A DNA stretch of 64,000 bases. It comes from Cytophaga hutchinsonii ATCC 33406 (GTDB lineage Bacteria; Bacteroidota; Bacteroidia; Cytophagales; Cytophagaceae). The notes below the pieces were generated by a model that was not told the DNA's origin, ran no database searches, and saw only the letters and a list, made by a program, of their open reading frames with translations. The position numbers and the translations under genes are program-made. Each line of letters starts with the position of its first letter. Within the stretch, counting starts at the first letter, position 1. The stretch covers positions 2,558,001 to 2,622,000 of the forward strand of contig NC_008255.1 in NCBI RefSeq assembly GCF_000014145.1, in the 5' to 3' direction. Positions 1 to 64,000 of the stretch are shown here, piece after piece.

Positions 1-81
1 TACAGCAACCGGAATTGCTATTGCCAGAATGTTGATTGTTTTATCGTTTAATACCTTAACAAGATTATTTTCGTTTTGCAT
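1..81 (-). CDS. DUF420-like membrane protein, N-terminal fragment (runs off left edge)
   Basis: The first 27 codons of a gene start with ATG at 81 and run off the window edge. They begin MQNENNLVKVLNDKTIN and lead into a hydrophobic stretch. The start lies inside the 3' end of the SCO gene, a 17-nt overlap, so translation is probably coupled. In Bacteroidota a small DUF420 membrane protein commonly follows the SCO copper chaperone in cytochrome oxidase clusters; the family assignment is inferred from that position and the visible N-terminus. Confidence 0.55.
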   Translation of the reverse strand, partial: MQNENNLVKVLNDKTINILAIAIPVAV

Positions 82-736
82 CACGCTCTATTTTTTGTAA
101 TACTTTAAGTTCTGTAATCAGTCTGTCTACATCTTTCTCATTGGTGCCTGTATAGTAGCCTCTGATCCATCCGTTTTTATCTACCAATACAATACGTTCG
201 CTATGCAGAAAGTCTGTCAGATCTTCTTCGTTTTGCTTTGCAGTCAAAAAGAACTGTCTCTGCCCCAAGGTATAGATCGTATCCTTTTCTCCGGTCAGGA
301 AATACCATTTGCCGGGAATAGCATTATACTGTTTTGCATAGCGCTGAAGTACTTCAGAAGAATCATGTTCCGGGTCTACGGTTAATGAAATAAGTACCAC
401 ATCTTTATCATGCTTAAATGCTTCCTGAACGCGGATCATCTGAGTGGTCATTTCCGGACAGATGCTGCCGCAACGTGTAAATACAAAGTCGTAAACCTTA
501 AAACTGGAATCATATGCTGTGCTCTTAAAAGCATCACCATTCTGATCTGTTAATGTATAAGCTGGAATTCGGTGCGCGTCTGTAATAATGTAGCCGCGTT
601 CTGTTTCTGTTGAATCATATGCAAAGTATACAGGCAATGTGTGTTGTGTACGTGCGAAAAAGGTAAATAGAAAAATTAAAAAGACCGGTACTAACAGCGC
701 TAAGCATAAGTACACGGTCTTTTTAGTAGTGTTCAT
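65..736 (-). CDS. SCO1/SenC/PrrC-family copper chaperone
   Basis: Membrane-anchored thioredoxin-fold protein expected to deliver copper to the CuA site of cytochrome oxidase subunit II on the periplasmic face. Residues about 7-27 form one N-terminal transmembrane anchor. The copper-binding CxxxC motif is at Cys89-Cys93 (TRCGSICPEM) and the conserved distal His is near residue 178 (FLHSERIVLVD). The 223-residue length is normal. It is the last complete gene of the ctaA-ctaB-subunit III-subunit III-subunit IV unit, 42 nt after subunit IV, which fits an oxidase assembly role. A purely redox function is an alternative for some SCO proteins. Confidence 0.93.
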   Translation of the reverse strand: MNTTKKTVYLCLALLVPVFLIFLFTFFARTQHTLPVYFAYDSTETERGYIITDAHRIPAYTLTDQNGDAFKSTAYDSSFKVYDFVFTRCGSICPEMTTQMIRVQEAFKHDKDVVLISLTVDPEHDSSEVLQRYAKQYNAIPGKWYFLTGEKDTIYTLGQRQFFLTAKQNEEDLTDFLHSERIVLVDKNGWIRGYYTGTNEKDVDRLITELKVLQKIERDAKRK

Positions 737-778
737 AATTGAATGAGAAAGTATTCTTTCGAATACGGAGATTAATGA

Positions 779-1126
779 TTAACCGAAGATTTCTTTAATT
801 GAATGAAATACATAAGTCGCTTCAATCAATTGAGATAAAATTAACCAGATGATGAATATTACAGGCAATACAATTGCCCATATCAATAACTTAACTTCAT
901 ATTTTAAGTGCATGAATTCACCTACAATATAAAATGTTTTAACCAATGTCATTAATACGAAAATTGTTGTAAGAAGAATCCCTCTTTCCATTGTAAAAGC
1001 TAAAACGAATTCAATAGCCGTTAAAACACCTAAGATGGCTGTAACAACAAGTAAATGTTTGATTTTTGCCGGATCTCTTGGTTGTACTTCAGAAGAGTGT
1101 CCGTGAGAATGTGATGCGTGTCCCAT
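779..1126 (-). CDS. Cytochrome c oxidase subunit IV-like protein
   Basis: A 115-residue protein with a His-rich N-terminus (MGHASHSHGHSS) followed by three hydrophobic segments. This is the size and topology of the small subunit IV of bacterial heme-copper oxidases (CyoD/CtaF/COX IV prokaryotic family). It lies 28 nt downstream of a subunit III gene and upstream of SCO. Subunit IV is thought to stabilise subunit I and has no catalytic residues. The three N-terminal histidines belong to a wider His-rich theme in this cluster. Confidence 0.85.
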   Translation of the reverse strand: MGHASHSHGHSSEVQPRDPAKIKHLLVVTAILGVLTAIEFVLAFTMERGILLTTIFVLMTLVKTFYIVGEFMHLKYEVKLLIWAIVLPVIFIIWLILSQLIEATYVFHSIKEIFG

Positions 1127-1154
1127 TGTATGTACTATTTTTAAGCTATTGAAA

Positions 1155-1910
1155 TTAAACTAAATAGAAGAAGGTAAATACGAATACCCAAACAAGATCG
1201 ACAAAGTGCCAGTAAAGACCTACTTTTTCAACCATCTCATACGTGCCGATTCGTTGGTATGTACCATAAGATACGTTATAGAACACCAGAATGTTAATGA
1301 TTACACCGGATAAAACGTGCGTGCCGTGGAAACCTGTAATGAAGAAGAATAAATCAGCAAATAATCTCGGGCCATATTCATTCTGAATCAGATTAGCACC
1401 AAAGATCTGACGCACTGAACCATCAGCATCTGTTACTGTTAATCCATCTGTTGTACCGCTGATGAAGATTGTCCATTCCCAAGCCTGGCAAGACAAGAAT
1501 GCTATACCTCCAAGAATTGTCCATAACATCCATTTCTGAACATCTTTCTTATCGTTACGGTGGCCGGCTTCAACAGCCAATACCATTGTTACAGAAGAAA
1601 GAATAAGGATGAAAGTCATTAACCCTACGAATACAAGCGGGGCATTAATATGAAAGAACGGAATGTGTGTAAATACTTTTTCCGGTATTGGCCAGTATGC
1701 TACTGAAGCTTTAAAATCATGTAACAGGCCATCATACGTAGCATGTGAAAAACGCGCAAAACCATAGGTAATTAATAAACCAGAAAAGCTTAAAGCATCT
1801 GATAATAAAAAGAACCACATCATTAATTTGCCATAACTAGCTTTTAGTGGTTCTGCATCTCCTCCCCAAAGGGCTTTGTTTTCTTTTTCGTCGATAACTG
1901 CCGTTGCCAT
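1155..1910 (-). CDS. Cytochrome c oxidase subunit III (long paralogue)
   Basis: Integral membrane subunit III of a heme-copper oxidase, 251 residues with about seven hydrophobic segments. Family hallmarks are visible: the FITGFHGTHVLSGV helix and the C-terminal YWHFVDLVWVFVFTFFYLV, containing the conserved WHFVD. Subunit III packs beside subunit I and supports proton uptake. A second, shorter subunit III gene lies 33 nt upstream in the same unit, so both were probably co-inherited. Tandem subunit III genes are common in Bacteroidota clusters. Confidence 0.93.
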   Translation of the reverse strand: MATAVIDEKENKALWGGDAEPLKASYGKLMMWFFLLSDALSFSGLLITYGFARFSHATYDGLLHDFKASVAYWPIPEKVFTHIPFFHINAPLVFVGLMTFILILSSVTMVLAVEAGHRNDKKDVQKWMLWTILGGIAFLSCQAWEWTIFISGTTDGLTVTDADGSVRQIFGANLIQNEYGPRLFADLFFFITGFHGTHVLSGVIINILVFYNVSYGTYQRIGTYEMVEKVGLYWHFVDLVWVFVFTFFYLV

Positions 1911-1943
1911 ATAATATACTTAAATAATAAATTAGTTCTTATT

Positions 1944-2555
1944 CTAATTATTCACCTGTAAAAATACAAACAAATAAATCCAAAGCAAATCTAAAAAGTG
2001 CCAATAAGTTGTACACATCTCTATTTGTAATAAGTTTAAAGAACCTGCTTGTGTTCTTATACTTGAATATAAAACGATTAACAGATAAATCAAGCCTGTA
2101 ATCAGGTGAAAACCGTGTAAACCGGATAAAATATAAACAAATGAACCGGCAGGATTACTGTATCTGCCGCCAAGGAATACTTTCTGATCTACCAGCTGTC
2201 CCCAGCCATCTACCTGCAGTTTCAAAAATATTAAGCCCAGAATGATGGTTCCGGTTAAAGCAACCAATAGCATCGTTCTGTTGTTATTTTTTGCTGCGCC
2301 AAATGCCCACTGCATGGTTACACTGCTTAATATAATAACTCCCGTACTCACCAGAAATCTGTTCGGCAGATCAAATTTTAACCAGTCGCCATCTGTGCTC
2401 CGAACCAGATAAGCACTGGTCATAGCGGCAAAAAGCATCACGATCGTAACAATAAATAACCAGAGAAGGAATTTCTTTGGTTCCATCGCAAACGTTGGTT
2501 TTATTTCTTCTTCTTGAGGAAATTGTTTGTCTAGAGTATTATCTGCAGTATCCAT
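1944..2555 (-). CDS. Cytochrome c oxidase subunit III (short paralogue)
   Basis: A 203-residue membrane protein with five predicted helices. It carries the subunit III signatures GLHGFHLITGL and TTYWHFLDLLWIYLFVFLQVNN. It is shorter than the neighbouring paralogue because the N-terminal helices are fewer, as in five-helix subunit III proteins of quinol and caa3 oxidases. It follows ctaB by 5 nt, so the two are almost certainly cotranscribed. The sequence does not show which of the two subunit III proteins is in the mature complex, or whether both are. Confidence 0.92.
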   Translation of the reverse strand: MDTADNTLDKQFPQEEEIKPTFAMEPKKFLLWLFIVTIVMLFAAMTSAYLVRSTDGDWLKFDLPNRFLVSTGVIILSSVTMQWAFGAAKNNNRTMLLVALTGTIILGLIFLKLQVDGWGQLVDQKVFLGGRYSNPAGSFVYILSGLHGFHLITGLIYLLIVLYSSIRTQAGSLNLLQIEMCTTYWHFLDLLWIYLFVFLQVNN

Positions 2556-2560
2556 ATTAT

Positions 2561-3463
2561 CTAATAAATTTTATCAAGTACAAATGCTATCTGAACAATC
2601 GGTAAATAGAGAAAGGATCCAAACATCAATAACAGTGCTGCTTTCACGCTGCATTCCTTCCACAGATACATGGTTTGAAAAAAGAATAATATGCCGCATG
2701 CCAATGCAATGTATGCAGATGTTATTCCTGACATGCCAAACAGATACGGAAGAAAACCTAATGGCAATAAACACAAGGTATACGTCATAATGATTGTTGC
2801 TGTGTGCTTACTTCTTCCGTCTTTAGTAGGCAATAATTTAATCCCTGCCTTTTTATATTCTTCATCCAGAACCCAGGCAATGGCCCAGAAATGCGGAAAC
2901 TGCCATAAGAATTGTATAGCAAACAGAACACCCGGTTCCCATCCATATTCGCCTGTTACAGCGATCCAGCCGATCATCGGAGGAAATGCACCAGGGAAAG
3001 CTCCTATAAATACAGCAATTGGCGAAACGGTTTTTAATGGCGTATAAATGAACGAATAAATAACCAGAGAGATTAACGACAGAATAAGCGCATTTAACGT
3101 GCTGTATACGGCTAGTATTACGGTTCCTGCAATCAGAAACAATGCAGAAGTTATGATAGCCTGCTGCACAGTTATAATACCTTCCGGCAATGGTCTGCTC
3201 GCGGTACGCTTCATCAGTTTATCTGACTCCCGCTCAATAATCTGATTGATAATATTGGCCGATACCGTAATGGAAAAACCTCCGATAAGAAATAGTACTA
3301 AATTCAGCCAGTCTACTTGCCCGCGTTCAGCAAGAATATACCCCATACCCGAAGAAAATGCTACAGTAGAAGTAAGTCTGAACTTCGTTAATTTGAAATA
3401 TGCCTGAAATTGTGAAGCCAATGATTGATCGATATCTATGTGTTGGGTACGCAAGTTACACAC
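2561..3463 (-). CDS. ctaB: Protoheme IX farnesyltransferase (heme O synthase)
   Basis: UbiA-family membrane prenyltransferase that adds farnesyl to heme B, giving heme O, the first step to heme A. Residues 70-95 carry the prenyl-diphosphate/Mg binding region (NIINQ...ERESDKLMKRT, then SRPLPEG). The second conserved stretch is YTPLKTVSPIAVFIGAFPGAFPPMIGW. The 300-residue length and about nine hydrophobic segments are typical. Its start overlaps the 3' end of ctaA by 8 nt, so heme O and heme A synthase are translationally linked. Confidence 0.95.
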   Translation of the reverse strand: MCNLRTQHIDIDQSLASQFQAYFKLTKFRLTSTVAFSSGMGYILAERGQVDWLNLVLFLIGGFSITVSANIINQIIERESDKLMKRTASRPLPEGIITVQQAIITSALFLIAGTVILAVYSTLNALILSLISLVIYSFIYTPLKTVSPIAVFIGAFPGAFPPMIGWIAVTGEYGWEPGVLFAIQFLWQFPHFWAIAWVLDEEYKKAGIKLLPTKDGRSKHTATIIMTYTLCLLPLGFLPYLFGMSGITSAYIALACGILFFFQTMYLWKECSVKAALLLMFGSFLYLPIVQIAFVLDKIY

Positions 3464-4439
3464 TCCTTCTGTTTTGTCCTACCATAAACCTAAAAACAAA
3501 TGCAAGTTGGACACCTAACAATACAGTTGCGAACAACAAATGTATAGGTTGCGCCCACGGTGGTAAGGCAAAATATGCCAGTGTTATTCCTGCCGCTATT
3601 TCAATAGCAATAACCGCTGCAATCTTTGTTGAAAGCCTATATGCCTTTGGATACAGCGCACGTTGTTTGTATAAAATAAAGGTAAAATATATTGTTGCTG
3701 CTGTCAATAAAATAGAATAACTGCGGTGTATAATAAAAATACTTCCGGCAGAAGCAATCCATGTTTCTTTATATTGATAATCCAGGGCATATGAAATAAT
3801 ATCAATGGTTTCGCGCACTTCTGTTCCTAAGAATATTTGTATCACCGTTAATGAAATAAATACCCACATCGCCCAACGGTATTTTCTGCCCAGATCTTCT
3901 TCGGCATAATCCGCTGCATGCAAACGTTGCTTTTCTTTTCCTGCTTCAACCAACAACCAGATCAATATTCCCATGATCAGTAAAGCAACGCCCATGTGTA
4001 ATGTTATCAAAATCGGCTTCAGATACGATGACACTAATTTTGCACCTAATAAGCCTTGAGAGGCCATTAATACAGCTAACAGCAAAGAGTACCAGAAATA
4101 TTTAGGCGTAGTTTTAAGAAAGCGGGTCGCATAGATACATTGATAAACAATGATCAGTCCGGCAATAGCACCGACTAATCTGTTGACATATTCGGTCCAT
4201 GTTTTGTATACATTGAATACCGCCGGGTGCCCCTGCACAGCATATTTTTCCTTATAATCCGCAGGCAGTTGTGACTCTTCCAGCGGCGGTGCATAGGTTC
4301 CAAAACACTTTGGCCAATCCGGACAGCCCATGCCCGACCCTGTACTCCGCACAATACCACCGGCAAGAATCACCAGATAAATAGTTACCAGACTTACAAA
4401 GACTATTCGGTAGAAACGATTAATATGTACGATATTCAT
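3456..4439 (-). CDS. ctaA: Heme A synthase (CtaA/COX15)
   Basis: Membrane monooxygenase that converts heme O to heme A for the aa3-type oxidase encoded beside it. The 327-residue protein has about eight helices and the family's conserved heme-ligand histidines in helices (the first near HPAVFNVYKTWTEYVNRL, then HMGVALLIMG, HRSYSILL and HLLFATVLLG), plus the N-terminal GGIVRSTGSGMGCPDWPKCFG signature. It is the first gene of the second transcription unit, separated from the oxidase subunit I gene by a terminator hairpin, so it probably has its own promoter in 4440-4537; I could not identify a convincing one. Confidence 0.95.
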   Translation of the reverse strand: MNIVHINRFYRIVFVSLVTIYLVILAGGIVRSTGSGMGCPDWPKCFGTYAPPLEESQLPADYKEKYAVQGHPAVFNVYKTWTEYVNRLVGAIAGLIIVYQCIYATRFLKTTPKYFWYSLLLAVLMASQGLLGAKLVSSYLKPILITLHMGVALLIMGILIWLLVEAGKEKQRLHAADYAEEDLGRKYRWAMWVFISLTVIQIFLGTEVRETIDIISYALDYQYKETWIASAGSIFIIHRSYSILLTAATIYFTFILYKQRALYPKAYRLSTKIAAVIAIEIAAGITLAYFALPPWAQPIHLLFATVLLGVQLAFVFRFMVGQNRRSV

Positions 4440-4537
4440 AGTATGTCAAGAGCAAGAGGTACCAGCATAAAAAATCCAAAAGTGTTAGTAAGACTATAAA
4501 AAAATCTAGCTAATGCTTTTGGATAAATAAGATAATA

Positions 4538-4567
4538 AAAAGACTAACCCGCGGAGGTTAGTCTTTT
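4538..4567 (-). terminator. Intrinsic terminator after cytochrome oxidase subunit I
   Basis: Perfect 12-bp stem AAAAGACTAACC / GGTTAGTCTTTT with a 6-nt loop. On the minus strand it is followed by a T-rich tract. It lies 8 nt past the subunit I stop codon and separates the act-cox operon from ctaA. Confidence 0.9.
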
Positions 4568-4574
4568 ATATGAA

Positions 4575-6404
4575 TTAATGTTCGTCTACTTCGCCTGGTA
4601 AATTAGACTCAGGAGTTTCGGAGAATGGCACTGTCTGCGGAATGAAGTCATCAGCAGCACCAGGCTTGCTGTAATCGTATGGCCAACGATACACGTGCGG
4701 AATAGCACCCGGCCAGTTGCCGTGACCCGGATTGATTGGCGTAGTCCACTCTAATGTATTTGATTTCCATGGGTTCATTGTAGCAATTCTACCTTTAAAC
4801 ATGCTGTAGAAGAAGTTGAAGATAAATACAAATTGCGCTACAAATGTTACGATCGCTGCAATACTGATCAATTCGTTCAGATCTGTAAAGCTATTGAACG
4901 CATCAAAACCTGTCCATGAATAATAACGTCTTGGAAAACCTGCGATACCAATGTAGTGCATCGGGAAGAAGATCAGGTAAACACCGATAAATGTTAACCA
5001 GAAGTGGATATAACCCAAACGGTCATCCATCATACGGCCGAACATTTTAGGATACCAGTGATAAACACCGGCAAGCATACCAAAGAAGGATGCAGAACCC
5101 ATTACAATGTGAAAGTGTGCTACAACGAAATACGTATCGTGTAATTGAATATCTGCTGCAGAGTTACCTAATACAATACCTGTTAAACCACCTGATATGA
5201 AGAAAGAAACCAGACCTATAGAGAACAACATAGCAGGTGTAAAGATGATGTTACCTCTCCATAATGTAGCAATGTAGTTGAAAGCCTTCACCGCAGATGG
5301 TACCGCAATGATCAATGTAAGGAACATGAATATGGAACCCAGGAATGGATTCATACCTGTTACGAACATATGGTGGGCCCATACAATGAATGATAAGAAT
5401 GCAATAGCAACAATAGAGAAGATCATCGCTTTGTAACCAAAGATCGGCTTACGTGAATTCGTTGCAACAATCTCAGATGTTACACCCAATGCAGGTAATA
5501 ATACGATGTATACTTCCGGGTGACCTAAGAACCAGAATAAGTGCTGGAATAAGATTGGGCTGCCACCTTCGTTGTGTAACGCTTCCCCACCAATGTAGAT
5601 TTCAGATAAGAAGAAACTTGTTCCGAAACTTCTGTCGAATACTAATAATAATGCTGCTGAGAATAATACCGGGAAGGATAATAAACCAATGATTGCAGTG
5701 ATAAAGAACGCCCAGATCGTTAACGGAAGACGTGTAAACGTCATACCTTTTGTTCTGAGGTTAATTACTGTAGTTACATAGTTCAAACCACCCAATAATG
5801 TTGATGCAATAAAGAATACCATTGCAACCAACCATAATGTCATCCCTAAACCTGAACCGTTTACTGCCTGTGGTAATGCACTCAATGGAGGATAAATTAC
5901 CCAGCCACCTGATGCAGGTCCTGTTTTAATAAATAAAGAGAACATCATGATCACACTTGAAAGGAAGAACAACCAATAAGACAGCATGTTCAAAAAGCCA
6001 GATGCCATATCACGTGCACCAATCTGAAGCGGAATCAGGAAGTTACTGAACGTACCGCTCAGACCCGCTGTTAATACAAAGAATACCATGATTGTACCAT
6101 GCATGGTTACTAATGCAAGATAAAATTCAGGATCTAATTTACCATTCTGAATCCACTCCCCTAACAATGGTTTTAACCAGGTTAAATCTGCATCAGGAAA
6201 ACCTAATTGCAAACGGAACAACACTGAAAGTAAACCTCCAATAACAGCCCAAACAATACCTGAAACTAAATATTGTTTAGCAATGTACTTATGGTCTTCA
6301 CTGAATACATACTTACGAATCCAAGGCAGATCGTGGTGATCGTGCTCATCATGTGCATGCGCATCAGATAAAGAACCAGAATGTGACATATCTACAGCCG
6401 ACAT
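4575..6404 (-). CDS. Cytochrome c oxidase subunit I
   Basis: Catalytic subunit of an aa3/caa3-type heme-copper oxidase that reduces O2 and pumps protons. The 609-residue protein has twelve or more helices and all metal ligands visible: the low-spin heme His in LVTMHGTIMVFF, the CuB His and cross-linked Tyr in GHPEVYIVLLPALG, the two CuB histidines in IVWAHHMFVTGM, and the heme histidines in HDTYFVVAHFHIVMG. The N-terminus is His/Asp-rich (DAHAHDEHDHHD). It is the last gene of the act-cox operon, 56 nt after subunit II and followed by a terminator. Confidence 0.97.
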   Translation of the reverse strand: MSAVDMSHSGSLSDAHAHDEHDHHDLPWIRKYVFSEDHKYIAKQYLVSGIVWAVIGGLLSVLFRLQLGFPDADLTWLKPLLGEWIQNGKLDPEFYLALVTMHGTIMVFFVLTAGLSGTFSNFLIPLQIGARDMASGFLNMLSYWLFFLSSVIMMFSLFIKTGPASGGWVIYPPLSALPQAVNGSGLGMTLWLVAMVFFIASTLLGGLNYVTTVINLRTKGMTFTRLPLTIWAFFITAIIGLLSFPVLFSAALLLVFDRSFGTSFFLSEIYIGGEALHNEGGSPILFQHLFWFLGHPEVYIVLLPALGVTSEIVATNSRKPIFGYKAMIFSIVAIAFLSFIVWAHHMFVTGMNPFLGSIFMFLTLIIAVPSAVKAFNYIATLWRGNIIFTPAMLFSIGLVSFFISGGLTGIVLGNSAADIQLHDTYFVVAHFHIVMGSASFFGMLAGVYHWYPKMFGRMMDDRLGYIHFWLTFIGVYLIFFPMHYIGIAGFPRRYYSWTGFDAFNSFTDLNELISIAAIVTFVAQFVFIFNFFYSMFKGRIATMNPWKSNTLEWTTPINPGHGNWPGAIPHVYRWPYDYSKPGAADDFIPQTVPFSETPESNLPGEVDEH

Positions 6405-6460
6405 AGTATTTATGATAAATTGTTATTAATTCAAATTTAATTTTGAAGCGTTACCTGATA

Positions 6461-7588
6461 TTACTCGTGAGAAAATTTCAGATCTACATGCGCACTATCT
6501 GCAACAACTTCAGGAGTCATTAATGTATCCGAAACAGAAGTCTTAGCAATTGTTTCTGAAGGTAAGAACTCTTTTAAATACTTTTCTTTTAAAACGTTGG
6601 GAGCTTTAGTTGCTACATAAGCAGCATTTAAAGAAGCCCATGATTTTTGAGAAGCTTTCCATTTTTCATAGTCAGCAGGTTCATCAACAATTACCAGGAA
6701 ACGCATGGCATAGTGACCACGGCCACACACTTCAGTACAAGCTAATTCATAATTAAATTCAGCATTTCCTGTTTTCTCACGCATTTCTTTTGTAGAAATT
6801 GTTGGTGTAAACCAGAACTTCGTTGGCATTCCCGGAACAGCATCCATTTTCACACGGAAGTGCGGTAAGAATACCGAGTGGATTACATCTCTTGAGCGAA
6901 TATGTAATGAAACGTTTTTACCTTTTGGTAAATGCAATTCCATTGGAATAAAGTCATCGTAACTTGCAGTATCATTAAAATCAATACCGAACTCGTTCAC
7001 AGCATCAATTTTTCTGAAATGATATTTACCTAACTGTCCATCAGCACCCGGGTATCTCACCTGCCATGCAAATTGTTTACCCATGATCTCAATTACTTCT
7101 GAACCTGCAGGAGCAGGAGACGTAATTGCATGCCATTCTTTGTAACCATACACAACAAAACCAGCCATGATAATTGCAGGAATGATTGTCCAGATACGCT
7201 CTACTGTATGGTTATCAGGGTAGAAATAACCTCTGTTACCTTCTTTAAAACGGTACATGTATGGAAAGAAATACAGCAATGCGTTTGTTACTAAGAACGC
7301 AAGTGTTAAAACGGCCATAATCACCCAGAACAACATATCAGTTCTTACACCGTGAGCAGAAGCAGCTTCAGGTAAAAACTTATCTCTCGCAGACATGAAA
7401 GATAAATAGAATGCTAGTACACCCGTTACAAATACTACGATAAACAGGAAGGCGTTAACCGTGTTACCAACACCAACTGTTTTCTGGTACCGGCCGTTTA
7501 TCACATTCGTTAATACACCAATTCTAAATATCAAATAGAGTATTGATAGTATTAGGGCAATTGCTACAATTATAATTACAGAAGTCAT
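6461..7588 (-). CDS. Cytochrome c oxidase subunit II (CuA subunit)
   Basis: Accepts electrons at a binuclear CuA centre and passes them to subunit I. The 375-residue protein has three hydrophobic segments in its N-terminal 130 residues and then a periplasmic cupredoxin domain. CuA ligands are intact: an upstream His in RDVIHSVFLPHFRVKMDAVPGM and the CTEVCGRGHYAM motif (Cys, Cys, His, Met). There is no CxxCH heme motif, so this is not a caa3 subunit II with a fused cytochrome; the electron donor is presumably an act-encoded cytochrome. It sits 30 nt after actF. Confidence 0.96.
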   Translation of the reverse strand: MTSVIIIVAIALILSILYLIFRIGVLTNVINGRYQKTVGVGNTVNAFLFIVVFVTGVLAFYLSFMSARDKFLPEAASAHGVRTDMLFWVIMAVLTLAFLVTNALLYFFPYMYRFKEGNRGYFYPDNHTVERIWTIIPAIIMAGFVVYGYKEWHAITSPAPAGSEVIEIMGKQFAWQVRYPGADGQLGKYHFRKIDAVNEFGIDFNDTASYDDFIPMELHLPKGKNVSLHIRSRDVIHSVFLPHFRVKMDAVPGMPTKFWFTPTISTKEMREKTGNAEFNYELACTEVCGRGHYAMRFLVIVDEPADYEKWKASQKSWASLNAAYVATKAPNVLKEKYLKEFLPSETIAKTSVSDTLMTPEVVADSAHVDLKFSHE

Positions 7589-7618
7589 TGTATATATAGA
7601 GTTTTGTAATGGCTTTAA

Positions 7619-9031
7619 TTAAAATACATCATGATGAACACTTTCTTCGATCATCGGGTGATTCTTAGGAATTAACTGCAATCTGGATAACGCTGTTAAC
7701 ACCATGAATAAGAATACTCCAACAAAGACCATAGCTAAGCCCAATTCCATGAATAAGAATATACCATCTAAGCCACCTGATTGATTTAATACCGGAGGTG
7801 TAGTAATCATGTAGAAGTCAAACCAGTGACCTAATATTACAACAACACAAACAATTTTCAACATGATACCCATTCTTTTCGACCCTCTTGTCATTAACAC
7901 AAGGAACGGGAAGAAGAAATTAAGGAATAATGTTAAGAAGAAAATAGGTGTATACGCATCTGTCTTCAAACGTTGAACAAAATAACCAACTTCTTCAGGA
8001 ATATTTGCATAGTAGATCAATAAGAATTGTTCGAACCAGATGTATGTCCAGAAGATAGAGAATGCAAATACAAATTTACCTAAATCGTGTAAGTGGTTTT
8101 CATTGATGATTGACAGGTAACCATTGTCTTTTAACAGAACAACAATTAATGTAATGAAAGCTAATGCTGAAACAAACCAGCTGGCAAATACATACCAACC
8201 GAACATTGTACTAAAGAAGTGCGGATCCATTGACATTGCCCAATCCCATGCAGACATAGAAGAAGTAACACCAAAGAAGATCAGGAAAAACGCTGATGTT
8301 ACAACACTTTTGTGCCACCATTTTGTATCCGGAGATAAATCTTCATTCTTCTGATACTTACGAAGTGTAGTCCAGCTGAATAACCATAATGCAAAGTAAA
8401 TTACTGTGCGTGCAAGGAAGAAAGGTGTATTCAGAAATGCTTTTTTACCGTCTAACAATGGATCGTAATGTGCGCTTGTCTTGTCATATAAATCTTCGTG
8501 CGTCCAGTGAAATAAATCATGACCGAATACAACAAACAATACAATTGTCAAAGGTGCCGCTACCCAAAGATAGTTACCGAAAGCCGAAGGAATTCGTTGG
8601 ATACCAGCAGACCACCCTGCCCAGGCAACGTAATTGAATGCAACAAAGAAAACACCCATTACAGCAATACCTGCAAAGAAAATATTGTTCTGCCAAAGAT
8701 CTTTGATCAGGCGTAATGCCCACGTTGGTTTGTGAGCACCATGGTCACCATGTGCCTCATGTCCTGCTTCAGCATGTGCATGCGCATCGCCATGAGGAGC
8801 TTCAGCTGCGTGTGCATCTGTAGCGTGTGCATCTGCAACTAATGAAGTAGTAACACTTGCGTGTTCACCATGTCCTCCATGTGCATGATTTTCCTGATAC
8901 ATTGCAAGGAAAACACCTATGATTACAAGGATTACCCCTACTCCTATTAAAATAAATAGTTTTTTCTTTATCTCCGCAGAGAATACAAACTTTTCGTCAA
9001 GATTAACTGAAGTATTGTGATGATGTGCCAT
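7619..9031 (-). CDS. actF: Alternative Complex III subunit ActF (quinol-binding membrane subunit)
   Basis: Polytopic membrane subunit (470 residues, about ten helices) of the quinol:cytochrome c/oxidase oxidoreductase Alternative Complex III, a paralogue of the NrfD-like ActC. The first helix (residues about 24-45) is followed by an exceptional Ala/His-rich loop with 13 His in about 57 residues (positions about 48-105). Later helices include YVFASWFVSALAFITLIVVLL and FWTYIWFEQFLLIYYANIPEE, typical of the family. It sits between actE and oxidase subunit II, tying this complex to the aa3 oxidase in a probable supercomplex. Confidence 0.92.
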   Translation of the reverse strand: MAHHHNTSVNLDEKFVFSAEIKKKLFILIGVGVILVIIGVFLAMYQENHAHGGHGEHASVTTSLVADAHATDAHAAEAPHGDAHAHAEAGHEAHGDHGAHKPTWALRLIKDLWQNNIFFAGIAVMGVFFVAFNYVAWAGWSAGIQRIPSAFGNYLWVAAPLTIVLFVVFGHDLFHWTHEDLYDKTSAHYDPLLDGKKAFLNTPFFLARTVIYFALWLFSWTTLRKYQKNEDLSPDTKWWHKSVVTSAFFLIFFGVTSSMSAWDWAMSMDPHFFSTMFGWYVFASWFVSALAFITLIVVLLKDNGYLSIINENHLHDLGKFVFAFSIFWTYIWFEQFLLIYYANIPEEVGYFVQRLKTDAYTPIFFLTLFLNFFFPFLVLMTRGSKRMGIMLKIVCVVVILGHWFDFYMITTPPVLNQSGGLDGIFLFMELGLAMVFVGVFLFMVLTALSRLQLIPKNHPMIEESVHHDVF

Positions 9032-9054
9032 AAATCTACCTTCGTTCTAAATAG

Positions 9055-9657
9055 TTATTTTTTTTGTAGAACTTCTTTCACATAAAGTGAAATTTTCCAT
9101 CTCTCTAAAGGTTCCAATTGAGAAGCATGCTGAAGCATTCTCCCTTTTCCATATGTAATAACATGGAATATGTGTCCGGCATTAACTGCTTTAAGTGTTC
9201 CGGATTTTAAGTTGGCAACACCTTGTAATTTATCATTTACAGGACCATCGCCTTCTCCACCTTCACCATGGCAGTGAGAACAGAATCTGTTAAATAAAAC
9301 CTGTCCTTCAGACAATACTTCTTCTGTTGGCGCAATAGGTGAAACTAATGTTGCATTAGCCTGTGCTAATGAATCTTTAGTAATGTGATATGGAACAGCT
9401 CCCCGTTTAATAGTACCTGGTACCGGCATACGTAAGTTAGAACCATTGTTATATGGCATTACATTATATGCTTCCGGGAAATGTTCTTTATCTTCAACCA
9501 AAGTAACTGGTTCATACGCTTCAGAAACATACATGTTTGGTGCATATTCATTTCTAGGGCTTTCGTGAACAGGTATCTGATCAAAGTTGTGGTTACACGA
9601 TGAAACGGTTGCGGCAAATACGATTGCGGCTGCTATATTGAAGGTTTTCATTGTCAT
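9055..9657 (-). CDS. actE: Alternative Complex III monoheme cytochrome c lipoprotein ActE
   Basis: Periplasmic lipoprotein cytochrome. The N-terminus MKTFNIAAAIVFAATVSSCNHNF is a signal peptide with a lipobox ending at Cys. One heme c motif is visible, FCSHCH, followed by GEGGEGDGPV as in ActE proteins, and a candidate Met ligand lies in GKGRMLQHASQL. The 200-residue length is normal. It is expected to relay electrons from the multi-heme ActA to the oxidase. The second Met codon (Lys-Thr-Phe start) is an equally plausible initiation point. Confidence 0.92.
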   Translation of the reverse strand: MTMKTFNIAAAIVFAATVSSCNHNFDQIPVHESPRNEYAPNMYVSEAYEPVTLVEDKEHFPEAYNVMPYNNGSNLRMPVPGTIKRGAVPYHITKDSLAQANATLVSPIAPTEEVLSEGQVLFNRFCSHCHGEGGEGDGPVNDKLQGVANLKSGTLKAVNAGHIFHVITYGKGRMLQHASQLEPLERWKISLYVKEVLQKK

Positions 9658-9674
9658 AGTATATGAAGCCTTTC

Positions 9675-10205
9675 TTAGTTTTCCAATGATTTTGTAGTTA
9701 CTTCAGAAGCTCCGGTTTCTGAAAGGATCGATTTCAGAGCTGCTGAGTCGTGTTTGTTTGATGCAGTATCAAAAGCAATAACAAATTTATCATCTGTTGT
9801 TCTTGGATCAAACATCTGTGGTGTAGACCATGGATTCAGATTACTTGCAACGAAGAATGTTCCGGTCATACCTAATGCACAAAACAATACCGTTAATTCA
9901 AACGTGATCGGAATAAAAGCAGGTAGCGGAATGTGTGGTTTACCACCAATATCCATCGGCCAGTCAAATCCCAGCATACCAATCATCATTGATAAGGCTG
10001 TGATTGTTCCGACAATACCGAACAGGAAGCCTGCGATAGGTAAGTTTGAATAACTATATCCTAATGCGTTGTCAAGCCCGTGAACCGGATATGGAGTATA
10101 TACTTCATGTATCTTTACCCCTTTTGCGCGAATCTGATCTACAGCGTTCATCAATACTGCTTCATCATCATACACACCAAATACAAAATTCTTTCCTTTT
10201 TCCAT
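9675..10205 (-). CDS. actD: Alternative Complex III subunit ActD (DUF3341)
   Basis: A 176-residue protein with a soluble N-terminal segment (KNFVFGVYDDEAVLMNAVDQIRAKG), two transmembrane helices around residues 60-85 and 100-125, and a C-terminal soluble tail. This is the DUF3341/ActD pattern, including the ALGMTGTFFVASNLNPW region. It has no cofactor motifs. It sits 27 nt after actC and 17 nt before actE in conserved order. Confidence 0.93.
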   Translation of the reverse strand: MEKGKNFVFGVYDDEAVLMNAVDQIRAKGVKIHEVYTPYPVHGLDNALGYSYSNLPIAGFLFGIVGTITALSMMIGMLGFDWPMDIGGKPHIPLPAFIPITFELTVLFCALGMTGTFFVASNLNPWSTPQMFDPRTTDDKFVIAFDTASNKHDSAALKSILSETGASEVTTKSLEN

Positions 10206-10232
10206 GTTATTTATAAGTATTCAGGACTTAGG

Positions 10233-11588
10233 TTATTTCTTTTCAGAAGATGAATCAATGATTGTTTTAACTTCAGCCATGTTAATTACCGGGAAATACT
10301 TCGCAAATAATAAGAAACATGTGAAGAATAATCCGAAGGTAAATAAGTAATCCCCTACATCATATAACGTTGGCGAGAAGTAAGACCAGGATGAAGGAAT
10401 AAAGTCTCTGTGTAATGAAGTACAGATAATTACAAAACGTTCAAACCACATACCGATGTTTACTACAATAGATAAACCGAATGTCCAGGCGATACTTGTA
10501 CGTACTTTCTTGAACCAGAACATTTGCGGGGAAATCACATTACATGTCATCATGGTTGCATATGCCCACCAATACGGACCGAATGCACGGTTAATGAAGG
10601 CGTATTTTTCATATGGTACACCTGAGTACCACGCAATGAAGAACTCTGTAATATAAGCAATACCTACAACTGAACCTGTTAATACGATGATCTTGTTCAT
10701 CGATTCAATGTGGTTGATTGTTATGTAATCTTCTAAGCCGAACAGCACACGTGTTACCAGCATTAGTGTTAATACCATCGCAAAACCTGAGAAGATCGCA
10801 CCAGCAACGAAATACGGAGGGAAGATTGTTGTATGCCACCCCGGAATCAATGACGTTGCAAAGTCCATGGATACAATTGTGTGTACTGAGAGTACAAGTG
10901 GTGTTGAAACACCTGCCAACACTAAGGATACAGCTTCATAACGTGACCATGTTTTTGCTGAACCGTCCCAGTTCATACTTAACGCACCGTAAATAACACG
11001 ACGGATACCTGTAGCTCTTTCACGGATGGTTGCAAAATCAGGAATCAAACCTACATACCAGAATACTAATGATACAGTGAAGTATGTTGAAATCGCAAAT
11101 ACGTCCCACATTAAGGCAGAGTTAAAGTTTTGCCACAAAGAACCATTGTTGTTCGGGAAAGGTAATACCCAGTGACCAACCCACGGACGCCCCATGTGCG
11201 CAATAATGAACGTAGCAGCACAGATAACGGCAAAGATTGTCATCGCCTCTGCTGCACGGTTAATAGATGTTCTCCATTTTTGGCGGAATAGTAACAATAC
11301 GGCAGAGATCAATGTACCGGCGTGACCGATACCTACCCACCATACGAAGTTCGTGATATCCCAGGACCAACCAATTGTCTTGTTCAATCCCCACATACCA
11401 ATACCTTCATACCATGTTGTCCATAAGCAGTAACCACCATAGAACAATGTGATCAATGCCATAGCAAATGATATTTTCCATGCAGTTGAAGGCGCACCTT
11501 CTACTTGTCTACAAATATCGTTGGTAACGTCTTGTTTTGTTTTTCCGTTTGTAACCAACGGCGGCCTTACCGAAGAAGTAACTTGCAT
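10233..11588 (-). CDS. actC: Alternative Complex III quinol-oxidising membrane subunit ActC (NrfD/PsrC-like)
   Basis: A 451-residue polytopic protein of the NrfD/PsrC superfamily with about ten helices, expected to hold the menaquinol site and conduct protons. Visible family stretches include WSWDITNFVWWVGIGHAGTLISAVLLLFRQKWRTSINRAAEAMT near residues 75-120 and HMGRPWVGHWVLPFPNNNGSLWQNFNSALMWDVFAISTYF. It lies 20 nt after actB, matching the actABCDEF order of Rhodothermus and Flavobacterium. Confidence 0.95.
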   Translation of the reverse strand: MQVTSSVRPPLVTNGKTKQDVTNDICRQVEGAPSTAWKISFAMALITLFYGGYCLWTTWYEGIGMWGLNKTIGWSWDITNFVWWVGIGHAGTLISAVLLLFRQKWRTSINRAAEAMTIFAVICAATFIIAHMGRPWVGHWVLPFPNNNGSLWQNFNSALMWDVFAISTYFTVSLVFWYVGLIPDFATIRERATGIRRVIYGALSMNWDGSAKTWSRYEAVSLVLAGVSTPLVLSVHTIVSMDFATSLIPGWHTTIFPPYFVAGAIFSGFAMVLTLMLVTRVLFGLEDYITINHIESMNKIIVLTGSVVGIAYITEFFIAWYSGVPYEKYAFINRAFGPYWWAYATMMTCNVISPQMFWFKKVRTSIAWTFGLSIVVNIGMWFERFVIICTSLHRDFIPSSWSYFSPTLYDVGDYLFTFGLFFTCFLLFAKYFPVINMAEVKTIIDSSSEKK

Positions 11589-11608
11589 AATCTTAAATCT
11601 CGATTAAA

Positions 11609-14600
11609 TTAGGCTTTAGAAATATTTCTGATTTTTGTCAAATACGTAATATTCGGCTGAACATTCAATTCTTCAAGAACTGTGTATGTACGCTCTGGAT
11701 TGTGCACATTACGTTCCTGGTAAACTTTACCTTCAACGTCTCTTAAATCACCGAATAAGATTGCTCCTGTTGCACAAGCAGCTGCACAAGCTGTAGTAAC
11801 TTCACCATCCACGATGTGACGTTTTTCTTTCTTAGCCTTAAGCTTGCCTTCCTGTATTTTCTGAACACAGAATGAACATTTTTCCATTACACCACGAGAA
11901 CGTACTGTAACATCCGGGTTCAATACCATACGGCCCAATGAAGTATTCATCGCAACGTTTTTGTCAAATTTCTCTTCGTTGTCGAAGTATTTGAACCAGT
12001 TGAAACGACGAACTTTATATGGACAGTTGTTTGCACAGTAACGTGTACCGATACAACGGTTATAAGTCATTTGGTTTAAACCTTCAGAGCTATGTGTTGT
12101 TGCAGCAACCGGACAAACCGTTTCGCACGGTGCGTGGTTACAGTGCTGACACATCATTGGCTGGAAAGTAACCTGAGGATTTTCAGAAGGAATTTCTAAT
12201 GTTCCGTAACCGATACCTTCTGCATCAGAAGTAAAGTACTCCCCTGTTTTAGTGGGTTCTGCATCCGAACTGTAGTATCTGTCGATACGGATCCAGTGCA
12301 TTTCACGTGCATTTAAAACTTCTTTTTTACCAACTACCGGAACGTTGTTCTCAGCCTGACAAGCAATCACACAGGCACCACAACCTAAACAGGTGTTTAA
12401 GTCGATAGACATGCTCCATAAGTGATTTGGCTGATGGTGCTGATCTTTCCAGATATCAACTAATGCAGGAGCTTTTTTACCATCCGGTGTTGAAACCGTT
12501 GGTTTGAATCTGCCTGCAGAAGGGTCGTTAATGTATTCAGATAATAACGCATCCTGAATAATCGGACGAGCCATTAATGTATGGTGTGTTTGAGTTTGAG
12601 CAATTGGATATTTATCGCCACCTAGTTTAGTAACAGAAACGCCTGTAACGAAATCCAATACAGAGCCGTCTACGAAACGTGCGAATGGATAAACATTTTT
12701 ACCTACTCCATCCCCGCATTTCCCAACATGTGTTCTTCCGTATCCGATTGCTATCGATACCGTATTACCAGCCTGACCAGGTTGAATCAAAACAGGAAGT
12801 TCTACAGAATAGTTAGCAGACTTAACCGCAACTCTATCTCCTTGCTCTAACGCATTTGCTTTAGCATAACTCGCAGATACCGCTACGTAGTTATCCCATG
12901 TAGCTTTAGAGATCGGATCAGGTAATTCCTGTAACCAAGGGTTATTCGCTTGAGAACCTGTACCCAAGCCTATTTTTTCGTATAATTTTAATTCAATACC
13001 AGATGTATTGGCAGGGTAGTTTTTAATGATACCTGCTTCAACAGCTGAACGGTCGAAACTGGAAGCAGTTACTTCTACACCTGATTTATTTTTAGGTTCG
13101 AATACACCGTCCTGCAATGCCTGATCCCATGAAGCACCACCTAAGATCGATGAGATCCAGTTAGATTTAAGGAATTCATAATAATCACCGGAATTACCAG
13201 ACCATAAAAGAAGTGACTCCTGAGCAGCTCTCGTTTTAAATATTGGAGAAATACTCGGCTGTCCTAGTGAATAGAAACCAGCTCTTGGTTCTGCATCACC
13301 CCATGCTTCTAAATAATGATGATCCGGTGCAACGAATTTTGTTAATGCTGCTGTTTCGTCAACTCTATCAGCAAAAGATACTGTTAACGATACCGATGAT
13401 AATGCTTTAGCCAGCTCTGCTCCTCTTGCATGATCAAACACAGGGTTTGAACCATAGAAAATCACAGCATTTACTTTGCCTGCAACCGCATCGTTTATAA
13501 ACGTATTCATTGCTTCATCATTTCCTTGTTTCTGGAACGAAGGTGTAGCTAATGAAATTGTTGTACCGTAGTTACCTAATGCTAAGTTGATTTCATTTAC
13601 TAAAATCTGAACATTAACATCGTTTGAACCTGAAACAACTAATGATTTACCTCTGTTCGATGCTTTTAATAAAGCTGCAGCAGCTTTATCTAATACATCA
13701 TTTTTCACAGGAGTTGTAGAAACTTTAGATGAAACAATTTTATTATATAGTTCAGCGATAAACAACCCTTCCTGTGAAGGTTTGATCGGTTGTCTGTAAT
13801 CAGCATTACTGCCTGTTAACGAAAGAGCCGTTTCAAACTGAAAATGCTGACTCATCGTTTTCTTAGTTTTACTAAGTCTACGTGTATCAGCATACTGAGA
13901 AACAAACTCTATCGGAGAAATCCATGTACCTAAGAAATCAGCGCCAAAGCCTACTATTACTTCTGCTTTGCTGAAATCATAAGAAGGAATTACAGCCTGA
14001 CCAAATGATGTTTGGTTTGCTTTTAAAATACCATAAGAAGAGTTTGCATCGTATTGCACATGCTCTGTTGATGGATATTTTGCTTTGAATGCTGCAATTG
14101 CTTTTTTAGTTGTCGGGCTTAAAATAGTCGGAGAAACAATACGGATATTTCCGCCGGTTGCTGCAATAGCACCCAACTGAACACCTACCTGCTTATCCAG
14201 ATCAGCCCACGTAGCAGCAGCACCTTTAATTAAAGGCCCCTGAATACGAGCTGTATCATACAGACTTAATACGGATGCCTGAACGCGACCGTTTGTACCG
14301 CCTTTTGTAACGCTTGAAAGCTTGTTCCCTTCAATTTTAATCGGACGACCTTCACGCGTTTTTACCAATACACTGCAATATTCACCGCCATCTACAAAAG
14401 TAGAAGCATAATAGTTTGCAATACCTGGCTCTATTTCTTCAGGCTTATTTAAATATGGAATAGCTTTTTTAACCGGAGCTTCACAAGCAGCTAGAGAAAC
14501 GGCTGCAACACTAAAGCCCAAAAGCTTTAAGAAGTCTCTTCTATCCGTTCCGTTTGATTCTTCAGAAGAATTCTTTAGAGGAAGGAATTCTGGAAATTCA

Positions 14601-14680
14601 TTTTGAGCATTCTTTACGAATTCAGGGCTGTTACCCAACTCTTCAACACCTTTCCAAAATACTTTGTTATTATCTTTCAT
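11609..14680 (-). CDS. actB: Alternative Complex III iron-sulfur subunit ActB (molybdopterin-oxidoreductase-like fused to Fe-S domain)
   Basis: A 1023-residue fusion: an N-terminal half resembling molybdopterin oxidoreductases (which in ACIII carries no Mo cofactor) and a C-terminal ferredoxin-like half. A twin-arginine-type signal, TDRRDFLKLLGFSVAAVSLAAC, lies near residues 45-67. Four Fe-S ligand groups are visible: CLGCGACVIAC, CQHCNHAPCETVC, RCIGTRYCANNC, and CSFC with the later CAAAC. This fits three [4Fe-4S] and one [3Fe-4S] clusters. It transfers electrons from ActC to ActA. The gap to actA is 34 nt. Confidence 0.96.
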   Translation of the reverse strand: MKDNNKVFWKGVEELGNSPEFVKNAQNEFPEFLPLKNSSEESNGTDRRDFLKLLGFSVAAVSLAACEAPVKKAIPYLNKPEEIEPGIANYYASTFVDGGEYCSVLVKTREGRPIKIEGNKLSSVTKGGTNGRVQASVLSLYDTARIQGPLIKGAAATWADLDKQVGVQLGAIAATGGNIRIVSPTILSPTTKKAIAAFKAKYPSTEHVQYDANSSYGILKANQTSFGQAVIPSYDFSKAEVIVGFGADFLGTWISPIEFVSQYADTRRLSKTKKTMSQHFQFETALSLTGSNADYRQPIKPSQEGLFIAELYNKIVSSKVSTTPVKNDVLDKAAAALLKASNRGKSLVVSGSNDVNVQILVNEINLALGNYGTTISLATPSFQKQGNDEAMNTFINDAVAGKVNAVIFYGSNPVFDHARGAELAKALSSVSLTVSFADRVDETAALTKFVAPDHHYLEAWGDAEPRAGFYSLGQPSISPIFKTRAAQESLLLWSGNSGDYYEFLKSNWISSILGGASWDQALQDGVFEPKNKSGVEVTASSFDRSAVEAGIIKNYPANTSGIELKLYEKIGLGTGSQANNPWLQELPDPISKATWDNYVAVSASYAKANALEQGDRVAVKSANYSVELPVLIQPGQAGNTVSIAIGYGRTHVGKCGDGVGKNVYPFARFVDGSVLDFVTGVSVTKLGGDKYPIAQTQTHHTLMARPIIQDALLSEYINDPSAGRFKPTVSTPDGKKAPALVDIWKDQHHQPNHLWSMSIDLNTCLGCGACVIACQAENNVPVVGKKEVLNAREMHWIRIDRYYSSDAEPTKTGEYFTSDAEGIGYGTLEIPSENPQVTFQPMMCQHCNHAPCETVCPVAATTHSSEGLNQMTYNRCIGTRYCANNCPYKVRRFNWFKYFDNEEKFDKNVAMNTSLGRMVLNPDVTVRSRGVMEKCSFCVQKIQEGKLKAKKEKRHIVDGEVTTACAAACATGAILFGDLRDVEGKVYQERNVHNPERTYTVLEELNVQPNITYLTKIRNISKA

Positions 14681-14714
14681 ATATATGAATAACTAGGCTT
14701 TCGAACTTTCTTAA

Positions 14715-16022
14715 TTAATAGTGACATTTAGAGCAATCCAATCCACCGATTTCCTCAGCAGTCATATTGCCTTTTTTCTTAGACTCCTCGTGAACTTTCA
14801 ACAAGCGATCATAGTATGCATTATCTTCACTGTTTACAGCTGTTTCTCTGTGACAGTTAATACACCAGCCCATTGTTAAGTTAGAATATTGTTTAACAAC
14901 TTCCATTTCTTCAATCGGACCGTGACATTTCTGACATTCAATGCCTGCAACCTGTGTGTGCTGAGAGTGATTGAAGTAAGCCAGATCAGGTAAGTTGTGT
15001 ACACGTACCCATTTAATCGGAGTACCTTTTTCGTACGCATCTACCAATTTAGCAATTTCAGTTTCACCATGAAGAGGACCTTTCTTGATATAGGTATGAC
15101 AGTTCATACAGATATTTAATGAAGGAATATTTGATTGCTTGCCTTTGTACGCCCCGGTGTGGCAATAGTTACAGTTGATCTTGTTGTCACCTGCATGCAA
15201 TTTGTGAGAGAATGCAATCGGCTGCACCGGTGCATAGTTTTGTTCTACGCCTACTTCCTGAGCACCGATCCAGCAAGAACGAACCGTTGCACCAACAAAT
15301 AATAAAACAACAATTGCTATAAATGCTTTGCTCTTAACAAGCGCTTTAATATCAAATTTCTGATCTACTAACTCTCTGTCTTCTGCATCCAGGCCTGCTT
15401 CTTTTTCTTTTAAGTAACGTTTAATTACAGATAAGAAAACAAGCATTGCCACAAGCACAAGAACCAATACAACTACGATCAAGGTAAGAATGATTGTATC
15501 GTATTGTCCGCCTTCTGTTTCGCCTTTAGGCTTGGTAGGATCTTCAGTACCTTTTAATTTAGCAGGATCCTCTTTAGGAACGGATTCAACATATGCTATA
15601 ATCGCATCAATGTCTTCATTTGTGAAAGTAGGGAAAGCAGTCATTTCTGCTTTTTTATACTTCTCATAAATAGCAATAGCGTCTTTATCGCCTGAAGCTC
15701 TAAACACGGCATTGTTTTTAATCCACTGATGTAACCAGTCAGCTGATCTGCGTTTCGTAACACCTGACAAAGCAGGTCCTACTGATTCTTCATGGATTTT
15801 GTGACATGATTTACAATTTTCCTTGAATAATTGCTCTCCTTTGCCATCAAGTGCCGGAGTTTCCGCTGTAGCAGAGGCTGATGAATCTTTAACCTCTGCA
15901 AATGAAGAAGTTAGAGTTACAAAAGAGAATGCTACTAACGTAAGGATTGATCTCGAAATTCTACTCATCAGAATAGTTAATCTGGACATGTTTAACACTG
16001 TTTTTTCCGAAATTTTGGCCAT
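14715..16022 (-). CDS. actA: Alternative Complex III multiheme cytochrome c subunit ActA
   Basis: Membrane-anchored multiheme cytochrome c of 435 residues. Six CxxCH motifs are visible: CKSCH in an N-terminal monoheme domain with the KAEMTAFP Met-ligand region, then CNYCH, CMNCH, CQKCH, CINCH and a C-terminal CSKCH. An N-terminal signal (SRSILTLVAFSFVTLTSSFAEV) precedes the monoheme domain. Two transmembrane segments (about residues 178-200 and 234-255) separate it from the pentaheme part. It is the first gene of the operon; Met12 or Met19 are alternative starts that would shorten the signal region. Confidence 0.95.
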   Translation of the reverse strand: MAKISEKTVLNMSRLTILMSRISRSILTLVAFSFVTLTSSFAEVKDSSASATAETPALDGKGEQLFKENCKSCHKIHEESVGPALSGVTKRRSADWLHQWIKNNAVFRASGDKDAIAIYEKYKKAEMTAFPTFTNEDIDAIIAYVESVPKEDPAKLKGTEDPTKPKGETEGGQYDTIILTLIVVVLVLVLVAMLVFLSVIKRYLKEKEAGLDAEDRELVDQKFDIKALVKSKAFIAIVVLLFVGATVRSCWIGAQEVGVEQNYAPVQPIAFSHKLHAGDNKINCNYCHTGAYKGKQSNIPSLNICMNCHTYIKKGPLHGETEIAKLVDAYEKGTPIKWVRVHNLPDLAYFNHSQHTQVAGIECQKCHGPIEEMEVVKQYSNLTMGWCINCHRETAVNSEDNAYYDRLLKVHEESKKKGNMTAEEIGGLDCSKCHY

Positions 16023-16041
16023 ACTTTACCTAAAAGTCCTA

Positions 16042-16072
16042 CAAATCTATCATGCCAATTCGATTATTCAAA
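16042..16072 (-). promoter_or_regulatory. Promoter of the act-cox operon
   Basis: On the minus strand: TTTG (16072-16069), a 19-nt spacer, then TAGATTTG (16049-16042). This is a perfect match to the Bacteroidota primary-sigma consensus TTTG-N19-TAnnTTTG. Transcription would start near 16035, leaving a leader of about 13 nt before the actA ATG. Confidence 0.8.
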
Positions 16073-16321
16073 CATTTTTTCTTTGTCTGCACGCAAGAAA
16101 ACAAGATTTTGGCCTGAAGAATAATGCAAAAACTTGATTTACTTAATTTTAGGTAATTCTAAAATATATGAACATTATAATTTAGAATAATTACAAATAA
16201 AAAAGTTCCCTTTTTATGTAAAAAAACTGTTTTTATGGGCAAAATATTGCGATTTCCCAAAAAGCATTTGAAGGATACGAACTAAATGCGGATGTTTGTC
16301 CTAACATATCAGAAGCGATCA

Positions 16322-17347
16322 ATGATTCCTCAAATTATACAGAATAAAGACTTAAAAAAATACAATTCTTTTGCCATTTCGGCACAAGCAAAACTCTTCA
16401 CTGTTTTTAAATCGGAAAAAGAACTGCTTTCGATATTAGAAGAACTTGAAGAGCTGAATGAGCCCATGCTGTTACTAGGCGGAGGCAGCAACATGCTTTT
16501 TACAAAAGATTTTGAAGGGATTGTTCTTAAAAATGAGATTAAAGGTATTCAAATACTTTCTGAAAATGCAGACACTGTTTTGATCAAATGCGGCGCAGGT
16601 GAAGTGTGGCACGAATTCGTGTTATACTGCGTAGGTAAAGGCTGGGCCGGTCTGGAAAATCTATCGTTGATACCGGGCACGGTAGGCGCCTCTCCGATCC
16701 AGAATATAGGAGCTTATGGCGTGGAAGTGAAAGATACGATTGAATCTGTTGAATGCATTGATATTGAAACAAAAACTAAAAAACGGTTTTCAAACAGTGA
16801 ATGTATATTTGGATACAGAGAAAGTATTTTTAAAAAAATATATAAAGGAAAATATGTCATTACACAAGTGGCTTTCCGCTTGAAAAAACAGCCAAAAGTA
16901 AACACCTCTTACGGTGCTATTCAACAGGTGCTGGATGAAAAAGGGATCACCTCTCCTACCATTCGGGATGTGAGTAACGCTGTTATAGAAATACGTAAAA
17001 GTAAACTCCCAAACCCGGCACAATTAGGCAATGCAGGTAGTTTCTTTAAGAATCCGGAAATACCATCAAAAGATTTTGATGCGTTAAAAACTAAATTCCC
17101 TGATATTGTATTCTTCCCTGGTACAAAACCTGATACCATAAAAGTACCTGCCGGCTGGCTGATTGAAAAAGCAGGGTGGAAAGGTAAAAGCATTGGCAAT
17201 GTTGGTGTACACCGGTTGCAGGCATTGGTATTAGTGAATTACGGCGGGGCAAGCGGTCAGGAGATTGTTGATCTTTCTTTAGAAGTGCGTAAATCGGTAA
17301 AAGAGTTATTTGGCATTGAATTAGAGCCTGAAGTAAATATGATCTGA
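16322..17347 (+). CDS. murB: UDP-N-acetylmuramate dehydrogenase (UDP-N-acetylenolpyruvoylglucosamine reductase)
   Basis: Cytosolic FAD enzyme that reduces UDP-GlcNAc-enolpyruvate to UDP-MurNAc in peptidoglycan synthesis. FAD-binding motifs are LLLGGGSNMLF and GLENLSLIPGTVGASPIQNIGAYGVEVKD. The catalytic region has GNAGSFFKNPE (Ser proton donor) and a C-terminal Glu in LELEPEVNMI. This is the type I form, about 341 residues. The reading frame stays open to an ATG at 16286, but the family's N-terminus matches the Met at 16322 (MIPQIIQNKDLKKYNSF), so that start was chosen. It is monocistronic and divergent from the act operon. Confidence 0.96.
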   Translation: MIPQIIQNKDLKKYNSFAISAQAKLFTVFKSEKELLSILEELEELNEPMLLLGGGSNMLFTKDFEGIVLKNEIKGIQILSENADTVLIKCGAGEVWHEFVLYCVGKGWAGLENLSLIPGTVGASPIQNIGAYGVEVKDTIESVECIDIETKTKKRFSNSECIFGYRESIFKKIYKGKYVITQVAFRLKKQPKVNTSYGAIQQVLDEKGITSPTIRDVSNAVIEIRKSKLPNPAQLGNAGSFFKNPEIPSKDFDALKTKFPDIVFFPGTKPDTIKVPAGWLIEKAGWKGKSIGNVGVHRLQALVLVNYGGASGQEIVDLSLEVRKSVKELFGIELEPEVNMI

Positions 17348-17668
17348 TTATAACAAAAAACGGATACCTCTCACCTTGGTCCTTCACTCTGGTCTGTGGC
17401 ACACAGCCCAACAAAACATCACCTTCGTCCGTGCTACACAAATCAACAAAGCAGTAAGTGTTGATAAATAAGATTGTTCTGTGTGCCACAGAACAAGGTG
17501 ATGGTGAACATGATCTGATTGCCAAAAACAAGTGGTCTGACCGCTTAGATAGATCTTGTTCTGCATCCGGATAAATTCATGGAATAACAAACAAAGCGCT
17601 CTGACCACTCAGCTGCGTGCAACAGGAGTCAGCCAAGTGGTTCTGACAGCTGTGGCAACCAACAAAAA
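17348..17668. repeat. Intergenic block of degenerate direct and inverted repeats
   Basis: This 321-nt gap holds no convincing gene. It contains a perfect 13-bp inverted pair, CTGTGGCACACAG near 17390 and CTGTGTGCCACAG near 17480, flanked by CACCTTG and CAAGGTG. TCACCTTsGTCC occurs twice in direct orientation about 50 nt apart. GTGGTCTGAC-like words occur three times. ATGATCTGATT occurs both at the murB stop and near 17509. It may be a decayed dispersed element. Confidence 0.6.
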
Positions 17669-18148
17669 TCATTCATGTATCATAGAAAAATCACCGGAGT
17701 ATTTTTGAACTTCAACACCGAATTTTGACAAAAAAGCATTGCCTTCATCTACGTCAAGCCCTTTGTATTCGGCATAGGAGTGCAGGTAAATAACTTTTTT
17801 AACACCGGACGCAAACAACAAACGTGCACATGAAATACAGGGAGACAACGTTACATAAATTGTTGCTCCCTTTACTTCTGTGCCATTTTTAACAGCAAAT
17901 AAAATCGCATTTTCTTCTGCATGTAAAGCTAAGGAACAGCTTCCTTTCGAATCACGCGGACAACCTTCTTCCGGCCACTCTTCATCGCAGTTGTGCGTCT
18001 TTTCCGGCGGACCGTTATACCCGATGGATATGATGCGTGTATCCTTTGTTAAAACAGCGCCTACATGCCTTTTAATACAATGCGAACGCTTGGCCAGATT
18101 AACGGCCAGTTCCATATATATATCATCAAAATCCGGTCTCTTATACAT
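17669..18148 (-). CDS. Deoxycytidylate (dCMP) deaminase, ComEB-like
   Basis: Zinc-dependent deaminase converting dCMP to dUMP for thymidylate synthesis. The 159-residue protein shows the catalytic HAEENAI (His, Glu) and SPCISCARLL (two Cys) motifs. An upstream Cys/His-rich insertion, HNCDEEWPEEGCPRDSKGSC, matches dCMP deaminases rather than tRNA or cytosine deaminases. It is monocistronic. A TATCTTTG sequence (minus strand, 18186-18179) looks like a promoter -7 element, though no clear TTTG partner lies 19 nt upstream. Confidence 0.93.
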   Translation of the reverse strand: MYKRPDFDDIYMELAVNLAKRSHCIKRHVGAVLTKDTRIISIGYNGPPEKTHNCDEEWPEEGCPRDSKGSCSLALHAEENAILFAVKNGTEVKGATIYVTLSPCISCARLLFASGVKKVIYLHSYAEYKGLDVDEGNAFLSKFGVEVQKYSGDFSMIHE

Positions 18149-18499
18149 CTCTTTTCATCTGTGAATTAATCAGGAGATCAAAGATACAATTTCGTATGAG
18201 TAATTAACAGCGGCCAGCCGGAGATTCCTGCATAAATACAAATCCGTAGAATCTCTGGAGCAACAGAATTAAATCAGCATGGCATAAGGATTACATATTT
18301 ACAGCAATGTTGTCCCACGTCTTTCCCATGTACCTCCCATGTATTTCTCATATCATATCAATAGAAACTGCCGGAAACAGGTAAGCTGTATTATACCGAA
18401 CAGTATCCTTGGCATTTGACATAATGATCTATTCATAATTCTTTCGTGAATTCTTCCAAACAAATATTTTTACTGCTTAATTTTCGGTAATTTTGCAGC
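18149..18499. other. 351-nt intergenic region between divergent genes
   Basis: No gene is seen. It contains a candidate -7 box for the dCMP deaminase (18179-18186), four imperfect 11-bp tandem copies of a TCCCATGTACC-like word at 18313-18356, and the TAATTTTG box next to the ABC-F start. Nothing else is recognisable. Confidence 0.6.
18488..18495 (+). promoter_or_regulatory. Candidate -7 promoter element of the ABC-F gene
   Basis: TAATTTTG matches TAnnTTTG and ends only 4 nt before the ATG at 18500. If it is used, the transcript would start at or just after the ATG, implying a leaderless mRNA or a start codon further inside. No clear TTTG lies 19 nt upstream, only a T-rich run near 18467. Confidence 0.35.
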
Positions 18500-20398
18500 A
18501 TGTTAACATTGAATAATATCTCCTACTTCATTGGCGGTCGCGCCCTATACAGAAATATCACCATGCAGATAAAACCCAAAGATAAAATCGGATTGATCGG
18601 TGCAAATGGCACCGGCAAGTCAACGTTATTAAAGGTAATTACAGGTGAGTATAGTGCGGATGAAGGGAACATTCAAAAAAGCAAAGACTGTACCATTGGT
18701 TTCTTAAACCAGGATCTGCTATCCTTCCAGAGTGATGAAAGTATTTTAGCGGTAGCCATGGAAGCTTTTGAAGAAGCGACCAAAATTCAAATCCAGATGG
18801 ATCAATTGATACATAAAATGGAAACGGATTATACCGATGACATGATTGAAAAATTAAGTGCACTTCAGGAACGTTTTCAGGCACTTGAAGGATATACCAT
18901 ACAATCCAAAGCGGAAAAAATTCTGGAAGGTTTAGGTTTTTCAACCAACGATCTGAACAAGCCCTTAAAGAATTTTTCCGGAGGCTGGAGAATGCGGGTA
19001 ATGCTTGCCAAAATGCTGCTTGCCAAGCCTGCACTGCTCATGCTCGATGAACCTACCAATCACCTGGATCTCCCATCCATACAATGGCTGGAAAACTACC
19101 TGCGCGATTATGAAGGTGCTGTAATTGTTGTTTCGCACGATAGAGAATTTATTGATAACTGTGTGAAAACAATTGTTGAAGTAGCCCAGCAAACATTAAA
19201 TATCTATGCCGGGAATTATAGTTTTTATCTGGAAGAAAAAGAATTAAGATCGGAAATTCAAAAAGCTTCTTTTGAAAATCAACAGGCAAAAATTAAACAA
19301 ACGGAACGTTTCATTGAACGCTTCAAAGCCAAAGCAAGTAAATCCACACAGGTACAGTCCAGAGTGAAAGCGCTCGACAGAATGGATATGATTGAAGATG
19401 TGGTGGAAGATAATCAAACCGTAAACTTCCGTTTCACATTTAAAACACAACCGGGCAGAGTAATTAATGAATTAAAGAATATTTCCAAAAGTTATGGAGA
19501 CTTACATATTCTTAAAAATACTGATGCAAAGATTGAGCGTGGCGACAAAATCGCATTGATTGGTGCAAACGGTAAAGGCAAATCAACTGTACTGCGCATC
19601 CTAACCGGCGGTGAAAGTGCAGAAGGTGAAGTGGCACTTGGTCATAATGTAATTTCTTCTTTTTATGCGCAGCATCAGCTGGAATCATTAAATATAAATA
19701 ATGAGATATTAGAAGAATTGAAGCAGCATGGCTCTAACCGGACAGAAACAGAATTACGGAATGTACTCGGCTGCTTCCTGTTCTCCAGTGATGATGCTTT
19801 CAAGAAAATTAAAGTACTTTCAGGTGGAGAAAAATCACGTGTTGCATTAGCAAAGACCTTAATCTCTGATGCCAATTATTTATTACTGGATGAACCTACC
19901 AATCACCTGGATATGGTATCTGTTAATATTTTGATTCAGGCATTACAGCAATATGAAGGAACATTGATCGTTATCAGTCACGACAGACACTTTGTTTCTA
20001 AAGTTGCAAACAAAATCTGGTACATCGAAGATCAGGAAATCAAAGTATATCCGGGAACATACGATGAATATAAATACTGGATCGAAAATATTAAAACTAC
20101 CGGTGCAACGGCCGCTCCCAAGGAGAAGAAAGAACCTGTAGCTGAAAAGAAAAAAGCTCCGGCACCAGCTGCTGATCCGGAAATAAAAAAAATCCAACAG
20201 CAGATTTCACGTTTGGAAGAACAGATAACAGCACTTGAAAAGAAAAAAACAGCCGCAGAAGAACATCTCGCTAAACCGGAAGTATACGGCAATCCGGATC
20301 AATTAGCAAAAGCCAGCATGGAATTTGATAAAGTAGATAAAGAACTTTTACAGCTGCAGACGGAATGGGAAATGTGTGTTGAAAAACTGGAACAATAA
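18500..20398 (+). CDS. ABC-F family ATPase (ribosome-associated)
   Basis: Soluble protein with two ABC ATPase cassettes and no membrane segment, the ABC-F pattern of ribosome-binding translation factors. Walker A motifs are GANGTGKST (34-42) and GANGKGKST (about 353). ABC signatures are FSGGWRMRV (about 160) and LSGGEKSRV (about 440). Walker B/D-loops are LLMLDEPTNHLD and YLLLDEPTNHLD. A charged linker joins the domains, and an Ala/Pro/Lys-rich stretch plus a coiled coil occupies about 550-632. The subfamily (Uup, YdiF/YfmR-like) cannot be fixed by eye. The DUF5103 gene follows by 2 nt. Confidence 0.93.
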   Translation: MLTLNNISYFIGGRALYRNITMQIKPKDKIGLIGANGTGKSTLLKVITGEYSADEGNIQKSKDCTIGFLNQDLLSFQSDESILAVAMEAFEEATKIQIQMDQLIHKMETDYTDDMIEKLSALQERFQALEGYTIQSKAEKILEGLGFSTNDLNKPLKNFSGGWRMRVMLAKMLLAKPALLMLDEPTNHLDLPSIQWLENYLRDYEGAVIVVSHDREFIDNCVKTIVEVAQQTLNIYAGNYSFYLEEKELRSEIQKASFENQQAKIKQTERFIERFKAKASKSTQVQSRVKALDRMDMIEDVVEDNQTVNFRFTFKTQPGRVINELKNISKSYGDLHILKNTDAKIERGDKIALIGANGKGKSTVLRILTGGESAEGEVALGHNVISSFYAQHQLESLNINNEILEELKQHGSNRTETELRNVLGCFLFSSDDAFKKIKVLSGGEKSRVALAKTLISDANYLLLDEPTNHLDMVSVNILIQALQQYEGTLIVISHDRHFVSKVANKIWYIEDQEIKVYPGTYDEYKYWIENIKTTGATAAPKEKKEPVAEKKKAPAPAADPEIKKIQQQISRLEEQITALEKKKTAAEEHLAKPEVYGNPDQLAKASMEFDKVDKELLQLQTEWEMCVEKLEQ

Positions 20399-20400
20399 CT

Positions 20401-21660
20401 ATGAAAAAAATCTATCTATATATACTTTTATTTTGTTTTACAGGCATCGTATCAACATATGGTGCCGATGTTAAACCAATCGATCATATATATTCAGATA
20501 AGATTAAATCGGTATTGTTTTATGCAGAACCTGATGGTTCAAGAGGGGTACCACTTGTACCTCTGGGTCAAAATACACGCCTCATTCTTGAATTTGATGA
20601 ACTAAGCGATGAACAGGAATATTTTTATTATAAGATTTATCATTACAATGCAGACTGGACAGCATCCTATCTCTCGTCAAATCAGTATCTGAATGACTTC
20701 AATGAATTCCGTGTACTGGAAGCAGAGATGTCGTTTAAAACACGTATTTCGTTTTACCATTATACCGTAACCATTCCCAAAGTTAAAGTAAGCGGAAATT
20801 ATCTTATTAAGGTCTACAGAAATTATGATGAAGAAGATCTTGCATTAACCCGCCAGTTTGTTATCTATGAAAATGCTACAACGATCATCCCGCTAATATC
20901 AAGGTCTGCAGTGCCCGCAGATGCATTTAAAAAGCAGCAGGTAAATTTTCAGATTAACTACAGCCAGCTTACGATAGGTAATCCATATGCAGATGTAAAA
21001 GTAGTTGTACGGCAAAACTTCAAAGACTACAATGCTATCAGAACACTTCAGCCGGCATTTATTGATGCCAATCAGAGCATGTTAAGTTATCAGTTTTTCA
21101 ATAATGAAAATGCATTTGACGGAGGCAATGAGTTTCGTTTTTTTGATTTAAGAAGCGTACTCTTTAATGGTATGTATGTGGGAAAGGTAGTTCGTACCAA
21201 TGAAGAATGCGATGCCTGGATACTGCCGGAAAAATCCAGAAAAGGGATTGCCTATACCTACTACGATGATATCAATGGTGCTTTCATTCCTCAGTTATAT
21301 GAGAATTTAAATAAAACTACTGATCCGGATTATGTGAACGTACACTTTCAGCTGATGAGCGAACAGGCTCCCGGAGATGTGTACATTACAGGACGTTTTT
21401 GCAATTGGGAAATACTTCCGGAAAATATGCTCACCTACAATGCAACTGAAAAATATTATTCCTGTGCGTTATTTTTAAAACAAGGATATTACAATTATAG
21501 CTACGCCCTTGTAAATGCAGGTAAACGAGACGATATATACTTCGAAGGCAATTCCTCTCAAACGGAAAATGCCTACGACATAATCGTATATGTCCGCGCT
21601 CAGGGAGACTTATACGATCGTGCTGTAGGCTATTACAGTCAACGATTCAGAGGCCGTTGA
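20401..21660 (+). CDS. DUF5103 secreted protein
   Basis: A 419-residue exported protein with signal peptide MKKIYLYILLFCFTGIVSTYGA. The pattern is that of DUF5103, a Bacteroidota family: an N-terminal beta-sandwich with YKIYHYNADWTASYLSSNQYL and later domains with GNPYADVKVVVRQN and DVYITGRFCNW, the last resembling a carbohydrate-binding-like fold. The role is unknown. It starts 2 nt after the ABC-F stop, so it is cotranscribed with it, although the two products act in different compartments. Confidence 0.88.
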   Translation: MKKIYLYILLFCFTGIVSTYGADVKPIDHIYSDKIKSVLFYAEPDGSRGVPLVPLGQNTRLILEFDELSDEQEYFYYKIYHYNADWTASYLSSNQYLNDFNEFRVLEAEMSFKTRISFYHYTVTIPKVKVSGNYLIKVYRNYDEEDLALTRQFVIYENATTIIPLISRSAVPADAFKKQQVNFQINYSQLTIGNPYADVKVVVRQNFKDYNAIRTLQPAFIDANQSMLSYQFFNNENAFDGGNEFRFFDLRSVLFNGMYVGKVVRTNEECDAWILPEKSRKGIAYTYYDDINGAFIPQLYENLNKTTDPDYVNVHFQLMSEQAPGDVYITGRFCNWEILPENMLTYNATEKYYSCALFLKQGYYNYSYALVNAGKRDDIYFEGNSSQTENAYDIIVYVRAQGDLYDRAVGYYSQRFRGR

Positions 21661-21683
21661 TGGTATTTGTTATTATTGTGTAA

Positions 21684-22484
21684 TTAATCTTTCTTTATCG
21701 GATACGGGATAATACGCAGGTTCGGATCTGTGTTCGCAATATCTAACATACCGAAGCCTTTCTCTCCAAATACACCGAAGCCGCATGTAAATACAAACTC
21801 CTGCACTTTAGGGTGTGCATAGAACGTGAACGGAAAGGTATATCCTCTTACTTCATATTTTTCATCATCAATAAAGACAGGGAAAATACGCGCAAACTTC
21901 TTTTCTTCGCCTTTAATTTTTGTCAGGTAATCTTTATCCGGCACAAGCTGAAACTGGAAGTACTGAGCGATCTCATCCGGTGTAGATCCTGCGCGTTCCA
22001 TTCTGTTCAATGTATTTTCATATAATGCATCAGAGAACACATCAAACGATGGATTTATGAAACGTTTTGCATCTACGGGATTATCCTGAGGTGTTATGAT
22101 TGCCAAAGGAGACAAACAAATGTATTTCATCTCATTTGTAAAATCAGCTAATTTCTCCTGATCTACATTGATCGGATTAAGGATCAGCTTACCAAGATTA
22201 ACCTCTGTTTCGTTGAATAATTGGTTCACCAAAGACTCAACCAAACCCGGATCGTTTGAAGAAAATATAAGGGTTACTTTACTTGAATAGAAATGTAAAC
22301 CTTCTTTACCAACACGCGTCTGTCCCTTAAGGGCAGAAAAGTTGTAGAATACTCTTGATGGCTCTTTAATCGACTTTAAGTACTTATCGATATAAGGAGT
22401 CAAAAACTCTGAAATTAAATATTGATGGTGAAAAGGAACATACGATCCCTTGTTCACTAAACCAAATATTAAACGAACTCTCAT
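21684..22484 (-). CDS. Cas6-like CRISPR endoribonuclease, orphan
   Basis: A 266-residue protein resembling Cas6: an N-terminal ferredoxin-like start MRVRLIFGLVNKGSYVPFHHQYLISEFL, with Tyr15 and His19/His20 in the region where Cas6 proteins carry the catalytic His, and a C-terminal glycine-rich RNA-binding loop GFGVFGEKGFGMLDI. Cas6 cuts CRISPR precursor RNA within repeats. No CRISPR array or other cas gene is visible in the window. It follows ychF by 43 nt on the same strand, so it may be a housekeeping RNA-processing homologue. Function is inferred from family resemblance only. Confidence 0.75.
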   Translation of the reverse strand: MRVRLIFGLVNKGSYVPFHHQYLISEFLTPYIDKYLKSIKEPSRVFYNFSALKGQTRVGKEGLHFYSSKVTLIFSSNDPGLVESLVNQLFNETEVNLGKLILNPINVDQEKLADFTNEMKYICLSPLAIITPQDNPVDAKRFINPSFDVFSDALYENTLNRMERAGSTPDEIAQYFQFQLVPDKDYLTKIKGEEKKFARIFPVFIDDEKYEVRGYTFPFTFYAHPKVQEFVFTCGFGVFGEKGFGMLDIANTDPNLRIIPYPIKKD

Positions 22485-22527
22485 ACTATTAAATTAAAAA
22501 TATTTAACATTCATTTTCTGATGATTA

Positions 22528-23625
22528 CTAAACATTGAAACGGAAGTGCATAATATCTCCATCTTCGACCAGGTACTCCTTACCTTCGATAGATATCTTA
22601 CCAGCCTCTTTGCATCCAGCTTCAGATTTATATGTTTGATAATCTTTTAACTTTATTACTTCTGCTTTAATAAATCCTTTTTCAAAATCGTTGTGTATAA
22701 CACTTGCTGCTTTAGGAGCTTTCCAACCTTTTGTGATTGTCCAGGCTCTTACTTCTTTTACACCTGCTGTGAAGTAAGTGATGAGGTCAAGCAAAGCATA
22801 TGATGCACGGATCAAACGGTTCAACCCGGAGTCTGTCAACCCATATTCCTGTAAGAACATAGCCTTTTCCTCCGGATCTGTTAATTCCTGTATCTGTGCT
22901 TCAATTGCTGCACAAACAATAACGATCTGAGCATTTTCTTTTTCTACTTCCTTTCTAAGGCGTTCAACATATTCATTACCATCCGGTAATGATTTCTCAT
23001 CCACATTCGCTGCATATATAACAGGTTTTATGGTCAATAAGTGCAAATCATCCAAAACTGCTTTATCTTCCTGTGGCAAATCTAAAGATCGTGCGTTTTT
23101 GCCTTCTAAAAGATGATTTCTGTAAAGGGTTAATGTAACAACTTCTTTCTTAGCTTTAGCGTCTCCGGCTTTAGCCGAACGTTCTACTTTAGAAAGTTTT
23201 TTTTCAACCGAATCCAGATCTTTTAACTGAAGTTCTGTCTCTATAATTTCCTTATCAGAGATCGGATCCACTTTACCATTCACGTGAATGATATTGTCGT
23301 CTTGAAAACAACGGATTACGTGTACAATGGCATCAACTTCACGAATATTTGCCAGAAATTGATTTCCCAGACCCTCTCCTTTACTTGCACCTTTTACCAA
23401 TCCGGCAATATCAACAAATTCAATAATTGCAGGAAGTACTTTTTCAGGCTTAACAATGCCTTCCAGAATACCTAAACGGTCATCAGGTACCGTAACAACC
23501 CCAACATTTGGTTCAATTGTACAGAAAGGATAATTTGCCGCTTCTGCTTTTGCGTTTGATAAAGCATTGAAAAGAGTTGATTTACCAACATTCGGAAGAC
23601 CAACTATACCACATTGTAAACTCAT
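22528..23625 (-). CDS. ychF: Redox-regulated ATPase YchF (OLA1 family)
   Basis: Obg-related P-loop protein that binds ATP in preference to GTP and associates with ribosomes. The P-loop is GLPNVGKST (residues 9-17), switch II is [20 protein letters not shown], and the G4 position reads NVDE instead of NKxD, the hallmark of YchF/OLA1. A coiled coil lies around residues 125-165. The C-terminal TGS-like domain has ARAWTI-type [13 protein letters not shown] and [10 protein letters not shown]. The 365-residue length is standard. Confidence 0.97.
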
Positions 23626-23741
23626 TTTATAAAAAATTTAATTTAACGAATACAAAAGTAGTCATTATTCGCCAAAAAATTTTTTTAATGTACAAAAAAT
23701 GGAATATTTACCTGTTTAAACAGTATTCTGAATGTAAGAAA

Positions 23742-24083
23742 TTAATCCCATTTCAAATCCGTATCAAGGGATCCTGAATTTTCATCCTCGTCTTCTGTAC
23801 GATCGAATTCAGTAAAATCCACATCAGGCATCAGTTCTGTCTTAACATAATCAACAGACTGCTGCAGCGCTTCTATAAATTTGTTAAAATCTTCCTTATA
23901 GAGGAATATCTTATGTTTTTCATAATAAAAACCATCGTCTTTAAAGCGTTTTTTGCTTTCAGTTATGGTTAAATAATAATCATTCGAACGCGTTGATTTA
24001 ATATCAAAAAAATAGGTACGTTTCCCCGCCTTCACACGTTGAGAGTAAATCTCCACATTATCCTTGTCTTTTTTCTCTTCCAC
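23742..24083 (-). CDS. PUR-family DNA/RNA-binding protein (DUF3276)
   Basis: A 113-residue protein with a single PUR-like repeat: VEIYSQRVKAGKRTYFFDIKSTRSNDYYLTITESKKR, then a beta-rich KIFLYKEDFNKFIEAL helix and an acidic tail. This is the Bacteroidota/spirochaete PUR-alpha-like family, which binds single-stranded nucleic acid as a dimer. The start codon is GTG at 24083; no ATG is available upstream of the conserved region. A candidate promoter lies just upstream. Confidence 0.9.
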   Translation of the reverse strand: MEEKKDKDNVEIYSQRVKAGKRTYFFDIKSTRSNDYYLTITESKKRFKDDGFYYEKHKIFLYKEDFNKFIEALQQSVDYVKTELMPDVDFTEFDRTEDEDENSGSLDTDLKWD

Positions 24084-24112
24084 AATTCAAAATTGTTAAA
24101 TTACTATGTAAG

Positions 24113-24143
24113 TAAAACTAATTTATTTTCTTTAAATTACAAA
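24113..24143 (-). promoter_or_regulatory. Candidate promoter of the PUR-like gene
   Basis: On the minus strand: TTTG (24143-24140), 19-nt spacer, TAGTTTTA (24120-24113). This is one mismatch from TTTG-N19-TAnnTTTG, with the GTG start 30 nt downstream. Confidence 0.55.
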
Positions 24144-24160
24144 TAAAATAAACATTATCA

Positions 24161-24910
24161 ATGCAGCGCATTAGAATCTTTGTTTCATTAGTAAAAAACC
24201 TAATTATCAAAAACATACATTCAAAATTTGGATTTATCTTTGTCCTTCTTTTTTGCCTGAACTACACCCTTTTTTCAAAATCAGAACCAACCACAGGAAG
24301 TGCCAGTTACTATGCGAATAAATTTCAAGGCAAAAGAACTGCTTCAGGAGAAACCTACGATAAAAACAAATTTACCGCAGCACACAGGACATATGCGTTC
24401 GGAACAAAATTAAAAGTCACCAATATTAAAACAGGGATTTGGATCCAAGTATATGTAAATGACCGCGGTCCGTATGCAAAAGACCGGATCATTGATGTAT
24501 CTTATGCAGCGGCTACAGCGCTTGGTATGATCCAGCCCGGAACCATTCAGGTAAAACTAGAGATCTTAAGCGATGGCGATGTGATTGAAATACCGCCGCC
24601 GGTTGTTCATAATCAAAAACCAAATTCGCTTTCTCCAGGCTTCTATTCTACTAAATTGGAGCCTATTCAGCGACCCAAAGGATATCTTCTGCAAATAGGC
24701 GCGTTCAGTTCATATGAGCACGCTTCTAGGCGTATCGGCGAATTAGATGACTATACCATCGGAGCACCCTGTATTGAGCTTATAACGGTCAAAAAAAAGA
24801 AATTATACCGGGTAATCTACTCTGGTTTTGCGACCAAACAAAAAGTTACTCAGAAACAAAAAGAATTAAAGAAAAAAGGATTTGATAGTGTGATCCTATC
24901 TCCAAAATAA
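24161..24910 (+). CDS. RlpA-like protein with double-psi beta-barrel and SPOR domain
   Basis: A 249-residue exported protein with an N-terminal hydrophobic signal/anchor (about residues 23-40). An RlpA-type double-psi beta-barrel follows (about 48-140): GSASYYANKFQGKRTASGETYDKNKFTAAHRTYAFGTKLKVTN and VNDRGPYAKDRIIDVSYAAA. A C-terminal SPOR domain (about 172-248) starts at GYLLQIGAFSSYEHA. RlpA proteins cleave or bind denuded peptidoglycan at the division site. The DUF58 gene begins 2 nt after its stop. Confidence 0.92.
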   Translation: MQRIRIFVSLVKNLIIKNIHSKFGFIFVLLFCLNYTLFSKSEPTTGSASYYANKFQGKRTASGETYDKNKFTAAHRTYAFGTKLKVTNIKTGIWIQVYVNDRGPYAKDRIIDVSYAAATALGMIQPGTIQVKLEILSDGDVIEIPPPVVHNQKPNSLSPGFYSTKLEPIQRPKGYLLQIGAFSSYEHASRRIGELDDYTIGAPCIELITVKKKKLYRVIYSGFATKQKVTQKQKELKKKGFDSVILSPK

Positions 24911-24912
24911 CA

Positions 24913-25809
24913 ATGAATTTAGAAGAACTAGGCGAGTACGGAAATCTTGAATTACTAACTAAAAAGTTAGTGGACGGATTCATAACAGGGAAACATAAAT
25001 CACCTTATCACGGCTTTTCTGTTGAATTTGCAGAACACAGAAATTATAATCCGGGTGACAATACCCGTTTTATTGATTGGAAAGTATATGCTAAAACAGA
25101 TAAGCTTTTTACCAAGCGGTTTGATGAAGAGACAAATCTTCGCTGTGTATTGGCGTTAGACATAAGTTCTAGTATGTATTTCCCCGAAAATACAAACGAC
25201 AAACTCCGGTTCAGTACCATTGCATGCGGTTCTTTAGCGAATTTATTGCAAAGGCAGCGTGATGCCTTTGGTTTATGCCTGTTCAGCGATTCGATCGATT
25301 ACATGAGCCAGACGAAATCAACGTCTATTCATTTACACAATATACTTATACAGCTTCAGCAAACGCTGGATAAACAGCCAGCGCAAAAAGTAACCCATCT
25401 GCCGGAAGTACTTCATTTGCTTGCAGAGCAGATACACCGCCGGTCAATGGTTGTTGTCTTTACGGATTTTTTAGGTGAAGATAAACGTATGGAAGAATTG
25501 TTCACTTCTCTGCAACATCTGAAACACAACAAGCATGACATTATTTTATTTCATGTCTGGGATTCACAGCAGGAAGAATTGTTTGAATTGGAGGATCGTC
25601 CCTACCTATTGACAGACGCGGAAAGCGGTGATCAGATAAAAATTTATCCGCAGGAAATTAAAGAAGAATATTCGAAAAAAGTGCAGGCATATTTTTATGA
25701 ATTGAAACTCAAGTGCGGTGATTATGGCATTGAATTTATTGAAGCCGATATCCGAAAAAGCTTTGACCAGATCTTTGTCCCGTTTTTGTTGAAGCGAAAC
25801 GCGATCTAG
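24913..25809 (+). CDS. DUF58 / von Willebrand A-like domain protein
   Basis: A 298-residue cytoplasmic protein with the DUF58 signature near residues 38-70 (YHGFSVEFAEHRNYNPGDNTRFIDWKVYAKTDKLFTKRFDEET), followed by a VWA-like Rossmann domain with a MIDAS-like DISSSM motif near residue 89. DUF58 proteins usually pair with MoxR AAA+ ATPases and work as chaperones for metal insertion or complex assembly, but no moxR gene is in the window. It overlaps transcriptionally with the RlpA gene (2-nt gap). Confidence 0.9.
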   Translation: MNLEELGEYGNLELLTKKLVDGFITGKHKSPYHGFSVEFAEHRNYNPGDNTRFIDWKVYAKTDKLFTKRFDEETNLRCVLALDISSSMYFPENTNDKLRFSTIACGSLANLLQRQRDAFGLCLFSDSIDYMSQTKSTSIHLHNILIQLQQTLDKQPAQKVTHLPEVLHLLAEQIHRRSMVVVFTDFLGEDKRMEELFTSLQHLKHNKHDIILFHVWDSQQEELFELEDRPYLLTDAESGDQIKIYPQEIKEEYSKKVQAYFYELKLKCGDYGIEFIEADIRKSFDQIFVPFLLKRNAI

Positions 25810-25968
25810 TACTAAGTATAGAGTATAAAGTACTAAGTACAAAATGCATCGCCTTTTAAAGAACCTTTAATAGCTAATACACGTTAGTAAAAAAATAGCG
25901 CATTCAAATGTATCATTTGATGCGCTATTTTTTTTGCTCTGTACTAAGTACTCAATACTATATACTAC
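25810..25968. terminator. Bidirectional terminator flanked by GTACTAAGTA-word arrays
   Basis: Between convergent genes. The hairpin at 25891-25935 pairs AAAAATAGCGCATtCAAATG with CATTTGATGCGCTATTTTT (one bulged T) and has A/T tracts on both sides, so it can serve both strands. Left of it lies a run of TACTAAGTA/AGTATAGAG words, and right of it the same words recur (GTACTAAGTACT...). Confidence 0.85.
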
Positions 25969-28236
25969 TTAAGCTCCAACATTAGCTCTGATGATATTTA
26001 AAGCGCCACCGGATTTGAACCACTCAATCTGTTGTTCGTTGTAGCTGTGATTTACTTTAATCTCTTCTTTACTTCCGTCTTTGTGATTTAACACCAGTGT
26101 TAATGGAACGTTTGGCGCAAAAGTTGTTAAGCCTAAGATATCGATGGAATCGTCTTCCTGAATCTTATTGTAATCATCTTTGTTTGCAAACGTTAAACCA
26201 AGCATACCTTGTTTTTTAAGGTTTGTTTCATGGATACGTGCAAATGATTTAACCAATACCGCACGAACACCTAAGTGACGAGGTTCCATGGCAGCATGCT
26301 CTCTTGAAGAACCTTCACCGTAGTTTTCATCACCTACAACGATAGAGCCGATTCCCTGAGCTTTGTAAGCACGCTGCGTAGCAGGTACAGGACCATAAGT
26401 ACCTGTTAACTGGTTTTTAACATCATCCGTTTTATCGTTGAAGAAGTTAACGGCACCGATCAACATGTTATTAGAAATATTATCTAAGTGACCTCTGTAT
26501 TTCAACCATGGACCAGCCATAGAAATATGATCGGTTGTACACTTACCTTTTGCTTTGATCAATAATTTAAGGCCTTTAAGGTCTGTACCTTCCCAGGCAC
26601 TAAACGGATCTAATAACTGTAAACGATCAGATGTTGGAGAAACAGCAACCTGAACGGCAGAGCCATCAGCAGCCGGAGCCTGGAAGCCTGCATCTTCAAC
26701 AGCAAAACCTTTTGTAGGAAGTTCATCACCGAATGGAGGGTCTAATTTTACTTTCTCTCCTTTATCGTTGATCAATGAATCTGTGATTGGATTGAAAGAA
26801 AGATCACCTGCAATAGCAATAGCAGCAACCATTTCAGGGGACGCTACAAATGCAAATGTATTCGGGTTACCATCTGCACGTTTTGCGAAGTTTCGGTTAA
26901 ACGAGTGAACGATTGTGTTTTTCTCTTTTTTCTCCGCACCTACACGGTCCCACATACCGATACATGGGCCGCAGGCATTTGTAAATATTTTTGCATTCAG
27001 GTCTGTGAACGTACCCAACAAACCATCTCTGTCTGCCGTATAACGAACCTGTTCAGAACCCGGGTTGATACCGAATTCAGCTTTTGTCACTAAACCTTTA
27101 GCAATAGCTTGTTTTGCGATAGAAGCAGCTCTTGATAAATCTTCGTAAGAAGAGTTTGTACAAGAACCGATCAAGCCCCACTCTACTTTTAACGGCCATC
27201 CGTTTTTCTCTGCTTCTTCTTTCATTTTAGAAACAGGAGTAGCAAGATCCGGAGTAAACGGACCGTTCAAGTGCGGCTCAAGTTCAGAAAGATTAATTTC
27301 AATTACCTGATCGAAATATTTTTCAGGAGAAGCGTATACTTCAGGATCTGCATTTAAATGCTGTTTGATACCGTTAGCTAAATCTGCAACATCTGCACGG
27401 CCTGTAGCACGCAGGTAACGCTCCATAGATTCATCGTAACCAAATGTTGACGTGGTAGCACCGATTTCAGCACCCATGTTACAGATTGTACCTTTACCCG
27501 TACAAGACATAGAAGTAGCGCCTTCGCCAAAGTATTCTACAATAGCACCTGTACCACCTTTTACAGTTAAGATACCAGCTACTTTTAAGATCACGTCTTT
27601 AGGTGCTGTCCAGCCATTCAATTTACCGGTTAATTTAACACCAATTAATTTAGGGAATTTAAGTTCCCATGGAAGACCAGCCATTACGTCGCATGCATCA
27701 GCACCACCAACACCGATTGCCAGCATACCTAAACCACCTGCGTTTACAGTATGTGAATCTGTACCGATCATCATACCACCCGGGAATGCATAATTTTCTA
27801 AAACTACCTGGTGGATAATACCTGCACCTGGTTTCCAGAATCCAATACCATATTTATTAGAAACAGAACCTAAAAAATCAAATACTTCTTTACTTTCTTT
27901 ATTTGCAAAAGGTAAATCCTTTGTTGCTCCTTCTTTTGCAGTAATCAAGTGATCACAGTGTACGGTAGATGGTACAGCAACTTTCGGTCTTCCTGCCTGC
28001 ATAAATTGTAACAACGCCATTTGGGCCGTTGCATCCTGCATAGCAACACGATCCGGATTAAAATCAACATAAGATACACCTCTTTCATACACCTTTGTCG
28101 CTGTACCTTCATCCAAATGAGAATAAAGAATTTTTTCAGTAAGCGTTAAAGGTTTGCCTATCAACTTTTTTGCTGCCTCAATTCTTTGAGGCATAAGAGA
28201 ATAGACCTTTTTTATCATCTCCAAATCAAATGCCAT
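25969..28236 (-). CDS. acn: Aconitate hydratase (mitochondrial-type)
   Basis: TCA-cycle enzyme interconverting citrate and isocitrate through a [4Fe-4S] cluster. The 755-residue protein shows the cluster ligands in [14 protein letters not shown] and [11 protein letters not shown], the substrate region [24 protein letters not shown], and the swivelling C-terminal domain with [22 protein letters not shown]. Length and motifs match the mitochondrial-type aconitases common in Bacteroidota, not the longer AcnA or AcnB. An AAGGA ribosome-binding sequence precedes the ATG. Confidence 0.96.
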
Positions 28237-28279
28237 AATCCTTCTTTCGTTTTAATTAATGTTTACCATTATAATTAGA

Positions 28280-28315
28280 CAAAAATACGAAAAGAAATAA
28301 TAATAAAAATTCAAA
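28280..28315 (-). promoter_or_regulatory. Candidate aconitase promoter
   Basis: On the minus strand: TTTG (28315-28312), 24-nt spacer, TATTTTTG (28287-28280). The -7 box is a perfect TAnnTTTG but the spacer is a few nt longer than usual. Confidence 0.45.
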
Positions 28316-28533
28316 GTTTTATATTATTGCAAGCTTAAATACATAATATTGAATTACGGTTAATTTGCTATATGAGATAGAAATATAGATTCAAAACGAC
28401 AGCTATACTCTTAACAATTGTTAAAATAATTAAAAAAAATATCAAAATGAGTGAAAAAATAAACATTCATCAGATTCATGCGTAAGAAGCATTGATGTGA
28501 ATAGTTTAAAATTAAACCTAAACAATAACGATT

Positions 28534-28935
28534 ATGGTAAATATGTACGCGATCAGAAAACAATTCTTCATTGCAATCGGCTTATTTTCATTTTTCTCTT
28601 TATTTGGTTTTTTAAATGCTCCTGCAAACGCTTCGTTTGAAAACACATCTGTTGATGTTCACAATGCTCCTTCTATTATTGCGGGCAGCATTGATTTTGA
28701 TATTAAAAGCAGAAACCCGCTATCGAATTTAAATAATGGTACGATTGAATTAAAAGTCATAGAAGGAAAGGCGCCGTATAAAATTCTGGTTTATTCTACC
28801 ACTATGCCTTTAAAGGAATATCAGGTTTCTCAGGATCTATTATTAACAAACCTGGCTGCCGGTGATTACATGATTGTAGTAAGTGGAAGAGATAATGCGT
28901 ATAGAAGTAAAACAATCACCTTAAGCCAGGAATAG
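28534..28935 (+). CDS. Small secreted protein with one SprB-repeat-like domain
   Basis: A 133-residue protein with signal peptide (KQFFIAIGLFSFFSLFGFLNAPANA). The mature part ends in a domain, about residues 65-130, with the SprB-repeat spacing: GTIELKVIEGKAPYKILVYST, then NLAAGDYMIVVSGRDNAYRSKTITL. The usual leading Cys is absent. It ends 2 nt before the TTG start of the giant adhesin, so the two are almost certainly cotranscribed. It has no T9SS C-terminal sorting domain. Function is unknown; an accessory or partner of the adhesin is an inference from position. Confidence 0.7.
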   Translation: MVNMYAIRKQFFIAIGLFSFFSLFGFLNAPANASFENTSVDVHNAPSIIAGSIDFDIKSRNPLSNLNNGTIELKVIEGKAPYKILVYSTTMPLKEYQVSQDLLLTNLAAGDYMIVVSGRDNAYRSKTITLSQE

Positions 28936-28937
28936 TT

Positions 28938-31900
28938 TTGAATAATTTAATAAAAATATTTGTACATTTTTTTACACTTGCACTGTGTGTATGCGTGATT
29001 GCGTTCAACGCATTCGATTCATATGCTCAGTGTAATCCTTCTATTAAAGTTACTGTTACTACTCAAAATTTACGTTGTAACGGAGACAATTCAGGTAGTA
29101 TTATTGTTTCAATTACTGGAGGTGTTCCTTCTACAGGTAATAATTACAATTATTCTCTTTTTAGTGGCATCATTAGCCCCATTATTGTTAATAATTATCC
29201 TCTTAATAATTATTCATTTACAAATCTTCCGGCATTTGATAATTATTTATTAGTTGTGCAAGTACCTCTGGCAGGAGGAGGTTTTACAGTATGCCCCACA
29301 TCAATTTCATTAACTGAGCCTGCTGCTCTATCTATTTCTACTGGACCAATACAATCGGTTTCCTGTCATGGAGGAAACGACGGAGCTATTGATGCGGTTG
29401 TAACAGGAGGGCCAACCATGCCCTATACCTATTCCTGGAGTAATGGTGCAACAACTGAAGATATTTCAGGGCTAACAGCTGGTGATTATACATTAACGAT
29501 AACAGATGGTAATGGCTGTAAATTATCCAGAACCTTTACCGTTACAGAGCCTGCTCCTATAAATGCGAATGCTGTTATTACAAATGTTTCCTGTAAAAAC
29601 GGTAATTCCGGTTCAATAAATATTTCTCCTACAGGCGGATCATTGCCTTATAAATCTTTCGCATGGAGTAATGGTGCAGCAACTGAAGATATTTCCGGTC
29701 TAACGGCTGGTTCATATACTGTAACCATTACTGATAATAAAGATTGCAAACAGGCATTTACATTCAATGTGACAGAACCTGCTACAGTAATCACTGCTAC
29801 AACCAACATTACTAATATTACCTGTAATGGGTCATCAACAGGAGCTATTGATGTTACCACTTCCGGCGGTACGGCTCCTTATACCTATTTATGGAATAAT
29901 GGTGCAACTACAGAAGATTTATCTGCTGTAGCTGCAGGGACCTATTCTGTAACCATTACAGACCAAAATGGCTGCTCTACTGTAATCAGTTCTCTAACCA
30001 TTACCCAAACTACTCCGATCAGTGTAACTGCTACGCCGACACCTATTACGTGTAACGGAAGCAGTACAGGAGCGATTGCGATTAACCCTACCGGAGGAAA
30101 CGCCCCGTATACATTCTTATGGACCAATGGCACAACAGCACAGAATTTAACCAATGCTCCGGCAGGTACTTATTCTGTAACGATTACCGATAACTCAACG
30201 TGTTCCAAAACATTCGGGCCTTTCACTATTACACAGCCAGCTGCTATTTCAGCGACTGCAACACCAGTAAATGCTTCGTGCAACGGCAAACCAGACGGCG
30301 CAATTACGCTTATGCCTGCAGGCGGAACCGCTCCTTACACGTATTCATGGAGCAATGGCGCTACCACAAAAGATGTTTCGGGATTAGTTTCCGGAACGTA
30401 TACTGTAACTATTACAGATAACAACACCTGTTCTAAAGTATTGGGACCATTTACAATTACACAACCGGCAGCAATTACAGCGACAGGAACAGTAACAAAT
30501 CCATTGTGCAATGGTGTGCCAACCGGAGCAATTACTATTTCAACACCAGCAGGCGGAACAGCTCCATATACCTATTCCTGGAACACGGGAGCTACCACAA
30601 AAGACCTTTCCGGATTAACTGCCGGCACCTATATCCTGACCATTACCGATCAGAAAGGCTGTTCAAGTGTATTACCTGCATTCACAATTACACAGCCTAC
30701 TGCAATATCTGCTACAACCAGCATCACTAATATTACCTGTAATGGGTCATCAACAGGAGCTATTGATGTTACCACTTCCGGCGGTACGGCTCCTTATACC
30801 TATTTATGGAACAATGGTGCAACTACAGAAGATTTATCTGCTGTAGCTGCAGGGACCTATTCTGTAACCATTACAGACCAAAATGGCTGCTCTACTGTAA
30901 TCAGTTCTCTAACCATTACCCAAACTACTCCGATCAGTGTAACTGCTACGCCGACACCTATTACGTGTAACGGAAGCAGTACAGGAGCGATTGCGATTAA
31001 CCCTACCGGAGGAAACGCCCCGTATACATTCTTATGGACCAATGGCACAACAGCACAGAATTTAACCAATGCTCCGGCAGGTACTTATTCTGTAACGATT
31101 ACCGATAACTCAACGTGTTCCAAAACATTCGGGCCTTTCACTATTACACAGCCAGCTGCTATTTCAGCGACTGCAACACCAGTAAATGCTTCGTGCAACG
31201 GCAAACCAGACGGCGCAATTACGCTTATGCCTGCAGGCGGAACCGCTCCTTACACGTATTCATGGAGCAATGGCGCTACCACAAAAGATGTTTCGGGATT
31301 AGTTTCCGGAACGTATACTGTAACTATTACAGATAACAACACCTGTTCTAAAGTATTGGGACCATTTACAATTACACAACCGGCAGCAATTACAGCGACA
31401 GGAACAGTAACAAATCCATTGTGCAATGGTGTGCCAACCGGAGCAATTACTATTTCAACACCAGCAGGCGGAACAGCTCCATATACCTATTCCTGGAACA
31501 CGGGAGCTACCACAAAAGACCTTTCCGGATTAACTGCCGGCACCTATATCCTGACCATTACCGATCAGAAAGGCTGTTCAAGTGTATTACCTGCATTCAC
31601 AATTACACAGCCTACTGCAATATCTGCTACAACCAGCATCACTAATATTACCTGTAATGGGTCATCAACAGGAGCTATTGATGTTACCACTTCCGGCGGT
31701 ACGGCTCCTTATACCTATTTATGGAACAATGGTGTAACTGCAAAAGACTTATCTGCAGTTACTGCAGGAAATTATTCTGTAACGATTACAGATAAAAATG
31801 GCTGTTCTGTTTCAATCGGTCCGTTAACCATTTCACAGAATCCACCAATCAACCTGACGGCTTCACCAACAATCACAAATGTTTTATGTAATGGAAACAG

Positions 31901-34900
31901 CACCGGAAGTATTGTTATTAATCCTTCGGGTGGTAATGCTCCCTATACGTTCTCCTGGACCAATGGTACAACAGCACAGAATTTAACCAATGCTCCGGCA
32001 GGTACTTATTCTGTAACGATTACCGATAACACAACCTGCTCCAGAACATTTGGACCTTACACAATTACTGAACCTATTGCAATTTCTGCAACTGCAACAC
32101 CAGTGAGTGTTTCGTGTAATGGCAAACCAGATGGTTCAATTACACTTACCCCTGCAGGCGGAACTGCTCCTTACACGTATTCATGGAGCAATGGTGCTAC
32201 AACAAAAGATGTTTCGGGATTAGCTGCCGGCACCTATACAGTAACCATAACCGATAATAACACCTGTTCAAAAGCTTTTGGCCCATTTACGATCACACAA
32301 CCTGTAGCAATTTCTGCTACTGGTACAGTGAGCAATATTACGTGTAATGGTTCATCAACGGGGTCTATAACTATTACAGCACCAACTGGCGGAGCAGCCC
32401 CTTATTCTTACTCCTGGAACACCGGTGCTGCTATAAAAGATCTTACAGGACTAGCTGCCGGGTCGTATACGTTAACCATTACAGATCAAAATGGTTGCTC
32501 CCGTATATTACCAACATTTACAATTACACAGCCTACAGCATTATCAAGCATTGGTGCTGTAACACAGGTTGTGTGCAATGGAACAGCTACAGGGGCTATA
32601 AACATTTCTACACCAACGGGCGGTGTAGCCCCTTACACATTCCTGTGGTCAAATGGACTTACAACTCAAAATAATCCTTCCCTTATTGCAGGCAGTTATT
32701 CTGTAACGATTACAGATGCTTCGGGCTGTAAACTTGTTTTACCATTTACGGTTACAGAACCTGCTGCAATTGCAACAACGGAAACCCAAATGAATGCTTC
32801 CTGCAATGGAACTTCAACCGGGTCTATTTCTATTTCAACACCTACCGGAGGAACAGCTCCTTTTACCTATTTATGGTCTAATGGTGTAACTACTCAAAGC
32901 AATATGTCTATCCTTGCCGGAAATTATTCTGTAACAATTACAGACAGTAAAGGCTGTTCAAAATTATTCGGCCCGTATACAATAACAGAGCCTGCTTCAA
33001 TAGCAGTGACAGGAACTTCTACACCTCCATCCTGCAATGGTTCAGCTTCCGGTTCCATTTCACTTGATCTTCCTACAGGCGGCGTAGCACCCTATTCCTA
33101 TAGCTGGTCGAATGGTGCAACCACGCAGAATTTAACAAATGTTGTAGCAGGGACGTATACTGTAACCATTACAGATAGTAAAGGCTGTTCAAACCCTACT
33201 CCTGTTTCATTTACTATTGCTAATGGTGTACCTATTACTGGTACAGCATCTGCTACCCCTGCAACTGTTTGTTCCGGCCAGGGCACTATGGTTACTGCAA
33301 CGATTGATGCGGCTTATACACCTGCAACCAACGCTTATTCATTTAATGCTGGGTCAACATTCCAGTCTTCTTCTTCTTTTGCTATTGCCAAAATCACAGG
33401 AGATACAGTAATATCTGTAGTTATAAAAGATATAAACGGATGCTTAACCGATCCGATCCCGGTGTCAGTTACTACTAATAAAATTGCTGGAAATTTAGAT
33501 GTAACAAAAACTGTTTCATGTTTTGGAAACAGTGATGGTGAATTAACAATGAATATTACAGGCAGCTCTGCCGTTTACATGTATTCAATCAACGGTTCAG
33601 CATTTAAACATTCAAACATATTCTCCAACTTAGCTGCCGGAACATATACGGTAGTTGTTGATGATGGAAGTGCCTGTAATTCCAGTTACACGACTACCCT
33701 AACCGAGCCTGTACTCTTAACAATCAATATTAAAACAATTACGGATATTAATCCATGTTTATCTGCAACAACTGGCTCCATTGTTATTACATCGAATGGC
33801 GGCAATCCAGATAAAACGTTTACCATAACTCCATCGGGTTCTTCTCAAACAGACAGTACATTTACTGGTTTAGCTACCGGCACATATACAATATCTGTTA
33901 CCGATTCCAAAGGCTGTACGGCTAATGTTGATGGAACTGTAAACAGTCCGGCACCATTGTCAATTACTTCTGTAACAACTCCTGTTACCTGTACCAACCC
34001 ATTGTCAGGTTCAATTGATATTTCTGTTTCCGGAGGCGCTGTTCCTTATACATATCTATGGACAGATGGCAGTACGAATCAGGATTTGATAAATTTATCG
34101 GCTGGTACATATAAGATTGTTGTAACAGACAGCAAAAACTGTAAAGATTCTTTATCGGTTATCATTGATCCGGCGCCTGTTGTTACAGGTTCTGCCGTTG
34201 CCACTCCCGCGACCGTATGTTTAGGCCAAAGTACTACCATTACAGCAACCATAGATGCGGCATTTACACCAGCTACAAATGCGTATTCTTTTGATGGAGG
34301 TCTGACATTCCAGACAGCGGCTGATTTCAGTATCGCAAGCATTCTTTCTGATACAACCGTACATGTATTGTTGAAAGATGTAAATAGCTGTTTAAGCAAT
34401 GATATAGCTGTAGTTATTTCAACTTCAAAAATTGATGCCACGCTTGATATTACGAATCCACTATCATGTGGCGGAGGTAGCAATGGAGAACTAACAGTAA
34501 CTGTTACCGGTAATTCAACCGGGTATACTTATAAGTTGAATGGCGGCGCATTCCAGGTTTCCCCGGTATTCTCTAATCTGGCAGGAGGAAATTATACCGT
34601 AGTTATTTATGATGGAATTTCATGTCAATCAAGCCTTACAACCAGTTTAACAGAACCTGTATCTTTTGCCATGATCGTGCAGCAAACTGAAAATGTTTCA
34701 CCATGTGCAGGCGGAAATAATGGATCTATACTGGTTTCAACATCCAATGCCAATACTCCTATAACGTTTACACTTACTCCTTCAGGAGTTTCCCAGCAGG
34801 ACAATCCGTTATTTTCAAATCTATCTGCAGGAACATACACCATTGATGCATTAGATGCTAAAGGTTGCACAGCGTCTGTTACAGCAACGATCATACAGCC

Positions 34901-36146
34901 AAATGGTGTTAATGTGTCGTTAATCGTTGCAACAATTGTAAATAATATTTGTGCTACAAATAATAATGGAAGCATTCAATTAAGCAATGTTACCGGAGGT
35001 ATTGCTCCGTATACTTATACACTTAATGGAGTAGACAGCCCAACTGCTTTCTTTGATGAATTAGTTTCCGGTAACCATACCATTATCATTACAGATAAAG
35101 CAGGTTGTATCACAAATTATCCATTTACAATTTCCGGACCCCAACAGATTGGATTCGAGAAAAAAATAGTGGGTTCCTCCTGTAAAAATTTCGACGGAAG
35201 TATCCAGATTATAAATGTCACAGGCGGCACTCCTGATTATAAATACAGTATTAACGATGGTGACAATTATTTCTCGACCACGTTATTTACCGGCCTTGGA
35301 CCAGGAAGCTACCCATTACGCGTACAGGATAAAAATGGCTGCTCATATGGCTATACAGTTACATTACCAACAAAAACGGCCCCTATTCCTTATGTGCGTA
35401 TTCAGGAACCAACCTGTAATGGTGGCTCTGATGGTTTTATCGTATTAGATTCTATTTATGGGGGGGTACCTTTATTTCAATATGAATTGGATGGAACTCC
35501 GGTTGGTTCTTCAACCGCTTATTCAGACAAAGCAGCCGGCACCTATGAACTTACAATTATAGATCAGGCTTGTACGTATAAAATAGATAGTTTCTTTGTT
35601 TATAATTATACAAAAAATGCATATGACACGATTTCAGCGTCAGGGATCACGGTTACTCAGCCTGCTGCTGTAACGGCTACTGTATTTTCAAACGATGCTG
35701 ATCGACATGAGAATTCAGGCGTTGCCGGAATCTATAACATTCAGGGCGGTACGCCTGGCTATTTATGGAGCGCAGACAACATTATATTCGAACCTGTTGT
35801 TGGCGATACCGTGTTATTAACCAAATTATCAAGTGGGCCACATACCATCTTTGTGTTGGATACAAATGGTTGTGCAGCATCATTCGAAATAACCATTCTT
35901 GTTGAGTTCTTTATACCTAATTTGATCACACCGAATAAAGATGGGAAAAATGACCGCTTTGAGATCATGGCACTACCAAAAGGCAGCAGATTAAAAATTG
36001 TTAACCGTTGGGGAAATGAAGTATACATGAGCAACAATTACGATAACTCCTGGGATGCTGATGAAGACAGCGATGGTGTATTTTACTATGAACTAACCTT
36101 GCCGGACAATAACAGATATAAAGGCTGGGTTGAAGTAATCCGATAA
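28938..36146 (+). CDS. Giant cell-surface adhesin with SprB repeats and gliding-type T9SS C-terminal domain
   Basis: A 2402-residue secreted adhesin. It starts at TTG (28938): the signal peptide (NLIKIFVHFFTLALCVCVIAFNAFDSYAQ) has no in-frame ATG before or within it. The body holds roughly 25 SprB-type repeats of about 75 residues with the pattern V-x-CNG...G-x-I...GG-APYTY-x-W-NG...AGxYxVTITDxxGC. Two divergent domains with ATPATVC intervene. The last ~80 residues (FIPNLITPNKDGKNDRFEI ... RWGNEVY ... GVFYYEL) are the gliding motility-associated C-terminal domain, a type B T9SS signal. Family members such as SprB move along the surface and mediate adhesion. No PorP/SprF-like partner gene is adjacent. 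Confidence 0.92.
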   Translation: MNNLIKIFVHFFTLALCVCVIAFNAFDSYAQCNPSIKVTVTTQNLRCNGDNSGSIIVSITGGVPSTGNNYNYSLFSGIISPIIVNNYPLNNYSFTNLPAFDNYLLVVQVPLAGGGFTVCPTSISLTEPAALSISTGPIQSVSCHGGNDGAIDAVVTGGPTMPYTYSWSNGATTEDISGLTAGDYTLTITDGNGCKLSRTFTVTEPAPINANAVITNVSCKNGNSGSINISPTGGSLPYKSFAWSNGAATEDISGLTAGSYTVTITDNKDCKQAFTFNVTEPATVITATTNITNITCNGSSTGAIDVTTSGGTAPYTYLWNNGATTEDLSAVAAGTYSVTITDQNGCSTVISSLTITQTTPISVTATPTPITCNGSSTGAIAINPTGGNAPYTFLWTNGTTAQNLTNAPAGTYSVTITDNSTCSKTFGPFTITQPAAISATATPVNASCNGKPDGAITLMPAGGTAPYTYSWSNGATTKDVSGLVSGTYTVTITDNNTCSKVLGPFTITQPAAITATGTVTNPLCNGVPTGAITISTPAGGTAPYTYSWNTGATTKDLSGLTAGTYILTITDQKGCSSVLPAFTITQPTAISATTSITNITCNGSSTGAIDVTTSGGTAPYTYLWNNGATTEDLSAVAAGTYSVTITDQNGCSTVISSLTITQTTPISVTATPTPITCNGSSTGAIAINPTGGNAPYTFLWTNGTTAQNLTNAPAGTYSVTITDNSTCSKTFGPFTITQPAAISATATPVNASCNGKPDGAITLMPAGGTAPYTYSWSNGATTKDVSGLVSGTYTVTITDNNTCSKVLGPFTITQPAAITATGTVTNPLCNGVPTGAITISTPAGGTAPYTYSWNTGATTKDLSGLTAGTYILTITDQKGCSSVLPAFTITQPTAISATTSITNITCNGSSTGAIDVTTSGGTAPYTYLWNNGVTAKDLSAVTAGNYSVTITDKNGCSVSIGPLTISQNPPINLTASPTITNVLCNGNSTGSIVINPSGGNAPYTFSWTNGTTAQNLTNAPAGTYSVTITDNTTCSRTFGPYTITEPIAISATATPVSVSCNGKPDGSITLTPAGGTAPYTYSWSNGATTKDVSGLAAGTYTVTITDNNTCSKAFGPFTITQPVAISATGTVSNITCNGSSTGSITITAPTGGAAPYSYSWNTGAAIKDLTGLAAGSYTLTITDQNGCSRILPTFTITQPTALSSIGAVTQVVCNGTATGAINISTPTGGVAPYTFLWSNGLTTQNNPSLIAGSYSVTITDASGCKLVLPFTVTEPAAIATTETQMNASCNGTSTGSISISTPTGGTAPFTYLWSNGVTTQSNMSILAGNYSVTITDSKGCSKLFGPYTITEPASIAVTGTSTPPSCNGSASGSISLDLPTGGVAPYSYSWSNGATTQNLTNVVAGTYTVTITDSKGCSNPTPVSFTIANGVPITGTASATPATVCSGQGTMVTATIDAAYTPATNAYSFNAGSTFQSSSSFAIAKITGDTVISVVIKDINGCLTDPIPVSVTTNKIAGNLDVTKTVSCFGNSDGELTMNITGSSAVYMYSINGSAFKHSNIFSNLAAGTYTVVVDDGSACNSSYTTTLTEPVLLTINIKTITDINPCLSATTGSIVITSNGGNPDKTFTITPSGSSQTDSTFTGLATGTYTISVTDSKGCTANVDGTVNSPAPLSITSVTTPVTCTNPLSGSIDISVSGGAVPYTYLWTDGSTNQDLINLSAGTYKIVVTDSKNCKDSLSVIIDPAPVVTGSAVATPATVCLGQSTTITATIDAAFTPATNAYSFDGGLTFQTAADFSIASILSDTTVHVLLKDVNSCLSNDIAVVISTSKIDATLDITNPLSCGGGSNGELTVTVTGNSTGYTYKLNGGAFQVSPVFSNLAGGNYTVVIYDGISCQSSLTTSLTEPVSFAMIVQQTENVSPCAGGNNGSILVSTSNANTPITFTLTPSGVSQQDNPLFSNLSAGTYTIDALDAKGCTASVTATIIQPNGVNVSLIVATIVNNICATNNNGSIQLSNVTGGIAPYTYTLNGVDSPTAFFDELVSGNHTIIITDKAGCITNYPFTISGPQQIGFEKKIVGSSCKNFDGSIQIINVTGGTPDYKYSINDGDNYFSTTLFTGLGPGSYPLRVQDKNGCSYGYTVTLPTKTAPIPYVRIQEPTCNGGSDGFIVLDSIYGGVPLFQYELDGTPVGSSTAYSDKAAGTYELTIIDQACTYKIDSFFVYNYTKNAYDTISASGITVTQPAAVTATVFSNDADRHENSGVAGIYNIQGGTPGYLWSADNIIFEPVVGDTVLLTKLSSGPHTIFVLDTNGCAASFEITILVEFFIPNLITPNKDGKNDRFEIMALPKGSRLKIVNRWGNEVYMSNNYDNSWDADEDSDGVFYYELTLPDNNRYKGWVEVIR
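29811..31735 (+). repeat. 915-bp in-frame tandem duplication within the adhesin
   Basis: The segment 29811-30725 is followed by a near-identical copy at 30726-31640 and a partial third copy to about 31735. The period is 915 bp, i.e. 305 codons or four SprB repeats. Only one clear base difference was noticed between the first two copies (AATAATGG versus AACAATGG), so the duplication is recent. The other repeats in the gene are much more divergent. Confidence 0.9.
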
Positions 36147-36163
36147 GGATTAAACCACACACT

Positions 36164-36202
36164 AAAAAAATCCCGCCACAACATATTGTGACGGGATTTT
36201 TT
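36164..36202. terminator. Terminator between the adhesin and the SRPBCC gene
   Basis: Hairpin pairing AAAAAATCCCGcCACAA with TTGTGaCGGGATTTTTT (a single internal mismatch) and a short loop. T tracts follow on both strands, fitting the convergent genes on either side. Confidence 0.88.
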
Positions 36203-36233
36203 ATTTCTTTTTATTCAGGCATGTTCTCTATTT

Positions 36234-36680
36234 TTAATTTGTTTCAATATATTTTTTCAGATCAAGAAGCCGCTGCCGTACGTTTCGCTGTAAATTATTT
36301 TCAACAATTTTCCAGATTAAATTAAATGGGAAACGCAATGAAAATGCATACAGAAAAATAACTTCTGTTTCATTTTCGCCTATGTGTTTATAATTCCAGG
36401 AACCTAAAAAAGATTCAAACATATATGGCCCTTTGGTCATGTTAATGGCTGTAGCTTTAGGGCGGTTAAACGTTACATATTCAGTAACCATACCCATGCC
36501 ATTTTTTGCTGCACAATATGCCTTCACACCTTTACCTGCACGCTCCGCCCCTTCTATTAACTCTGCCTGTTTTAAAAACGTATCCCAACGAAGCCGTTGT
36601 GCATAATCCTGTGTTACATCAAAAATAATTTCTGCTGATGCATGAATCGTAATCTTCTCTGTAAACTTTATATGTTTCAT
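36234..36680 (-). CDS. SRPBCC (START-like) family protein
   Basis: A 148-residue single-domain protein with the helix-grip pattern: N-terminal strand FTEKITIHASAEIIFDVTQDYAQRLRWDTFLKQAELIEG, a central beta-sheet and a C-terminal helix IWKIVENNLQRNVRQRLLDLKKYIE. SRPBCC folds bind hydrophobic ligands. It starts 5 nt after the acyl-CoA reductase stop, so it is probably in one operon with it. That suggests a lipid-like ligand, but the substrate is not shown by the sequence. Confidence 0.8.
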   Translation of the reverse strand: MKHIKFTEKITIHASAEIIFDVTQDYAQRLRWDTFLKQAELIEGAERAGKGVKAYCAAKNGMGMVTEYVTFNRPKATAINMTKGPYMFESFLGSWNYKHIGENETEVIFLYAFSLRFPFNLIWKIVENNLQRNVRQRLLDLKKYIETN

Positions 36681-36685
36681 TGTGC

Positions 36686-37702
36686 TTATAAGGCGGTCAG
36701 AAATGCCATGGTATCTACACCATCTGCAAAATCCGAAATAGTCGGATGCTGCGCCTGGCCAAGTTTATAAGACGGATACAGATCTGTTTGTTGATTACTC
36801 ACTACACACTGAAGCTGTTTTTTGTTTGTTTCAAACAATGCTGCCAATTGTTCCTGCGAAGTATAATATGAATATGTTAATGTAGCGATATGTGAAAAAA
36901 TCAGATCCGATTCTTTTAACAGCAAATAACCCGAATCAAAATGATGTACCTGATCGATCAGTAATACCGCTTTGTTGTATTCATAATTATTCATGTACTT
37001 ATGATGATTACGTACAGTTGAAAATTCCCCCTCCCAGGCAGACAGAATAGTTACAGGCGAATAGCCTTCCGGTAAATACAGATGCGATACATTTCTGCAA
37101 CCAAGACCGAAATACTGAAACACATCTGAACCCAGATCCATCAAAACATCTTTTGTTTCATCGCCATGAAGTACTGCTACAGAAGTTCTGTTTTTACGAA
37201 TGATATTTGGTGTATTTCTAAAATAGTATTCAAAGTGTTTTGCCGTATTATCACTGCCTGTTGCAATGTAGGCATCCATATTTTTTAACTGATCAACAAA
37301 AAAGATGCGTTCTTCGTAGGAAGGATTTATATGTGTTAACACAGATGCGATCTTTTTTAAGAGTACATTATCGTCTCCGCTCAATTTTGCATATACTATA
37401 TTACCCGACAAAAGCACACATAAGAAGTCGTGAAACCCTACGGCGGGAATATTTCCGGCCATAATCACCCCTATTTTTTTCGCAGAAGCAGAAATTTTGT
37501 ATCTGAAAAAAAAATTTTCCAGGGCTTTCGGTTCCAGAATCTCAATAATTCCTTCTAAAGCAGATTTTACATTTTCCGCTGTAAACCATGGATTATTTGC
37601 CTCTGCCCGGTACATCCATTCATTTAATTCTTCGGAATCAATGTTTCGCAACTGGTCGTGTAATAAAGCAAACGTCTGTAAATCTGTATGTAAACCTTTC
37701 AT
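36686..37702 (-). CDS. LuxC-type acyl-CoA reductase
   Basis: Aldehyde dehydrogenase-superfamily enzyme resembling LuxC acyl-CoA reductases, which reduce fatty acyl-CoA or acyl thioesters to aldehydes. Visible stretches are KIGVIMAGNIPAVGFHDFLCVLLSGN (cofactor side), DAYIATGSDNTAKHFEYYF, and FQYFGLGCRNVSHLYLPEG with the candidate catalytic Cys. The reading frame is open to 37777, but the ATG at 37702 (MKGLHTDLQTF) is preferred, because the longer form would run through the divergent ferredoxin promoter. It neighbours an SRPBCC protein and a ferredoxin; this pairing with a ferredoxin recurs in Bacteroidota. Confidence 0.85.
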   Translation of the reverse strand: MKGLHTDLQTFALLHDQLRNIDSEELNEWMYRAEANNPWFTAENVKSALEGIIEILEPKALENFFFRYKISASAKKIGVIMAGNIPAVGFHDFLCVLLSGNIVYAKLSGDDNVLLKKIASVLTHINPSYEERIFFVDQLKNMDAYIATGSDNTAKHFEYYFRNTPNIIRKNRTSVAVLHGDETKDVLMDLGSDVFQYFGLGCRNVSHLYLPEGYSPVTILSAWEGEFSTVRNHHKYMNNYEYNKAVLLIDQVHHFDSGYLLLKESDLIFSHIATLTYSYYTSQEQLAALFETNKKQLQCVVSNQQTDLYPSYKLGQAQHPTISDFADGVDTMAFLTAL

Positions 37703-37738
37703 CCGTATTTTTTGTTGATGTATTATATGCAAATATAA

Positions 37739-37769
37739 TTTGAACCTAAGGATTTTGTATCTAATTTTG
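37739..37769 (+). promoter_or_regulatory. Promoter of the ferredoxin gene
   Basis: TTTG (37739-37742), 19-nt spacer, TAATTTTG (37762-37769): a perfect match to the Bacteroidota consensus. Transcription would start near 37775, about 20 nt before the ATG at 37796, with GAAGAGAG in between. Confidence 0.8.
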
Positions 37770-37795
37770 TAAACCAATTACTACGAAGAGAGAAT

Positions 37796-38143
37796 ATGGC
37801 TATAATAATTACTGATGAATGCATTAATTGTGGTGCATGCGAACCTGAATGTCCGAATACAGCAATATACGAAGGTGGAGTTGAATGGAACTATGCTGCG
37901 GGTACAAGTTTGACAGAAATCCAGATGGAAGATGGTACAGCTATAGATGCCAAAGACCCAATGGAAGCTGTATCTAATGAGTTCTACTATATTGTTCCAA
38001 ACAAGTGTACAGAGTGCACCGGTTTCCATGAAGAACCGCAGTGTGCAGCTGTTTGTCCGGTTGATTGTTGTGTAGATGATCCGGATAATGTTGAGACTAC
38101 AGAAGAATTACAAGCTAAGAAAGCGTGGCTTCACGGTGAATAA
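37796..38143 (+). CDS. 4Fe-4S dicluster ferredoxin
   Basis: A 115-residue ferredoxin with two [4Fe-4S] ligand sets: [12 protein letters not shown] near residues 9-20, and [18 protein letters not shown] (a Cys-x2-Cys-x8-Cys-x3-Cys set) near 67-84, as in the FdI/Alvin family of long-loop ferredoxins. The central insertion and C-terminal extension ([17 protein letters not shown]) are also typical. It is divergent from the acyl-CoA reductase and followed by its own terminator. It may supply electrons to a reductase, but the partner is unproven. Confidence 0.94.
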
Positions 38144-38172
38144 GCTCATTATCAAGTATTAATCAATAATAC

Positions 38173-38202
38173 AAAAAAGGCGGCTGTAAGTCGCCTTTTT
38201 TA
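38173..38202 (+). terminator. Terminator after the ferredoxin gene
   Basis: Short stem AAAAAAGGCGgC / GtCGCCTTTTTT around TGTAA, followed by T-rich sequence, 30 nt past the ferredoxin stop. Confidence 0.85.
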
Positions 38203-38258
38203 TTTTAAAAGGTATTGCTATTTTAGGAGACGAATTGAGATAATTTTAAAAAACCACC

Positions 38259-39446
38259 ATGAAAACAGTAGACAGTTTTAACTTTTCAGGTAAAAAAGCC
38301 CTGATACGCGTTGATTTTAACGTCCCTCTTAATAAGAGTTTTGAAATTACAGATGATACAAGATTAAAAGCAGTATTACCTACTGTTTCGAAAGTATTAA
38401 AAGATGGTGGTTCAGCAATTTTGATGTCACACTTAGGTAGACCAAAAGGTGGACCGGAAGAAAAATATTCTTTAAAACACATCCTTCCTTATCTGAACAA
38501 AATGTTCGGACAGGAAGTATTGTTTGCGGCGGATTGTATCGGTGAAGATGCAAAAGCAAAAGCAGCAGCATTAAAACCAGGTCAGGTATTATTACTTGAG
38601 AACTTACGTTTCTATCCGGAAGAAGAAAAAGGCGATGTTGAATTCGCAAAAAAACTTTCTGTATTAGGTGATGTATGGGTGAATGATGCATTTGGTACCG
38701 CACACAGAGCACATGCTTCAACAGCGGTAATCGGACAATTCTTCAAAGATAAAGTTTGCGGGTATGTAATGCAGGCTGAACTTGACAATGCAAATAAATT
38801 ATTAAAGCAAGGTGAAAAACCAATCACAGCTGTTATGGGAGGTTCTAAAATCTCTGATAAAATCATGGTGATTGAAAACTTATTAGATACGGTTGACAAC
38901 CTGATAATCGGTGGCGGTATGTCTTATACCTTCACAAAAGCATTAGGCGGAAAGATTGGCAAATCAATCAACGAACCAGATAAATTAGAGCTTGCGCTTT
39001 CGTTAATTGAAAAAGCTAAAGCGAAAAATGTTAAATTATATTTACCGTTAGATAACGTTGTTGCAGATGATTTCAGCAACGATGCAAACAAGCAGACAGT
39101 AAAAACGGGTGAAATTCCGGATGGCTGGGAAGGGCTGGATATCGGACCTGAAACTGTTAAGTTATTCAGCGAAGTAGTTGCAAACTCTAAAACTGTTTTA
39201 TGGAACGGACCAATGGGCGTGTTTGAATTTGCAAACTTTGCTACTGGTACGATTGCTATTGCTAAAGCAGTTAAAGAAGCAACACAAAAAGGAGCTTTCT
39301 CATTAATCGGTGGTGGCGACTCAGCTGCTGCAATCAACAATTTAGGTTTCGGTAACGATGTATCTTACGTTTCTACAGGCGGCGGTGCATTACTTGAATA
39401 CTTCGAAGGCAAAACACTTCCGGGTGTGGCGGCGTTGGAGAAATAG
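38259..39446 (+). CDS. pgk: Phosphoglycerate kinase
   Basis: Glycolytic enzyme transferring phosphate from 1,3-bisphosphoglycerate to ADP. The 395-residue protein shows the N-terminal signature [13 protein letters not shown], the substrate-binding HLGRPKGG, the hinge/nucleotide side with [11 protein letters not shown] and NGPMGVFEF, and the C-terminal [13 protein letters not shown]. Length is standard. The gene is monocistronic, lying between two terminators. Confidence 0.97.
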
Positions 39447-39668
39447 TTGCTAGGTATTAGTTTCCAGCTGCAAGACAAAAGTATAGAGTACGAAGTAGTA
39501 TTAAGTACAAATCGTCTCTATAATCCATACTTTGTCTCACATTGGATGAACACATAGAATAAAAAAGGGATTTAGACAAAATGTCTAAATCCCTTTTTCT
39601 TTTTGTACTATGTACTATGTACTATGTACTCTATACTTCGTACTTCCTTCGTCTGGTAACTAGTACCT
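39447..39668. terminator. Terminator at the centre of a nested inverted-repeat block
   Basis: The core hairpin at 39561-39604 pairs AAAAAAGGGATTTAGACA with TGTCTAAATCCCTTTTTT and ends pgk transcription. Around it are AGTATAGAGTACGAAGTA words on the left and their inverse (GTACTATGTACT..., TACTCTATACTTCGTACTT) on the right. Outermost is a 21-nt imperfect pair (TTGCTAGGTATTAG... near 39448 versus the inverse of CTGGTAACTAGTACC... near 39652). The whole block is a ~220-bp imperfect palindrome. Confidence 0.85.
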
Positions 39669-39680
39669 GGCAACTGATAA

Positions 39681-40019
39681 CTATTCAGAGTCTTCAATAT
39701 GAAACTTATGCAGCAACCTGTGTAAGGTAGGCGCGATAAAAACACCGATGGACGTTAAAAAAGCAACGCCGCTGTATATGGAATAAAACGAAGCGAAAAG
39801 TTTGGCAGCGTCTGTTTTCATGGGATCTATCGGCCCCATGCCCGTTAAGATCATACTTGCATTCAGCAGCGAATCAATAAAAGACAAGCCAGCGTAATAA
39901 TGATATCCCCAGACACCCAAGCCAAGTGATAATGCCAAAAACGTAAATGAAATGATAAAAAGCACAAACGTTCGCCATAAATAAACACTTGTTGGAGCAA
40001 GTTCTTTGTTGTGAAGCAT
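39681..40019 (-). CDS. Small two-TM membrane protein resembling an ion-channel pore domain
   Basis: A 112-residue protein with two transmembrane helices (about 20-42 and 83-103). Between them lies SFIDSLLNASMILTGMGPIDPMKTDAAKLFASFYSIYSG. This order resembles the pore region of two-TM K+ channels (helix, pore helix, filter, helix), but the filter position reads LTGMGPID in place of TVGYGD. The ATG at 40019 is chosen because it lies just after the dehydrogenase stop; the open frame extends to 40100 by overlapping that gene. Function is unknown; a channel role is a resemblance only. Confidence 0.6.
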   Translation of the reverse strand: MLHNKELAPTSVYLWRTFVLFIISFTFLALSLGLGVWGYHYYAGLSFIDSLLNASMILTGMGPIDPMKTDAAKLFASFYSIYSGVAFLTSIGVFIAPTLHRLLHKFHIEDSE

Positions 40020-40023
40020 AGTA

Positions 40024-40956
40024 TTATGAAATAAATTGTTTGATGTTATGCTCAATGCCTTGTAATAAGGTAAGACGTGCCTGCTTACTCGCCCAGGCAA
40101 TGTGTGGTGTTAAGATCAACTGACCATGATCCTGCAGCTGCAATAAGGGTGAATGAAGCGGTAACGGCTCCTGTTCAAATACATCCAGCGCTGCAGCATA
40201 AATCTTTTTTTCTTCTAATGCCCGAACCAAATCTGCTTCTACTACAATCCCTCCTCTTCCAACATTAATCAATACCGCATCTGATTTCATCATTGCAAGC
40301 TGTTTAGCGCCGATTAACTGGCTTGTCTGCGGATTGAATGGCGCATGAATGCTAACTACGTCAGAAGTCTTTAAAAGTACCTCTAAGGAAACAGAGGGAT
40401 AACCTGCATCTGTATTTTTTCCGCTGGTGGAATAATACTGCACCTGCATATTAAATGCTGCTGCAATTTTTGCCACCGCTTTACCAATATCTCCCATTCC
40501 GATAATTCCGATTGTTTTACCAGCAATTTCTTCCAAACCCGGACCGATATGCGTAAAGAGTTGTTGAGAAGAATACATTTCTTCTTTTACATACGTATCG
40601 TAAAAAGAAATACGATTATACAATTCAATGATGAAACCGAAAGTAAGCTGCGCCACACTGTTGGTTGAATAGCCTTTAACATTCTTCACCGGAATATTCA
40701 ATGCCGCTGCTTTCTCCAGATCAATATTATTTGTTCCGGTTGCAGCCACACAGATCAGTTTAAGATTTGGAAGAAGCTCCAGTAATGCAGCATCGATCTT
40801 TACTTTGTTTGTAATGATGATGTCTGCCTCTAAGCAACGTTCCAGTCTTTCATCCGGAGCCGTTTCAGCATATTGTGTATAGACTCCAAACCCGTTGAAA
40901 CGTTCCAGCTCAGGCATGTCCCCCATTGTTAAAGCGTCTAAGAAAACGATATTCAT
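40024..40956 (-). CDS. D-2-hydroxyacid dehydrogenase (glycerate dehydrogenase-like)
   Basis: NAD-dependent dehydrogenase of the D-isomer family, 310 residues. The nucleotide-binding motif GIIGMGDIGKAVAKIAAAF is near residue 147. The catalytic triad is visible: Arg in NVGRGGIVVE, Glu in DVFEQEPLP and His in LTPHIAWAS. The substrate-binding region holds AATGTNNIDLEKA. It resembles hydroxypyruvate/glycerate reductases but the substrate cannot be fixed. Its stop codon lies 4 nt before the chosen start of the small membrane protein. Confidence 0.92.
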   Translation of the reverse strand: MNIVFLDALTMGDMPELERFNGFGVYTQYAETAPDERLERCLEADIIITNKVKIDAALLELLPNLKLICVAATGTNNIDLEKAAALNIPVKNVKGYSTNSVAQLTFGFIIELYNRISFYDTYVKEEMYSSQQLFTHIGPGLEEIAGKTIGIIGMGDIGKAVAKIAAAFNMQVQYYSTSGKNTDAGYPSVSLEVLLKTSDVVSIHAPFNPQTSQLIGAKQLAMMKSDAVLINVGRGGIVVEADLVRALEEKKIYAAALDVFEQEPLPLHSPLLQLQDHGQLILTPHIAWASKQARLTLLQGIEHNIKQFIS

Positions 40957-41071
40957 ACTATATTCTATGTATTAAGTATTAGGTTATAAGAAATCAACTA
41001 AATGATGCTGTATTCACTATTGCCCTCTGCACAATGTATACTGTTCACTGTGTACTAGCCTCTGCTAACAA

Positions 41072-42976
41072 TTACTTTTTCACCCACAAATACCTACCTG
41101 TATCATCGATCTTAACTTTAGAAGTATCCATCAACGTACGGATAATGTCAAGCACAATATTTTTATCTAAGCCAGCAAACTCTTTTTCAAGTTCTTCGAT
41201 CGGAATGTTTTTCGTTTGCAGTGTTTGCTGCACTACCATTGCAGTATGGTCATAATATTCTTTGTTACGTGCCTTACTGATACAGCGGTCGCAGATACCA
41301 CAAGGTGCTGCATTGTATTCACCGAAATATTCCAGTACATATTGCGCCCGGCAGCCTTGTGTATGCAGAAAGCCGATCATGTTTTCTGCGCTTTCCTGAT
41401 CGTGGTCTTTACGGTCTTCCAGCCATTGCAGATCTAATTGTAATTTTGGTGCATCCTGCCGAGGCAATAAAAACGTAAGCTGCGGAACATCACTGGCATC
41501 AATAAAATCAATGATACCGCTCTGCACCAGAAATTTTATTTTACTTACAATTTCAGATTCAGGTGTTAAGGTTGATTTTGCCAAGGTTGAAAAAGAGAAC
41601 TCGCGGTATGCTGTATATACTTCACCTCCAAAGATCCGCAATAACTGCTTAATAAATTCATCATACTTAGGCATTTTCAAACGGGCATCATACAGATGCT
41701 CATGATCTACAATTACCTTTAATTTGGGTGGATTGTAGAATGCTTCACTGAGCTGGATAATCCCATGCTGCTCCATCCGCTTTAAGGAATAGAATGCCTC
41801 TAATTTATTGTGATTATATTTTTTGCAGAATTCGTCTAAATCGAACGGATAACTTTCCATATACCCACTGCCTACTGCCAGTTGATAATAGTTTGCCAGC
41901 GATTGATACATTCTCCGGATCACTTCGGGAGATGGGTGTGCCACGGGAATTTTAGCCAGCAATTCCTCTTCGTCTTTCTTTGTATGCAGCAAAACAGCAA
42001 AGGCTTTATTACCGTCACGTCCTGCCCTGCCGGCTTCCTGAAAATAACCTTCCAGTGAATCGGGTACATCCATATGCACAACCAGTCGCACATCGGGCTT
42101 GTCAACGCCCATACCGAATGCATTGGTAGCAACCATTACACGTACGGTATTTTTCATAAATGCGTCCTGCTTAATGCTGCGTTGCTTATGATCAAGTCCG
42201 CCGTGATAGAATTCTGTTGGAATGCCCTGCCGATTCAGAAACTCCGCAATCCTTACCACACGTGCGCGGGTATTGGCATATACGATACATACGCCGGGAA
42301 TCTTTTGCAGCATCGACACAAGTCGTTTCTCTTTATTCTCTTCGTACAAGCACGAGTACGATAAATTTTTACGGGTAAAACTTTGTGTAAATATCTGCGG
42401 ATTCTGGAGCGCCAGTTGATCCATGATATCATTCAGCACCATTTCATTGGCCGTAGCAGTAAGTGCAATCACAGGCACTTCAGGAAGCAGCGTACGGATT
42501 GATGCGATCTCCCTGTAAGCAGGTCTGAAATCATGGCCCCATTCGGAGATACAATGCGCTTCATCGATAGCAATACAAATGATCTTCATCTTCTCTACAC
42601 GCTCTTTAAACAGATCAGATTTTAACCGTTCAGGAGAAACGTACAGCAATTTTATATTTCCATAAATACAATTATCAAGTGCAATATCGATTTCTGTTTT
42701 GCGCAGGCCTGAATGGATTGCTGTAGCAATAATGCCTCTACGGCGCAACTGTTCTACCTGGTCTTTCATTAATGCAATGAGCGGACTGATAACCAATACC
42801 AATCCATCTCTTGCCAGGGCGGGCACCTGATAGCAAATAGATTTGCCTCCGCCCGTTGGTAAAAGCGCAACGGTGTCATTGCCTCCTAAAATAGAATTTA
42901 TGATATCCTCCTGAAGCGGACGAAAGTTTGAATGGCCCCAATAGGTTTTGAGAATTTCATGTATAGAAGCACTCAT
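41072..42976 (-). CDS. recQ: RecQ family ATP-dependent DNA helicase
   Basis: 3'-5' superfamily 2 helicase for recombination and replication repair. Walker A is TGGGKS (residues 41-46) and the Walker B/DExH box is DEAH (138-141), followed by the RecQ loop CISEWGHDFRPAYR. Helicase motifs include FGMGVDKPDVR and QEAGRAGRDG. A Zn-binding RecQ-C region (CRAQYVLEYFGE...CGICDRC) and a winged-helix-like region follow. At 634 residues it lacks an obvious C-terminal HRDC domain, or has a degenerate one. It lies 13 nt after the LolD-like gene. Confidence 0.95.
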   Translation of the reverse strand: MSASIHEILKTYWGHSNFRPLQEDIINSILGGNDTVALLPTGGGKSICYQVPALARDGLVLVISPLIALMKDQVEQLRRRGIIATAIHSGLRKTEIDIALDNCIYGNIKLLYVSPERLKSDLFKERVEKMKIICIAIDEAHCISEWGHDFRPAYREIASIRTLLPEVPVIALTATANEMVLNDIMDQLALQNPQIFTQSFTRKNLSYSCLYEENKEKRLVSMLQKIPGVCIVYANTRARVVRIAEFLNRQGIPTEFYHGGLDHKQRSIKQDAFMKNTVRVMVATNAFGMGVDKPDVRLVVHMDVPDSLEGYFQEAGRAGRDGNKAFAVLLHTKKDEEELLAKIPVAHPSPEVIRRMYQSLANYYQLAVGSGYMESYPFDLDEFCKKYNHNKLEAFYSLKRMEQHGIIQLSEAFYNPPKLKVIVDHEHLYDARLKMPKYDEFIKQLLRIFGGEVYTAYREFSFSTLAKSTLTPESEIVSKIKFLVQSGIIDFIDASDVPQLTFLLPRQDAPKLQLDLQWLEDRKDHDQESAENMIGFLHTQGCRAQYVLEYFGEYNAAPCGICDRCISKARNKEYYDHTAMVVQQTLQTKNIPIEELEKEFAGLDKNIVLDIIRTLMDTSKVKIDDTGRYLWVKK

Positions 42977-42989
42977 ACCCGATGTTGAA

Positions 42990-43649
42990 TTAAATGATTA
43001 CGCCGTCCTGCATGACCACTTTACGGTCTGATAAATCGGCAAGTTTTTCATTGTGTGTTACGATCACAAATGTTTGATTATATGTTTTACGCAGATCAAA
43101 AAATAACTGATGTAATTCTTCTGCATTGTGTGTATCTAAATTACCGCTTGGTTCATCGGCAAATACAATCAGCGGATCATTGATCAATGACCTGGCTACA
43201 GCTACACGTTGCTGTTCGCCGCCGGATAATTGATTTGGGTAATGTGTAAAACGATGATCCAAACCCAGAAAACGTAACAAATCTTTCGCACGGTTTTCAG
43301 CTTCTTTGAGATTGCGCTTGCCAATCATAGCAGGCAGCAATACATTTTCTACCGCTGTAAACTCGGGCAATAAATTATGAAACTGGAAGATGAAACCGAT
43401 ATGCTGATTACGGAAAGCAGATAACGTTTTATCATTCATAGCAGAAATTTCTTCATCCTTGATCTTCACCCATCCTGTATCCGGACGATCCAGACTTCCC
43501 AGAATATGAAGAAGTGTGCTTTTGCCGGCTCCGGAAGCCCCGACGATGGATACAACTTCACCTTGCTGAACAGAAAAATCAATGCCTTTTAACACATCTA
43601 CCGTTCCATAGGTTTTAAATATATCTCCCGCCTTCAGAATTTCTTGCAT
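42990..43649 (-). CDS. ABC transporter ATP-binding protein, LolD/MacB-like
   Basis: A 219-residue ATPase with Walker [11 protein letters not shown]-loop region [21 protein letters not shown], signature [15 protein letters not shown] and Walker [14 protein letters not shown]. The stretch '[17 protein letters not shown]' and 'ADEPSGNLD' are typical of LolD, which extracts lipoproteins from the inner membrane. No LolC/E permease is adjacent, so the partner is elsewhere. The ATG at 43649 ([14 protein letters not shown]) fits the family better than the upstream Met at 43667. It is cotranscribed with recQ. Confidence 0.9.
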
Positions 43650-43887
43650 AACGTTATTTGGTATCAATAGATAAAGATACGGAAATTAGGCGATAATGAT
43701 AATAGAATTAGCAGGACCATTCAAAATCTATTCATCTGTATGTGAACTGATAAAGCGGTTTTTATTATTTTTTTAAATAGGTTAATAATTTTGATCGGAA
43801 TCTACCGTTAGTGTTGTGGTCTTAAATGAACATATAAGGATTTTTAGCATAAGTCCGTGAATCTTTTTACAAACCTTCAACAACCAA

Positions 43888-44646
43888 ATGAAAACAAAAT
43901 TATTTTACATCTGCCTGCTGCCCGTATTGTGTTTTGCCTGCAAAAAAAACATTCATGAAATTCCCAATCCGGAAGGAAATTTATCTTCAGCTGATACCAA
44001 AGAATATTTACGAACAAGCGTTTTTACAGAAGATGACCCGGACGCATTTTATCTTTATGAATACGACGACAAAAAACGTTTAACCCAATTAACACAATAT
44101 GATAATGGTTCAATTATCTATTCCTTCGCTGTTACATACAATGCAGATACGATTAAAAAAAGTCATGCAATAGCAGATATTAATAACACTGCTATTACTA
44201 ATACAGTATTCTATATTCCGGATTCAGAAGGAAAAATCATACGTGCATTAATCAATGCCGATACGGTATATTACACCTACACTTTTGATGGATACTTACA
44301 TAACCGCATTACAAAAAATGATTCAACAACATTTGAATATGTGGATGGTAATATGACCCAGTCCACCAAATTTTCAAGACTTACTAAAAATCAACTGGGC
44401 TATACAAACTATACCTACACTTCTTATCCTGACAAATCAAGTATCATGGATCCTATGCATACCGGACTTTTACAGGAAGTATTCGGTAAAAAAAGTAAAA
44501 ATTTAATTGCATCTGAAACTACCGGTTCCAGAACTGTTACATTTGTTTATACGTTAGATTTAAATGGATTGCCTGTAAAAATACTGGGGCTGAATGAAGA
44601 CGGCTCAAACGCCTCCATACAGCAAAATATATTTCAAATCAGATAG
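43888..44646 (+). CDS. Putative lipoprotein with YD-type repeats
   Basis: A 252-residue protein with a lipoprotein signal (KLFYICLLPVLCFACKKN; lipid-anchored Cys at about residue 18). The mature part has successive beta-rich segments such as FYLYEYDDKKRLTQLTQYDNGSIIYSFAVTYNADTI and YYTYTFDGYLHNRITKNDSTTFEYVDGNMTQ. These resemble YD/RHS-like or DUF4595-type surface lipoproteins of Bacteroidota. Function is not known. The GH9 endoglucanase begins 33 nt downstream on the same strand, so cotranscription is possible. Confidence 0.7.
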   Translation: MKTKLFYICLLPVLCFACKKNIHEIPNPEGNLSSADTKEYLRTSVFTEDDPDAFYLYEYDDKKRLTQLTQYDNGSIIYSFAVTYNADTIKKSHAIADINNTAITNTVFYIPDSEGKIIRALINADTVYYTYTFDGYLHNRITKNDSTTFEYVDGNMTQSTKFSRLTKNQLGYTNYTYTSYPDKSSIMDPMHTGLLQEVFGKKSKNLIASETTGSRTVTFVYTLDLNGLPVKILGLNEDGSNASIQQNIFQIR

Positions 44647-44679
44647 ATCAGGTATACAAAACTGTATTATAAACTATAT

Positions 44680-46392
44680 ATGAAGCAATTAATAAGTGTA
44701 TTCCTATTCTTTTTTATTCAGACATATGTTATACAGGCAGAAATATATCCACGCTATAACCTTGCTGGTTATGCATCCAAAGCAAACAAATCCTGTATCA
44801 TACTTTCTGATGAAAATTTAAAAGAACAAAAATGGATAATAAAAACACCTTCCAATACAGTCGTATTGGAAGGTGTTTTTTCAACATCTATAAGCGGTAC
44901 CAGCAGCCATACACCTAAACCATTTAATTATGAACTGGAATTTTCCTCTCTTAAAAAAGAAGGCATTTACACCATATCCATCGGTACATACAACGATTTT
45001 TCCATACAGATAAAAAACAATCCAACGGATTTCCTGGTAAGGGAAATGGTCAGTTTCTTAAACAAGCAGCGCAGTGGTGTGCCTGTTGCTCCTGCAAATA
45101 AAACCGGCCACAGCGGGGATGTGAAATGCCGCATCTATGAAAAGAAAACAGCTGCGAATACTAGCTGGCATGCAGCGGCAACGGAGCGCTATGCAGATAT
45201 GTCGGGCGGTTGGTATGATGCAGGTGATTACCTCAAGTTCACACAAACCATTGCTTACACAACTTATTTTTTATTGCGTTCTTATGAAGAATATCCTGTA
45301 AACACACATACAGCCGCCGATAGAAAAGCGCTGATGGATGAAGCAATCTGGGGCTTAACGTATCTGTTAAAAACAATGCCGGATGATTCAACATTTATCA
45401 TTCAGGTTGGGAATGCCGACGATCACAAACAAGGTACGCGCATGCCCTATGATGATGCATTAAACGGGTCGCGCCACGCCTACTCCGATTTCAGCCCGAC
45501 ACAAATGGGGCTCACCTCCGCAGCTCTGGCATTAGCGGCAACGATTTTTGAATCCGATGCTTCGTTTAAAATAAAAGCAAACCAATACCGAAATAAAGCT
45601 ATTCAGATATACAAAAAAGCATTAGCTGCAAATAAAACACCCGCGTGGTTTGAAGAAGGCTGGGAAAAATTCTACAACGATGTAACTGCTGAAGACAACA
45701 TGGAACTGGCCGCCATAGAACTGTACCGACTCACTCAGGATGAATTGTACCTCAATGAAGCCAAAGGCAATGCTTCAAAAACGGGGGCCGCCTACTGGGT
45801 TTCATGGGGTAGTCTGAACATGACTGCACACCTGCGGTTATTTCAATATGCACCGCAAACCGTACAGCCTTATTTAACTGCTGATCTGAATACGTTTAAC
45901 GGGATCGCCAATAAAAAAGGAAATGTATGGAGATTGCCTCATGCATATACCTGGGCCTCTTTATATAGTTTTATGGGTGTTGGTTCATCTGCTATGATGT
46001 ATGCAAAAGTAACCGGAACACAAGATATCTATGGCCGCATGGGAACAGATGTGCTAAACTATACACTTGGTCAGAATAACTGGGGAACAGCTTTTGTTAT
46101 GACAGAAAAAATACCCGGTAGTATAAAGCATATTTATTCTCAAATGTATACACTGCATCCCGAATTATCTGCTGCAGGTGCTATTGCTGAAGGACCAGGC
46201 GATAAAAAAACACACGATGAACTGTTAAACTATTTCAATATTCCGAAAACAAATCCCTACGAAGCCTTCAATACAAACGCAGTAGTGTTCTATGATTACA
46301 ATACGGATTTTCAATGCATGGAAACAACCATTGGCGGCATGGCTGATGGTATTTATTTCTTCACCCTGATCAATAAATTTTACGCAAAATAA
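44680..46392 (+). CDS. Glycoside hydrolase family 9 endoglucanase with N-terminal CelD_N Ig-like domain
   Basis: A 570-residue exported cellulase. After a signal peptide (residues 1-20, ending IQA) comes an Ig-like CelD_N domain (about 22-112: YPRYNLAGYASKANKSCIILSDENLKEQKW...), then the GH9 alpha/alpha barrel. The catalytic GGWYDAGDYLKF motif has Asp180 and Asp183. Other GH9 regions are ADMSGGW, YTLGQNNWGTAFVM, AAGAIAEGPGDKKTHDE and a C-terminal YDYNTDFQCMETTIGG, where a Glu is the likely acid. There is no T9SS C-terminal domain, so it may be periplasmic or exported another way. A perfect terminator-like hairpin lies within codons 54-67. Confidence 0.93.
   Translation: MKQLISVFLFFFIQTYVIQAEIYPRYNLAGYASKANKSCIILSDENLKEQKWIIKTPSNTVVLEGVFSTSISGTSSHTPKPFNYELEFSSLKKEGIYTISIGTYNDFSIQIKNNPTDFLVREMVSFLNKQRSGVPVAPANKTGHSGDVKCRIYEKKTAANTSWHAAATERYADMSGGWYDAGDYLKFTQTIAYTTYFLLRSYEEYPVNTHTAADRKALMDEAIWGLTYLLKTMPDDSTFIIQVGNADDHKQGTRMPYDDALNGSRHAYSDFSPTQMGLTSAALALAATIFESDASFKIKANQYRNKAIQIYKKALAANKTPAWFEEGWEKFYNDVTAEDNMELAAIELYRLTQDELYLNEAKGNASKTGAAYWVSWGSLNMTAHLRLFQYAPQTVQPYLTADLNTFNGIANKKGNVWRLPHAYTWASLYSFMGVGSSAMMYAKVTGTQDIYGRMGTDVLNYTLGQNNWGTAFVMTEKIPGSIKHIYSQMYTLHPELSAAGAIAEGPGDKKTHDELLNYFNIPKTNPYEAFNTNAVVFYDYNTDFQCMETTIGGMADGIYFFTLINKFYAK
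44841..44881 (+). terminator. Terminator-like hairpin inside the GH9 coding region
   Basis: A perfect 18-bp stem: AAAAACACCTTCCAATAC (44841-44858), loop AGTC, GTATTGGAAGGTGTTTTT (44863-44880). The right arm ends in a run of T (44876-44881). It lies about 160 nt after the GH9 start codon, encoding KTPSNTVVLEGVF. It has every feature of an intrinsic terminator, but its activity is untested. Confidence 0.65.
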
Positions 46393-46404
46393 ATACGACA
46401 GAAA

Positions 46405-48177
46405 TTATATTACACCCATCTTTTTCATCAAAAAAGTGGCGCTCTTATTTTTACAGATGCCTTCACGAAGCTTGTAATCAAAGACCAGTTCATCGTTGAT
46501 TATTTGTACCTCAAAGCATTTGTTAGAGAGTTTTTCCGGATATTCCTGTGTTGTGTTACACACTTCCAGATCGTGCGTGGCAACAATACCGATTGCGTTC
46601 TTTGCCACAATCTTTTTTATCACTTCAATAGTACCAATACGCTTATCATCCGAATTGGTGCCACGCAAAATTTCATCCAGCAAGACAAAGCACATCTGCT
46701 CATCCAGCATCTGCATCAATTGTTTCAGCCGTTTTACTTCCGCAAAGAAATACGATTCGCTATCAGACAATGAATCGGATAAACGCATGGATACAATGAC
46801 AGGCAGCGGATGAATCTGTGCAGCAGAAGCGCACACGGGAGCGCCTGCTCCCGCTAATACCATATTTACGCCAAGCGTACGCAGAAACGTACTTTTCCCG
46901 GACATATTTGAACCGGTAAGAATAATAAAATTCCCTGTATTAAAAACGACATCGTTACAGATACGTTTCTTTTTATCAATCAGCGGATGGCCCGCACCTG
47001 TCAGTTGAATGCTGTAATCTGTACGCAAAGCCGGGAAAATAAAATCCGGATTATTATAGGACAGGTTTGCATAGCTGTTCAGCATTTCTATCTCACCAAT
47101 TACCGAGATCCATTCGGCAATTCTAAAAGCATGCCTTTCTTTCCATTTCAATAGTGCCTGTAAGCTGTGTATGTGATACATAAACAGTCCATTCATAAAC
47201 AGCGAACCCACCGCATTATTAATTGTTTCTACATGGGCAAATAATTTTGAGAGTGTATTTAAATGGGCACTTGCAGAAATATCCGCATGCAGCAATTGAT
47301 CCTTCAGCTCTATTAAACGTGCAGCAGAAAATGTTTCTCCTTCTATCTTTTCAAGAATAAGACTGTACTGCTGAATGATTACTTCAATTTTATCGGCATG
47401 AAACAATTCTGCCTTTATGGTTTTAAGATGTAGCCCGATAATGATCAGATTCACTACAAATAAAATTTCAGCGGCCTTCATATATATGCCTGAATCAGAA
47501 ATTGCTGCCATCCCAAATAGTATAAACAATGCCACTGGAAACACAAAAGAAATAATACGCATGTATACGGGCACTTCTCCTGCTTTTTTCGTAGACCAGG
47601 TAAGAATGCTAGTATAAATTTCTTTCGTATCGTTTGCCATTTTAGCCCGTGCCAGTATCTCCTGCCGCCAGGTTAGTTTTTCTGACAGCTCTTTTATGGC
47701 TTGCTGATTCTTTTCAATAGCTTCATTGGGTAATATATGCTTTAACGAATTTGCCAGCCTTGTCTTACCAAGGTATGTTGCTGTTCTGTTCAGATGCTGA
47801 AACAAACTTCTGTACCCGAAAATATCGAGATCATATGTATAGGGATGATTCGTTTCATTATAGTCAGCTCCGTTTTCAAAAGGCAATTCTTTATTTTCCA
47901 GATATGCAATCTCCTGAGAAATAATGGTTACAAGCGTTTCTTTAAACAGGATCTCAGCTGATTTTTTCCTATGCCAAACCAGAACAAAAACAAAAGCGAT
48001 GATTGAAATAAGACCAATAATAAAGGCTCCAGATTCAAAACTGGTTATAAAAAAATAAAAGCAAATCAGGGCAATAAAAACAAGTGCAATCCGCACTATA
48101 CTGATCCAGGTGTGTGTTTGCTTAAGCCTGATTAACTGATGGCTGTAGGTATTTTTTAATGAAATATATGCTTGCAT
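46405..48177 (-). CDS. Membrane-anchored MutS-like ATPase
   Basis: A 590-residue protein with two N-terminal transmembrane helices (about residues 26-47 and 50-69), a helical MutS-III-like lever region, and a C-terminal MutS-V ATPase. The Walker A is TGSNMSGKSTFLRTLG; the following VSMRLSDSLSDSESYFFAEVKRL and FVLLDEILRGTNSDDKRIG correspond to MutS motifs. It lacks the mismatch-recognition domain I and any Smr domain. A second pair of hydrophobic segments lies near 205-245. Bacteroidota carry such MutS-related membrane proteins; their function is not known to me. Confidence 0.85.
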   Translation of the reverse strand: MQAYISLKNTYSHQLIRLKQTHTWISIVRIALVFIALICFYFFITSFESGAFIIGLISIIAFVFVLVWHRKKSAEILFKETLVTIISQEIAYLENKELPFENGADYNETNHPYTYDLDIFGYRSLFQHLNRTATYLGKTRLANSLKHILPNEAIEKNQQAIKELSEKLTWRQEILARAKMANDTKEIYTSILTWSTKKAGEVPVYMRIISFVFPVALFILFGMAAISDSGIYMKAAEILFVVNLIIIGLHLKTIKAELFHADKIEVIIQQYSLILEKIEGETFSAARLIELKDQLLHADISASAHLNTLSKLFAHVETINNAVGSLFMNGLFMYHIHSLQALLKWKERHAFRIAEWISVIGEIEMLNSYANLSYNNPDFIFPALRTDYSIQLTGAGHPLIDKKKRICNDVVFNTGNFIILTGSNMSGKSTFLRTLGVNMVLAGAGAPVCASAAQIHPLPVIVSMRLSDSLSDSESYFFAEVKRLKQLMQMLDEQMCFVLLDEILRGTNSDDKRIGTIEVIKKIVAKNAIGIVATHDLEVCNTTQEYPEKLSNKCFEVQIINDELVFDYKLREGICKNKSATFLMKKMGVI

Positions 48178-48324
48178 GTAACGTGTCTAGGTAGAATTTA
48201 TATTATTCCCAATTTAATTCTTTTTGTTTATTAAATAGTACAAATGTATTTGGTGCTATCGGTTTATTATTCTGAATAATTATTGTAACTTAATATAAAG
48301 GAACAACCCTTGAATTTCTTATAC

Positions 48325-49248
48325 ATGAAAGTACCGGTATCCCTGCTTTTGTTTTTAAACCTTTATGTAGTCTTTGCCCAGGATATACTTTCACCGAAAT
48401 ATATTAAATTAAATATATCCAACGACCTGGTTGATAAAACAGATTATTACTATACCAGCGGACTTTCCTTAACCTTTAACCATCCATTTTTACGTAAGAA
48501 TCCATTCAATAAATTAATTCCTTCATTGCCTAAAGCTTCTGATAAAAATTATGGTTTAACACTTACACAAGATATCTATACACCTTCTAATGTAGATACA
48601 GCAGGCTTTATAGCTAATGACCGTCCGTATGTAGCCACGCTTATGCTATACATGCAAAAAACATCTTTCCAGCCGGGCAGGCGTTTAAGGTTACACAGTG
48701 GCTTAGGTTTGGGCTTTATCGGAAACATTGCTTTGGGTGAACAGGCACAGAATGGCTTCCACAATCTGATCAACAACAATATTTATGAAGGGTGGTACAA
48801 CCAACTCGACAATAAACTATTGATGAATTATGAATTTGAACTTCAAAAAGGATTACATGTAGACAAGAATAACCAGTTCATTGGTATTATTGAAGCGGAG
48901 GCAGGTAATCTCCGCACCAATATGGGGTTTGGTTACCTATGGCGCGTCGGAAAACTATCGCCTTATTTTGAAAGTTACAGGTATTCAAAAGGGATGAAGA
49001 AATTTTACTTTTCTGTTTTTCTGGATGTAAAATTCAAGCTAATACTTTTCGACGCTACGATTATTCAGCCAAGCAGCCTGAACAGGCCAACATATACCCT
49101 GAATAATTTCCTGTTTCATTCCAGAGCTGGCGTATCTATTATGTATGCACGTTTTACGATTCTCCTTATTCAGAATTTTCTTTCACCTGAATTCTCTACA
49201 GGCTTTACCCACCGCTATGGAAGCCTTCAGCTGGCCTACCGGTTTTAA
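48325..49248 (+). CDS. LpxR-like outer membrane lipid A deacylase (DUF2219)
   Basis: Outer-membrane beta-barrel enzyme family that removes the 3' acyloxyacyl chain from lipid A. The mature part has DUF2219 motifs: YYTSGLSLTFNHPF, LTQDIYTPSNVDTAGFIANDRPYVATLML, and ALGEQAQNGFHNLINNN with the conserved active-site His. The ATG at 48325 gives a clean signal peptide (MKVPVSLLLFLNLYVVFAQ). A TTG at 48310, 7 nt after an AAAGGA sequence, is an alternative start adding five residues. It is convergent with the next barrel gene. Confidence 0.85.
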   Translation: MKVPVSLLLFLNLYVVFAQDILSPKYIKLNISNDLVDKTDYYYTSGLSLTFNHPFLRKNPFNKLIPSLPKASDKNYGLTLTQDIYTPSNVDTAGFIANDRPYVATLMLYMQKTSFQPGRRLRLHSGLGLGFIGNIALGEQAQNGFHNLINNNIYEGWYNQLDNKLLMNYEFELQKGLHVDKNNQFIGIIEAEAGNLRTNMGFGYLWRVGKLSPYFESYRYSKGMKKFYFSVFLDVKFKLILFDATIIQPSSLNRPTYTLNNFLFHSRAGVSIMYARFTILLIQNFLSPEFSTGFTHRYGSLQLAYRF

Positions 49249-49261
49249 TCTCAGAACATTG

Positions 49262-49891
49262 TTATAGTTCTTTATTTGCCCGGGAGAACTGATAAGTCAA
49301 TAAAAATTGAATTCCTGTATTGTACAGTACCATGTTTTCTTTAACAACGTTCTGAATTCCTCTATAATAACGAACACCAAGCTGAAGACCTTTTTCAAAC
49401 TGATAATAACATCCTATTGTAGGACCTGCATCAATCGCATGAAAGTCATTAATGTTCTTTCCTTTCGTTACTACATTCTGATACTTTTGCTCTGTAACTG
49501 CGGTAAGCAAGGCTAATGTCTGTATACCCACCTGAACATGAATATGTTTATATACACAATAATTCAGATTTACAGGCAGGGAAATATAACCCAGAGATAC
49601 TTTATAATCGCGCTGTTCAGGGGTATCTTTATTCATTGTAAAGAGACTTCCCATGGAAATATAATTCAGCTCAATATCTACCGATAACTTCTTTGCAAAA
49701 TCTGTATGTGTATATAATCCAACAATGGTGCCTGAAGGATAATTTGTACCAATTGCATCCGGCCCACTAAAGGTACTCAATCCTAAACCAATCCGCGGGC
49801 CATAATGAAATTGTAACTGTGCGTGTGAGGTAAATGAAATAAGTAGAAAGAAAAAAGATATCAGTAAATGAATTCCTTTAAAACGTTTCAT
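49262..49891 (-). CDS. Outer membrane beta-barrel protein, PorT-like family
   Basis: A 209-residue exported protein (start at 49891, MKRFKGIHLLISFFFLLISFTSHAQ signal). Alternating amphipathic strands such as LQFHYGPRIGLGLSTF, VDIELNYISMGSLF, VSLGYISLPVNLNYCVYKHIHVQVGIQT and GLQLGVRYYRGIQNV are the pattern of the Bacteroidota PorT/OMP_b-brl family of 8-stranded barrels. An upstream Met at 49921 would break the signal peptide. No specific function can be given. Confidence 0.8.
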   Translation of the reverse strand: MKRFKGIHLLISFFFLLISFTSHAQLQFHYGPRIGLGLSTFSGPDAIGTNYPSGTIVGLYTHTDFAKKLSVDIELNYISMGSLFTMNKDTPEQRDYKVSLGYISLPVNLNYCVYKHIHVQVGIQTLALLTAVTEQKYQNVVTKGKNINDFHAIDAGPTIGCYYQFEKGLQLGVRYYRGIQNVVKENMVLYNTGIQFLLTYQFSRANKEL

Positions 49892-49960
49892 AACTAAACT
49901 ACAGCTGCAAATGGGGTTCACTAATGAATATACACATTTTTATTTTTTCATGCAATAGTA

Positions 49961-50172
49961 GGGGCGAATTGAATTCGCCCCAAAATAAATGCGAATAATA
50001 TTCGCCCGAAAAGAGAGTGAATTTATTTAAAGGGCGAATGCTATTCGAGCGAATGCTATTCGAGCGAATGCTATTCGAGCGAATGCTATTCGAGCAGGGC
50101 GAATGCTATTCGAGCAGGGCGAATGCTATTCGAGCAGGGCGAATGCTATTCGAGCAGGGCGAATGCTATTCG
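49961..50172. repeat. REP-type palindromes and tandem array flanking the RAYT gene
   Basis: A single palindrome at 49961-49981 has 10-bp arms GGGGCGAATT around one G. A GCGAATaaTATTCGC-type half-copy follows near 50000. Eight copies of GCGAATGCTATTCG then start at 50034, 50049, 50064 and 50079 (period 15) and at 50099, 50119, 50139 and 50159 (period 20). The last forms a complete hairpin, GGGCGAATgctATTCGCCC. These are REP-like targets of the adjacent transposase. Confidence 0.85.
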
Positions 50173-50747
50173 CCCGTACGATGAAATTTATCGGCTTGCC
50201 ATTTTTCAGGATTGTTGTTTATATAGTTTGTGATATTTTCATACGATCGTTCATCCCGGATGATGTGTTCATAATAGTTTCGGTGCCATACAGTTTCTAT
50301 CGTGTCATCAATTAATTTTATTTGTCTGGTTACCGACGCTTTATATCCCCGTACGATTGCCCCTACCGTATTGGACGTGCCGCGTTGTTGTTTCTGCTGC
50401 TGTTGTTCCGGCACCGGCGTCTGTTTCGTGGGCGCGGGCGAATGTTCTTGCGCGGGCGAATGCAATTCGCCCCTACTGGTGTTTATTTCAATAATGCCGT
50501 GTATGTGATTGGGCATTATAACGAATGCATGCAGACGTACGTTTGTTCGGATTTCCATTGTTTGCAACCAGGCATCACCCGCAATTTTACCGTATTGATT
50601 TGCCAGCATGCTGCCATTTTTTATTTCACCAAAAATGCATTTCATGTTTTTTGTACAAATAGTGATAAAATAAAAACCTGACTGCGAATAATCATACCCC
50701 TTCAGACGTATGGATCTACGTTTTTTAAAAATCTGATTGTGTAACAT
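50166..50747 (-). CDS. REP-associated tyrosine transposase (RAYT, Y1_Tnp/IS200-like)
   Basis: A 193-residue single-strand-specific HUH transposase. The N-terminus RRSIRLKGYDYSQSGFYFITICTKN is typical, the HUH motif is PNHIHGIIEI (near residue 85) and the catalytic Tyr is in VRGYKASVTRQ. A low-complexity linker (NTSRGELHSPAQEHSPAP, then Gln-rich) lies between them and is itself encoded by REP sequence. The stop codon falls inside the terminal REP hairpin. RAYTs are usually single-copy, domesticated enzymes that mobilise REP elements. Confidence 0.92.
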   Translation of the reverse strand: MLHNQIFKKRRSIRLKGYDYSQSGFYFITICTKNMKCIFGEIKNGSMLANQYGKIAGDAWLQTMEIRTNVRLHAFVIMPNHIHGIIEINTSRGELHSPAQEHSPAPTKQTPVPEQQQQKQQRGTSNTVGAIVRGYKASVTRQIKLIDDTIETVWHRNYYEHIIRDERSYENITNYINNNPEKWQADKFHRTGE

Positions 50748-51097
50748 TTGAAAAAAAATGATTGACTATAAAAAATTAAATATGTGAAAATGCGTTAAAC
50801 TATCAAAAATAAAAGCTCTTTCCGGTACATTTCTTATCAATCGTTAAGTCTGAAAATGATACTGAAAAAGACGTTCAACGGTGGTTAACATATCGCTGTC
50901 AACTAAGGAATATCCAAAAACTGGCTTCAAAAACAGGTATTTACAGATTCTGCTGTACAAAAGCCCAAACCTTTTCCCCACATGGCAGATTTAATTCCCT
51001 ATTAGATTTGAATTTAACCCCTAAAACGAGTAGATTCGTGGATTGACCCTTTTAAGAATCAATTAAAAAATATAACCATTTTATATCTCACTGAAAT
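50748..51097. other. 350-nt intergenic region before sucC
   Basis: No gene is seen. It holds the likely sucC promoter at 51007-51038 and a T/A-rich stretch without recognisable structure. Confidence 0.6.
51007..51038 (+). promoter_or_regulatory. Candidate sucC promoter
   Basis: TTTG (51007-51010), 20-nt spacer, TAGATTCG (51031-51038): one mismatch to TAnnTTTG. The start would be near 51045, leaving a leader of about 50 nt. Confidence 0.6.
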
Positions 51098-52309
51098 ATG
51101 AATATTCACGAGTATCAAGCGAAGGAAATTCTTAAGAAATACAACGTTAAGATCGGAGAAGGTATTTATGCCGATTCGCCTGAGTCTGCAGTAGAAGCAG
51201 CTAAAAAATTAAAGGAGCAAACAGGAACTGACATCTTTGTTGTTAAAGCGCAGATCCATGCTGGTGGTCGTGGAAAAGGTAAATTTGTTGGTACTGAACA
51301 CCGTGGTGTAATGATTGCCAAGTCGTATGACGAAGTAAAAGAAAAAGCTGCACAGATGTTGGGTAATACACTGGTTACAATCCAGACCGGACCTTCAGGT
51401 AAAGTAGTAAGCCGTTTGCTTGTTGCTGCTGATGTATACCAGAAAGGTGCTTCTGAGCCAAAAGAATTATACTTATCTATGTTGCTTGACCGTGGTACCG
51501 GCCAGGATGTAATTATTGCATCTACTGAAGGCGGTATGGATATTGAAGAAGTTGCACACAGCACGCCTCACTTGATCACAAAGGAATTTGTTGATCCGGC
51601 TGTTGGTCTTCAAGGGTTCCAGGCTCGTAAGATTGCCTTCGGTTTGGGTCTTTCAGGAACAGCATTCAAAGAAATGGTTACGTTTGTGACACGTTTGTAT
51701 ACTGCATACAAAGCAACGAACGCTGAAATGATTGAGATCAACCCGGTATTAAAAACATCCAAAGATGAAATTTTAGCGGTTGATGCTAAAGTATCTATTG
51801 ATGATAACGCATTATTCCGTCACCCGGATCTTGCTGCTTACCGTGATGTTACAGAAGAAGATCCATTGGAGGTTGAAGCGGCAGAAAGTCACTTAAACTA
51901 TGTAAAGCTTGACGGTAACGTTGGCTGCATGGTAAACGGTGCAGGTCTTGCAATGGCTACGATGGACGTTATTAAATTAGCTGGTGGTGAGCCTGCTAAC
52001 TTCCTTGACGTTGGAGGTGGAGCAAACGCGAAGACAGTTGAAGCTGGTTTTCGTATTATCTTAAAAGATCCAAATGTAAAAGCTATTTTAATCAACGTAT
52101 TTGGTGGTATCGTTCGTTGCGACCGTGTTGCCAATGGCGTTGTTGAAGCTTACAAAAATATCGGCACAATTAATATTCCGATCATTGTTCGTTTACAGGG
52201 AACAAATGCGGAAGAAGGTGCTAAAATCATCAACGAATCCGGCTTAAAAGTTCGTTCTGCGGTTATCTTAAAAGATGCTGCGAAATTGGTAACTGAAGCG
52301 TTAGCGTAA
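51098..52309 (+). CDS. sucC: Succinate-CoA ligase (ADP-forming) subunit beta
   Basis: TCA-cycle enzyme subunit with an ATP-grasp fold, making ATP (or GTP) while converting succinyl-CoA to succinate. The start MNIHEYQAKEILKKYNVKIGEG is the SucC signature. The ATP-grasp region has VVKAQIHAGGRGKGKFVG, the phosphohistidine-loop side has GLAMATMDVIKLAGGEPANFLDVGGGAN, and the C-terminus has NVFGGIVRCDRVANGV. Length is 403 residues. The alpha subunit gene (sucD) is not adjacent, so the two subunits are encoded separately. A strong terminator follows. Confidence 0.97.
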   Translation: MNIHEYQAKEILKKYNVKIGEGIYADSPESAVEAAKKLKEQTGTDIFVVKAQIHAGGRGKGKFVGTEHRGVMIAKSYDEVKEKAAQMLGNTLVTIQTGPSGKVVSRLLVAADVYQKGASEPKELYLSMLLDRGTGQDVIIASTEGGMDIEEVAHSTPHLITKEFVDPAVGLQGFQARKIAFGLGLSGTAFKEMVTFVTRLYTAYKATNAEMIEINPVLKTSKDEILAVDAKVSIDDNALFRHPDLAAYRDVTEEDPLEVEAAESHLNYVKLDGNVGCMVNGAGLAMATMDVIKLAGGEPANFLDVGGGANAKTVEAGFRIILKDPNVKAILINVFGGIVRCDRVANGVVEAYKNIGTINIPIIVRLQGTNAEEGAKIINESGLKVRSAVILKDAAKLVTEALA

Positions 52310-52330
52310 GCTGATTCATCTCTCCTATTG

Positions 52331-52368
52331 AAAGCGCCTGATGGTTTAACCTGTCAGGCGCTTTTTGT
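52331..52368 (+). terminator. Terminator after sucC
   Basis: Stem AAAGCGCCTGA / TCAGGCGCTTT with a 12-nt loop and a run of T, 21 nt past the sucC stop. Confidence 0.9.
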
Positions 52369-52378
52369 TTGGAGTTAA

Positions 52379-52893
52379 TTATGAATTATGAGTTATAAAT
52401 TATGAATTGATTAAAATAAAATGAATAGCTAAAGTTTAGTATATTAATTGACAAATAGATTTATTATGAATTCGGGGGATAACATAATTAAAAAGAAGAG
52501 TTTTACATTTGCCGTGAGGATTGTAAATTTATATAAAGTACTTTCTTCTGAAATAAAAGAATTTGTAATGAGTAAGCAATTATTACGATCAGGAACCTCA
52601 GTGGGTGCAAATATTAGAGAAGCACTAAATGCTCAAAGTAAGCCAGGTTTCATACACAAATTAGCTATTTCTCAAAAAGAATGTGATGAAACCGGTTATA
52701 CTAATAACGTAGAATTCGAAAGCATGAATACCGATGCTATAGAATTATTAAAAATAGTCAGAAGTATCATAATGACTTCAAAGAAAAACATAATTCATAA
52801 TTCATAATTCATAATTCATAATTCATAATTCATAATTCATAATTCATAATTCATAATTCATAATTCATAATTCATAATTCATAATTCATAATT
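52379..52893. repeat. Inverted heptamer arrays enclosing a four-helix-bundle gene
   Basis: Left array: four copies of TTATGAA (variants TTATGAG, TTATAAA) at 52379-52406. Right array: the inverse word TAATTCA repeated almost 15 times without interruption at 52791-52893. The two can pair over about 28 nt and enclose the S23-type gene, whose stop codon lies in the right array. Confidence 0.85.
52466..52807 (+). CDS. Four-helix-bundle protein (S23 / rRNA intervening-sequence protein family)
   Basis: A 113-residue protein with the S23/IVP pattern: NIIKKKSFTFAVRIVNLYKVLSSEIKEFVMSKQLLRSGTSVGANIREALNAQSKPGFIHKLAISQKECDETGYTNNVEF. This family is encoded in intervening sequences of 23S rRNA in Leptospira and relatives and occurs as stand-alone genes in many Bacteroidota; the Avd proteins of diversity-generating retroelements are related. 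The ATG at 52466 fits the family; an upstream TTG at 52448 adds six residues. The C-terminus (IIHNS) is encoded by the repeat array. Confidence 0.88.
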   Translation: MNSGDNIIKKKSFTFAVRIVNLYKVLSSEIKEFVMSKQLLRSGTSVGANIREALNAQSKPGFIHKLAISQKECDETGYTNNVEFESMNTDAIELLKIVRSIIMTSKKNIIHNS

Positions 52894-52899
52894 AACTAC

Positions 52900-53355
52900 A
52901 TGAAAATCGGTGACCACGTACACATAGACGGCTACGAAGGTGTAGGCGAAATCATTGCCATTAAAGGAACCAATGCTGAAGTGGCAATGGGAATCCTTAA
53001 AATGAAAGTAAAGCTCGACCAATTAAGTCCGGCTGGTGATGATGAATGGGAAGAAGATGAAGTGGAAAAAACATCGTACGAAGGTGTTGATACCAGAGCA
53101 AAAATGCAGACGTTTCAGTTTGAATTGGATGTGCGGGGTAAAATGCGTGACGAACTGATTCCCTTATTAACAACCTGGGCGGATGATGCCATTCTGATTG
53201 GCGCAACCAAAGCTAAAATTGTACACGGCCGCGGCAATGGCGTACTGCGCGATACCGTTCGCTCATTCTTAAAGAAATACAAAGAAGTGGAAAAACTGGA
53301 AAATGAAGAAGGCGGCTGGGGTGATGGCGTTACGCTGGTAACATTCAGAGCATAG
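52900..53355 (+). CDS. Free-standing MutS2 C-terminal-like protein with Smr domain
   Basis: A 151-residue protein matching the C-terminal end of MutS2: a KOW-like region (KIGDHVHIDGYEGVGEIIAIKGTNAEVAMGILKMKVKLDQL), an acidic linker, and a Smr endonuclease domain with ELDVRGKMRDEL and KAKIVHGRGNGVLRD. The MutS2 ATPase/clamp portion (normally ~600 residues upstream) is missing; upstream are the repeat array, the S23 gene and sucC. It may be a genuine short Smr protein or a remnant of mutS2. The start ATG follows the repeat array by 6 nt, without a visible ribosome-binding site. Confidence 0.82.
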   Translation: MKIGDHVHIDGYEGVGEIIAIKGTNAEVAMGILKMKVKLDQLSPAGDDEWEEDEVEKTSYEGVDTRAKMQTFQFELDVRGKMRDELIPLLTTWADDAILIGATKAKIVHGRGNGVLRDTVRSFLKKYKEVEKLENEEGGWGDGVTLVTFRA

Positions 53356-53437
53356 TTGCCAGGTACGAGTTGCTAGATATAAGTGTAAAGTGTATTCGTT
53401 TGTTTATTTTAAGATTTCACCATTAGGTAAGATTTAA

Positions 53438-53485
53438 TTAGTGTAAAAATGCCAATATCATAGCTCCGAATGCATTTTACACTAA
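53438..53485. other. Imperfect hairpin between the Smr gene and the tRNA
   Basis: TTAGTGTAAAAATGC (53438-53452) pairs with GCATTTTACACTAA (53472-53485), with one bulge and a loop of about 19 nt. It may end the Smr transcript, but there is no long T run. AAGTGTAAAGTGTA and its near-inverse flank it. Confidence 0.5.
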
Positions 53486-53512
53486 ACACTTTCAACTCAT
53501 TTTAAAAAACTC

Positions 53513-53544
53513 CTTGTCTTCACCGATATAATACCCTAAATTTG
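53513..53544 (+). promoter_or_regulatory. Candidate promoter of tRNA-Arg
   Basis: CTTG (53513-53516), 20-nt spacer, TAAATTTG (53537-53544), the latter a perfect TAnnTTTG, 12 nt before the mature tRNA 5' end. Confidence 0.5.
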
Positions 53545-53556
53545 CAAACCAATTTT

Positions 53557-53628
53557 GCATCCGTAGTATAATGGATAGTATATCAGATTCCGATTCTGAC
53601 GATATGGGTTCGACTCCCGTCGGGTGCA
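53557..53628 (+). tRNA. tRNA-Arg(CCG)
   Basis: Cloverleaf folded by eye. Acceptor GCATCCG pairs with CGGGTGC (one G-U). The anticodon stem TCAGA/TCTGA closes loop TTCCGAT with anticodon CCG, which reads CGG arginine codons. The T stem ATGGG/CCCGT closes TTCGACT. CCA is not encoded. A terminator follows at once. Confidence 0.95.
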
Positions 53629-53634
53629 CAGCAA

Positions 53635-53673
53635 AAAGCCTTGTTATGGAATGCATAACAAGGCTTTCTTTTT
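53635..53673. terminator. Terminator after tRNA-Arg, likely bidirectional
   Basis: Perfect 14-bp stem AAAGCCTTGTTATG / CATAACAAGGCTTT with a 5-nt loop and a T tract. It also lies just past the end of the convergent propeller gene. Confidence 0.92.
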
Positions 53674-53690
53674 ACTGACTGCTCTATCTT

Positions 53691-56231
53691 TTAGTGTATA
53701 ATCTCTACCTTATGTACCAGTGTTGCATCCCCTTTGATCTGGTACAGAATATACATACCTGAAGGAAGTGTGGATACATTCAACGGAACATCTGCTGCAC
53801 CTTCCAGCATATTTTTCCCAATAGCATTATACAATACCAAACGTCCTTCTCTATCCTGCATGTTAATTACATCTTTTGCCGGGTTCGGATATGCATTCCC
53901 GCTCACCTCTTTTCCATTGGCTGTAATGCCTGTTGCAAGTTCATTCACCAGCACCTGATGTGTTGTATTGGTGACAATTGACGGGTTCCGATCAAAATAA
54001 ATATATGCCGTATTTTTTATCTCCGTCAGTAATTCAAGATTGTTTTTTAAACGGATTTTATAGCGGATAAATCCATTGCTTTCTTTTTTATTTACGTTGC
54101 TATCCGGCAATTGAATGTTATTGAAGGTAAAAATAATTTCTCCTGTAAGTACATCCAGCGTTACGGTATATAGGTGGCTGGCAGACAGAACTGCAAAACT
54201 TTCTTTATCAAACACCGGAGATAAGGTATCACGGATGACGATCGTAAATGCGGTATCATTACCGGTATTCTGAAAACGGATCTGATATTCCATTTCGTCT
54301 GTTTGCAAGAGTTCTTCATTATCGGGCAGCACAGATTTATCGTTGGGGTCGAATGCACACAGAATCTTTTGTCCAAGTGCTGATGTAAAAACTTTTTCTG
54401 AAAGCAGATTGGTTGCATCTGCAGAAAAATCAATCACATCAGTAGCAACTTCAACACCAGGAAGCACAACGGATACCTGGATCTGCTTGGATGTTAAACC
54501 CGGTATGGATTGATTGGACCATACTATTTTTTTGCCATCCACATCTGTAGGCTGCAGATTTGAACTGCTATATTCCGTTTTCGGATCAATATTAAAAGCA
54601 AGTGTTCCGGTGAAATCCGCACTGCCCTGGTTCTTTATATCCAGCCAGTATGTAACAACATTGTTGCAACGCGGAAAACCTCCTATAACACTAATGGCAA
54701 GCGTATCTGACTTAAGTGTACCAATTTTATACGGCACATCAGCCTGTACATTTAACCCATCCGTAATCGTAAAAGTAATATCCTTTGTTCCAATAAAAGC
54801 AGCATCATCAACGGCTCTCACTGTATATGTTCCAGCCTGTGAAACATGAAACTGATAATACCCAAGACTATTACTATATGCATAAATGTTGTCCGGCAGC
54901 AGGATAAGTTTACGATTGGCCAGTGCGGGCTCTGCTGCTTTATCATACATATCATCTGAAGACTTATCAAGGAATGTATATCCGCTGATTGCATAAGGGA
55001 TACGCGTTGCCGGACCATCATACTGAATGCAGCTCAAGCCTTGTTCGCTTCCAACCCAGATGTTATTTGAACGGTCCTTAAAAACTGAAATAACTTTATT
55101 GTGTGGCAAAGGAGAATTCGAAGTAGTAAATTTTGTCCACTTATATCCATCATACATCAATAAGCCGGTACGTGCAGCCACCCAGATATTACCAAAATCA
55201 TCTTCTACAAAAAGATCTCTATATGGATTTACACTTCCCAGTACGCTTTCCATATTGTGTGAGAACCAGCCGTTACCGTCATATACTGAAATATCTTTTT
55301 CAGTTATTACCCAAAGATTTTTTCTGCTGTCTTCAAAAACTTTTTTTACAACATTCGATCTGAAAGATGTATTAGCTGTATTATATAACGTCCATTGTAT
55401 ACCATTATACACATACAATCCGGCTTTAGTACCACAATATATATTTCCTGCAGCATCTTCGTAAGGCGGGTTTACATAATCACTTGTCTTGAATTCTGAT
55501 ACTTCAGATGCATGATCTATCCAGCCAGTACCGTCATATTCATATACACCATACCCATTTACGTTTGCCCAGATATGTCCGTTCTTACGTTGTTCATATA
55601 AAAAACTTACTGTTGCCTGATCTGCTTCAAAAGGCAGTATTGAATTTTCGTTGGTGATATTGATCCATTGTGTATAATCTGTACCGTTGGTTTTCCAGAG
55701 ACCACCTCCAGCAGTATAGCCGCACCAGATGGTATTATTTCTGTCTACAATACTTACACCGGAAACTCCTTCCATCTCAGCCGGTAAATTAGCATTGATC
55801 GTTGTATTCGGTCCCAGATAATATACGCCGTAAGGAGACCCTGCAAGTACGCCAAAACCATCTTTCTGAAATACACGTGTGATTCTATTCGAAGGAAGTA
55901 TTGAATTGGAACTTGTTAAATTTTTCCATCTCAAATTTGCAAAAGCAGCAACACCATCTTCTGCAGAAGCAAACCATAACGAATCCGAAGCTTTACTTTG
56001 TACGATCTGAAAAACATTATCTACCTGAATCGCAAAATCAAGTTCTTTAACGGTGTAGTTTTTAAAGCAATAATAATTTGCATCTTCATCCTGTTTCGGA
56101 TAATCTGCCGGACAGGCATTCTCTGTATACGTAATCTTTTTATTTTGATTGTAAACCGTCCACTTGAGTTTTTGAGAAAAAGAAGCTGTACAGAATACAC
56201 ACATCAGTACTAAAAGGAATATTTTTTTCAT
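53691..56231 (-). CDS. Secreted two-component-regulator-propeller protein with T9SS sorting domain
   Basis: An 846-residue exported protein with signal MKKIFLLVLMCVFCTASFSQ. Residues about 60-410 hold repeated propeller motifs (NIWVAARTGLLMYDGYKWTKFTTSNSPLPHNKVISVFKD style, at least seven). A carboxypeptidase-regulatory-like fold near 430-490 (ANRKLILLPDNIYAYSNSLGYYQFHVSQAGTYTV) and a repeated-domain DUF11-like segment (YQIRFQNTGNDTAFTIVIRDTLSPVFD) follow. The last ~75 residues (AYPNPAKDVINMQ...LSTLPSGMYILY) are a type A T9SS C-terminal sorting domain. It is likely a cell-surface or extracellular binding protein; the ligand is not apparent. Confidence 0.88.
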   Translation of the reverse strand: MKKIFLLVLMCVFCTASFSQKLKWTVYNQNKKITYTENACPADYPKQDEDANYYCFKNYTVKELDFAIQVDNVFQIVQSKASDSLWFASAEDGVAAFANLRWKNLTSSNSILPSNRITRVFQKDGFGVLAGSPYGVYYLGPNTTINANLPAEMEGVSGVSIVDRNNTIWCGYTAGGGLWKTNGTDYTQWINITNENSILPFEADQATVSFLYEQRKNGHIWANVNGYGVYEYDGTGWIDHASEVSEFKTSDYVNPPYEDAAGNIYCGTKAGLYVYNGIQWTLYNTANTSFRSNVVKKVFEDSRKNLWVITEKDISVYDGNGWFSHNMESVLGSVNPYRDLFVEDDFGNIWVAARTGLLMYDGYKWTKFTTSNSPLPHNKVISVFKDRSNNIWVGSEQGLSCIQYDGPATRIPYAISGYTFLDKSSDDMYDKAAEPALANRKLILLPDNIYAYSNSLGYYQFHVSQAGTYTVRAVDDAAFIGTKDITFTITDGLNVQADVPYKIGTLKSDTLAISVIGGFPRCNNVVTYWLDIKNQGSADFTGTLAFNIDPKTEYSSSNLQPTDVDGKKIVWSNQSIPGLTSKQIQVSVVLPGVEVATDVIDFSADATNLLSEKVFTSALGQKILCAFDPNDKSVLPDNEELLQTDEMEYQIRFQNTGNDTAFTIVIRDTLSPVFDKESFAVLSASHLYTVTLDVLTGEIIFTFNNIQLPDSNVNKKESNGFIRYKIRLKNNLELLTEIKNTAYIYFDRNPSIVTNTTHQVLVNELATGITANGKEVSGNAYPNPAKDVINMQDREGRLVLYNAIGKNMLEGAADVPLNVSTLPSGMYILYQIKGDATLVHKVEIIH

Positions 56232-56509
56232 AGCATAAAATAGGTGTAATGCTTAAAGATAAATTATTTTATATAAATCAGCCACTGTTTCATACTTATA
56301 AAACAGTGTGCCGAATAAACGCTTAAGTATCAAAGCATTTTTCTCAAAAAACATTTTTTTATTTTTTTCAATGTATAGAATCATATTCTATAATATAACA
56401 GTAAAAATATCGCTTAGATAAGTAAAACACGCGTAGAAGGGAATCCAGAATTGCGTATTTTTATATCGGTTTAATTGATCGTAACGATCATAAAAGGGGC
56501 TCTTCATAC

Positions 56510-57403
56510 ATGGGAAAATCAATACCGGCCGGCGGAATAGCAAAGGCATTAGCTTCGGCTCTGTTATGGGGTATTTCAGGAACCTTTGCTCAATATGTAT
56601 TTGAAGAAAAACACATTGATCCGTCGTGGCTTGTAACCATGCGACTGCTGGTTTCCGGATTTACATTACTTGTATTCGGTGCATTCAAACGCGATAAAGA
56701 TTTCATATTGATCTGGCAAAACAAACGGGATGTAGTACAGCTGATTCTTTTTGCCATGTTGGGTATGTTTGCCGTTCAGTATACCTACTTCGCAGCAATT
56801 GTAGCTTCCAATGCAGCAACTGCTACTGTGCTTCAATATACCGGTCCAGTATTCATCGTTGTTTATTTTGCAATTCTACAGAAAAAAATACCCGTAGCTA
56901 TAGAACTTGCTGCAATTGTATTGGCATTTACAGGTGTATTTTTTTTGGTAACGCATGGTGATATTCATAGTCTTGCAATTTCCTCAGAAGCGTTTGTGTG
57001 GGGCATCAGCTCTGCGGTAGCGTTAATGATGTATTCTATATTACCAATTCCTTTATTGCAGAAGTATTCATCCTTCCCGGTGATTGGCTGGGGTATGCTT
57101 CTTGGTGGAATTATACCGGTTTTCATCGCTGCACCCTGGAACATAACAGGCATCTGGGATGTCTATACGTTTCTTTCTGTAAGCTTTATTATTTTACTCG
57201 GCAGCCTGGCGGCTTTTTACATGTATATAACCGCAGTAAAAGAGATCGGTGCCCAGACAGCAAGCTTACTGGCTTGTACAGAACCTTTGGCTGCAGTACT
57301 GCTTTCTGTATGCTGGCTGCATGTATCTTTTTTATGGAGTGACTGGGTAGGTACAATCTGTATTCTGATCACCATACTACTTTTAAGCAGTATGAAAAAA
57401 TAA
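56510..57403 (+). CDS. EamA-family (DMT superfamily) transporter
   Basis: A 297-residue polytopic protein with ten predicted helices in two tandem EamA halves (about 1-140 and 150-290). Visible stretches are ASALLWGISGTFAQYVFEE, VQYTYFAAIVASNAATATVLQYTGPVFIVVYFAIL and FYMYITAVKEIGAQTASLLACTEPLAAVLLSVCWL. DMT exporters carry small metabolites such as amino acids and nucleotide sugars; the substrate cannot be read from the sequence. Confidence 0.93.
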   Translation: MGKSIPAGGIAKALASALLWGISGTFAQYVFEEKHIDPSWLVTMRLLVSGFTLLVFGAFKRDKDFILIWQNKRDVVQLILFAMLGMFAVQYTYFAAIVASNAATATVLQYTGPVFIVVYFAILQKKIPVAIELAAIVLAFTGVFFLVTHGDIHSLAISSEAFVWGISSAVALMMYSILPIPLLQKYSSFPVIGWGMLLGGIIPVFIAAPWNITGIWDVYTFLSVSFIILLGSLAAFYMYITAVKEIGAQTASLLACTEPLAAVLLSVCWLHVSFLWSDWVGTICILITILLLSSMKK

Positions 57404-57404
57404 A

Positions 57405-57433
57405 CCTGTTATGGCAAAAACATACCATAACAG
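57405..57433. terminator. Hairpin between convergent genes
   Basis: Perfect 9-bp stem CTGTTATGG / CCATAACAG with a 10-nt loop. No strong T tract follows on the plus strand, so termination there is uncertain. Confidence 0.5.
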
Positions 57434-57446
57434 ATTCTAACATTTA

Positions 57447-58688
57447 TTAATAATTTGCTACCTGCATAGCAGACAGCTGTGCAAGCTGCGTATAGAATGG
57501 AGGCAGATTCATGATATCCAGGCGGAACTCTCTTTCCGTACCGTATTGCGGCAAGAAATAATATTGAAAATTCGAAGGGAATATCTGCGGCACCGGCCCT
57601 TCCATTGTTGAACCATATGCACCTAAGGTCATGATTGTTCTTGCATCTGCAGGGTTTGGTGCATTCAGAAATACAAATGTTCCATACTTAGGATGCGTTA
57701 AATAATCATACGCTTGTGCACGTGCAAACGGATCATTCATTAACTGATACCGCGTAATCGCATAGGCCTGTGTTACATTCATAAAAGCGGTTTCAACCGG
57801 ACTGTTTTCAAATGTATCCGGCATACACAATACCACATTGCCAAAAGGATCCAGCAAAGCAACTGCATTTTGGGCAGTAGGGTTCGAACCTTTCACATAT
57901 AATAACAGATCGAGTAAATTTTTATCCGGCAATCTCGGGTTATCTATTTTCAAACGGAACGCATCGGCATATAGTTCGCGGTAGCGCAGCTTTACAGGAG
58001 CATCATCCGGCAGTGCTGCAGGGTCAAACAATTCTTGTGGAGCTTTTCCTGAATTGGAACTGTTGTTCCGCACCGCTTCTACATTTGCCTGAAAGACATT
58101 ATTACATCCGGTTAAATTTTGTACAGATACAACCGAATCTTTAAATGCTACATTCGGACCTCCAACATATCCGCGCACATATATGTCCGGATCAACACCC
58201 TTTATACCGCACGCATAATAACCAAACTTACGTTTAGCCAGCGGCCGCAGATCAGGAGGTAATGTATCAAAGTTAAAAGTCTGATTGTAATTGATACCTG
58301 CAAAGTCATCTATTGCGATCACGCCCACATTAAAACCTGCTGTAAGCAACGTTCCTGCACACATAGCACAGGGATCAAGTGTAGTAATAATAGTCAGATA
58401 TTCCGGATCCGGTAAATTCAACTGATGCCTATTCGCATAATACCAATATACAAGCTGCCTTTCACCATGGGCAGTAGGATCAAATGTAAAATTCTGGCTG
58501 CTGCCAAATAATGGCTTCAGTACATTGTTGTGCATGGCACAGATGACATTCCCGGTCTGGTTGTCAACAATCATGCCTCCGACAGCAAAAGTACCCTGTG
58601 CCGCCGCTTCCAGGGCCTGGTTTAATACAGCTGATGCAGCTTCGTTTGCATTAAAAATAGTTTGAATTTCTGTTGTTGAAAAGTTCAT
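57447..58688 (-). CDS. Double-deaminase-like protein (CDA-fold, one catalytic half)
   Basis: A 413-residue protein. The N-terminal half is a cytidine/tRNA deaminase-like domain with intact Zn motifs: TAHGERQLV (His74, Glu76) and DPCAMCAGTL (Cys107, Cys110). The C-terminal half repeats the fold: AVALLDPFGNVVLCMPD...SPVETAFMNVTQAY and later FLNAPNPADARTIMTLGAYGS, but the Zn ligands are lost. This is a tandem deaminase in which the second domain is probably structural. The substrate is unknown. It is divergently transcribed from the catalase-like/DyP set. Confidence 0.82.
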   Translation of the reverse strand: MNFSTTEIQTIFNANEAASAVLNQALEAAAQGTFAVGGMIVDNQTGNVICAMHNNVLKPLFGSSQNFTFDPTAHGERQLVYWYYANRHQLNLPDPEYLTIITTLDPCAMCAGTLLTAGFNVGVIAIDDFAGINYNQTFNFDTLPPDLRPLAKRKFGYYACGIKGVDPDIYVRGYVGGPNVAFKDSVVSVQNLTGCNNVFQANVEAVRNNSSNSGKAPQELFDPAALPDDAPVKLRYRELYADAFRLKIDNPRLPDKNLLDLLLYVKGSNPTAQNAVALLDPFGNVVLCMPDTFENSPVETAFMNVTQAYAITRYQLMNDPFARAQAYDYLTHPKYGTFVFLNAPNPADARTIMTLGAYGSTMEGPVPQIFPSNFQYYFLPQYGTEREFRLDIMNLPPFYTQLAQLSAMQVANY

Positions 58689-58985
58689 AGCTAAATTTGT
58701 TTTGAGGTGTATGAAAGGATAAAAGTATTTAAAAAGTACTTGCCGTAATGTACTAAAAAATATGTAATCCGGTAAAAAAACTACCTGCCTAACATCCGTT
58801 CTCCGATTATTTTAACATAAGTTATTTGCTGGAAGGTTAAAATCAGCATTCCTGCATTATTTTAATCTGCCCATGCAATACTTAAGATCCGTATAGAGAG
58901 ATTTTCAATAATCCTTTCAGGATTAAATAGTTATTAGTATTTTACGGAATCGTTTTTTAAGTACTTTTTAGACAGCTATTTTATT
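58689..58985. promoter_or_regulatory. Divergent promoter region with a shared two-block motif
   Basis: Upstream of the catalase-like gene: TTAGTATTTTACGG (58934-58947), 11 nt, AAGTACTTTTTA (58959-58970). Upstream of the deaminase, on the minus strand: TTAGTACATTACGG (58756-58743), 1 nt, AAGTACTTTTTA (58741-58730). Both blocks have the same order and orientation relative to each gene, and their spacing differs by about one DNA turn. This could be an operator/promoter pair controlling both units. Confidence 0.6.
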
Positions 58986-60017
58986 ATGGAAGATCTGCAA
59001 TTAAAACTGCATGCACTTGGTAAAGAACACATCGAGCCAAATGAAGACAGGCATATTGAAAAAATTATTCAGGCATTTAAACATGCATTACCAGAATATT
59101 ATCCTGCAGGAAAAGTAAAACGAATGTTTCATCCAAAAATGCATGGACTCGTAGAGGCACGTTTTTCTGTCGCTACAGACATAGAACAGAGATATCAGCA
59201 CGGCATATTTCTTCCCGGTGTTGAATACCCCTGCTGGATACGTTTTTCTAATGCAAAAAAGAAACCTGCCCCTGATAGTAAAAAAGATATGCGTGGTATG
59301 GCCATTAAACTAATTGGTGTACCTGGTGAAAAATTATTAGAACAGCATGTGAATAATGTTACACAAGATTTTTTATGTGTAACATCACAAACACTGCAAA
59401 CACGGTCTGTACATGACTTTCAAAAATCGCTGTCGGCTTTAATGGCAGGTGGTTTTAAGCTGGCCTGGTATGCACTTACACACGTCCGGGTCGTGATCCG
59501 TTCAATGAAACAGATCTCTGCATGCAACAACTTACTAACCACTTCTTTTTTCAGTACAACCCCTTACCGGTTTGGCAACAATGAAACTATGGCTGTTAAG
59601 TATGCTGTGATCCCGCAGAAAAATCAGCCTGTTACACCTGCTGTAAAAAAAACCGGCAATTTTCTAAAAGAACAGCTCATAAATGATCTGTCGCATACTG
59701 ACTTTTATTTTGATTTCATGATTCAGTTTCAGGAAGATGCCAAAACGATGCCCATTGAAGACCCAACGGTAAAATGGCGGTCTCCTTTTATTAAACTCGC
59801 TACAATTAAAATTCCGAAACAGCAATTTAATTCTTCTGAGCAGCAAAATTATGGCGAAAGCCTTTCCTTTACGCCATGGCATTGCATCAAAGAACACCGT
59901 CCGCTGGGTGGTGTCAACAGAGCACGCAAAGCAGTGTATATAGCGCTTTCAGCTTTCAGACATAAATTGAATATACAAACAGAACAAGAGCCTGTAACGA
60001 TGAAAACGTTTAATTAA
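58986..60017 (+). CDS. Catalase-like heme protein (minimal catalase fold)
   Basis: A 343-residue cytosolic protein of the catalase superfamily without the usual C-terminal domains. Catalase features are visible: FHPKMHGLVEARFSV near residues 48-62 (candidate distal His49 or His53), WIRFSNAKKK, DMRGMAIKLIGVPGEK and NNVTQDFLCV (Asn123/124), and a proximal R-x3-Y, Arg314-Tyr318 (NRARKAVY). Small catalase-like proteins include peroxidases and allene-oxide-synthase-like enzymes acting on fatty hydroperoxides. True catalase activity is not established by sequence. It is the first gene of a three-gene unit, 44 nt before the next gene. Confidence 0.85.
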   Translation: MEDLQLKLHALGKEHIEPNEDRHIEKIIQAFKHALPEYYPAGKVKRMFHPKMHGLVEARFSVATDIEQRYQHGIFLPGVEYPCWIRFSNAKKKPAPDSKKDMRGMAIKLIGVPGEKLLEQHVNNVTQDFLCVTSQTLQTRSVHDFQKSLSALMAGGFKLAWYALTHVRVVIRSMKQISACNNLLTTSFFSTTPYRFGNNETMAVKYAVIPQKNQPVTPAVKKTGNFLKEQLINDLSHTDFYFDFMIQFQEDAKTMPIEDPTVKWRSPFIKLATIKIPKQQFNSSEQQNYGESLSFTPWHCIKEHRPLGGVNRARKAVYIALSAFRHKLNIQTEQEPVTMKTFN

Positions 60018-60061
60018 TCAGACACATTTCAAACCATTTTTATTTCAAAACAAGCTATAGA

Positions 60062-61375
60062 ATGAAAAACAATGAAAGGTATATCGGACAGGGCGGTATA
60101 ACTGTAATTACAGAAATTGATCCTGCTATGGATATTCAGGAGTTGTATGTACTTCTGAATCATATTGGCGATAATATCAACACTACGCCCGTCATCGATT
60201 TTGCCAGCATGAAGGGATTACATTTTTGCCGTTGGTTTATTATTGAAGGTTTGACCGATGTATCGGGACGCTCCTATCCGGATAGCCTGGTGTATGCCGC
60301 TTATTACGATGGCAGTGAAGAAGACCATTTAAAAGAACTGCTGGATAACTGTATGAGCAGCATTAAGCTTATATATGGGTACTGCAAAGATTTCCCTGGC
60401 GGAACAGCCGCTACGGATTCAGCCATCATCCGTTACTTCAAAAAACGCATGAGCAAAAATCAGCTTCTATGGCCCGCATACAGAGGCGGAACGGTAGAGC
60501 AGATTATAGGTGAACAGAGGGTACGCGATTCTATTCAAATTTATTTGAATAAACGTTTGGCAGACAATAAAATCAATGGCTTAACGCCTGATGAGATCAA
60601 GGCCGGCATTGTTCATTATGTACAAAATGATCCTTCCTTAAAATGGGCACTTACGAAGCGCGCCGATCCGCCATTTGGCTGGAAATTTATGTACTACTTT
60701 AAACTGGTAACAAAACTTTTACTGATCGTATTACTGCTTCCGATCCTTCTTATATTTTTTATTCCGATCTGGTGGCTGCTGCTTTCCAGAATATTTGAAA
60801 AGAAAGATGATAAAAAACGCAAGCAGATTGTCCGTACAAAAACAATTACCGATCTGTTAAACAAAGAAGACCGGGTATTTATGAATCAGCTTACCATTTA
60901 TGGCTGCATTAACCGGCCATATTGGTACAGACTCACAACACTAAAGATCGGGTTGTGGATCTTTTCACTAAACGGTACCTACCGTTCCAATAAAGGCAAA
61001 CTGAGCGGTATTGAGACCATTCACTTTGCGAACTGGAGTTTATTCAACAAAGGAAAAAATGTAATGTTCCTGAGCAATTACGATGGCGCCTGGCAGGTTT
61101 ATTTAAGTGAATTTATAGACCGTTCGGCAATGGCCATGAATCTTACGTTTGGAACAACAGCTAATTATCCGAAAACAAAACGGCTTTTATGGGAAGGGGC
61201 TTTTGATGAGCAGGCGTTTAAAACAGTGGTACGGAACAACCAATATCCTTCTCAGGTTTTTTACAGTACCTATCCATATATCACAATGAAAAACATTCTG
61301 AATAATTCCAGGATCCGGAAAGGACTTGATGGAAGTTCAGAAGAATCAGTTTCTGACTGGCTAAAAAGATTATAA
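60062..61375 (+). CDS. Uncharacterised membrane protein of the catalase-like/DyP cluster
   Basis: A 437-residue protein of no recognised function. The N-terminal ~215 residues are soluble (ITVITEIDPAMDIQELYVLLNHIGDNI, a ferredoxin-like-looking opening). One strong hydrophobic segment lies near 226-251 (LLLIVLLLPILLIFFIPIWWLLL), followed by a basic loop. The C-terminal region (about 318-430) has a distinctive pattern: ETIHFANWSLFNKGKNVMFLSNYDGAWQVYLSEFIDRS, FGTTANYP and QVFYSTYPYITMKNILNNSRIRKGL. It lies 18 nt before the DyP peroxidase, so it is probably cotranscribed. No heme or metal motif could be assigned. Confidence 0.7.
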   Translation: MKNNERYIGQGGITVITEIDPAMDIQELYVLLNHIGDNINTTPVIDFASMKGLHFCRWFIIEGLTDVSGRSYPDSLVYAAYYDGSEEDHLKELLDNCMSSIKLIYGYCKDFPGGTAATDSAIIRYFKKRMSKNQLLWPAYRGGTVEQIIGEQRVRDSIQIYLNKRLADNKINGLTPDEIKAGIVHYVQNDPSLKWALTKRADPPFGWKFMYYFKLVTKLLLIVLLLPILLIFFIPIWWLLLSRIFEKKDDKKRKQIVRTKTITDLLNKEDRVFMNQLTIYGCINRPYWYRLTTLKIGLWIFSLNGTYRSNKGKLSGIETIHFANWSLFNKGKNVMFLSNYDGAWQVYLSEFIDRSAMAMNLTFGTTANYPKTKRLLWEGAFDEQAFKTVVRNNQYPSQVFYSTYPYITMKNILNNSRIRKGLDGSSEESVSDWLKRL

Positions 61376-61393
61376 GTATTAACGTCTACAACT

Positions 61394-62860
61394 ATGAATG
61401 AATCGGTAGAATTACATGATGTGCAAGGCATAATCATAAAAGGGTATGACAAATTGAAAGCAGCAACATTTTTATTACTGGAAATTACTGACAGCACAAA
61501 AACTAAACAATGGCTTGCTTCTCAGCTCCCAATGGTAACACATGCAGATATATCAACAAAAACAATTACCACTGCGGTGCAACTAGCTTTTACCTATTCA
61601 GGGGTTGCAGCACTGAATGTTCCGGCAGAAGCATTAAAAACATTTCCTCCTGAATTTATTGAAGGGATGGTAACAGAGCACAGAAGCCGTATGCTGGGCG
61701 ATCTGGAAGACAGTGCTCCCGATAAATGGAAGTGGGGCGGTACAGAAAAAGATTTTTATTCTATCCATCTGTTACTTATGTTGTATGCAACAGATGACAG
61801 TACATTACAGCATTTTTATACAGAACAAAAAAATACACTTGATGCAGCAGGATTAAAAATAGCTTATCAGCTGGAAACTTCTAAGCTACCAAAAGAAAAA
61901 GAACATTTCGGTTTCAGAGACGGGATTGCACAACCGGTTATGCGGGGTATCAATCATACAAGTGACAACGAAGCGAACCTCATAAAACCGGGAGAATTTC
62001 TTTTTGGCTATCAGAATGAATATGAAAAATACATGTTCAGCCCGACCGTTGCACCTGAAAACGATCCGGCAAATATCCTTCCGGCAGATATGAATAATCC
62101 GTTATTAAAAGATTTGGGAAGAAATGGCAGCATGCTTGTGTTCCGCCAGCTGGAACAAAATGTAAAGGCTTTTTGGGCTATGGCCGAAAGAGCAGCGAAA
62201 GAACAGAATACACATGATGATCCGGTAACACCGGAATATATTGCATCTAAAATGCTGGGACGTTGGCCAAACGGATCTCCCCTTACCAAATGTCCGATGG
62301 AGCCGGACGCATCCAAAGAAACGTTTGACAATTTTGGTTATGCCAAACACGACTATGATGGGTTAAAATGCCCGATCGGTGCACACATCCGCAGAGCAAA
62401 CCCAAGAGATAATTTTTTACGCGACAGTACGGGTGATCAAGAAAAAGACATTGAAAAATCCATGAAATTTATGAAACGCTTCCGGATCATACGAAGAGGC
62501 CGCTCTTATGGTGCACCACTAGTAGAATCCATGGAGCCTAAAGATATTATTCAGGCAGCAGAAGATCACAAGGAAAGAGGTTTATATTTTTTATGTTTTA
62601 ATTCAAACATTGGGCGGCAGTATGAATTAATCCAGCAAACATGGATCAATAACCCTAAGTTTGCAGGTTTGTACGAAGATCCGGATCCGATGATCGGGTA
62701 TCCGGGTATCATGGGCGATGGCGCAACAACAACATTTACAGAACAGGCTGTACCTGTAAGAAAACAGGTACGAGGCATTACGCGTTTTGTAAACGTTAAA
62801 GGCGGCGGTTATTTTTTTATGCCCGGGCTCAATGCTTTGAAATATATAAGTTCTTTATAA
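61394..62860 (+). CDS. DyP-type heme peroxidase
   Basis: A 488-residue peroxidase of the dye-decolorising family. The family motif GFRDG lies at 173-177 (catalytic Asp), the proximal heme His331 is in CPIGAHIRRANPRD, and the distal Arg is in FRIIRRGRSYG (about 366-370). There is no signal peptide or Tat motif, so it acts in the cytosol, unlike EfeB-type exported DyPs. Length matches the long DyP classes (C/D). Substrates of such enzymes include dyes, phenolics and possibly heme. It is the last gene of the unit and is followed by a terminator. Confidence 0.93.
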   Translation: MNESVELHDVQGIIIKGYDKLKAATFLLLEITDSTKTKQWLASQLPMVTHADISTKTITTAVQLAFTYSGVAALNVPAEALKTFPPEFIEGMVTEHRSRMLGDLEDSAPDKWKWGGTEKDFYSIHLLLMLYATDDSTLQHFYTEQKNTLDAAGLKIAYQLETSKLPKEKEHFGFRDGIAQPVMRGINHTSDNEANLIKPGEFLFGYQNEYEKYMFSPTVAPENDPANILPADMNNPLLKDLGRNGSMLVFRQLEQNVKAFWAMAERAAKEQNTHDDPVTPEYIASKMLGRWPNGSPLTKCPMEPDASKETFDNFGYAKHDYDGLKCPIGAHIRRANPRDNFLRDSTGDQEKDIEKSMKFMKRFRIIRRGRSYGAPLVESMEPKDIIQAAEDHKERGLYFLCFNSNIGRQYELIQQTWINNPKFAGLYEDPDPMIGYPGIMGDGATTTFTEQAVPVRKQVRGITRFVNVKGGGYFFMPGLNALKYISSL

Positions 62861-62864
62861 TGCG

Positions 62865-62904
62865 TATAAAAAAACCGTTAGAAATATCTACCGGTTTTTT
62901 TATA
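62865..62904. terminator. Terminator between the DyP gene and the convergent TPP enzyme gene
   Basis: Imperfect hairpin AAAAAAACCGtTAGA / TCTAcCGGTTTTTTT with A/T tracts on both sides, suited to both converging transcripts. Confidence 0.85.
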
Positions 62905-62922
62905 CTTTTTCTTATGGAAATT

Positions 62923-64000
62923 TTATAATAATTCCTTCAGGTGTTTTTTATTCGATTCAATTTTTTTCCATACTTCGTCCATTTGCCCGCTTAACATGAG
63001 TTTTGTCATTGAAGTTGCCATGCCTTTCATCTGTTCAAACGTAATTTTCGGCGGCATTGCTAAAGCATTCGGATCAGTAATAATATTTAACAAGATGGCA
63101 CCACTGTAAGCAAACGCTTCAATCAATGCCCCATCAACATCTGCCGGATCGGTAACGGTTATGGCACGCATACCCATTGCCTCTGCAATTTTAGAAAAGT
63201 CGGGATTAACCATGTCTGTCTGCCAGTCAGGTAAACCGGAAACTTCCATTTCAAGTTTTACCATACCTAAACTGTGATTATTAAAAACAATTAGTTTTAT
63301 CGGCAGTTTATATTGCACAATTGTCATGATATCTCCCAACATCATAGAGATACCGCCATCTCCACACATGGCTATTACCTGCCTGCCGGGGCACGCCAAT
63401 GCTGCACCTATGGCCTGTGGCATAGCATTAGCCATGGATCCATGATTAAACGAACCAAGCAGTGTACGTTTGCCTGTTGCATTCAGGTAACGCGCTGCCC
63501 AAACACACGTCATGCCTGTATCAACCGTATAGATGGCATCTTCAGCAGATAGCGCATCAATACGGGAAGCTACGTACTCCGGATGTATCAGATTTTCTTT
63601 ACCCGGATCATCCACATAACTTTTTAAATGCTCTTTCACTTCTGTATATAGATTCAATTGTTTCTGTAAAAAAGAATCATCTTCTTTTTGTGTAATCAAC
63701 GGGAACAATGCATCTAAGGTATCCTGTATATTTCCGCATAAGCCCATGTCAAGCTTTGCTCTTCTGCCAAGTTTTTCAGGAGCCGTATCGATCTGAATGA
63801 TTTTATTTTTAACCGGCATAAAATCCGCATATGGAAAATCTGTTCCCAACAAAAGAATGACCTCTGACTCATGCATGCTTTCAAAGGCTGAAGGCAGACC
63901 CAGCAAGCCGGTCATACCAATTTCATTCGGATTGTTATGCTGCATGCTCATTTTCGCTTTAAAGGAATATGCTACAGGCGCCTGAAGTACTTTTGAAAGT
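62923..64000 (-). CDS. TPP-dependent enzyme, pyruvate oxidase/acetolactate synthase-like (partial, runs off right edge)
   Basis: The C-terminal part of a thiamine diphosphate enzyme; the reading frame is open to the window edge, so the N-terminal (pyrimidine-binding) domain lies outside. The Met at 63951 is internal, since residues LSKVLQAPVAYSFKAK precede it in frame. The middle domain is visible (NPNEIGMTGLLG, IIQIDTAPEKLGRRAKLD) and the TPP motif is GDGGISMMLGDIMTIVQYKLPIKLIVFNNHSLG. The NHSLGMVKLEMEVSG region and the C-terminal ~30-residue tail resemble PoxB/YdaP-type pyruvate oxidases. Acetolactate synthase is the main alternative. Confidence 0.85.
   Translation of the reverse strand, partial: LSKVLQAPVAYSFKAKMSMQHNNPNEIGMTGLLGLPSAFESMHESEVILLLGTDFPYADFMPVKNKIIQIDTAPEKLGRRAKLDMGLCGNIQDTLDALFPLITQKEDDSFLQKQLNLYTEVKEHLKSYVDDPGKENLIHPEYVASRIDALSAEDAIYTVDTGMTCVWAARYLNATGKRTLLGSFNHGSMANAMPQAIGAALACPGRQVIAMCGDGGISMMLGDIMTIVQYKLPIKLIVFNNHSLGMVKLEMEVSGLPDWQTDMVNPDFSKIAEAMGMRAITVTDPADVDGALIEAFAYSGAILLNIITDPNALAMPPKITFEQMKGMATSMTKLMLSGQMDEVWKKIESNKKHLKELL

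Follow-up and report, generated by a model that had tools for sequence, protein, structure and literature searches.

Heme proteins of both the catalase-like and the DyP families use peroxide, and to our knowledge the natural substrates of DyP peroxidases are largely unknown. For Nostoc punctiforme, Brash is said to have described in 2014 a linoleate 10S-dioxygenase together with a catalase-related hydroperoxide lyase. According to passages in PMC9579011 and PMC13049297, a cyclooxygenase-like dioxygenase of Nostoc produces a 10S-hydroperoxide that a catalase-related protein then cleaves. A combination of a catalase-like protein, a membrane protein, and a DyP peroxidase was not found described in the titles and abstracts screened among open-licence PMC papers. 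Here we analyze such a combination, encoded in a 64,000-nucleotide stretch of the Cytophaga hutchinsonii genome (the window).

Gene content of the locus

Three plus-strand genes follow one another in the window: a catalase-like heme protein (58986–60017, 343 aa), a membrane-anchored tandem-barrel protein of an unnamed family (60062–61375, 437 aa), and a DyP-type peroxidase (61394–62860, 488 aa). The gaps between them are 44 and 18 nt, and a minus-strand gene for a deaminase-like protein (57447–58688, 413 aa) lies across a divergent intergenic stretch of 297 bp. The positions, order, strands, and gaps reported in the initial annotation of this DNA agree with the open reading frame coordinates. 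Its identities for the three plus-strand genes likewise hold up, given the catalase fold of the first protein's model, the hydrophobic stretch of the second, and the DyP_N match of the third. Neither the catalase-like protein nor the DyP protein has a 19-residue window above 1.6 on the Kyte-Doolittle scale.

Although the DyP protein exceeds the cut-off of one family model (DyP_N PF21105, 31.3 bits against 27.5), it falls below those of Dyp_perox_C (15.6 against 20) and NCBIfam TIGR01413 (96.8 against 100.5). Its best solved relative is the peroxidase 8re3, which it matches over the full length with an E-value of 9.6e-49. The catalytic residues D176, R368, and H331 are present and are kept in 76, 75, and 76 of 78 aligned sequences, respectively; we take the first two to be distal and the histidine to be proximal.

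Conservation of the cassette

A search of genome contigs returned 426 relatives of the membrane protein, and the best-scoring 80 loci were analyzed; because they were chosen by score, they are biased toward close relatives. The membrane protein gene was found directly before, or fused to, a DyP gene in 75 of the 80, with same-strand adjacency in 73 (median gap 9 nt) and two fusions making up the count. Four of the five loci lacking an adjacent DyP gene are contig ends with at most 129 bases remaining past the membrane protein gene. Within the class, the identical 6 of 295 genomes, the window's own included, hold both proteins. Carriers include Bacteroidota, Proteobacteria, Myxococcota, Acidobacteria, and others, judging from record titles. 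Gene fusions were also detected: membrane protein to DyP (L055, L062, and L020), DyP to catalase-like protein (5 of 80 loci), and P450 to membrane protein to DyP (three alphaproteobacterial plasmid proteins). The catalase-like/membrane/DyP cassette recurs across many bacterial phyla, and we regard its existence as secure.

The initial annotation had treated all four genes of the locus as one system and had called for a check of neighborhood conservation. When this check was run, the triad came through it, on the strength of the membrane-DyP association and of the four closest relatives (L030–L033), all of which keep a catalase-like gene upstream; three of them show the window's gene order, and in L032 the contig stops within the membrane protein gene. 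The deaminase did not, as it is near the cassette in none of the 80 loci.

The deaminase neighbor and the intergenic boxes

Residues 19–120 of the deaminase-like protein match PF00383 (34.5 bits, cut-off 25) and a zinc motif, HGE...PCAMC, starts at residue 74; a hydrophobic window of 1.75 (Kyte-Doolittle, 19 residues) is marginal. The protein had been described as a divergent double deaminase. Its divergent orientation and one zinc deaminase domain are evident, but a second domain was not confirmed, as the C-terminal half matched no Pfam or NCBIfam model. Of the 295 genomes of the class, the one that contains the window is alone in having a full-length copy; matches at 36% identity occur in three plasmid records, all from Sinorhizobium. 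The deaminase was considered as a fourth cassette member and was rejected for its absence from the 80 loci and its single full-length occurrence in the class; on present evidence it lies outside the cassette and seems to be a bystander.

In one reading the deaminase would share a regulon with the triad, and two inverted 12-nt boxes in the divergent intergenic region would be their common operator. One copy of TAAAAAGTACTT lies at 58730–58741 on the plus strand, and a second, inverted copy at 58959–58970 on the minus strand ends 15 nt ahead of the catalase-like start. The word occurs four times in 4.43 Mb, and the shorter AAAAGTACTT, expected 0.34 times in the window, is found there four times, a number reached in none of 100 shuffles. 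On the other hand, the genome-wide count of 4 for TAAAAAGTACTT is below the 7 of the reversed control, an equally long word pair arises in 2.6% of cases when the region is shuffled 1000 times, the motif was chosen post hoc, and the remaining two copies in the window fall within or next to unrelated genes. Moreover, the sequence ahead of the catalase-like gene in L030–L033, taken to a maximum of 400 bp, contains no AAGTACTT box, and the cassette loci lack the deaminase. The boxes are thus a weak operator candidate, and a common regulon is very improbable.

Predicted fold of the membrane protein

The membrane protein matched no family in Pfam or NCBIfam over cut-off, the ABM/SchA-type families of Pfam included, and a PDB sequence search with its alignment returned an unrelated receptor as the best match (E 0.026). 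One plasmid relative gave a weak ABM match that is under the cut-off (E 0.051). A single stretch of the protein is strongly hydrophobic (Kyte-Doolittle peak 3.08, in 19-residue windows that begin at 208–228), and its AlphaFold2 model (pLDDT 88.9) places helices at 205–233 and 235–251. Structural comparison with VIA matched the model best to WhiE-ORFI (9lmn_B; Z 14.2, 226 residues, rmsd 4.0), followed by the AbxO decarboxylase (9ltx; Z 10.8, 198 residues, rmsd 4.7) and, lower, by anthrone-oxidase-like proteins (Z 5.7). With these ABM/SchA-type matches, the protein is predicted to consist of two alpha+beta barrels around a transmembrane hairpin. The hairpin would span residues ~208–246 (60683–60799, plus strand). 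It would separate an N-terminal half (residues ~7–140, 60080–60481, plus strand) with invariant H54 and D83 from a C-terminal half (residues ~270–405, 60869–61276, plus strand) with invariant H321, W325, N339, and Y347, invariance being judged from an alignment of 55 sequences. Single barrels also occur: among nine plasmid DyP loci, hand-picked rather than drawn at random from 81 records, a one-barrel homologue replaces the membrane protein in seven and is absent from L123 and L128. By hmmsearch coordinates, five of these small proteins align to the N-terminal half and two to the C-terminal half.

These folds raise the alternative that the cassette tailors a polyketide, pigment, or other aromatic compound, with the barrels binding an aromatic intermediate, DyP oxidizing it, and the P450 or catalase-like enzyme finishing the product. 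The three structural matches just listed favor it, as does the biosynthetic enzyme chanoclavine synthase, which has a catalase fold and which Foldseek ranks among its matches to the catalase-like model. However, the barrel fold is common to many unrelated functions. The neighbors that were typed by family, a minority of the 34 recurrent neighbor clusters, include lipase, heme dioxygenase, and kinase-cyclase genes and no polyketide synthase. We consider tailoring quite unlikely. As a separate point against a lipid substrate, the solved structure that comes closest to the membrane protein model, WhiE-ORFI, has polyketides rather than lipids as its substrates.

The catalase-like protein and its replacement by P450

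The catalase-like protein scores 21.4 bits against PF00199 (Catalase), under the cut-off of 25, and its AlphaFold2 model (pLDDT 90.4) has a catalase fold. R314 and Y318, which we take to be the proximal Arg and Tyr of catalases in the heme ligand motif R-x-x-x-Y, are kept in all 33 aligned sequences, the window's included. At the position that corresponds to the distal His of catalases the window protein has H49; this position is His in only 15 of the 33 sequences, and Asn, Gln, and Glu in 10, 7, and 1. The distal residue thus argues that many homologues may lack catalase activity, although the window copy has the His. In VIA, the top matches of the model were coral allene oxide synthase (3dy5/1u5u, Z 24.9/24.8) and a Mycobacterium avium catalase-related protein (3e4y/3e4w, Z 24.7/24.4), with true catalases at 23.4 or below. 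The model is therefore nearest to the reduced catalase fold of allene oxide synthase, but narrowly so, its lead over true catalases being 1.0–1.5 Z units where the tool's tie limit is 1.

The third heme enzyme varies between lineages. A catalase-like gene is present in 25 of the 80 loci, a P450 gene in 21, and both in none (hypergeometric 8e-5 if the loci are independent), and at least four swaps were counted on a tree of 81 membrane proteins; the remaining 34 loci show neither gene, some of their contigs ending early. Strict alternation was considered as a rule and is true of the 80 loci, but plasmid locus L122 breaks it by carrying both. We also considered whether the P450s are CYP74-like self-sufficient isomerases. 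Judged by the I-helix this is unsupported, since the acid characteristic of ordinary monooxygenases is retained in 21 of 24. The I-helix test is not decisive for an isomerase role, because a Thr in SRS4 is found in some fungal allene oxide synthases that are self-sufficient, according to passages in PMC13049297.

Another explanation for the locus is detoxification of peroxide and lipid hydroperoxides, in which the catalase-like and DyP proteins, working at the inner membrane face with the barrel protein as a scaffold, would remove H2O2 and organic hydroperoxides. Both heme families are peroxide-using and retain their heme ligands, and two enzymes without a membrane segment sit beside a membrane-anchored protein. 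The window's genome encodes a full catalase elsewhere (PF00199, E 3.7e-185), so the small catalase-like protein would serve another peroxide. On the other hand, detoxification leaves unexplained the replacement of the catalase-like gene by P450 and the linked patatin and dioxygenase genes described below. The frequent non-His distal residue also counts against it, though not in the window copy. Overall, detoxification appears somewhat unlikely.

Lipid-related genes near the cassette

Patatin-type lipase genes are present in 15 of the 80 loci, two of them as weak matches. In a control, 50 genomes contained 13 such loci, and dropping L094, which has no Pfam counterpart, left 12 of the 50 loci with a Pfam-matching gene against 0.69 genes expected from the density in the same genomes. 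The match in L104, which is outside the control genomes, is as weak as that of L094 (E 3e-7). Cyclooxygenase-like An_peroxidase genes (PF03098-type) were found in 8 of the 80 loci, all within the 50 controls, against 0.07 expected. Related loci are included in both counts, which by record titles come to about seven lineages for patatin and about four for the dioxygenase. A lipoxygenase was considered as the common upstream enzyme and was rejected, as only 2 of the 50 genomes searched had such genes, both Archangium. A protein of about 150 aa also recurs, in 11 of the 80 loci; the one copy scanned had no Pfam match. The window's genome itself has no PF03098, PF00305, or PF00067 match and thus no cyclooxygenase-like enzyme, lipoxygenase, or P450 by these models, and its two patatin genes are located away from the cassette, so no enzymatic source of lipid hydroperoxides is in sight there.

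These neighbors bring to mind an eicosanoid-like lipid-mediator pathway. A patatin would free a fatty acid at the membrane, either a cyclooxygenase-like enzyme or DyP and the barrel protein themselves would peroxidize it, and the catalase-like protein or P450 (sometimes GST-P450) would act as an isomerase yielding a signal that linked kinase-AAA-GAF-cyclase regulators read or control. We consider this full pathway unlikely.

A model for cassette function

Our preferred reading, to which we tentatively assign a probability of about 0.4, is a membrane-linked cassette that oxidizes a lipophilic substrate and rearranges the peroxidized product. The barrel membrane protein would anchor the cytosolic DyP-type peroxidase or feed substrate to it, and DyP would use peroxide to oxidize a lipophilic substrate located inside the barrel or close to it. 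The third heme enzyme, catalase-like here and P450 in other lineages, would then rearrange or cleave the peroxidized intermediate. The likeliest substrate class would be a fatty acid or another membrane-derived lipid, which in some lineages may be freed by the neighboring patatin and in some oxygenated by the neighboring cyclooxygenase-like dioxygenase. This reading draws on gene association, predicted folds, conserved heme residues, and an excess of lipase and dioxygenase genes nearby, with the Nostoc pair as a precedent; complex formation, the substrate, and the order of steps are what we infer. Counting against it are the missing source of lipid hydroperoxides in the window's genome, the 34 loci with neither a catalase-like nor a P450 gene, the co-occurrence of both in L122, the I-helix acid of most P450s, the polyketide substrates of WhiE-ORFI, and the narrow structural lead of allene oxide synthase. 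The earlier suggestion that a peroxide or hydroperoxide would be handled near the membrane fits both the neighbors and the predicted folds. An unnamed family that is nearly always beside DyP in the 80 loci offers a concrete DyP partner and a testable substrate class, and with three short adjacent genes direct reconstitution is feasible. Should the substrate prove to be a lipid, bacteria would have a much broader spread of oxylipin-type chemistry than the described cases we encountered suggest.

Comparison with described systems

In the Nostoc punctiforme pair, as presented in passages of PMC9579011 and PMC13049297, a small catalase-fold heme protein partners another heme enzyme, as it does here, and the cyclooxygenase-like gene found near some cassettes has its counterpart there. 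Those passages mention no DyP or barrel protein, and the window's genome is without the dioxygenase. The reduced catalase fold of the window protein is shared by coral allene oxide synthase (1u5u, 3dy5), at 16% identity, and by M. avium 3e4y, at 23%; the window gene is separate, with no lipoxygenase fusion, and lies in a cassette with DyP and the barrel protein. Fungal fusions of a dioxygenase with a P450, along with the cyclooxygenase cascade, as far as the abstract and passages of PMC13049297 present them, resemble the cassette in that a P450 is linked or fused to another heme enzyme and in that some cassette loci have lipase and cyclooxygenase-like genes nearby. They differ from it in that the partner here is DyP plus barrel and in that most of its P450s keep the I-helix acid. 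WhiE-ORFI and the SchA-CurD ABM-type barrels (9lmn) have the same two-barrel arrangement, whereas the window protein carries an inserted transmembrane hairpin, belongs to no recognized sequence family, and is of a type whose gene usually adjoins or is fused to DyP. Finally, ordinary DyP-type peroxidases (8re3, Alr1585) share the catalytic D/R/H and sequence similarity with the window DyP, which is set apart from them by its conserved barrel partner and by a third heme enzyme, the latter present in 46 of the 80 loci.

Gene order and conservation of the cassette

Open reading frames in the window confirm the four genes at the positions claimed in the initial annotation: a deaminase-like gene (57447-58688, minus strand, with Pfam deaminase support) and, on the plus strand, genes for a catalase-like protein (58986-60017, sub-threshold Pfam catalase match), a membrane protein (60062-61375, no Pfam family over the cut-off) and a DyP peroxidase (61394-62860, Pfam DyP_N support). 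The gaps of 44 nt (catalase-like/membrane) and 18 nt (membrane/DyP) were likewise as described. Of the three plus-strand products, the membrane protein alone contains a strongly hydrophobic segment, and it matched no family over cut-off in Pfam or NCBIfam. The flanks of the four genes hold, on the minus strand, a frame with two-component-regulator-type propeller repeats, a Por_Secre_tail end and DUF7619 (53691-56231; Pfam) and the C-terminal portion of a TPP enzyme resembling pyruvate oxidase/dehydrogenase, whose gene continues past the window edge (62923-63999). Some enzymes of the latter type produce peroxide.

The membrane protein is the key to the cassette, and it is tied to DyP. A ten-sequence alignment scanned against a named genome collection gave 441 candidate stretches and from these 426 relatives, of which the best 80 were fetched. 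By record title, these 80 come from Bacteroidota, Alpha-, Beta- and Gammaproteobacteria, Myxococcota, Acidobacteria, Gemmatimonadetes, Planctomycetota, Chloroflexi, Verrucomicrobia (Spartobacteria), Armatimonadetes and Cyanobacteria. DyP genes are present in 75 of the 80 loci, bearing out the expected neighbourhood conservation for this pair. In 73 it is the next gene downstream on the membrane gene's strand, with a median gap of 9 nt and a gap of 100 nt or less in 69 of these; in the other 2 it is fused in frame to the membrane protein. In four of the five loci without DyP no more than 129 bases of contig remain; the absence in L093 is genuine. The pair stays constant while the flanking gene order varies. 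Among 295 genomes of the window's class, the membrane protein was found in 6 (own genome counted) and the window's DyP matched the same 6, a coincidence with a chance of 1e-12 under independence, or 6e-11 without the own genome. Three alphaproteobacterial plasmid loci (L011 5838-10109, L014 5736-10067 and L015 5772-10634) encode P450, membrane protein and DyP as single chains of 1,423-1,620 aa, whose annotations name just P450 or DyP-type peroxidase; a gene for a TPR protein lies ahead of each, and one of these TPR proteins has a cyclase domain. The gene set is conserved and repeatedly fused.

The deaminase, which had been counted as a member, does not appear to belong to the set: none of the best 80 of the 426 loci holds it. 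It matched in 10 of the 295 genomes, full length only in the own genome and in the other 9 over an N-terminal stretch only (residues ~11-162). Of the double deaminase described, one domain has a deaminase Pfam match; the putative second domain matched no family. In the plasmid collection, relatives occur in three records, all Sinorhizobium (36% identity over 94%). These megaplasmid copies (region L029 5950-7253), the sole relatives there, are matched in two pieces. The 12-nt inverted boxes between the deaminase and the triad are intriguing, yet chance could account for them (2.6% of shuffles equal them).

A third haem enzyme: catalase-like protein or P450

Among the best 80 loci, catalase-like genes occur in 25 and P450 genes in 21, and never together (probability 8e-5 under independence, in loci that are related). 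Neither is seen in 34, partly because contigs end. A maximum-likelihood tree of the membrane proteins (81 sequences, quick search) requires at least 4 swaps between the two, and 18 changes among the states catalase-like, P450 and neither, vs a shuffle mean of 37. The window clusters with loci L030-L032 (99, starred) and next with L033 and L035 (99, starred); L030-L033 all have the catalase-like gene, and the L035 contig stops inside the membrane gene. Absolute exclusion is broken by a Methylorubrum plasmid locus (L122), where P450, catalase-like, barrel and DyP genes stand in a row.

Both enzymes also occur in extended forms. Ten of the 80 loci have a P450 frame of 672-716 aa; in the one scanned (L051 7861-9954), GST domains are fused ahead of the P450, adjoining the membrane-DyP pair. 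Five loci encode a catalase-like protein with a C-terminal tail, which in the scanned example (L070) matches Polyketide_cyc2. A Rhizobium leguminosarum protein annotated as a LodA/GoxA-type CTQ-dependent oxidase (L028 6001-9015) has a catalase-like region inside it. R314, Y318 and D128 of the window's catalase-like protein are kept in all 33 aligned sequences. Where catalases have their distal His, 15 of these sequences have His in the alignment, the window's protein included, 10 have Asn, 7 Gln and 1 Glu.

Predicted fold of the membrane protein and a small plasmid version

An AlphaFold model of the membrane protein from a 55-sequence alignment (mean pLDDT 88.9, pTM 0.89) predicts two alpha+beta halves (ferredoxin-like, ABM/SchA-type; residues ~7-140 and ~270-405) separated by a helical hairpin, the predicted membrane anchor. 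Each half has an invariant His, H54 and H321, with the consensus HFAR at both. The top structural match was WhiE-ORFI (9lmn_B; Z 14.2, 226 residues, rmsd 4.0), followed by the AbxO decarboxylase (Z 10.8); the best Foldseek E was 2.4e-4.

Because a small barrel protein recurs beside plasmid DyP genes, the combination of catalase-like protein, barrel and DyP is a wider unit than its membrane form. This protein (183-247 aa) matches the membrane-family profile (E 5.6e-24 to 4.5e-15), each copy aligning to one half only (N-terminal in 5 of 7, C-terminal in 2), and the 4 of these 7 that were scanned gave no Pfam family over cut-off. It lies between catalase-like and DyP genes on plasmids of Methylorubrum, Novosphingobium, Agrobacterium and Haematobacter, and adjoins DyP on plasmids of Rhodococcus, Acinetobacter and Nostoc; of nine plasmid DyP loci examined, L123 and L128 lack it. 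Genes for an acyl-CoA thioesterase and a 3-hydroxyacyl-CoA dehydrogenase lie near the Novosphingobium and Agrobacterium loci, and one for the dehydrogenase near the Acinetobacter locus.

Genes linked to the cassette

Patatin-type genes are present in 15 of the best 80 loci, directly before the membrane gene in L050, L052, L072, L091 and L106. For the 50 loci with searchable genomes (PF01734, 175 genes in 284.8 Mb; loci, 1.05 Mb), 12 hold a Pfam-coordinate-matched patatin gene vs 0.69 expected (Poisson 1e-11, kinship ignored; about seven lineages). The cyclooxygenase-like family PF03098, with 19 genes across 13 of the 50 genomes, was found in 8 of these loci vs 0.07 expected, spread over about four lineages (Halomonas and its relatives, a Methylococcaceae, one further gammaproteobacterium and Nitrosomonas). 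In the window's class it is rare, occurring in 1 of 119 genomes, which carries the membrane protein. In 15 of the 80 loci a large protein is encoded that matches a kinase-AAA-GAF-cyclase (L045) over its GAF-cyclase portion. A conserved ~150-aa protein, with no Pfam match in the copy scanned, is encoded in 11 of the 80 (for example L089 9363-9860), in several directly before the membrane gene. On pNGR234a (L023 4920-10918), a catalase-like gene is followed by genes for a hypothetical protein, a di-haem cytochrome c peroxidase and a patatin-like phospholipase; this is a further lead because bacterial fatty-acid di-haem peroxidases exist, according to PMC4496055.

A possible mechanism and comparison with known systems

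We propose that the barrel may hold a lipophilic substrate at the inner face of the membrane, that DyP would oxidise it, and that the catalase-like protein or P450 would rearrange the peroxidised product, by analogy with the Nostoc catalase-related lyase, which acts on a 10S-hydroperoxide (passages of PMC9579011 and PMC13049297; also PMC11719350). In the window's organism, oxygenation would have to come from the DyP-barrel pair itself or from an enzyme of a different family, or else proceed without an enzyme. Several observations count against a lipid role. A Pfam search of the window's genome (4.43 Mb, one contig) gave no PF03098, PF00305 or PF00067 match, and both of its patatin genes are located away from the cassette. 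The ordinary I-helix acid is kept in 21 of 24 P450s, the loci with neither third haem enzyme weigh on the same side, and the solved barrels nearest to the membrane protein work on polyketides.

Searches of the open-licence PMC literature listed no description of the catalase-like, membrane barrel and DyP combination. The top structural matches of the catalase-like model (pLDDT 90.4) are coral allene oxide synthase (structure comparison Z 24.9 for 3dy5, 24.8 for 1u5u) and the catalase-related protein of M. avium (24.7 for 3e4y, 24.4 for 3e4w), with true catalases at 23.4 at most, a small margin in a fold likeness that shows no function. Foldseek likewise listed 3e4y, 3e4w and 1u5u first.
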